A stretch of 32,322 nt of DNA from an uncultured Anderseniella sp. (GTDB taxonomy: Bacteria > Pseudomonadota > Alphaproteobacteria > Rhizobiales > Aestuariivirgaceae), in NCBI GenBank assembly GCA_938039915.1, contig CALHUA010000026.1, forward strand, positions 1-32,322. The letters run 5' to 3'. Shown piece by piece: positions 1 through 32,322 of this stretch. Made by a program: the position numbers and the translations under genes. The notes beneath the pieces are model-generated. The model saw only the letters and a list, made by a program, of their open reading frames with translations, had not been told where the DNA came from and did no database searches. Numbering within the stretch: position 1 is the stretch's first letter; each line of letters begins with the position of its first letter.

Positions 1-1090
1 GGTGTACATTGCCGAATTCCGCATATTTTACAGGAAGGTCGCGATAGGACTTCAGACCATGCTTGAATATCTGCACGTGACCGGGACAATTCATCGGTTT
101 GATCGCAAACACACGGTCGTCTTCCGTCTGGGTGACGAACATGTTTTCCCGGTACCAGTCCCAGTGGCCGGATGTCTCCCACAGGGCTTTATCCAGGATT
201 TCCGGCGCATTGACCTCTTCATAGCCTTGCGCATCGAGCCGGCGCCGCATGTAGTTCACCAGGTTCTGGAACATGCGCCAGCCCTTGGCATGCCAGAAAA
301 CAACACCGGGGCCCTCTTCCTGGAAATGAAACAGGTCCATTTCACGACCCAGCTTGCGGTGGTCGCGCTTTTCGGCCTCCTCCAGCATCATCAGGTAGTT
401 GTCGAGATCGGCCTGGGAGGCCCACGCCGTACCGTAAATGCGCGTCAGCATCTCGTTGTCGCTGTCACCGCGCCAGTAGGCACCAGCCACCTTCATCAGC
501 TTGAAGGCAGTCCCGATCTGGCCGGTGGACGCCATGTGCGGGCCGCGGCATAAATCAAACCAGTCCCCCTGGTAGTAGATTTTCAGTTCTTCCTCGTCGG
601 GGATCGCGTCTACCAGTTCGACCTTGTAGGCCTCGCCCTTGTCCTGGAACACCTGCTTGACCTTGTCGCGCGGCCAGACTTCCTTGGTGAACGGCTTGTT
701 GCGCTGGATGATCTCGCGCATCTTCTTCTCGATGACCGGCAGGTCTTCCGTCGTGAACGGCTGATTGCGCTTGAAGTCATAGAAGAAGCCGTTTTCGATG
801 ACCGGCCCGATGGTAACCTGTGTCCCCGGCCACAGTTCCTGCACAGCTTCCGCCATCACGTGGGCGGCATCATGCCGGATCAGCTCCAGCGCATCGGCAT
901 CGTCACGCGTGATAATCTTGAATTCTGCGTCCGCATCAATCGGGTCAGACAGGTCGGCAAGCGCCCCGTCCAGCATGATCGCCACCGCCTTTTTCTGCAG
1001 CGACTTGGCAATCGAACCGGCAACATCGCGCCCGCTTGTGCCTGCCTCGAACTGGCGCACGGATCCATCAGGAAATGTAAGGGAAATCAT
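1..1090 (-). CDS. thrS: Threonine--tRNA ligase, 3' part runs off the left edge of the window
   Basis: Reverse-strand translation from ATG at 1090 gives [42 protein letters not shown]...[30 protein letters not shown]...[26 protein letters not shown]...[23 protein letters not shown], a typical ThrRS with TGS and catalytic domains. No stop codon before base 1. Confidence 0.97.
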
Positions 1091-1186
1091 TGTCGTCACC
1101 TCTTGCTCACTCTCTGCATACAAACGCAGGTAAGCTGACTAATTGTGGTTTGGTTGCGCGCTGCCTCTTTGCACGCAATGGGCAAC

Positions 1187-1510
1187 TTATTGCCCGTTAT
1201 CGGCCCGCTTCGTCAAGCGGGCATAGTGCCAGACCTTCAGTCCGGCCCGCTCGATCTTGTCTGGCACCGGGTCATGGCCGCTCGTGCCCCAAGGATTGCA
1301 GCGGGCAATCCTGAACAATCCCAGCCAGAATCCCGCCCATGCCCCATGGGCGGATATCGCCTCCATGGCGTAGCTGGAACAGGTCGGCAGGTGCCGGCAG
1401 GTGCGGCCGAAAAAATACGACAGGGTGAGCTGGTATCCGCGAATCAGGACCAGCATCACCGAAGCCGCAAGGCCCTGTCGCGGCTTTGCTGGAAATGGTC
1501 GGTCTTTCAA
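1187..1510 (-). CDS. yidD: Membrane protein insertion efficiency factor YidD
   Basis: 107 aa; LIRGYQLTLSYFFGRTCRHLPTCSSYAMEAISAHGAWAGFWLGLFRIARCNPWGTSGHDPVP matches the YidD family (CRxxPTCSxYA...RCxPWxxGGxDPVP type). Confidence 0.95.
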   Translation of the reverse strand: MKDRPFPAKPRQGLAASVMLVLIRGYQLTLSYFFGRTCRHLPTCSSYAMEAISAHGAWAGFWLGLFRIARCNPWGTSGHDPVPDKIERAGLKVWHYARLTKRADNGQ

Positions 1511-1576
1511 TCTATTGCTCCATGTACGGACGCTAATCTGGCGTAAAGCCTACACCAACTCATATGGGGATCCACC

Positions 1577-3121
1577 ATGCCTGAAAACAAACCCAATATT
1601 GTCCTCATCATGGTTGATCAGCTGTCCGCCCTGTTCCTGTCGTCTTACGGGCACCCGGTCGTCAAGACACCCAACATCGACCGGCTGGCGAAAGACGGCG
1701 TGGTGTTTGAGAATTTCTACTCACCAAGTCCGCTGTGTGCACCGGCGCGCGCTGCAATGATGTCCGGGCAGTTGCCGTCGCGCAACCGGGTCTATGACAA
1801 CGCAGCCGAGTTTGCATCGCAGATCCCGAGCTTTGCGCACTATCTCAGGCTGGAAGGCTATCGCACGTGCCTGTCCGGCAAGATGCATTTTGTCGGTCCC
1901 GATCAGTTGCACGGCTTCGAAGAACGCCTGACAACGGACATCTACCCGGCAGATTTCGGCTGGACGCCCGACTGGCGCAAACCTCAGGAACGCGTGGACT
2001 GGTGGTATCATAACCTGCTGTCGGTCAAGCAGGCGGGCATTGCAGAACAGACAAACCAGCTTGAATATGACGATGAGGTGGGGTTTCAGGCCTGCCGGCG
2101 CATATATGATTACGCCCGAAATCCGGAGCAGCGCCCGTTCTGCCTCGTCGCCTCATTCACCCATCCGCATGACCCCTACGCTGCCCGGGCGAAATACTGG
2201 AACCTGTATTCAGACGATGACATTGATGCCCCGGCAACCCCGGCATTTTCCTATGACGACATGGACCCGCACAGCCAGCGGCTGTGGAAGGTCTCCGCCA
2301 TGGATGATTACGACATCTCAGACCAGGATATCCGCAATGCCCGGCGCGCCTACTATGCCAACGTATCCTACCTGGACGATCACGTGGGCAGGATACTGGA
2401 CACCCTTGATGACTGCGGGTTGAAGGATGACACCATCATCATGTTCACATCCGACCATGGCGACATGCTGGGTGAGCGCGGCCTGTGGTACAAGATGAGC
2501 TTCATGGAGCATTCCGCCCGGGTGCCGCTGATTGTGCATGCGCCAGGTCGCTACGACGCGCGCCGGGTCACGCAACCGACCTCATTGCTGGATATCGTGC
2601 CGACCCTGAGCGATATTGCCGGGCGTCAAGACCATGCTGCCACGCTGGACGGACACTCGCTCCTGCCCCTGCTGCAAGGCGGCGCGGAAAACCCAGATCA
2701 TGCCATATATGCCGAATTGACGGCGGAAGGCTGCCTGGCCCCGCTATTCATGATCCGGCAGGGAAACTGGAAATACACCGCATCCCGTCCCGACCCGGAC
2801 CAGCTGTTCGACCTTGACGCAGATCCGAACGAAATGACCAATCTTGCAGACGATCCCGATCATGCCGCAGTCATCAGGAAATTCCGCTCCATGGCGGCGG
2901 CGCGCTGGAACCCGTCAAAGCTGGAAGCCGAAATCAAGGAAAGCCAGCTGGTGCGGCTTGCCGTGTGGCAGGCGCTGCGCAAAGGCAACTGGTATCCGTG
3001 GGACTACCAGCCATTGCGTGCTGCATCGGAACAGTACATGCGCAATCACAAGGACCTGAACGTGCTGGAAAAGACCTCAAGGTTTCCGCCACCGCCGCAG
3101 CCTGAGAAAAAACAAGGGTGA
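1577..3121 (+). CDS. betC: Choline-sulfatase (type I sulfatase)
   Basis: 514 aa; NIVLIMVDQ start, CAPAR (CxPxR formylglycine motif), SDHGDMLGERGLWYKMSFMEHSARVPLI, and a choline-sulfatase-type C-terminus (LVRLAVWQALRKGNWYPWDYQPLRAASEQYMRNHKDLNVLEKTSRFP). Confidence 0.9.
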   Translation: MPENKPNIVLIMVDQLSALFLSSYGHPVVKTPNIDRLAKDGVVFENFYSPSPLCAPARAAMMSGQLPSRNRVYDNAAEFASQIPSFAHYLRLEGYRTCLSGKMHFVGPDQLHGFEERLTTDIYPADFGWTPDWRKPQERVDWWYHNLLSVKQAGIAEQTNQLEYDDEVGFQACRRIYDYARNPEQRPFCLVASFTHPHDPYAARAKYWNLYSDDDIDAPATPAFSYDDMDPHSQRLWKVSAMDDYDISDQDIRNARRAYYANVSYLDDHVGRILDTLDDCGLKDDTIIMFTSDHGDMLGERGLWYKMSFMEHSARVPLIVHAPGRYDARRVTQPTSLLDIVPTLSDIAGRQDHAATLDGHSLLPLLQGGAENPDHAIYAELTAEGCLAPLFMIRQGNWKYTASRPDPDQLFDLDADPNEMTNLADDPDHAAVIRKFRSMAAARWNPSKLEAEIKESQLVRLAVWQALRKGNWYPWDYQPLRAASEQYMRNHKDLNVLEKTSRFPPPPQPEKKQG

Positions 3122-3125
3122 AAAA

Positions 3126-3581
3126 TCAGGCCGTTTGGACCGCGTCTTCACCCTGTTTGCCTTCCGCCATGTCAAGCGCACTGCACACGGCATCGAAAGT
3201 CAAAAGGGTCGACGCGTGGCGCGCCTTGAAATCACGCACTGGCGACAATGCTTCAAGTTCAGACCATTTGCCGTCGGGAGCCGGCCCATTGTTCTTGAGC
3301 ATGTCGTACATCTGGTCGCGAACTGCGCGCAACTCGTCCGGACTTGAGCCGACAACATGATGTGCCAGAATGGACGATGATGCCTGGCCCAACGCACACG
3401 CCTTCACATCGTGGGCGAAGTCGGACACCACACCATCATCAAGCATGATATCAACCGTCACCTTGGACCCGCACAACTTCGAGTGGGCAACAGCGCTGCC
3501 CTGCGGTGCGGGTAACCTGCCCAGCCGGGGAATATCAGCTGCAAACCCCAGTATCTGCTTGTTATAGACGTCGTTTATCAT
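3126..3581 (-). CDS. NifU/IscU-like iron-sulfur cluster assembly scaffold protein
   Basis: From internal ATG (3581): MINDVYNKQILGFAADIPRLGRL...CGSKVTVDIMLDDGVVSDFAHDVKACALGQASSSILAHHVVG; IscU/NifU_N-like cysteine positions. The longer ORF start at 3698 is less likely. Confidence 0.85.
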   Translation of the reverse strand: MINDVYNKQILGFAADIPRLGRLPAPQGSAVAHSKLCGSKVTVDIMLDDGVVSDFAHDVKACALGQASSSILAHHVVGSSPDELRAVRDQMYDMLKNNGPAPDGKWSELEALSPVRDFKARHASTLLTFDAVCSALDMAEGKQGEDAVQTA

Positions 3582-3755
3582 GGCAGCCCCAATATGGGTC
3601 GAACTTGCTTGTATTACCAGTCTCATTCGACCATATGCTGTTCGCAGGGAACGATTATGTGAGACCGCCGGTGTAATCTCCCTTTTGGATTCCGGCAAAG
3701 CTTATGCTAAGACCAGACCCTGAATTCAGATTTTTGGCTTTTTGCTGAAAAACGA

Positions 3756-4472
3756 GTGAACCCAAACACGCAACACAGCGTTAAATCAACGAATTTAGCC
3801 CTGAAATTTCAAGACTCTATAGAGGCCATAATGGACGCTGTCGTTAAACATACAGATGCCGTAAAGCCCAATATCGGGTCTGGCCCGACCGTTGAAAAGC
3901 CGAACGAAGAAGAAGCACTGGCTGCCGTTCGTACGCTGATTGCATGGGCCGGTGATGATCCGGACCGCGAGGGGCTGCTGGATACGCCAAAGCGGGTCCT
4001 CAAGGCATATGGCGAATTGTTCTCCGGTTACCAGGCGGACGGTCGCGATGCATTGCAGCGGACCTTCGAGGACGTCGGCGGATATGACGACATCGTACTG
4101 GTGCGAAATATTGAGTTCTTCTCACATTGCGAACACCACATGGTGCCGTTCCAGGGCCATGTTCACATTGCCTATCTGCCGACCAACGGTGTCGTCGGAC
4201 TGTCAAAGCTGGCCAGAGTGGTGGAAGTTTTTTCGCGTCGTTTGCAGACGCAGGAAAACCTCACCGCCCAGATCGTGCATGCCATCGACTCACAACTGGA
4301 TGCCCGCGGTGTTGCCGTCATGGTCGAAGCTGTACATAACTGCATGACCATGCGCGGCGTGCAGAAGCGTGACGCCTCAACACTGACCACCCGGTTTACC
4401 GGTGATTTCAAGTCGGTGCCGGCTCTGCAGGCACGCTTCATGGAAATGGTTCGATACCGCCAGCCCGACTGA
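3756..4472 (+). CDS. folE: GTP cyclohydrolase I
   Basis: [32 protein letters not shown]...[25 protein letters not shown]...[29 protein letters not shown] signatures. Start may instead be ATG at 3831. Confidence 0.97.
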
Positions 4473-4500
4473 TACTGCCATCAACTGCAGGGAAATCCAT

Positions 4501-4944
4501 TTGACTGATACGCTGTTTCCCCTTCCCTCCACCATTGATGATATCGAGGAAGGCAGCGCATTTGCGCCGCGCTTTGATGACGCCGGGCTGATCCCCGCAA
4601 TGGCAATTGATGCACAGACCAATGCGCCGTTGATGTTCGCCTACATGAACAGGGAAAGCCTCGCTCTCAGCCTAGAAACCGGGTTGGCGCATTATTATTC
4701 GCGGTCGCGCCAGTCCTTGTGGAAGAAGGGCGAAACGTCCGGGCAATTGCAGCACATAGACCGCATTCGAACAGATTGTGATCAGGACATCCTGGTGCTG
4801 GAGGTTCGTGTTGAAGGTGATGGCGCGGCGTGCCACACCGGGCGGGCCACCTGTTTCTACAGGCAGGTCAATTCAGACAGAAGTCTGACGACAATCGACA
4901 ATGTCAGAAAAATAGATCCGGAAGCGACATACGGCAAGAAATAA
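4501..4944 (+). CDS. hisI: Phosphoribosyl-AMP cyclohydrolase
   Basis: [70 protein letters not shown]...[11 protein letters not shown] is diagnostic for HisI. Probable TTG start at 4501; the ORF is open from 4402 but that overlaps folE. Confidence 0.94.
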
Positions 4945-4957
4945 GCTGCCGTGTCTA

Positions 4958-5219
4958 GAGTCCTTCACCCTTAAATAGAAGCGTTTGATGGTACCAAATC
5001 AGTTCACTCGGCTAGGCGCAAAGCGAAGCGCGATGTGGTGCATCGGGCAAGCTTTGCAACGACGCCGATGGACTGATTTGGTCCACCGAAGGCCTATTTT
5101 CTGCGCCCGCTGGACTGCGTTACGTCTCCCTTGTGGTCAACCAGACCACGGCGGGAGCCGTGCCTTGCCAGCAAACGCAGAAAATCGGTCAAACGATTCT
5201 ATTTAAGGGTGAAGGACTC
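4958..5219. mobile_element. MITE-like structured repeat element, 31-bp terminal inverted repeats flanked by TA
   Basis: Left arm 4958-4988 GAGTCCTTCACCCTTAAATAGAAGCGTTTGA and right arm 5189-5219 TCAAACGATTCTATTTAAGGGTGAAGGACTC are inverse complements with one mismatch. TA lies on both sides (4956-4957 and 5220-5221). Inner inverted repeats at 4993-5003/5072-5082 (ACCAAATCAGT/ACTGATTTGGT) and 5096-5105/5176-5185 (ATTTTCTGCG/CGCAGAAAAT). No credible CDS inside. Confidence 0.75.
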
Positions 5220-5743
5220 TAAGCCGAGGTACGGACCTCTTCATATTCAGGTGTCGGCGGCACAGCATCTGATGCTTCAGGCTCTGCCTGTTTCGACGCA
5301 GCAGACTTGGCGGCAGCAGTTTGCGGTTTGTCAGGTTTTGCCTCGTCTTCTTCGGTCAGGGCATGCAACAGCAGGTCATGCAGGTCAGCAAGCGTAATCA
5401 TTCCCTTGATCTCACCGTTTTCTGTGACCAGCACAAATTCCGATGCGGTGTTGTTCAGCAACTCCATGACCTGGATAATCTGCGTTGTGGTTTCACATGC
5501 CGGAACCAGATCGCGGACCAGATCACTGGCAACCATCTGCATCACTGACGATCCGAGCCTGCCGGACGCATTGATGATGTCCTTCTGCGACAGGGTTCCC
5601 TTGACTTCACCATACTCACTTAGGATGACCGTTCCGGGAGCCTGACACGACAGCAGGTATTCACACACATCCACGATCTTGGTGGATTGGACAATTGCCG
5701 GAACACCGCGCCCGTACTGTTCAATAATGTCCGCGGCATTCAT
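5219..5743 (-). CDS. CBS-domain-pair protein
   Basis: 174 aa; VDVCEYLLSCQAPGTVILSEYGEVKGTLSQKDIINA and ETTTQIIQVMELLNNTASEFVLVTENGEIKGMITLADLHDLLLHAL are two CBS motifs. Confidence 0.85.
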   Translation of the reverse strand: MNAADIIEQYGRGVPAIVQSTKIVDVCEYLLSCQAPGTVILSEYGEVKGTLSQKDIINASGRLGSSVMQMVASDLVRDLVPACETTTQIIQVMELLNNTASEFVLVTENGEIKGMITLADLHDLLLHALTEEDEAKPDKPQTAAAKSAASKQAEPEASDAVPPTPEYEEVRTSA

Positions 5744-5767
5744 CGCAGGTGCATACCTTTTTCGCGC

Positions 5768-5790
5768 AAAAAACGGGGCTCAAAAGCCCG
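5768..5790 (-). terminator. Intrinsic-terminator-like hairpin with T6 (minus strand)
   Basis: Minus strand reads CGGGCTTTTGAGCCCCGTTTTTTG: stem GGGCT/AGCCC, 4-nt loop, then a T6 run. It lies between the rhomboid stop and the CBS start. Confidence 0.45.
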
Positions 5791-5949
5791 ATGCAGGATT
5801 ATTGGCACAAAACCCTTAATCAGATGTTTCCCAAACGGCTCGTATCTGTTTCAGTTGCAATTTGGATGAAAACTGCTTCAGAAAATAATCCCTATCGATC
5901 TCAATGAGATAGACCGGCACGTCTGCACATGGCTGCAACATAGTTCCGA

Positions 5950-6735
5950 TCAGGTCCGTCTGGCCGGATCGAGCCACCCGAACACCAGCAATCCGGTCAG
6001 AAACCCGCCCAGATGAGCCTCCCAGGCAATACGGGCATCGCCCATCAGGCCTGATGATGCCGTGAACATGTCGACACCAAACCAGATCGCCATGAAGACA
6101 ACCGCTGATTTGTTGGTGAAAAGCCGCAGCAGGGGTTCCGGAGGCACCATGCTGAGATCCTTGCGCAAGCTGGACATCAATGTCCCGCCATGGGCAAAAA
6201 TCAGCCGCACGGCCACAGCCATCTGACCTGCAATGGCACCCGATGCGCCAACGAGTATGGCTCCTGTCCCCCAGTTCATGACCATGGAAAATGCAGCTGC
6301 AACGCCTGCGGCCAGCATCGAAAGACCGATGAACCGGGCCGCTCCCAGCCGTCTTGCTGCAACTGATCCGAATGCCAGCATCCAGACCATGTTCATGATG
6401 AGATGCGTCCAGCTTCCGTGTAACAGTGCATATGAGAAGAAAGAGGTCACCCGGGCAGTTTCGCCCCCGGGCAGCAACTGGCCGCCGAATTCCGTCAGCG
6501 TCTGAAAGCGTGCCGGAATGAATGCCAGTGTCAGAACGGCACGGTTGTAGGTTTCACTGCCGACAAGCTGCAAACCGACGTGAACGACCAGCATGACCCC
6601 TGCCAGCAGCAACACCACACCCGGCGCGTTGATGACAGGTGGCTGTGTGCGCTGAAGCTTCATCGCTTCAAACTCATCACGTGTCAGCCGACCCTCTTCA
6701 ATTGGCCGGTTTTCGGGCGATTTCTCGTCATTCAT
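5950..6735 (-). CDS. Rhomboid family intramembrane serine protease
   Basis: From ATG 6735 (MNDEKSPENRP...; ORF open to 6768). Multiple TM segments, HGSWTHLIMNMVWMLAFG, GASGAIAGQMAVA (catalytic GxSG) and EAHLGGFLTGLL (His motif). Confidence 0.92.
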   Translation of the reverse strand: MNDEKSPENRPIEEGRLTRDEFEAMKLQRTQPPVINAPGVVLLLAGVMLVVHVGLQLVGSETYNRAVLTLAFIPARFQTLTEFGGQLLPGGETARVTSFFSYALLHGSWTHLIMNMVWMLAFGSVAARRLGAARFIGLSMLAAGVAAAFSMVMNWGTGAILVGASGAIAGQMAVAVRLIFAHGGTLMSSLRKDLSMVPPEPLLRLFTNKSAVVFMAIWFGVDMFTASSGLMGDARIAWEAHLGGFLTGLLVFGWLDPARRT

Positions 6736-6833
6736 GGAATTGCCTGTGTTTTTTCTTCTGTCTGGCACGGTGCCTGCAAAGACGGGTCAACAGCGTTCAG
6801 CTTTGAAACAACGACGAGATACCAGTCAGGCAG

Positions 6834-7487
6834 GTGACATTTATGTCAGGCACGAACCAAATTTTCAACAACGTCTCTGATAACACGGTTATGCACCCGA
6901 CCAGCCGCAAGTTGCTGCGCATCTGGGAACGGATCAGAGGTGAAGAAGCCGCACCATTGAGAACCGACATCACCATGCGCGATCTGGTCGCCATTGTGCC
7001 GTGGACATGCATATTAGCACGTGATCCGCACAAAATGTCTTATATGTACCGGCTGGCAGGTTCTGCCGTGTGCGACACAATCGGCCGCCAGCTGACAGGT
7101 ACCACTGCATTCGAGGACTGGTCAAACTTTGACCGTGAAACCATCGTTCGCGGCCTGGATACGGTTGTCGGCATGAAGCAGCCGTGCGTCGGCCGGTTTC
7201 TTGCCCACTCCTTTGGCGGCCGTGAGGTTGGGTTCGAGTTGGTTGCTGTCCCGGTCATTTCCGCAAACGGCAGGGATATTCACGCCCTTACAACCATCGC
7301 ACCGTTCAGGGACGCACGAGGTGTAACACCAGATCCCCTGATAAAATTCAAGGTGCGCAAAATTCGTGTTTTGTGGAGTGACCAGTTGCCCGGCAAACCG
7401 GTTTGCACACCGGTGTCCAGCAGTGATGAGGTCCGGCGCATCAATTCGAGCTTTCTACGTGTCATTGAAGGCGGCAAGACCGGGTAG
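6834..7487 (+). CDS. PAS domain-containing protein (PAS_5-like family)
   Basis: 217 aa; LLRIWERIRGEEAAPLRTDITMRDLVAIVPWTCILARD...YRLAGSAVCDTIGRQLTGTTAFEDW...ELVAVPVISANGRDIHALTTIAPF resembles alphaproteobacterial PAS_5 proteins. Confidence 0.75.
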   Translation: MTFMSGTNQIFNNVSDNTVMHPTSRKLLRIWERIRGEEAAPLRTDITMRDLVAIVPWTCILARDPHKMSYMYRLAGSAVCDTIGRQLTGTTAFEDWSNFDRETIVRGLDTVVGMKQPCVGRFLAHSFGGREVGFELVAVPVISANGRDIHALTTIAPFRDARGVTPDPLIKFKVRKIRVLWSDQLPGKPVCTPVSSSDEVRRINSSFLRVIEGGKTG

Positions 7488-7769
7488 GTCAGGATGGCTT
7501 TGCCTGAATCGGCCAAAACCCGAAAAAATCAGCCCGTTTCGAAGTGATCGAGCGGCCTGACAGGGGGGGGTCGAACCCGCGCTGTTGCAGTACCGCGCCA
7601 AATGGCACCGCGCAGCTTTACAATCGCTCTGCAAGTGCACTTTTACGAAATACTGGCATGCGGGTAATTTTATCCGTTGTTAAGGCCGCATTTACGTGAA
7701 CACGCTTAAAATCCCATCTGAGATGAGAGAATTATCGGTCGATTTCTCGAAAAAACCTTCAATGGCGCC

Positions 7770-8381
7770 TTGCAGAGGACTGTCAACGTGAATGCAAATT
7801 CAGTAACCGCTGATTCAAACAAATCAGCAACGTCATCCGGTACCAGCAAAAGGATCATCTTCGGCCGCTTCATGCTGCCTGATATGAACGAGTATCCCTG
7901 CCAGGTATCCAGCATCGATGCAGATGGCGCGAAACTGCTGAGTGACCATACCGTCGAGCCAGGCACCCCGATCATAGCCTATCTCGATGATATCGGCCGG
8001 GTGGACGGCAAGATGGAAGAAGCCGTCGAAGATGGCTTTTATGTTTCGTTCAATCTCACCGGCAGGCGTCGCGAGCGCATGGAACGCCGCCTTGAGTGGT
8101 TCGAAACATCAGACCCGGAAGAACGCCGGGATGACCGGTTTGCTCCAAAGGACTCAGCCTCCCAGATTACGCTGAACGATGGTCGTGAGTATCCGTGTGA
8201 AGTGATCGACATCTCTGTCTCAGGCGCATCGATCAAGACCAGTGTGCTGCCAAGCATCGGCACTTACCTTTCGCTGGGCAGAATGCGCGGCCGTGTGGTG
8301 CGTTTTACAGCGGACGGTATCGCCATTGAATTCATGAGCCAGCTGGAACCGGCAAATTTGGCCGATCACGCCGTGCTCTAG
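7770..8381 (+). CDS. Tandem PilZ domain protein (putative c-di-GMP receptor)
   Basis: 203 aa; two related halves, KRIIFGRFMLPDMNEYPCQVSSIDADGAKL... and RRDDRFAPKDSASQITLNDGREYPCEVIDISVSGASIKTS...RVVRFTADGIAIEF; RxxxR and D/NxSxxG-type motifs. Start codon uncertain (TTG 7770 or GTG 7788). Confidence 0.8.
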   Translation: MQRTVNVNANSVTADSNKSATSSGTSKRIIFGRFMLPDMNEYPCQVSSIDADGAKLLSDHTVEPGTPIIAYLDDIGRVDGKMEEAVEDGFYVSFNLTGRRRERMERRLEWFETSDPEERRDDRFAPKDSASQITLNDGREYPCEVIDISVSGASIKTSVLPSIGTYLSLGRMRGRVVRFTADGIAIEFMSQLEPANLADHAVL

Positions 8382-8444
8382 ATCAGGTATTGGGATCCTC
8401 CGAACCCATATTGCCGTAGACACCAGTCACTTTACGTATTCTTC

Positions 8445-8481
8445 AAAACCCGCTGAAGCGCATCGCTTCAGCGGGTTTTTT
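8445..8481. terminator. Strong bidirectional intrinsic terminator
   Basis: AAAACCCGCTGAAGCG-CAT-CGCTTCAGCGGGTTTTTT: 16-bp perfect stem including the A/T tracts, 3-nt loop, downstream of the PilZ gene. Confidence 0.93.
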
Positions 8482-8656
8482 CAGGCCTCCAGGAATGACC
8501 AACCATCCGGCGTTGACACCGTAACAGCCCGGCTGAGCATCCGTTAGCAACTGCTTCATGATTAACGAATTTCACGCTGAACGATTCAAATCTGGCACAT
8601 CTGTTTAGCTGAATCTCAAGTCCCGTCCGGTAGCTTCTGTCCAACAACAAAAAAGG

Positions 8657-9310
8657 ATGGGGCGTTTGAAAATGAGTAGATTAAAGGGGTTGGCCCTGTG
8701 CCTGGCGGTGATGGCGACAGCACTTCCGGCACATGCCTATAACCAGCAGAAGACCGGAAATCTGACCGGGTCTTCGAACATTCATGCACCGGAGTTCGGT
8801 GTGACTTTGCCGCCGATTGGCTATGTGCAGTTCTGCGCCCGCTACAAGGCGGAATGCCGCAATGTCGGCACTGACAAGACCCAGGCCGAGTTGAACAACA
8901 AGACCTGGGCGCAGCTTGTAGAGGTCAACAGTTTCGTCAATGACAAGATCGCTCCGGCAACAGACATGGACCTTTACGGCATTGTCGAGCGCTGGGACTA
9001 TCCATCAATCGCAGGCGACTGCGAAGACTACGTTCTCATGAAGAAGCGCTACCTGGAAGGTCTCGGCTTTGCCCCTGAAGCACTGCTGATCACGGTTGTG
9101 CTCGATGAAAACGGTGATGGCCATGCTGTCTTGATGGTCCGTACCGATGGTGGTGATTTCGTTCTCGACAACCGCCGTCGCACGGTCCTGCGCTGGTCGG
9201 AAACCGGATACGAGTACCTCAAGCGCCAATCCCAGACCAATCCACGCATCTGGGTATCGATGAACACGCGCTATGCCAAGAACAAGGACACGATCGCAGG
9301 AGCAAACTGA
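8657..9310 (+). CDS. Bacterial transglutaminase-like cysteine peptidase (BTLCP / LapG-like), secreted
   Basis: Signal peptide (MSRLKGLALCLAVMATALPAHA); WDYPSIAGDCEDYVLMKKRYL (Cys), DENGDGHAVLMVRT (His), DFVLDNRRRTVLRW (Asp), RQSQTNPRIWVSM. Confidence 0.9.
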   Translation: MGRLKMSRLKGLALCLAVMATALPAHAYNQQKTGNLTGSSNIHAPEFGVTLPPIGYVQFCARYKAECRNVGTDKTQAELNNKTWAQLVEVNSFVNDKIAPATDMDLYGIVERWDYPSIAGDCEDYVLMKKRYLEGLGFAPEALLITVVLDENGDGHAVLMVRTDGGDFVLDNRRRTVLRWSETGYEYLKRQSQTNPRIWVSMNTRYAKNKDTIAGAN

Positions 9311-9431
9311 TCTGAAGCGGTAGCTTTTCCGTAAATGCAGGTCCGCCCGCAAGGCAAATGGCCTGAACAAAACGAACATACAGAACGGCCCGGTCGGCAT
9401 CCCCTCCCCATCCCCCACCAACCGGGTCCCA

Positions 9432-9474
9432 GGGGCCAGCATCATTCCCACCTGATGCTGGCCCCGCTTTTTTT
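9432..9474 (+). terminator. Intrinsic terminator after the BTLCP gene
   Basis: GGGGCCAGCATCA-ttcccacc-TGATGCTGGCCCC followed by GCTTTTTTT; 13-bp perfect stem plus T-tract. Confidence 0.92.
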
Positions 9475-9528
9475 GAGCGGTGTCATAGCAGGATAGCTGT
9501 CGGTTCAACTCGTGCGTATCGTGGGGTG

Positions 9529-10068
9529 TCAGTCTTCCACCAGCTTCAGCCCATTCTCGCCGGCATAGCGATGGACCTTGTCCACATAGGTCCGGGCTGC
9601 CGCGCGCAGCACGGCTTCGGCCTTGGCATCCAGTGACTTTACCACCCGCCCGGGTGCGCCCAGCACCATCGAATTGTCCTCAATGATTTTGCCTTCACCG
9701 ACCAGGGCATGAGCCCCGACAATGCAGTTGCGACCGATAACGGCACCGTTCATGACGGTTGCTCCCATGCCGATCAGTGAATTGTCATGAACCGTGCATC
9801 CATGCAGCATGGCGAGATGACCGACGGTGACACCCTGTCCCACCGTCAAGGGAAAGCCCGGATCAGTGTGCAGGACGCAATTGTCCTGGATGTTGCTTTC
9901 CTCGCCTATGTCTACCAGTTCGTTGTCGCCGCGAAGAACGGCGCCAAACCAGACACTTGCAAGCCGCCCCAGGCGCACTTTGCCTATGAGGGAAGCCGTG
10001 GGGGCCGCGTAATATGGATCAGACTTCGGAAATTGCGGCCGGTGGCCCTCAAACTCATAAATGCTCAT
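9529..10068 (-). CDS. Gamma-carbonic anhydrase family protein (left-handed beta-helix hexapeptide repeats)
   Basis: 179 aa; [74 protein letters not shown]...[11 protein letters not shown]; YrdA/PaaY-like. Confidence 0.93.
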
Positions 10069-10095
10069 GAAACGTGCGCGTACGCCCTTGCCTGG

Positions 10096-10419
10096 TTATG
10101 TCGTCAACAGAAAACCGAGACAGACAACTAGCACGATCCCGTTCATGAAACACCATACGCCGGACAGGATGAAACCTGCCAGCATGCCAGCCGCATACCG
10201 CCAGCCATCATCCATCATGCGCACGGCGCTGCCTGCGAGTATCAACGGCGCCGCCAACATGATTGCCATAACGCGCAGCGGCATCGAGATGGCTGGTCCG
10301 CCATCCAGCAGGCTGGCGAATGACGGTCTGGTGTATCCCAGCCACAGCCAGCCCGAATGCACCAGCCCTGCCCCGGTCAATCCAAAGGCCATGATTGTCA
10401 AAAAAGTGTCATATGTCAT
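10096..10419 (-). CDS. Small inner-membrane protein of unknown function
   Basis: MTYDTFLTIMAFGLTGAGLVHSGWLWLGYTRPSFASLLDGGPAISMPLRVMAIMLAAPLILAGSAVRMM...; 3-4 hydrophobic segments. Start chosen at the internal Met (10419); ORF open to 10452. Confidence 0.65.
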   Translation of the reverse strand: MTYDTFLTIMAFGLTGAGLVHSGWLWLGYTRPSFASLLDGGPAISMPLRVMAIMLAAPLILAGSAVRMMDDGWRYAAGMLAGFILSGVWCFMNGIVLVVCLGFLLTT

Positions 10420-10676
10420 CCTGGGACATTCCCAATTTGGTTCGCCACACATCGAAAACTACGGAAATCTGCCATTTTCCACAAAAACAACGGAAACCCG
10501 GGCAAGTCTCATCGTGCTTGCACAGAACGCTTGCAACGGGCATACCAATTGAGTGGGCCGGGGCCATGTCTTGCAAACCGGGAGCGCCGGTTTCACCAAC
10601 TGGAGATGTGCCCATAACCAGTGGAACGCGGTTTGATGCAGTCAAAACCGGCATGTTGCTCTGGCACTTTGAAAGC

Positions 10677-10724
10677 GATCAGTTTTATGGTTTTTGATTG
10701 CTTCAATCAAAAGCCATACTGATC
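10677..10724. promoter_or_regulatory. Long imperfect hairpin upstream of the 10747 gene
   Basis: GATCAGTtttATGGtTTTTGATTG-CTT-CAATCAAAAgCCATACTGATC; inner stem TTTTGATTG/CAATCAAAA is perfect and the outer GATCAGT/ACTGATC is also perfect. Confidence 0.5.
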
Positions 10725-10746
10725 TGGTCAATATCCGAAAGGTCCC

Positions 10747-11487
10747 ATGAGCCGGCACCGACACAGCGCGTACAGCCGCGGACCGCAGGAACGGTCAATC
10801 GGCGGGATGATGATTACATTCATCGGCCTGGTTATCGTGACCGGGGGTTTCATTATCGCATGGCTGTTTCTGGCAGACAGGGATCTTCTGTTTGCAACCC
10901 CGCAACAGGTCGCCAGCCCGGACGCGGCTCCTGTTCTGGCCCGCTATCGTTTCGACACCGCCGAACTGGTCGCACCGACCCGTCTCGTCACCAGGGTCAA
11001 CCGGCGTACGCTCGGCAATATCGTGAAACTCGATTTACTGCTGCCATGGCCGTACCAGCCGGGCAGCATTCCCCGGCTTCCGGAAACATCGCGCGAGTTC
11101 AATGACTGGATTATCCTGACCTTCGAAACCGCAACCAGGGATGAACTGACGCCCGTGGAACGCTATGGTGAAATTTACCCGGTTTATTTCGACGGAGAAC
11201 CCGAACAGGTTGACGGCAATCTGTTGCGCTACAAATTCAAGGGAACGTCGCCATACGCGGATCTGACATTGTTTGTGGCGACCGTGGAAGGCCGCCATAT
11301 CGTTCACCGCTGCGACCGCAAGCCATCTGTCCTGGGCCCGATCCTGTGTGAACGCACCTTGTCGCTGGCCAACAATATGAAGCTCAGGGTCCGGTTTTCA
11401 CGCAGCCATCTGGAAAACTGGGCGCAGATAGAGCGCAATGTTCGTCTTGCGCTGGCAAACATGTTCAGAACAATTCAGCCGGGCTAG
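10747..11487 (+). CDS. Hypothetical membrane-anchored protein
   Basis: 246 aa; one N-terminal TM helix (MMITFIGLVIVTGGFIIAWLFLA) and a large soluble domain; no family recognised. ATG start and full-length open frame. Confidence 0.75.
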   Translation: MSRHRHSAYSRGPQERSIGGMMITFIGLVIVTGGFIIAWLFLADRDLLFATPQQVASPDAAPVLARYRFDTAELVAPTRLVTRVNRRTLGNIVKLDLLLPWPYQPGSIPRLPETSREFNDWIILTFETATRDELTPVERYGEIYPVYFDGEPEQVDGNLLRYKFKGTSPYADLTLFVATVEGRHIVHRCDRKPSVLGPILCERTLSLANNMKLRVRFSRSHLENWAQIERNVRLALANMFRTIQPG

Positions 11488-11496
11488 AAAACTGCC

Positions 11497-11709
11497 CTAC
11501 TGCAGATCAAAGTCCAGAATCGCCATCTGGAAATTGTACGACAGATCATCAGGATCTTCATCATCGCGGTAAACAACACCTATGAATTCGTCACCGATGT
11601 AGACTTCGCCGGAATCGTCCTTCTGCGGCCGCTTGCGCACCTGCACTGAAGCGTTATCAAAGGTTTTCTGCAGGAATCGCGTCAGCTTTGAAATTTCGTC
11701 AGGTGTCAT
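11497..11709 (-). CDS. DUF3126-like small protein
   Basis: MTPDEISKLTRFLQKTFDNASVQVRKRPQKDDSGEVYIGDEFIGVVYRDDEDPDDLSYNFQMAILDFDLQ; matches recollection of the DUF3126 family, often found next to cysE in Rhizobiales. Confidence 0.8.
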   Translation of the reverse strand: MTPDEISKLTRFLQKTFDNASVQVRKRPQKDDSGEVYIGDEFIGVVYRDDEDPDDLSYNFQMAILDFDLQ

Positions 11710-11894
11710 GTTGGCCTCTTCAAACGTCATACAAAATGGTCACACGGCGCGCGCAGCAAAACGAAAACGCTGCCCGCAAGCGATGTCACGGTTTAACCGT
11801 GTTCACACCTTCGGAACAACCCCCAACGTGGAAATCGGAGCTTTTTACAACCGTACCCGCCCTGAAGCACTCGGGAAACGATCCGGTTAATGAT

Positions 11895-12728
11895 TTATGC
11901 CGATTTGTCAGTCTCGGAAACCGTGATGCTGTGGTCCATACGACGTGCAGGCTCATCGCACCCCGCATAACCGACCACCTTCGCCGGCACACCGGCAACG
12001 GTACGATTTGGCGGCACGTCATGTAACACGACAGAGCCTGCCGCAACGCGCGAGCAGTGCCCGATCTCGATATTCCCCAATATCGAGGCGCCCGCCCCGA
12101 TCAGGCAGCCGTGCCGCACTTTGGGGTGCCGGTCACCGTCGGCCTTGCCGGTGCCGCCGAGGGTCACCGAATGCAGCATCGAGACATTGTCTTCAACCAC
12201 GGCGGTTGCACCGATGACGATGGAGTGGGCGTGGTCGATCATGATGCCGCGCCCGATCTGTGAAGTGGGATGAAGATCAGTACCGAAGATCATCGAGGAC
12301 CGGCTTTGCAGGTAGTACGCGAAATCCTTGCGCCCCATCTTGAACAGCCTGTGCGCCATGCGATAGGTCTGCAAAGCCTGAAAACCCTTGAAGTACAATA
12401 AAGGCTCGATATAGCGATCACAGGCCGGATCCCGGTCGAATACCGCCAACAGGTCGGCACGCGCTGCAGCCCCAATCTCCGGGTCGGCATCAAGAGCATC
12501 TTCAAAACCCTGCACGATCAGCTCAGCGCCGATATCCGCATTGCCAAGGCGCTGCGCCAGGCGGTGACACAATGCTTCTTCGAAACTTGACGGGTTCAGA
12601 ACCGACGTAAACAAGAAGCCACCAAGACTTGTATCGGCCCGTGTTGCGGCTTCGGCTTCTTCGCGGATGCGGGTCCATACCGGATCAACTGTGGTCAGTT
12701 TCGCAGCTGTGGTTTTCAAGTTTGACAT
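11895..12728 (-). CDS. cysE: Serine O-acetyltransferase
   Basis: 277 aa; DPVWTRIREEAEAATRADTSLGGFLFTSVLNPSSFEEALCHRLAQRL...HPTSQIGRGIMIDHAHSIVIGATAVVEDNVSMLHSVTLGGTGK...DRHPKVRHGCLIGAGASILGNIEIG. Confidence 0.97.
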   Translation of the reverse strand: MSNLKTTAAKLTTVDPVWTRIREEAEAATRADTSLGGFLFTSVLNPSSFEEALCHRLAQRLGNADIGAELIVQGFEDALDADPEIGAAARADLLAVFDRDPACDRYIEPLLYFKGFQALQTYRMAHRLFKMGRKDFAYYLQSRSSMIFGTDLHPTSQIGRGIMIDHAHSIVIGATAVVEDNVSMLHSVTLGGTGKADGDRHPKVRHGCLIGAGASILGNIEIGHCSRVAAGSVVLHDVPPNRTVAGVPAKVVGYAGCDEPARRMDHSITVSETDKSA

Positions 12729-12807
12729 TTTTCAAGCCTCCGGCTTCACCGTGTGCAGGCATTATAGCCGATCCGGTGTTGATGCCATTATTTAGTACGC
12801 AAACGTG

Positions 12808-13689
12808 TCAACGCCAAGTCAGGTCAGCAAAAAAAGTAAGTAAAGCATCCGTGAAGACGTCGTTGCGATCACCGGCAACCATATGGCGCGCGCCGGCAAT
12901 ATCGGCAAACTTTGCGTGCGGAACGGCGTCAACAAAGGCATCGACCTCATCTTCACCGACCAGCTCGCTTTCGCGACCGCGCACCAGTAAAACCGGCATT
13001 TTCAGACGCTTTGCGGCTTGAAAGCCTTGTGCTTCGACCTCTTTGGCATGGTGGTCGGCATCTGCCCGCGACGAAATGAACTTCGGGTCCCAATGCCAGC
13101 GCAACCGGCCGTCCGCACCCTGCCTGAGGTTTTTCGAGAGGCCGGACAGATCAGTTGGTCGTGGGCGGTGCGGAAGATAGGCCGATATAGCGTCCGCAGC
13201 CTCTTCAACAGTGGCAAATCCCTCTTCGGAGTGCTCCGACATGAAACCAATGATGCGGCGAACCCCGTCGACTTTCATCTTCGGCGTAATATCCACCAGC
13301 ACAAGAGCTGCAATCGTGGCCTCACCGGCCTCAGCCCCAGCCGCAAACAACCCGGCCAGCCCTCCGAGAGACGCCCCGACAACTGCCGGTTTGAACCCGG
13401 TTCGATCCCTGACCTGGGTCGCCACACACCCCATGTCACCGGCAAATGAATTAAAGTCATAGGTAGAGCTTTCAACCCAGTCACTGTCACCATGCCCGCG
13501 CTGGTCCATGGTCACAGCAGTAATGCCCCGGGCCGCCAACGCGCGCGCGGTTCCACCCCACGAGTGCCGGGTCTGACCGCCACCGTGAGCCAGAAGCACC
13601 AGACCGCGCGGAGTATCCGCGCCATACAGGTCCGCCACCAGCCGGTTACCTTCGGAGCCGGTGAACTCAATCCGCTCGTTTGATGTCAT
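12808..13689 (-). CDS. Alpha/beta hydrolase
   Basis: 293 aa; GLVLLAHGGGQTRHSWGGTARALAARGITAVTMDQRGHGDSDW...VVGASLGGLAGLFA (nucleophile elbow GxSxG) and a C-terminal His (GARHMVAGD). Confidence 0.9.
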   Translation of the reverse strand: MTSNERIEFTGSEGNRLVADLYGADTPRGLVLLAHGGGQTRHSWGGTARALAARGITAVTMDQRGHGDSDWVESSTYDFNSFAGDMGCVATQVRDRTGFKPAVVGASLGGLAGLFAAGAEAGEATIAALVLVDITPKMKVDGVRRIIGFMSEHSEEGFATVEEAADAISAYLPHRPRPTDLSGLSKNLRQGADGRLRWHWDPKFISSRADADHHAKEVEAQGFQAAKRLKMPVLLVRGRESELVGEDEVDAFVDAVPHAKFADIAGARHMVAGDRNDVFTDALLTFFADLTWR

Positions 13690-14426
13690 GGCCGCCTGTC
13701 CAGAAAATCCAGTACCGATAACTTGTACGTCTTGTCCCCTACCGCTTTCATGTGATCCTTGCCGGCCAGCACAATTCCCTCGGCAAACGGAATCGCCTCC
13801 ACCAGTGTGTTGACGGAGCCGGCAAGCTCGTCTTCATCACCGGCCACAACAAGGGTTGGCACCCTGATTTGCGCCAGTTCGTCCTCACTGATCAGGCTTC
13901 TTTGCGATGCCATGCAGGCAGCAAGAGCCTCAAGATCCGAACCCGTCTGCTCTGCAAATGCCCTGAATGCCCTACCCTGTACGCCGCGCGCCTCCGCCAG
14001 CGACGTTGCCTGAAGTGCGGCCACAATTTCCTCGGCTCCGATCACACCGCTGATCATGTTGCCGGCCAGACCGCCCAGCACCAGGGATCGCACCTGTTCG
14101 CCGTTGTGAACGCCCAGCAAGGCAGACAGGCGCGCGCCCATGGAATAACCCATCACATCCACTTTCTCGTGGCCGAGGTGCGCAATCAATCGGCTTGAAT
14201 CGCGGGCCATTTCGAGCGACGTGTAGCGTACCGGGTCATGCGGTTTGTCGCTGTCGCCATGCCCGCGATTGTCAATTGCAATGACCTGCCGGCCGGCTTT
14301 GGCCAGAAGATCGATCCAGCCGGTGGACCCCCAGTTGATCCGCACATTGGAGGCAAATCCGTGGATCAGCAGTATCGGCTCACCTTCCCCGTGCACCTCA
14401 TAGGAAATATTGACGTTATCCGACAT
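13686..14426 (-). CDS. Alpha/beta hydrolase
   Basis: From ATG 14426 MSDNVNISYEVHGEGEPILLIHGFASNVRINWGSTGWIDLLAKAGRQVIAIDNRGHGDSDKPHD...VMGYSMGARLSALL; its stop overlaps the start of the 13689 gene by 4 bp. Confidence 0.9.
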   Translation of the reverse strand: MSDNVNISYEVHGEGEPILLIHGFASNVRINWGSTGWIDLLAKAGRQVIAIDNRGHGDSDKPHDPVRYTSLEMARDSSRLIAHLGHEKVDVMGYSMGARLSALLGVHNGEQVRSLVLGGLAGNMISGVIGAEEIVAALQATSLAEARGVQGRAFRAFAEQTGSDLEALAACMASQRSLISEDELAQIRVPTLVVAGDEDELAGSVNTLVEAIPFAEGIVLAGKDHMKAVGDKTYKLSVLDFLDRRP

Positions 14427-14580
14427 GAAACTTGGCAAAGACTTCTGGCTCCGATTGGCGTTACGGGCTTGGCCCAGCACACCAAGTTATGCTATCGCCG
14501 CAATAACGGCTATAACCAAACGCAGTTCCATCAACACAAGAAATTCCGTGAACCGCATAAAACTTGAGGCAGGCAGAGAC

Positions 14581-14817
14581 ATGGCGAGTACCGGCACCCC
14601 GAAATTTCACAATGACATGGGCGTTTCCGTAATCGAGATCGGCGTACACGAATTTCAGTGCACCGGTGCCAGTGCCCCGTTCGATCATCCGCATGTGTTT
14701 CTGGACATGGGCGCAGACGACGAGATTGTCTGCCCGTATTGCTCGACCCTGTTTCGTCATTCAAGTGCGCTGAAAGCAGGTGAAGCCATGCCGCCGGAAG
14801 CCGTTTTTCGCGACTGA
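14581..14817 (+). CDS. Zinc-finger domain protein (NDUFS6/complex I accessory-like)
   Basis: MASTGTPKFHNDMGVSVIEIGVHEFQCTGASAPFDHPHVFLDMGADDEIVCPYCSTLFRHSS; C..H..CPYC zinc-binding pattern. Confidence 0.85.
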   Translation: MASTGTPKFHNDMGVSVIEIGVHEFQCTGASAPFDHPHVFLDMGADDEIVCPYCSTLFRHSSALKAGEAMPPEAVFRD

Positions 14818-15151
14818 GCAGCGTCGTTTCCGCGCGCTGCGAAGCCTGGTGCGCATGTACACGACAGGTTTTGCGCCGGAAGGCGGTCGCAACCTGATTT
14901 CAACAATTGGGATTGCGGGCAACTGAAAAGGCAACGGCGGCGTTGGCCCCTCAACCAACACCGCCGTCATGCGTACTTCGCTTCTTTCGTCAGCGGGACT
15001 GCCCTTACCCCTCAGAAAGGACGATCAGCTCAGCGAAGTCGTCTCGAACATTTTTCAATGCTGGACTGAACGCTGAAGTCAGTGTCTCATTACGGCCCGA
15101 AGAATACAATTTGAATTGAATTTTACAGTGAATGGTAAGTTAACATTGACC

Positions 15152-15637
15152 ATGTCGACAGCGCCGCAAATCCGGGACTACGACGATGACGATGAGGCGC
15201 AGCTGATCCGGTTGACACGGGAACTGCAAAGCCATGAAACGTCTTACTATGACCGCATGATCCCGCCGGACGAGATTGCGGGCTGGTATGTTGAGGGCAT
15301 CAAGGCAGATTGCCGGGACTGCGCCGGGCGTATCCGGCTCGCATGGCTGGCTGACGAACCTCTCGGGTATTGTGTCATCCTGACCAAAGTTCCCAATGAA
15401 GAAGTCGACGAACAGGCTTTTGACTATGCCTATGTAAGCGAGATTGTTGTCGCAAAATCGGCCCGCGGCCAGGGCGTCGGTACAGAATTGCTGCGCGATG
15501 CGGAAAATCTGGCGCGCGCGGCCAATGCAAAATGGCTTCGCATCAACGTGCTGGCGAAGAACACGCTGGCACGTGATGTCTATGACCGCTTTGGATTTGA
15601 GGAACACCTGGTTACCATGGAGAAACCGCTCAAATGA
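15152..15637 (+). CDS. GNAT family N-acetyltransferase
   Basis: MSTAPQIRDYDDDDEAQLIRLTRELQSHE...VSEIVVAKSARGQGVGTELLRDAENLARAANAKWLRINVLAKNTLARDVYDRFGFEEH; acetyl-CoA motif RGQGVG. Confidence 0.9.
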   Translation: MSTAPQIRDYDDDDEAQLIRLTRELQSHETSYYDRMIPPDEIAGWYVEGIKADCRDCAGRIRLAWLADEPLGYCVILTKVPNEEVDEQAFDYAYVSEIVVAKSARGQGVGTELLRDAENLARAANAKWLRINVLAKNTLARDVYDRFGFEEHLVTMEKPLK

Positions 15638-16392
15638 GAATGAAGAACAAGACAGTGATCGTTACCGGTGGCGCCTCCGGTTTCGGTGAGGGCATGATCC
15701 GCCGGTTTGCCGAGGAAGGCGCCAATACCGTTATCGCCGATATCAATGATAATGCCGGCGAGGCCCTGGCCAGAGAGATTTCGGGCAAGGGCACGCCGTG
15801 CGTCTATACCCACTGTGATGTCACCGACAGCGGTTACTTCCAGAACCTGGTCACCTCGACAGTTGACCAGTTCAGCACCATTGACGTGATGATCAACAAT
15901 GCCGGCATGCCGCAGACCAACCAGCCTATGCTGGATGTGGATGAAGACACCTTCCAGCGCATCTTCGATGTCAATGTGAAATCCATATTCCTGGCGACAA
16001 GAGCGGTTGTACCGGTCATGCGCGAACAGGGCTCAGGCTCGATCATCAACACCGCGTCAACCGCAGCCCTGCGCCCGCGTCCGGGGCTTGTCTGGTACAA
16101 TGCATCCAAGGGTGCCGTGACCACCATGACCAAGGCCATGGCCGTTGAACTGGCGCCCGATCAGATCCGCGTCAACGCACTGTGTCCCGTCGCCGGTGAA
16201 ACACCGATGCTGGGCGCGTTCATGGGTGGCGAAATCACCAATGAAATGCGCTCCGCCTTTGTTTCAACGGTCCCCATGGGCAGGCTGTCCACCCCGCTGG
16301 ACATGGCCAACGCAGCTCTGTTTTTCGCCTCCGATGAAAGCACCTTCATCACCGGTGTCTGCATGGAAGTCGACGGCGGGCGTTGTATTTAG
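15634..16392 (+). CDS. SDR family oxidoreductase
   Basis: 252 aa; TGGASGFGEGM (TGxxxGxG), NNAG, Ser...YNASK catalytic motif, C-terminal ITGVCMEVDGG. Confidence 0.95.
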   Translation: MRMKNKTVIVTGGASGFGEGMIRRFAEEGANTVIADINDNAGEALAREISGKGTPCVYTHCDVTDSGYFQNLVTSTVDQFSTIDVMINNAGMPQTNQPMLDVDEDTFQRIFDVNVKSIFLATRAVVPVMREQGSGSIINTASTAALRPRPGLVWYNASKGAVTTMTKAMAVELAPDQIRVNALCPVAGETPMLGAFMGGEITNEMRSAFVSTVPMGRLSTPLDMANAALFFASDESTFITGVCMEVDGGRCI

Positions 16393-16394
16393 CT

Positions 16395-17609
16395 GTGGCA
16401 AAACCTCAACGTATCAGTCTCAAATCAGCCCGCCGCCTTGCACTGACGGCGCAAGGCTTCTCTGGCGCCCCTCCGGCACCTGGCAAGACCACGCGCTGGC
16501 AGGCTCTGTCGAAGGTCATCGACAATCTCAACCTGTTGCAGATCGACAGTGTGAACGTGTTGTCGCGCTCACATTACCTGCCCGTGTTTTCGCGGTTGGG
16601 CAGTTACGACAAGACCGTGCTGGACAAGCACACGCTGGCGGCAAAGAACCGGCGCTGCTTTGAATACTGGGCGCATGAGGCATCCATACTGCCACATCGC
16701 TACCAGCCATTGCTGCGCTGGCGCATGGATGATGCACGCAACGGCACCGGCATCTACAAGGGACTGGTGGAGTTTGCGCGCAACAAGCAGCAGGTTATTG
16801 CAGACACGCTTGAAAAGGTTCGTGCCGAAGGCCCGTTGCGCCCGCGCGATTTTGGCCAGCCGGCGGTTCGCTCAGGCGAATGGTGGGGCTGGAACGAAAA
16901 CAAGACTGCACTGGAATATCTGTTCTGGACCGGCGATGTGACCACCGCCAGCCGCGACGGTTTCGAACGGTTGTATGATGTGCCGGAACGGGTGTTGCCT
17001 GATGACATACACACCGCCGTTTCGCCCGCACGGGCGGACGCCATCCGTGAACTGGCCAGGCACTCCGCCCGCGCACTGGGCATTTCGACCGAGACCGACA
17101 TCAGGGACTATTTTCGCCTGCCCGTGGCCGATGCCCGCCGCGCGGTTGCAGAACTTGTGGAAAGCGGCGAACTGCACATGGTCGAGGTCAAGGGCTGGAC
17201 CAAGCCGGGTTATGTCTGGCATGCAGCAAAGTCCTCCCGCTCGTTTGAGCGCGCAACCGTGCTGTCGCCGTTTGATCCATTGGTCTGGAACCGGGACCGC
17301 GCGGAACGATTGTTCGACTTTCGCTATCGCATAGAAATCTATACGCCCGCCCCGAAACGCCAGTTCGGCTATTACGTGCTGCCGTTTCTGATCGGCGAGC
17401 AATTGTCAGGCAGGCTGTGCATGAAGGCAGACCGGCAGGCAGGCACCTTGCGCATCAATGCAGCCTGGCATGAAGACGGCGTGGATGCCGGCAGCGCATC
17501 CGAAGCTATTGCGCCTGCCCTTCACGACATGAGCCGGTGGCTTGATCTTGAGCGCGTCGAGATTGCCGGCCAGGGTAATATGGCGACGGCACTCAAGGCC
17601 GCCGTCTGA
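16395..17609 (+). CDS. Winged-helix DNA-binding protein, YcaQ-like (crosslink repair DNA glycosylase family)
   Basis: ORF 16383-17609; MAKPQRISLKSARRLALTAQGF...LNLLQIDSVNVLSRSHYLPVFSRLGSYD...CFEYWAHEASILPHRYQPLLRWRM...PFDPLVWNRDRAERLFDFRYRIEIYTPAPKRQFGYYVLPFLIG matches the YcaQ/AlkZ-type family. Confidence 0.9.
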   Translation: MAKPQRISLKSARRLALTAQGFSGAPPAPGKTTRWQALSKVIDNLNLLQIDSVNVLSRSHYLPVFSRLGSYDKTVLDKHTLAAKNRRCFEYWAHEASILPHRYQPLLRWRMDDARNGTGIYKGLVEFARNKQQVIADTLEKVRAEGPLRPRDFGQPAVRSGEWWGWNENKTALEYLFWTGDVTTASRDGFERLYDVPERVLPDDIHTAVSPARADAIRELARHSARALGISTETDIRDYFRLPVADARRAVAELVESGELHMVEVKGWTKPGYVWHAAKSSRSFERATVLSPFDPLVWNRDRAERLFDFRYRIEIYTPAPKRQFGYYVLPFLIGEQLSGRLCMKADRQAGTLRINAAWHEDGVDAGSASEAIAPALHDMSRWLDLERVEIAGQGNMATALKAAV

Positions 17610-17611
17610 AA

Positions 17612-19012
17612 TCAGATCACCCCTTCCCTGACAAGTTCATCGGTGACCTCGACAACCGCACCGCGAATTGTGTCCACCAGGAAGTCGGCATCGTCTCTTG
17701 TCATGGTCAGCGGCGGCGACATCACGTCCAGGTGGCCCATGGGGCGCACCAGAAGTCCGCGTGTTTCGCATAGATTGGAAATCCGCTTGGAGATGTTCAT
17801 TTCATGGGGAATGTGTGCCTTGGTGTGCTTGTCGGCGACATATTCAACACACATCATCATGCGCTTGCCGCGCACATCACCGACGATGGGAAGCTCAGAC
17901 AATTCACGCAGGCGGCCTTCAAAATAATCGCCCACGTCTTTCACGTTGCCGCAGATGTCTTCGCGTTCCATGATTTCGATATTCTTCAGCGCCACTGCGC
18001 AACCTACCGGATGACCGGCACAGGTGAAGCCGTGCGCAAACCAGCCATCAGGATTTTCACTCGACATCACATCGTGTATTTCATCCGTATAGAGCGTCGC
18101 GCCCATCGGGAAGTATCCCGAGGTGATGCCCTTGGCGCACACGATCATATCCGGCTGGATGCCGAATTCATCCCATGATGCAAACATGTGCCCGATGCGT
18201 CCAAACGCCGTGACGACCTCGTCGGCGATGAACAGGATGTCGTGTTCACGGCACACGTCGATCATCCGCTTCAGATAGCCCGGCGGCGGCGGCACGACGC
18301 CGCCGGATGCCTGGATGGGTTCGGCAATGAAGCAGGAGATTGTGTCAGCGCCCAGTTCGGCAATCTTGTCCCTGAATTCCTGCACCAGGAAGTCGGTGAA
18401 TTCAGATTCCGTCATGCCATCGCCGCCGCGATAAAAATACGGTGCCGAGAGATGGTGGATAAAGCTGGTCAGGTACTGGAACTCGTCCTGGCGGTCACCG
18501 TCACGCAGGCCCACAGATGCCGTCAGCACGGTCGAACCATGGTAGGAATTCTTGCGGCTGATGATGTGCTTGCGGTTCTTGCGGCCCTTGCGTCCGTGAT
18601 AGTACTGCGCAATCCGGATGGCGCCTTCATTGGCGGCTGATCCCGTAAGGGAATACATGACCCGGTTCAGCGAACCGGGCGCCATGGATGCCAGCTTGCC
18701 CGACAGCAAGGCCGCCGGCGCATTGGAGACGTCAACAAACGTATTGGAGTAGGCCAGTTGACTGGCCTGCTGTGCCATCACCTGTGCCAGTTCATCACGG
18801 CCATAGCCGACATTGACACACCACATGCCGCCAATACCGTCAAAATACCGGTTGCCCTCGGTATCGGTGACGTGACAGCCCTCGCCCTTGGCCAGCACCA
18901 GGGAACCTTCCTTCTTGAAACTGTCAAAATGCGTCCAGGGATGCAGGAAATGGTCACGATCCAGCGCCCACAACTTTTCATGGTCGTACTGGTTGTGCAA
19001 AGGGTTCAGCAT
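17612..19012 (-). CDS. Class III (PLP-dependent) aminotransferase, omega-aminotransferase type
   Basis: From ATG 19012 [32 protein letters not shown]...[19 protein letters not shown]...[44 protein letters not shown] (PLP Lys motif). ORF open to 19108. Confidence 0.93.
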
Positions 19013-19023
19013 TACGGCACCTT

Positions 19024-19049
19024 CCATATTGAATGAACATTCAATATGG
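19024..19049. promoter_or_regulatory. Perfect palindrome, candidate operator of the aminotransferase gene
   Basis: CCATATTGAATG-AA-CATTCAATATGG: two 12-bp perfect arms with a 2-bp centre, ending next to the SD (GGAAGG) of the 19012 start codon. Confidence 0.7.
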
Positions 19050-19117
19050 CGGATTTTGTGCACACTGGCAATGTCCCTGGTCCACACAGGCCCGAAACAA
19101 TACAACAATGGCTCCTG

Positions 19118-19873
19118 TCAATTACTCGGGGCAGCCAGTTCCGCCGGCAGCGCCTCAACCTCCTCAGCCGCCGCATTCATGGCTACTTCATCGCGCGAGC
19201 GGACAACTATGTTGGTTGCGAACCGGCCATCACGTTCATACGGATAAGATCCGATCATCACGCCTGGATGCTCGAGCTGGATCTCCTTCAACCGCTTGGC
19301 CACATCGCCTTCACCCAGATCAAGCGGCACGGTGCGTGACAGCATGACCGCGCCGCCGGTGAGCTTGGGCGCCACTTCATCCAGCATGGCCTGCATAATC
19401 CTGGGCACACCTGCCATCACGAACACATTGCCGATGTGAAACCCGGGCGCCTTGGAGACGGAATTGAGGATCAACTCGGCCGTGTCGGGTATCCGGGCCA
19501 TGCGTAGCCTGGCTTCGTTCTCCTCGATACCGCGGGCCTGCCAGTGTGCCCGCAAAATCTTCAGGGCCTCGGGATGGTGGTCGATTGCAACACCAAACGC
19601 CGCTGCCACGCAGTTTGCGGTAATGTCGTCGTGAGTGGGTCCAATGCCACCTGTAGTGAACACATAGGTATACCGGGTGCGCAATGCATTCAGCGCGGCC
19701 ACAATGTCGTCCTCCTCGTCAGACACGACACGCGCTTCCTTCAGGTCTATGCCGATGACGGTAAGATAATCTGCAATGTATCCAAGGTTCGCATCCTTGG
19801 TGCGCCCCGATAGAATTTCGTCTCCAATCAGCAGGACCGCTGCTGTAGGGATTGAGCTTGTCATGGCTGGCAA
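19118..19873 (-). CDS. CinA-like competence/damage-inducible protein A, molybdopterin-binding (MoCF) domain
   Basis: 251 aa; AAVLLIGDEILSGRTKDANLGYIADYLTVIGIDLKEARVVSDEEDDIVAALNAL...FTTGGIGPTHDDITANCVAAAFG...MAGVPRIMQAML. Confidence 0.93.
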   Translation of the reverse strand: MPAMTSSIPTAAVLLIGDEILSGRTKDANLGYIADYLTVIGIDLKEARVVSDEEDDIVAALNALRTRYTYVFTTGGIGPTHDDITANCVAAAFGVAIDHHPEALKILRAHWQARGIEENEARLRMARIPDTAELILNSVSKAPGFHIGNVFVMAGVPRIMQAMLDEVAPKLTGGAVMLSRTVPLDLGEGDVAKRLKEIQLEHPGVMIGSYPYERDGRFATNIVVRSRDEVAMNAAAEEVEALPAELAAPSN

Positions 19874-19935
19874 ATTTCCGGTTTATGTGACACTTATTCA
19901 CTTACGTCAGAAGCCATCAAACAGGTCAAGCCATC

Positions 19936-20661
19936 ATGATAATATCAGACAAGCCATTGCTGCGCGGCAGCTTGATCAAGCGCTACAAGAGGTTTCTGAG
20001 CGATGTCAGGCTGGAGACAGGGGAAATCGTCACCGCGTCCTGTCCGAACACCGGCTCCATGATGGGTTTGCTGGATCCGGGAAATCCGGTCTGGCTGTCG
20101 GTCTCCGACAGCAAGACCCGCAAATACAAACACACCTGGGAAATGGTCGAGGCCGTCAATGCCGGCGGCGACAAGGCCCGTGTCGGCCTGAACACCGGCC
20201 TGCCCAACAAGCTTGTCGAGGAAGCCATTACTGCCGGGCGCATTCCCGAACTTGCTGGCTACGACACGCTCAAGCGCGAACAGAAATACGGCAAGAACAG
20301 TCGCATCGACATCCTGTTGTCGGACGACAACAAGCCGTCATGTTATGTGGAGGTCAAGAACGTCACACTGTCGCGGTCCGCAGGCATGGCCGAGTTTCCC
20401 GACGCGGTTACCTCCCGCGGGGCAAAACACCTTGTGGAACTGGCAGACATGGTTCGTGACGGACACCGCGCGGTTATGGTGTATTTGATCCAGCGCAGTG
20501 ACGCGAAAAGCTTCTCACTGGCCCGCGACATCGATCCGGTGTACTTTGAAACCTGGAGCAATGCGACTAAATCAGGCGTCGAGAGCATCGCGATGGCTTG
20601 CACCATGGGCGATGATGCGATTTCATGTGATAAGGCAATAAGAATTGAGGGCGTGTCCTGA
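19936..20661 (+). CDS. sfsA: DNA/RNA nuclease SfsA
   Basis: 241 aa; LIKRYKRFLSDVRLETGEIVTASCPNTGSMMGLLDPGNPVWLS...KYGKNSRIDILLSDDNKPSCYVEVKNVTLSRSAGMAEFPDAVTSRGAKHLVEL. Confidence 0.97.
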   Translation: MIISDKPLLRGSLIKRYKRFLSDVRLETGEIVTASCPNTGSMMGLLDPGNPVWLSVSDSKTRKYKHTWEMVEAVNAGGDKARVGLNTGLPNKLVEEAITAGRIPELAGYDTLKREQKYGKNSRIDILLSDDNKPSCYVEVKNVTLSRSAGMAEFPDAVTSRGAKHLVELADMVRDGHRAVMVYLIQRSDAKSFSLARDIDPVYFETWSNATKSGVESIAMACTMGDDAISCDKAIRIEGVS

Positions 20662-20680
20662 GACCACCACAAGGTAAATC

Positions 20681-21511
20681 ATGCAAACCACTTATGTAGA
20701 AGCAACCGCCGCCCCGCTGGTCAACAATGGTCAGGTCAAGCTGCACGGACCGGAAGATTTTGAAGGCATGCGCAAGGCAGGCAGGCTGGCGGCCGAAGCC
20801 CTCGACCTGCTGGTCCCGCTGGTGCAGCCGGGTGTCACCACCGAAGAACTCGACCGGGCGGCCCTGATGTTCGCAAGAGACCATGGCGCCACGCCGGCGC
20901 CGCTGTATTATCGTGGCTTTCCCAAATCCATCTGCACATCGATCAACCATGTGGTCTGCCACGGCATTCCCGGCCCGCGCGCGCTCAAGGAAGGCGAAGT
21001 CGTAAATATCGACATCACCCTGATCGTAGACGGCTGGCACGGTGACTCCAGTCGCATGTACCCTGTGGGCGCCATCAACCGCCGGGCTGAACGGCTGATA
21101 GAAATCACCTATGAATGCCTCATGCGCGGATTGGCGGAAGTGCGCCCGGGCGCTCATACCGGCGACATCGGCCATGCCATTCAGACATATGCCGAAGGCC
21201 AGCGCTGCTCGGTGGTGCGTGATTTCTGCGGTCATGGCCTGGGCAGGCTGTTCCATGACATGCCGAACATTCTGCACTATGGCCGCAAGGGCGAAGGGAT
21301 CGAACTGCGCGAAGGCATGTTCTTCACCGTCGAGCCGATGATCAACCTGGGCAGGCCGCAGGTCAAAGTGCTGTCTGACGGATGGACTGCGGTGACCCGT
21401 GACCGGTCCCTGTCGGCACAGTTTGAACACTCCATCGGCATTACCGCGGACGGATGCGAGATCTTCACTTTGTCGCCGGAAGGCTATCACTGCCCGCCGC
21501 ACAAGACCTGA
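20681..21511 (+). CDS. map: Type I methionyl aminopeptidase
   Basis: 276 aa; GMRKAGRLAAEALDLLVPLVQPGVTTEELDR...YYRGFPKSICTSINHVVCHGIP...EGEVVNIDITLIVDGWHGDSSRMYPVG...FCGHGLGRLFHDMPNI...GMFFTVEPMINLG. Confidence 0.97.
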   Translation: MQTTYVEATAAPLVNNGQVKLHGPEDFEGMRKAGRLAAEALDLLVPLVQPGVTTEELDRAALMFARDHGATPAPLYYRGFPKSICTSINHVVCHGIPGPRALKEGEVVNIDITLIVDGWHGDSSRMYPVGAINRRAERLIEITYECLMRGLAEVRPGAHTGDIGHAIQTYAEGQRCSVVRDFCGHGLGRLFHDMPNILHYGRKGEGIELREGMFFTVEPMINLGRPQVKVLSDGWTAVTRDRSLSAQFEHSIGITADGCEIFTLSPEGYHCPPHKT

Positions 21512-21541
21512 TCACGCGACAAGTACCCCGGGGATCTGAGA

Positions 21542-22267
21542 ATGGGTTTCAAGGACGAACAGGGGTTTGATCTTCCCGGCCGCGCCAAACCGGATGCGCC
21601 CGACCATCTTGGCCATCGCGAGCGTCTGCGTGTGCGCTTCAACCAGGGCGGCGCGGACGCCATGCCGGATTATGAACTGCTGGAACTGATGCTGTTTCGG
21701 GCCATCCCCCGGCAAGACACCAAGCCGATTGCCAAGGCGCTGATAGCCAGGTTCGGATCGTTCGGCGATGTCCTGGCCGCACCGCCCCCCCGGCTGAAAG
21801 AAGTCAAAGGCGTTGGCGACAAGGTCGTGTTTGAACTGAAGCTCATTCAGGCAGCCGCCGTGCGCATGGCCCGCAACACTGTGCTGTCGAAGCCTGCACT
21901 GACGTCCTGGACCGCATTGATCGAGTATTGCACCGCCGCCATGGCCTATGACGACCGTGAACAGTTTCGCCTGCTGTTCCTTGACCGCAAGAACGTGCTG
22001 ATTGCAGATGAGGTGCAGCAACGCGGCACGGTCGATCACACGCCCGTCTATCCGCGCGAGGTGATCAAGCGGGCGCTGGAACTGTCGGCATCGGCGATTA
22101 TCCTGGTGCACAATCACCCGTCCGGTGATCCGACACCGTCACAGGCCGACATCGACATGACCCGGCAGATTGTGGATGCGGCATCAAAGCTGACGATCAC
22201 TGTTCACGACCACATCATCATCGGCCGCGCCGGTCATGCCAGTTTCAGGGCAATGAAGCTGATTTAG
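21542..22267 (+). CDS. radC: RadC family JAB-domain protein
   Basis: 241 aa; [50 protein letters not shown]...VKGVGDKV...[28 protein letters not shown]...VHDHIIIG (JAMM HxHPSGD). Confidence 0.96.
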
Positions 22268-22866
22268 CTCGCTTCACGCTTGGCCCAGGCCGCTTTGAAA
22301 GCAGGCCGCTCGCGCACCCGTGCCAGATAGTCCCGCAACGGGCCTTTCGGCGGCATCCACTTCATCACATTGATGCCCCAGCCCATGCAGTGACCGATGA
22401 TCAGGTCGGGCACAGTGAACTCATCGCCTGTTACAAACTGGTTATCGCCAAGCCGGGCTTCCAGATGGTCAAGCCCGCGCTTGTAGTCATACTCGCAGGC
22501 GGCTGCGGCCTTGTCGCTGCGCAGGTCTTCCGGCAGCACGAAACTGTTCTTCGCCGCCCACCACAGGGCCCCATCCAGTTCGTCCAGTGCCAGGTGGGTG
22601 AAACTGTCCTGCCGGGCACGTTCAACTGTTCCGGCCTTGTGGGTGAACCTGTCGTGCTTGTCGGCCAGATACTGGCAAATCGCTACACTGTCTATGATGA
22701 CATCATCACCGTCCATGAACGCCGGCACCTTGGCAGACGGATTTACCGCCAACGCTTCAGGTGAGCGTGGTGCTGCGCTGTCTTGCTCATAGGTTTCGCC
22801 CAGTTCTTCCAGCATCCACATCACCCGGAAGGCTCGGGACTTTGCAGATCCAATCAGCTTGTACAT
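22264..22866 (-). CDS. Glutathione S-transferase family protein
   Basis: 200 aa; [75 protein letters not shown]- and C-domains. Confidence 0.93.
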
Positions 22867-22903
22867 GGTATGAAATTCTCCGGCTTACTTATTGAACTGA
22901 CTC

Positions 22904-23488
22904 TCAAAAATCACGTTCACGATGGTTCAGGCTGTCAGGTGTGTCAAAATCCCGTAATACCGCGTCGCTGTCCACGTCGATCATGCGCACATTGTCCCCG
23001 CTCAATAAGCTGCGCGCGCCCTTGTCACCGCTGGTTCTCTCAAGTTCGGCAAAATTCCCTCTGCCCAAAATCACCGGATTGCCGCGCACGCCTTTGTGGT
23101 GCGGAACGACAATACAGTCCTCACCGGTAAACGCATCCAGCAACTGATTGATGGTTTCAGCGGACACATCCGGCATGTCCCCGAGCAGGATCATTGCGCC
23201 TGCGCAACTGTGTGGCAAAACCGTAATGCCGGTTTTCAGTGATCCCGCCTGCCCAGCCGCATACTCTGCATTGTGGGCGAAAACGACATCAAGCCCGCAG
23301 AGCGCTTCCTGAACCGCGTCAGCGTCATGGCCGGTTACAACAATGACCGGGTCGAGGTCTGTGGCCAGTGCAGCTTCAGCAACGCTGCGCACCATCGGTT
23401 GGCCGCCATACTCCGCCAGCAATTTGTTGGCCGCACCAAAGCGTGCCGATGTCCCGGCTGCCAGGACCACGCCGGCCAACCGGCTCAC
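22904..23488 (-). CDS. MocA/MobA-like NTP transferase (molybdenum cofactor nucleotidyltransferase)
   Basis: 194 aa; LAGVVLAAGTSARFGAANKLLAEYGGQPMVRSVAEAAL...ILLGDMPDVSAETINQLLDAF...GVRGNPVILGRGNFAEL...DVDSDAVLRDFDTPDSL. Confidence 0.92.
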   Translation of the reverse strand: MSRLAGVVLAAGTSARFGAANKLLAEYGGQPMVRSVAEAALATDLDPVIVVTGHDADAVQEALCGLDVVFAHNAEYAAGQAGSLKTGITVLPHSCAGAMILLGDMPDVSAETINQLLDAFTGEDCIVVPHHKGVRGNPVILGRGNFAELERTSGDKGARSLLSGDNVRMIDVDSDAVLRDFDTPDSLNHRERDF

Positions 23489-24492
23489 CGGCCTGCCTCG
23501 CGCGGTGACGGCCTGGTTTCAATTTCCATCAGCAGCCCGCCTGCCCCCATATCCATGATATCCTGAGGTCGCACATCAATTCCTGCCAACACCCGGCCCA
23601 GCACCCAGTCAAACCCGTTCAGTTTCGGCGATCGGGCACACGATGGCACTCCGATGACCGCTTCGCCGTCAAGCGTGCCAAGCAACAGCAGGTTACCCGG
23701 ATCAACAGGCATCCCCAGATGCACGATTTGCCCGCCGGCCGCTTTCAGGCCCGCCGGCACCACATCGCCGCGGTCGACGATGGCCGATGCCCCGAACACC
23801 AGCACCGGATCATGACCTGACGCCTTCAACTGACGGATCCCGTCAGACACGCCGTCAATTGTATGCGCAACTTCAACCACATCGCCCAGTGTGCTGCCAT
23901 GGAGCTCGAGCCGGTCACGAATGACCGTCGCCGATTTTTCCAGCAAGGTTTCCTTCATGCCGGCGGTGCGGGTCAAGACCAGACCGGCCTTGTGCGGCTT
24001 GAAGGGGACAACCGACAACAGTGTACCGGATTCGGTCAGTTCCACTGCCTCATCGACGATACTCGCCGGTGCAGAAAACGGAATGATCTTGACGGTGGCC
24101 ACCATCTGCCCCGCCTTGACGGCTTGAAATGGCGTCAGCGTCGCCAGCGTCACGGCCTCATGCAGCCGATTGAGTGCCCGCACCAGGCCTGCATCCACCA
24201 GCACAATGCCGTCATGGGCAGAGTGGATATTGGCCCGCCCGGTGGCGGCCTGCTGCCGGGTAACACCGTCGCCGCACACCGCATCCGCCAGGCGCGCAGC
24301 GGCTGCATCTTCATGGACATCGCTTGCCTCGACACGCGCAGCAAACACAGTTGCAACGCCGGCCTTTTTCAACTCCGCAACATCCGCTGCAGAAAGAACC
24401 CTGCCCTTCTTGAAGCTGATGCCGTCAGTGCGTACCGAATGGGCAAGAATGGCGCCTTGAGCCAGGGTTACCTCGATTTCGCCGAATGTCAT
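23485..24492 (-). CDS. Molybdopterin-binding (MoeA-like) protein
   Basis: 335 aa; MTFGEIEVTLAQGAILAHSVRTDGISFKKGRVLSAADVAELKKAGVATVFAARVE...VLVFGASAIVDRGDVVPAGLKAAGGQIVHLGMPVDPGNLLLLGTLDGEAVIGVPSCARSPKLNGFDWVL. Confidence 0.88.
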   Translation of the reverse strand: MTFGEIEVTLAQGAILAHSVRTDGISFKKGRVLSAADVAELKKAGVATVFAARVEASDVHEDAAAARLADAVCGDGVTRQQAATGRANIHSAHDGIVLVDAGLVRALNRLHEAVTLATLTPFQAVKAGQMVATVKIIPFSAPASIVDEAVELTESGTLLSVVPFKPHKAGLVLTRTAGMKETLLEKSATVIRDRLELHGSTLGDVVEVAHTIDGVSDGIRQLKASGHDPVLVFGASAIVDRGDVVPAGLKAAGGQIVHLGMPVDPGNLLLLGTLDGEAVIGVPSCARSPKLNGFDWVLGRVLAGIDVRPQDIMDMGAGGLLMEIETRPSPREAGR

Positions 24493-25166
24493 GTATCCAG
24501 GCCCAGTCGAAGTGCTTTTGTCATCTCCGCCATGATGGCAATGGCAATTTCCGGCGCACCGCGCGCGCCGATGTCCAGACCAACGGGACCGCAGATGCGC
24601 GACGGTTCGACACCTGCCTGTTTCAGCCTCTCGGTTCGCGCCGTCTGGGTGCGCCTGGACCCCAGCGCACCAATGTAAAAACAGTCACTTTGAAGTGCCG
24701 CAACCAGGGCCGGATCATCCACTTTCGGATCATGGGTAAGCGCCAGAAATCCGGTGCGTGCATCAAGGCCTATTTCGGGCAACACTTCGTCTGGCCAATC
24801 TGCGTGAAGTGCAACACCGGGAAATCTGTCTTCCGTCGCAAATGCCCCGCGTGGATCGATCACTGTGATATCATAGCCTGCCGCTTTCGCCATCGGCACG
24901 ATTGCCTGGGCAATATGGACCGCCCCAACAATCACGAGCCGCAGGGCGGGATTGTGAATATGGATGAAGAACTCGGCAGTGTCCGTTGAAACGACTCCTG
25001 ATTTGTCAAACCGGAACCCGTTTTCCAGGGCATCCGCCAACGCATGCTCATCCGCATAACGCTGGGCCACCACCTCCTGTGCACCGGAGGCAATATCGGT
25101 CACTACCGCCACGGCCAGCCGGTCGGCGCGCGCCTTCTGCAATGTTTCAAGAACTGAAATATCCAT
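24489..25166 (-). CDS. XdhC family protein, C-terminal Rossmann-domain half
   Basis: 225 aa; LVIVGAVHIAQAIVPMAKAAGYDITVIDPRGAFATEDRFPGV...LTHDPKVDDPALVAALQSDCFYIGALGSRRTQTAR...ICGPVGLDIGARGAPEIAIAIMAEM. Confidence 0.93.
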   Translation of the reverse strand: MDISVLETLQKARADRLAVAVVTDIASGAQEVVAQRYADEHALADALENGFRFDKSGVVSTDTAEFFIHIHNPALRLVIVGAVHIAQAIVPMAKAAGYDITVIDPRGAFATEDRFPGVALHADWPDEVLPEIGLDARTGFLALTHDPKVDDPALVAALQSDCFYIGALGSRRTQTARTERLKQAGVEPSRICGPVGLDIGARGAPEIAIAIMAEMTKALRLGLDT

Positions 25167-25173
25167 TGGTGTT

Positions 25174-25503
25174 TCAGGCTCCGGTTACGGGCTCGACATA
25201 GACCCTGATCTTGCCGCCGCACGCCAATCCGACTTCCCATGCGGTTTCATCCGCCACGCCGAAGGCCAGAACCTTGCCTTTACCGGTTTCAATGGCGTCC
25301 TGCGCCTCGGTCACAACGGCTCCTTCAACGCAGCCGCCGGATACGGAGCCTTCAAAATTGCCGTCGCCGTCGATGACCAGTTGCGAGCCGACCGGTTGCG
25401 GAGCGGACCCCCAGGTCTCGATGACCGTGGCCAGCGCCACTTTGCGGCCTTCGCGGACCCAGCTATTGGCCGTATTCAACAGGTTTGCATCATTGCTGCT
25501 CAT
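25174..25503 (-). CDS. XdhC/CoxI N-terminal-domain protein
   Basis: 109 aa; WVREGRKVALATVIETWGSAPQPVGSQLVIDGDGNFEGSVSGGCVEGAVVTEAQDAIETGKGKVLAFGVADETAWEVGLACGGKIRVYVEPV. Confidence 0.94.
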   Translation of the reverse strand: MSSNDANLLNTANSWVREGRKVALATVIETWGSAPQPVGSQLVIDGDGNFEGSVSGGCVEGAVVTEAQDAIETGKGKVLAFGVADETAWEVGLACGGKIRVYVEPVTGA

Positions 25504-26777
25504 GGTCTCACCTCATCCGTTTTCCGCGGATCAACCGCTGTGCCATCAAGCCATCGTTGCGGATCATGGGTTTCATTGCGCGAACCTGACAGGACTTCGG
25601 CCAGATCAGCAAGTGTATTCAATGAATGGCAGGGCCGGAACTCGTCCACATGGGGCATGATTGCCTTGATTCCGCTGGCGCGCGCTTCAAATCCACCATA
25701 GCGCAAAAGCGGATTGAGCCAGACAATTCGTTTGGCAGAGCGCGCCAGCCGCGCCATTTCCGCCTCCAGCAGGTCGACATCATCGCGGTCCAGTCCGTCC
25801 GTCATCATCAGCACGTGGGCGCCCTGGGCCAGAACCCGGCGCGCCCACTTCCGGTTGAACTCACGCAAGGTGTGGCCGATGCGGGTGCCGCCGGACCAGT
25901 CATCAACATGGCTGCCGACCAGCTCCATGGCTTCATCCACATCCCGGCGTTTCAGCTCACGGGTGATATTGGTCAGCCGCGTACCGAACACGAACACCTG
26001 GACCCGTGACCGGTCATTGGTCAGGGCATGCAGAAAATGCAGAAACACACGCGAATAGTTCGCCATGGATCCGGAAATATCCAGCAACACGACCAAAGGC
26101 GGCTCGCGCGTCTGGCGGGCCTTGTGGGCCAGAGACGTCATATTGCCCCCTGCCCGTAGTGACCGGCGTATGGTGGCACGCATATCCACCACGCCCTGGC
26201 GGGAAGGTTTGAACCGCCGCATCTTCACTTCCAGCCGGTTCATGCGCATGCGGGCAATGGCGGCACGGGCGATACGCTCTTCATCCGCACTCATCTGCTC
26301 AAAGTCCTTGTTGCGCATCACCTCGCGCGCTGACGAGGTAAACTCGCCTTCAAGTTCAACCTCGTCCGAAGGGCGTTCGCGTTGAGATTGCGCGTCGTCC
26401 TGATTGAAAAGGGCTTCTGCCAGCCGTTTGTTGCCGGCCTTCTTTTTCGCCGGTGCGGTTTCCACGCGGACCTGCTGAAACAACAACTGCATCAGTTGCT
26501 CAACCATTTGCGGCTTGCGCCAGAACACTTCGAACGCATGATCAAACAGCGTTGTGTGCTCATGCCGTTTCACGAACACCGAGTGCATGATCCAGTAGAA
26601 ATCGGTCTTGCTCGCCATGCCGCCACCGCGAACCGCCTCGAGTGCATCGAGCACGGCGCCGGGCCCGACCGGCAGGCCGGTGTCGCGCAACACCCGGGCG
26701 AAATGCATGATGTTGTCCGGCAGATGACCTGTTGGAGGCGGCTTGTTGGAATTGGCTGCTGTCGGCTGCATCGCCAT
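25500..26777 (-). CDS. coxE: CoxE-type VWA domain protein
   Basis: 425 aa; VVLLDISGSMANYSRVFLHFLHALT (MIDAS), VFGTRLTNITRELKRRDVDEAMELVGSHVDDWSGGTRIGHTLREFNRKWARRVLAQGAHVLMMTDGLDRD. Confidence 0.93.
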   Translation of the reverse strand: MAMQPTAANSNKPPPTGHLPDNIMHFARVLRDTGLPVGPGAVLDALEAVRGGGMASKTDFYWIMHSVFVKRHEHTTLFDHAFEVFWRKPQMVEQLMQLLFQQVRVETAPAKKKAGNKRLAEALFNQDDAQSQRERPSDEVELEGEFTSSAREVMRNKDFEQMSADEERIARAAIARMRMNRLEVKMRRFKPSRQGVVDMRATIRRSLRAGGNMTSLAHKARQTREPPLVVLLDISGSMANYSRVFLHFLHALTNDRSRVQVFVFGTRLTNITRELKRRDVDEAMELVGSHVDDWSGGTRIGHTLREFNRKWARRVLAQGAHVLMMTDGLDRDDVDLLEAEMARLARSAKRIVWLNPLLRYGGFEARASGIKAIMPHVDEFRPCHSLNTLADLAEVLSGSRNETHDPQRWLDGTAVDPRKTDEVRP

Positions 26778-26782
26778 CAGGA

Positions 26783-27706
26783 CTACTCGGCAGCGCGCAA
26801 GCGGATATCGGACTGTATCTGGTCAACCAGCCGCTTGGCTTCAGACCCCTCCATGCGGGCGATGTCATCCTGATATTTCAGCAGTACACCAAGCGTGTCG
26901 TTCACTGTCGCCGGGTCCAGGGCGATGGCATTCAGTTCGTTCAACGCCCCAACCCAGTCCAGGGTCTCAGCAACACCAGGTGACTTGAAAAGGTCCTGGC
27001 CACGCAATGCCTGGATGAAACCGACAACTTCCTGGGCCAGATCATCACCGACGCCGGGCTTGCGCGCCTTGATGATGGCAAGTTCACGCTCGGCCGAGGG
27101 ATATCCGACCCAGTGATACAGGCAGCGCCGCTTAAGCGCATCATGCACTTCGCGGGTGCGATTGGAGGTTACGATGACGATCGGCGGCTCAGCAGCCTTC
27201 ACCGTGCCAATTTCGGGAATGGTGATCTGATAGTCTGACAGCACTTCCAGCAAGAAGGCTTCGAACGCCTCGTCTGTCCGGTCAAGTTCATCGATCAACA
27301 GAACGGGCGGGCCGCTCTTGTGAGGCTCAAGTGCCTGCAGCAACGGCCGCTTGATCAGGAAGCGGTCGGAAAAAATATCCGACTGCAGCCGGTCACGGTC
27401 ATCGACACCTTCTGCTTCGGCCATGCGGATCTCGATCATCTGCGCCGAGTAATTCCACTCATAAACGGCTGCAGCCAGATCAAGGCCTTCATAGCACTGC
27501 AACCGGATCAGGTCGCGGCCGAGCACGGAGCTCAGCACCTTGGCAATTTCCGTCTTGCCGACACCTGCTTCGCCTTCCAGAAACAAAGGCCTGCCCATTT
27601 TCAATGCCAGATAAACCACCGTCGACAGCGGCCGGTCTGCCAGGTAACCGTCGTTGGACAAGAGTTCCTGTGTGGCATCAATGGAGGAAGGCAGTGGTTT
27701 GGGCAT
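26783..27706 (-). CDS. coxD: CoxD-type MoxR family AAA+ ATPase
   Basis: 307 aa; RPLFLEGEAGVGKTEIAKVL (Walker A), VLLIDELDRTDEAFEAFLLEVLSDYQITIPEIGTVKA (Walker B), VTSNRTREVHDALKRRCLYHWVGYPSAERELAIIKARKPGV. Confidence 0.95.
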   Translation of the reverse strand: MPKPLPSSIDATQELLSNDGYLADRPLSTVVYLALKMGRPLFLEGEAGVGKTEIAKVLSSVLGRDLIRLQCYEGLDLAAAVYEWNYSAQMIEIRMAEAEGVDDRDRLQSDIFSDRFLIKRPLLQALEPHKSGPPVLLIDELDRTDEAFEAFLLEVLSDYQITIPEIGTVKAAEPPIVIVTSNRTREVHDALKRRCLYHWVGYPSAERELAIIKARKPGVGDDLAQEVVGFIQALRGQDLFKSPGVAETLDWVGALNELNAIALDPATVNDTLGVLLKYQDDIARMEGSEAKRLVDQIQSDIRLRAAE

Positions 27707-27731
27707 ACGTTCGCTCAGCTTGTGTTGTTCT

Positions 27732-27765
27732 AAAAAAATAGTCCGCGAGCAAGATACCCGCGGAC
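27732..27765 (-). terminator. Intrinsic terminator between coxM and coxD (minus strand)
   Basis: Minus strand: GTCCGCG-ggtatcttgct-CGCGGAC followed by TATTTTTTTA; 7-bp perfect stem and a T7 run. Confidence 0.65.
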
Positions 27766-27787
27766 CGGTGTTGATACGGGGTTTGGC

Positions 27788-28582
27788 CTACTTGGCGGCA
27801 GCAATTGCCCGTTTGGCCATCACGCCCACAAGGTGTGCACGATACTCGGCGGACGCATGAATGTCCTCGTTCATGTCGTCAGCCTTGATTTTCACCTTGG
27901 CGATCGCATCGGCGGAGAAGTCTGCCGTCAGTGCCTTTTCCATGGCCTTTTCCCGGTAGGCAGAGCCTTTCGCGCCGGTTACTCCAACGCGAACACCCTT
28001 CTTGCCGAAATCTGCCACGAAGACACCAACCATGGCATAGCGTGATGCCGGGTTCGGGAACTTCGAGTAGGCAGACCGTGCCGGAATTTCAAACTCGATC
28101 TGCTTTATGATCTCGTTCGTCCGTAAGGCAGTTTCAAACAAAGACTTGAAGAACTTGTCCGCTTCAATTGTACGGCTGTCCGTAACCACTTTGGCATTCA
28201 GCGCCAACAAAGCTGACGGATAGTCCGCCGCCGGGTCGGCATTGGCGACCGAACCCCCAATGGTGCCCTTGTGGCGCACATGCGGATCTCCGATCATGCC
28301 GGCCAGTGCGGCAAGCGCAGGCACAGCCTTCTTCAGGTCAGAACTGGAAGCGACCTCCGCATGGGTGGTGCCCGCCTTGATGGTGACCTTGGTCTTGGTC
28401 ACGCTCACACCTGAATTGCCCAGGCCTGAAAGGTCGATCACGTCGGTTGGCGAAGCCAGTCGCTGTTTCATGGTTGGGATAAGCGTCATGCCCCCCGCCA
28501 TCAGCTTGCCTTCCTTCTTCGACTTGATCAGCTTGACCGCATCCGCCAGCTTCTTGGGACGGTGATATTCAAATTCATACAT
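27788..28582 (-). CDS. coxM: CoxM-type FAD-binding subunit of a xanthine dehydrogenase family enzyme
   Basis: 264 aa; MYEFEYHRPKKLADAVKLIKSKKEGKLMAGGMTLIPTMKQRLASPTDVIDLSGL...IGDPHVRHKGTIGGSVANADPAADYPSALLAL. Confidence 0.95.
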   Translation of the reverse strand: MYEFEYHRPKKLADAVKLIKSKKEGKLMAGGMTLIPTMKQRLASPTDVIDLSGLGNSGVSVTKTKVTIKAGTTHAEVASSSDLKKAVPALAALAGMIGDPHVRHKGTIGGSVANADPAADYPSALLALNAKVVTDSRTIEADKFFKSLFETALRTNEIIKQIEFEIPARSAYSKFPNPASRYAMVGVFVADFGKKGVRVGVTGAKGSAYREKAMEKALTADFSADAIAKVKIKADDMNEDIHASAEYRAHLVGVMAKRAIAAAK

Positions 28583-28605
28583 AGGTTTTCTCCTGTCCCT
28601 TTGGT

Positions 28606-30969
28606 TTATTCAGCCGCTTCGCGCAGATGCGCCATGGCGTTCCAGACATTTTGCGGTGTAGCCGGCATTGGCACGTCCTTGACGCCCAGTGCGCTGGTCA
28701 GTGCATTCATCACCGCAGCAGGTGCCGCAATCGCACCGGCCTCGCCACAACCCTTGATACCCAGCGGGTTCGACGGGCACTCGGTCTTGGTAAAGCCCAG
28801 CTTGAACGACGGCAGATTGTCAGCCCGTGGCATGCAATAGTCCATGTACGATCCAGTCAGAAGCTGACCGCCTTCATCATAGACAACAGCTTCGGTCAGT
28901 GCCTGACCGATACCCTGCGCAATGCCACCGTGCACCTGACCTTCGACAATCATCGGATTGATGACATTGCCGAAATCATCCACGGCCACCCAGTCGACGA
29001 TCTCGGTCACGCCGGTATCTGCATCGACTTCCAGTTCGCAGATATGACAACCGGCCGGGAACGTAAAGTTGGTCGGATCGTGGAAAGCGCCTTCCTTGAG
29101 ACCCGGCTCGATTTCCGAGGTCGGGAACTTGTGCGCCACATAGGCAGACAGCGCAACTTCGCCGAATGCCATCTTCTTGTCGGTGCCTTTGACCGAGAAG
29201 CTGCCATCCTTGAATTCGACATCACTCTCGGATGCTTCCATGACGTGAGCAGCCACCTTCTTCGCCTTGGCCTCGATCTTGTCGAGCGCCTTGGAAATAG
29301 CCGTCATGCCGACCGCACCCGAGCGCGACCCGTAGGTGCCCATGCCGAACTGAACCTTGTCGGTATCGCCATGAACGATAGCCACCTGATCGGCCGGAAT
29401 GCCAAGCCGGTCCGATACGAGCTGTGCAAAGGTCGTCTCGTGACCCTGGCCGTGACTGTGCGATCCGGTGAGGATCTCAACTGTGCCAACCGGGTTCACG
29501 CGGACTTCAGCCGACTCCCACAACCCGACGCCGGCACCCAGTGAACCAACCGCGGCCGACGGCGCAATACCGCATGCTTCAATATAGTTGGAGAACCCGA
29601 TGCCGCGCAGCTTGCCTTTGCGGGCCGAGGCGGCCTTGCGCTTTTCAAAGCCGGCATAATCGATCATCTCCATCGCCTTTTTCTGCGATGCGCCGTAATC
29701 GCCTGCGTCATAACACATGATGACAGGTGTCTGATGCGGGAACGAATTGACGAAATTCTTCGCCCGGAAGTCTGCCGGATCCATGCCCAGTTCGCGAGCC
29801 GCTGTTTCCATCAGCCGCTCCACGACATAGGTCGCTTCCGGCCTGCCGGCACCGCGATAGGCGTCCACGGGGGAGGTGTTGGTATAAACCGCATCCACCT
29901 CGGCATAGATGGCGGGAATATTATACTGGCCCGACAACAGCGTTGCATAAAGATAGGTCGGCACGGAAGACGCAAACGTCGACAGATATGCCCCCATATT
30001 GGCAATTGTCTTGGCACGCAGACCGGTGATTCTGCCATTGCTGTCGGTTGCCAGTTCCGCCTTGGTCACGTGGTCGCGGCCATTGGCATCGGTCAGGAAA
30101 GCTTCCGAACGGTCAGCCACCCATTTGACCGGCACGCCGCCGGCACGTTTCGACGCCCACAGGCACACAACCTCTTCGGCATAGATGAAAATCTTGGAAC
30201 CGAAACCACCGCCCACATCCGGCGCGATCACGCGCAGCTTGTGCTCAGGCGCCAGCCCTACGAATGCCGAGATGACAAGCCGGGCCACATGCGGGTTCTG
30301 GCTGGTGGTGTAGAGCGTGTAGTGATCTTCGCCCTCATCATACGAACCGATCGCAGCACGCGGCTCCATGGCATTCGGTGCCAGCCGGTTATTGACCAGA
30401 TCAAGGCTGGTTATGTGGGCTGCGCTGGCGAAGGCGGCCTCGGTTGCGGCCTTGTCGCCAAGCTCCCATTCAAACACGGTGTTCTTTGAAGCAACGTCAT
30501 GTACCTGCGGCGTGCCACGTTTTTGCGAAGCCACGGGATCGACATTGGCGTCCAGCACCTTGTACGTGACATTGATCATTTCGGCTGCGGCTTTTGCCTG
30601 CGCCATGGTATGGGCCACGACAACCGCCACCTGATCACCCACATGACGAACCTTGCCTTGCGCCAGCACCGGATGCGGCCCCGCCTTCATCGGCGAGCCG
30701 TCCTTGGAATGGATCATCCAGCCGCAAATGACACCGCCGATATTGTCGGCTGCGGCATCCTCGCCAGTCAGCACGCACAAGACACCCGGTGCCTTCTCGG
30801 CCTTCTTGATGTCGATCTTCTTGATCTCTGCGTGTGCATGGGGTGAGCGCAGGAAATATCCAACTGCCTGGCCCGGCAGGTTTATGTCGTCGGTATACCG
30901 GCCCTTGCCGGTGATGAAGCGGTGATCTTCCTTGCGCAGCATGCGTGCGCCAATGCCTGTATCACTCAT
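28606..30969 (-). CDS. coxL: CoxL-type molybdopterin-binding large subunit, form II (AYRGAGR motif)
   Basis: 787 aa; IGARMLRKEDHRFITGKGRYTDDINLPGQAVGYFLRSPHAHAEI...DVGGGFGSKIFIYAEEVV...VDAYRGAGRPEATYVVERLMETAARELGMDPADFRAKNF...HGQGHETTFAQLVSDRLGI. Confidence 0.95.
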   Translation of the reverse strand: MSDTGIGARMLRKEDHRFITGKGRYTDDINLPGQAVGYFLRSPHAHAEIKKIDIKKAEKAPGVLCVLTGEDAAADNIGGVICGWMIHSKDGSPMKAGPHPVLAQGKVRHVGDQVAVVVAHTMAQAKAAAEMINVTYKVLDANVDPVASQKRGTPQVHDVASKNTVFEWELGDKAATEAAFASAAHITSLDLVNNRLAPNAMEPRAAIGSYDEGEDHYTLYTTSQNPHVARLVISAFVGLAPEHKLRVIAPDVGGGFGSKIFIYAEEVVCLWASKRAGGVPVKWVADRSEAFLTDANGRDHVTKAELATDSNGRITGLRAKTIANMGAYLSTFASSVPTYLYATLLSGQYNIPAIYAEVDAVYTNTSPVDAYRGAGRPEATYVVERLMETAARELGMDPADFRAKNFVNSFPHQTPVIMCYDAGDYGASQKKAMEMIDYAGFEKRKAASARKGKLRGIGFSNYIEACGIAPSAAVGSLGAGVGLWESAEVRVNPVGTVEILTGSHSHGQGHETTFAQLVSDRLGIPADQVAIVHGDTDKVQFGMGTYGSRSGAVGMTAISKALDKIEAKAKKVAAHVMEASESDVEFKDGSFSVKGTDKKMAFGEVALSAYVAHKFPTSEIEPGLKEGAFHDPTNFTFPAGCHICELEVDADTGVTEIVDWVAVDDFGNVINPMIVEGQVHGGIAQGIGQALTEAVVYDEGGQLLTGSYMDYCMPRADNLPSFKLGFTKTECPSNPLGIKGCGEAGAIAAPAAVMNALTSALGVKDVPMPATPQNVWNAMAHLREAAE

Positions 30970-31042
30970 TTGATTTTTGTTTCCTCTAATTCGGTAACAT
31001 GTTCCAACCCGGTCAGCGCCACGATAGGGCGACCGGTGCGCA

Positions 31043-31507
31043 TCACATCTTGGCAGCGCCTGCCTGGATGGCCTTGACGATGTTGTGATAGCCGGTACAG
31101 CGGCAGATATTGCCTTCCAGCTCTTCGCGAATGGTCTCTTCCTTGAGCTTCTTGCCCTTGCGCTTCACGATATCGATACCCGCCATGATCATGCCCGGTG
31201 TACAGAAACCGCATTGCAGACCGTGATGTTCGCGGAAGGCTTCCTGCATGGGATGCAGCTTGCCGTTGGTGGCAAGTCCCTCAACCGTGTTGACCGTTGC
31301 ACCGTCGCAGGCAACTGCCAGAGCCGTGCACGATTTAATGGCCTTGCCATCCACATGCACCACACAGGCACCACACTGGCTGGTATCGCAGCCTACATGG
31401 GTACCCGTTTTTCCAAGATTACCGCGGATGAAATCGACAAGAAGTGTGCGGCCTTCCACGTCACCACAGACTTTTTCGCCGTTCACCGTCATTGATATTG
31501 CCGGCAT
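31043..31507 (-). CDS. coxS: CoxS-type [2Fe-2S] small subunit
   Basis: 154 aa; [57 protein letters not shown] and [19 protein letters not shown]...[21 protein letters not shown]. Confidence 0.97.
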
Positions 31508-31676
31508 TCAGAACCTCCCTTTGTATTCAAATCACCCGCCATGATCCATCTGGCGGCTTTGCCGGGCGCCAGCTTGCGTCAAGCTGCAAGCCAAGGTCAA
31601 GCAGTACCACTCATCCTCCCCACGCATTTTGGCGTATACTGGTCCAACTGACGGAAAACCTGATGAAAGGCTGGTT

Positions 31677-32099
31677 ATGTTCCAAAAAATTGCAGGCATC
31701 ATGATTGTAGTTTCGGGCCTTGTTGCAGGCACCCCGGCAGGCCATGCCCAGGAACCCGATACACTGAAGTCCATCATCTCGAACCAGATAGAAGCATTTC
31801 GCAACAATGACGGCGTGACGGCCTTCGGCTTCGCCTCCTTGAGGCTGAGATCTATTTTCCAGTCGCCGGAACGGTTTATGGAAATGGTAAAACGCCAATA
31901 TGGACCCGTTTACCGGCCTGAAAACTTCAGCTTTGGACAGACCTCGCTCGAGACTGCCGGGCAGCCTGTTCAGGTCGTTGACATTGTCGATCAACAGGGC
32001 CGGTCATGGAGAGCCTTTTACACCTTCGAGCAGCACCCGGACGGCTCGTGGCGCATCGCAAGCGTGCAGCTTGAAAAACTGCCGGGCAGCAGTGTTTGA
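31677..32099 (+). CDS. DUF4864-like secreted protein
   Basis: From ATG 31677: MFQKIAGIMIVVSGLVAGTPAGHAQEPDTLKSIISNQIEAFRNNDGVTAFGFASLRLRSIFQSPERFMEMVKRQYGPVYRPENFSFGQT...VDIVDQQGRSWRAFYTFEQHPDGSWRIASVQLEKLPG; signal peptide, DUF4864-like fold. Confidence 0.82.
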   Translation: MFQKIAGIMIVVSGLVAGTPAGHAQEPDTLKSIISNQIEAFRNNDGVTAFGFASLRLRSIFQSPERFMEMVKRQYGPVYRPENFSFGQTSLETAGQPVQVVDIVDQQGRSWRAFYTFEQHPDGSWRIASVQLEKLPGSSV

Positions 32100-32322
32100 A
32101 AAACACTCATGTGGACGCTTGAACAAAGCAATTCACGCAGGTTTTCCGGCCCGGAAATTGAGATACAGCAAGTGTGAGTTTTCTGGTTAAGCCTCCGGTA
32201 ATCACACCGGCATTTAACTCAAAACAGCAACGTTTCCGCAACCAGACACGCGTATCAATGATCCCTACAAAGATATGTCTTTGCATTTTATTGCGAAAGG
32301 CTGTCAGGACCTTGCAGGGCTT

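Follow-up and report, generated by a model that had tools for sequence, protein, structure and literature searches.

The window (the whole 32,322-nucleotide stretch of DNA that was analysed) belongs to Anderseniella, a genus placed in the Parvibaculaceae, Hyphomicrobiales, by the NCBI taxonomy. Within it a 262-bp element at 4958-5219 is flanked by the 3' ends of two genes in convergent orientation, a PRA-CH (hisI) gene on the + strand (4402-4944; Pfam PF01502) and a CBS-domain gene on the - strand (5219-5743; Pfam PF00571). The first-pass annotation had described this element from its letters, and the description was borne out: the terminal inverted repeats (TIRs; 4958-4988, + strand, and 5189-5219, - strand) are inverse complements at 30/31 positions, with one position differing, and TA is found on both sides (4956-4957 and 5220-5221). 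The two interior repeats that it listed are also there, one of 11 bp (4993-5003/5072-5082) extended inward by 5018-5024/5051-5057, and one of 10 bp (5096-5105/5176-5185) with the tip GTGGTC-AACCA-GACCAC. No ORF of at least 100 amino acids lies inside the 262 bp, and a transposase is not encoded.

Folding of positions 4950-5227 reproduced the proposed Y shape, a three-way junction with a predicted energy of -160.7 kcal/mol (z -14.2); 200 dinucleotide shuffles of the same stretch gave -88.1 +/- 5.1 kcal/mol, and none was as stable as the real sequence. The left TIR, as delimited by the bipartite conservation profile of 118 copies of the same end type (type A, below) and by the same register in IS630 ends, comprises an outer motif to 4961, a free self-complementary middle at about 4962-4972 and an inner motif at about 4973-4982; the right TIR was placed by sequence and the same kind of profile. 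Arm 1 (4989-5083), located by folding and covariation, is a hairpin with an AGG/AACG internal loop and the tip GATG-TGGTG-CATC, and is predicted to be stabler as RNA on the + strand. It is joined to arm 2 by a linker seen as conserved unpaired columns (5084-5095, within TCCACCGAAGGCC). Arm 2 (5092-5188) is, by an nhmmer profile match and by folding, the inverted homologue of arm 1, and is predicted to be stabler as RNA on the - strand. A search of Rfam returned no match at the gathering threshold and chance-level matches below it (E 0.13 or worse), and membership of a known Rfam family was rejected for want of a gathering-level match. The sequence has no T-run after the stems.

The flanking genes were present in all five congeners examined, and both flanks were found together in four of them. 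In two congeners (G001 and G005) the same hisI/CBS junction is uninterrupted and has a single TA (GTTTACGCCGAG and ATCTACGCCGAG), whereas the host junction reads GTCTA, then the element, then TAAGCCGAG; the junction of a third congener (G004) aligns like this empty site. The single TA implies that insertion duplicated the TA, giving the copies at 4956-4957 and 5220-5221, and that the element is exactly 4958-5219; a covariance-model match to it spans 4956-5221 (310.9 bits). Judged by its absence from the same junction in congeners, the window element is mobile. On the - strand, the CBS-domain gene ends GCG-TAA in G001 and GCT-TAG in the host, so the insertion hit the stop codon and the element's first base remade it as TAG; the ORF end and the empty-site alignments place this stop at the right TA copy together with G5219. 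The window copy is the one insertion for which a clean empty site was available: a local search for others produced no further convincing case, and a type-B flank query gave separate non-syntenic matches and no syntenic empty site.

Two kinds of ends were distinguished among 157 distinct copies, TAGAGC-like ends at TA in 121 (type A, which includes the window element with its variant TAGAGT) and ATACC ends in 35 (type B). The type-A copies start with TA in 110/121 cases and prefer YTAR as target, with Y preceding the TA in 107/121 and R following it in 112/121; in the profile of 118 of them, positions 1-6 and 18 to 27 are partly conserved and positions 7-17 are free. Type-B copies are flanked mostly by TNA triplets. 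The middle base of the triplet is the same on both sides in 25/35 copies, against 13.8 expected by shuffling (reached in 0 of 10,000 shuffles), and the duplication is therefore of 3 bp.

IS630-family (PF13358) transposons with matching ends, which the first-pass annotation had suggested looking for, were found in related genomes. Those with TAGAGC ends are L335, L337 (in congener G002) and L342, and those with ATACC ends and TNA duplications are L339, L343 and L349-L352; ORFs typical of IS630 lie inside L337 and L351. The type-B end is bipartite, ATACCAAAG-N11-TGACCCA, and is common to L349 and the type-B copies in the same register, while the type-A ends of elements and IS630 transposons alike have TAGAGC plus a G-N-N-N-C-like inner motif (of the G-A-A-N-C kind) at positions 23-27. 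What the transposons and the element have in common is these short end motifs, without long identity. The host assembly (G000, 78% complete) gave no PF13358 match, but congener G002 has one. IS5-family (PF13340) partners were also considered and rejected, most having TAGG-type ends, with one TAGAG-type end found (L316).

The element is thus short and without a transposase gene, and has TIRs, a target-site duplication, dispersed copies and, for one insertion, an empty site, as a MITE does. The TA duplication and matching ends uphold its earlier assignment as a non-autonomous IS630-type element at TA, and mobilisation by IS630 is well supported by the ends and duplications, the transposase probably acting in trans. 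The earlier suggestion that the fold might be a substrate for single-strand transposition, taken in the IS200/605 sense, is not supported, as the partners are DDE/IS630 enzymes and the target is duplicated. REP/RAYT and IS200/605 elements are short palindromes that are moved single-stranded and without target duplication; membership of either group is ruled out by the TA/TNA duplications and the 262-bp size. As a separate observation, the inner motif at the right end (the column of window position 5195) contains a GANTC (CcrM) site in 61/118 type-A copies, and that at the left end in 14, which makes for a recurring mismatch between the element ends; methylation at GANTC could mark one end.

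The host genome has about 20 copies (20 covariance-model matches among those scored). In the model search, relatives were found in 11/69 genomes of the family, in 55/298 genomes and 38/123 genera of the order, and in 38/385 genomes of the class; because the model contains many pairs, its low-scoring matches may reflect structure more than sequence. By a count from the tables, scores above 200 bits were obtained in some twenty genomes of the order that lie outside the family and in two genomes of the class outside the order (G619 and G657). The sequence is therefore multicopy in its host and has many relatives, contrary to the single-copy outcome against which the first-pass annotation had set its proposal. 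The window copy had no match in collections of plasmids and phages, nor did other queries; a one-armed hairpin relative used as query led to plasmids in Agrobacterium sp. MA01 and in Thalassospira marina. The model locates full-length elements on them, in Agrobacterium at about 265228-265492 of NZ_CP045856.1. A first DNA pattern search over the genome contigs had returned no match. No description of the family was found in a search of the open-access literature, in which reviews cover the IS630-related RUP and the two-armed CIR repeats but not these elements, and one may exist outside it; this is apparently a large, undescribed family of 262-bp alphaproteobacterial elements.

Several variant forms were seen during these searches. 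A relative on Thalassospira marina plasmid pCSC3H3 (L380:547-801) has a third end type, TTAAAGCCC...GGGCTTTAA. Relatives with a single arm, about 162 bp long and with ends of the same kind (L121:1501-1664, L159:4629-4790, L200:5-166, L151:6720-6881 and L161:4072-4233) fold as a single near-perfect hairpin, and the arm that they retain is of either type. Solo terminal repeats without a core (G000:C183:1992-2025 and G000:C95:16578-16610; L024, L028) are perhaps remnants.

The fold was examined by covariation. An RNAalifold consensus of 39 copies has 95 pairs, 66 of them with changes on both sides. Reconstruction on a 153-copy tree yielded 279 double changes between Watson-Crick pairs for the TIR stem, 89 for arm 1 and 123 for arm 2; with partners slid by 1-2 columns as a control, it yielded 4-10, 3-6 and 0-5, respectively. 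The two TIR arms of one copy match at 15.2/16 inner positions and those of different copies at 7.6/16, and the stem has 91 distinct inner sequences. It consists of fixed outer and inner motifs with a sequence-free middle that still pairs, at 14.3/15 positions in the elements (none at 9 or below) versus 8-9/15 in the IS630 transposons. Transposase binding explains matched ends at a fixed motif, but not pairing where the sequence is free. Mismatches in the TIR stem show near strand symmetry, with 53 G-T against 37 A-C among type-A copies and 10 against 9 among type-B copies. The internal loops, linker and tip loops are conserved across copies. All helices keep their pairing through matched double changes, and the variation between copies preserves the stems rather than destroying them. 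On this comparative evidence the fold is kept under constraint across copies, and the hundreds of matched base changes suggest that it is itself useful. The first-pass idea that the fold may be under selection is in keeping with these changes, while function at the RNA level is something that we infer.

An arm-1 profile aligns with arm 2 in reverse complement (nhmmer; best E 3.9e-11, L302). Among the matches listed, 48 were to reverse-complemented arm 2, one was to a shuffle and none was to forward arm 2, most of them being weak. In one genome (G225, L116) the two arms carry the identical tip GCGATGTGGTGCATC and both contain GGCWAGGCGC, and the Agrobacterium copy has the same inverted-arm symmetry. 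Profile matching and predicted folding together show the interior of the element to be two homologous hairpins, inverted, at a three-way junction based on the TIRs.

The inversion is accompanied by opposite strand polarity. For arm 1 RNA the + strand has a predicted stability advantage of 8.1 kcal/mol (95% of copies), and for arm 2 RNA the - strand has one of 8.5 kcal/mol (97% of copies), leaving the stability of the whole element balanced between strands. Constraint through + strand RNA alone was rejected because arm 2 favours the other strand. When one-sided changes at paired sites were set against the same kinds of change at that arm's unpaired sites, a lean towards G-U on the favoured strand was seen both in arm 1 (odds ratio 1.9, p 0.005) and in arm 2 (odds ratio 0.36, p 1e-6); the one-sided changes of the TIR stem had no such lean. 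The strand asymmetry of arm 2 appears with slid partners too, so that it is the unpaired-site comparison that carries the evidence at the RNA level. The arms share ancestry, and their polarity is therefore not two independent observations.

The placement of copies relative to genes, which were called with a home-made codon score, was also determined. Sides of the element face gene 3' ends in 162 cases versus 5' ends in 96 (p 5e-5), and the neighbours are convergent around 46 copies, tandem around 70 and divergent around 13. In 43/98 type-A copies a neighbour's stop codon is formed at the junction, the duplicated TA and the element's first G giving TAG, versus stop codons at 53/331 intergenic YTAR sites in the flanks (p 3e-8); five type-B copies form a neighbour's stop codon with TNA. 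This excess may come from survival instead of targeting. No orientation bias was found in tandem contexts (36 vs 34), as expected if either strand works.

The explanation that we favour, and consider probable, is that the element is a non-autonomous IS630-family MITE that borrows its transposase, and that its inverted hairpins are constrained and function as RNA downstream of stop codons. The element would be cut and pasted by an IS630 transposase provided in trans; it inserts at TA, preferably YTAR, and duplicates it. The arms would work as RNA and, as they are inverted, transcription from either side would give one hairpin of the favoured sense. An element that lands in a stop codon, as often happens, rebuilds the stop; this would make the insertion harmless and place a structured 3' untranslated region directly behind it, where the hairpin may protect the end of the mRNA or insulate it. 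The polarity, covariation and position of the arms make such a role as RNA likely.

A plain IS630 MITE, with a fold that has no function and a palindromy that comes from template switching (quasi-palindrome correction) or an inherited inverted duplication, would fit the near strand symmetry of the TIR-stem mismatches, as a DNA process predicts, and the near-perfect hairpins of the one-armed relatives. We regard this as rather unlikely, since the internal loops, linker and tip loops have been conserved instead of erased, and the arms have opposite G-U strand preferences. The same strand symmetry could instead reflect a fold needed at the DNA level for transposition, as a cruciform or hairpin that joins the ends or is recognised by the transposase, and pairing that runs through the TIR stem, with a middle that is sequence-free yet paired, would fit such a requirement. 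However, this pairing is evidently dispensable for movement of the IS630 partners, whose end middles match at 8-9/15, and the arms show RNA-type asymmetry; a DNA-level role of this kind is unlikely. A host structured regulatory RNA or terminator, spread by recombination and not as a transposon, would account for the 3'-end location, strong fold and covariation, but not for the TA/TNA duplications, IS630-like ends and empty site, and it has neither an Rfam relative nor a T-run after the stems, which makes it very improbable.

A broader reading can be offered tentatively, as possible but short of probable: a modular RNA hairpin may have spread across the class as an orientation-independent inverted dimer, changing its transposase partner at least once (TAGAGC/TA and ATACC/TNA) and landing in stop codons as a ready-made 3' untranslated region for whichever gene reads in.

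Among known repeats, RUP of Streptococcus pneumoniae (107 bp), for which mobilisation by IS630-Spn1 has been proposed, resembles the element in its IS630-type ends, TA target, intergenic location, high copy number and lack of coding capacity (PMC2229807). RUP is shorter, and the portion of the review cited here reports no other structural or functional signature for it; the inverted arm pair, compensatory evolution and second end type belong to the element and are not on record for RUP there (PMC2229807). Correia/NEMIS and ERIC/IRU repeats likewise have TIRs with TA at the termini and transcripts with long stem-loops, and RNase III cleavage has been proposed for NEMIS RNA, but they differ in hosts, sequence and size, and a two-armed inverted core and stop-codon landing are not described for them in the same portion (PMC2229807). 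The Caulobacter and Brucella repeats called CIR (about 110 bp, with GANTC at a tip loop) are also alphaproteobacterial and intergenic, with two linker-joined arms and a conserved RNA fold, but have no stem joining their ends, whereas the element has a long one (PMC2229807). GANTC is not enriched in the element (0.91 per copy vs 1.02 in shuffled sequence), and for this reason, together with the end stem, identity with CIR was rejected. IS630-family transposons (PF13358) have the same TA or TNA duplications and end motifs in register, but encode a transposase, which the element does not, and the element's two ends are far more complementary.

The family bears on the question of whether bacterial MITEs are junk or carriers of selected RNA structure, and it supplies strong natural data in the form of hundreds of matched double changes, a stem middle that is free but paired, and arms of opposite polarity. 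It also adds a structured family, spread across alphaproteobacteria, that is absent from Rfam, and the element illustrates a way of inserting at gene ends without breaking the gene. Elsewhere in the window, positions 25500-30969 encode a CoxE-like VWA protein and the large subunit of a molybdopterin-binding dehydrogenase, in a CO-dehydrogenase-like cluster.
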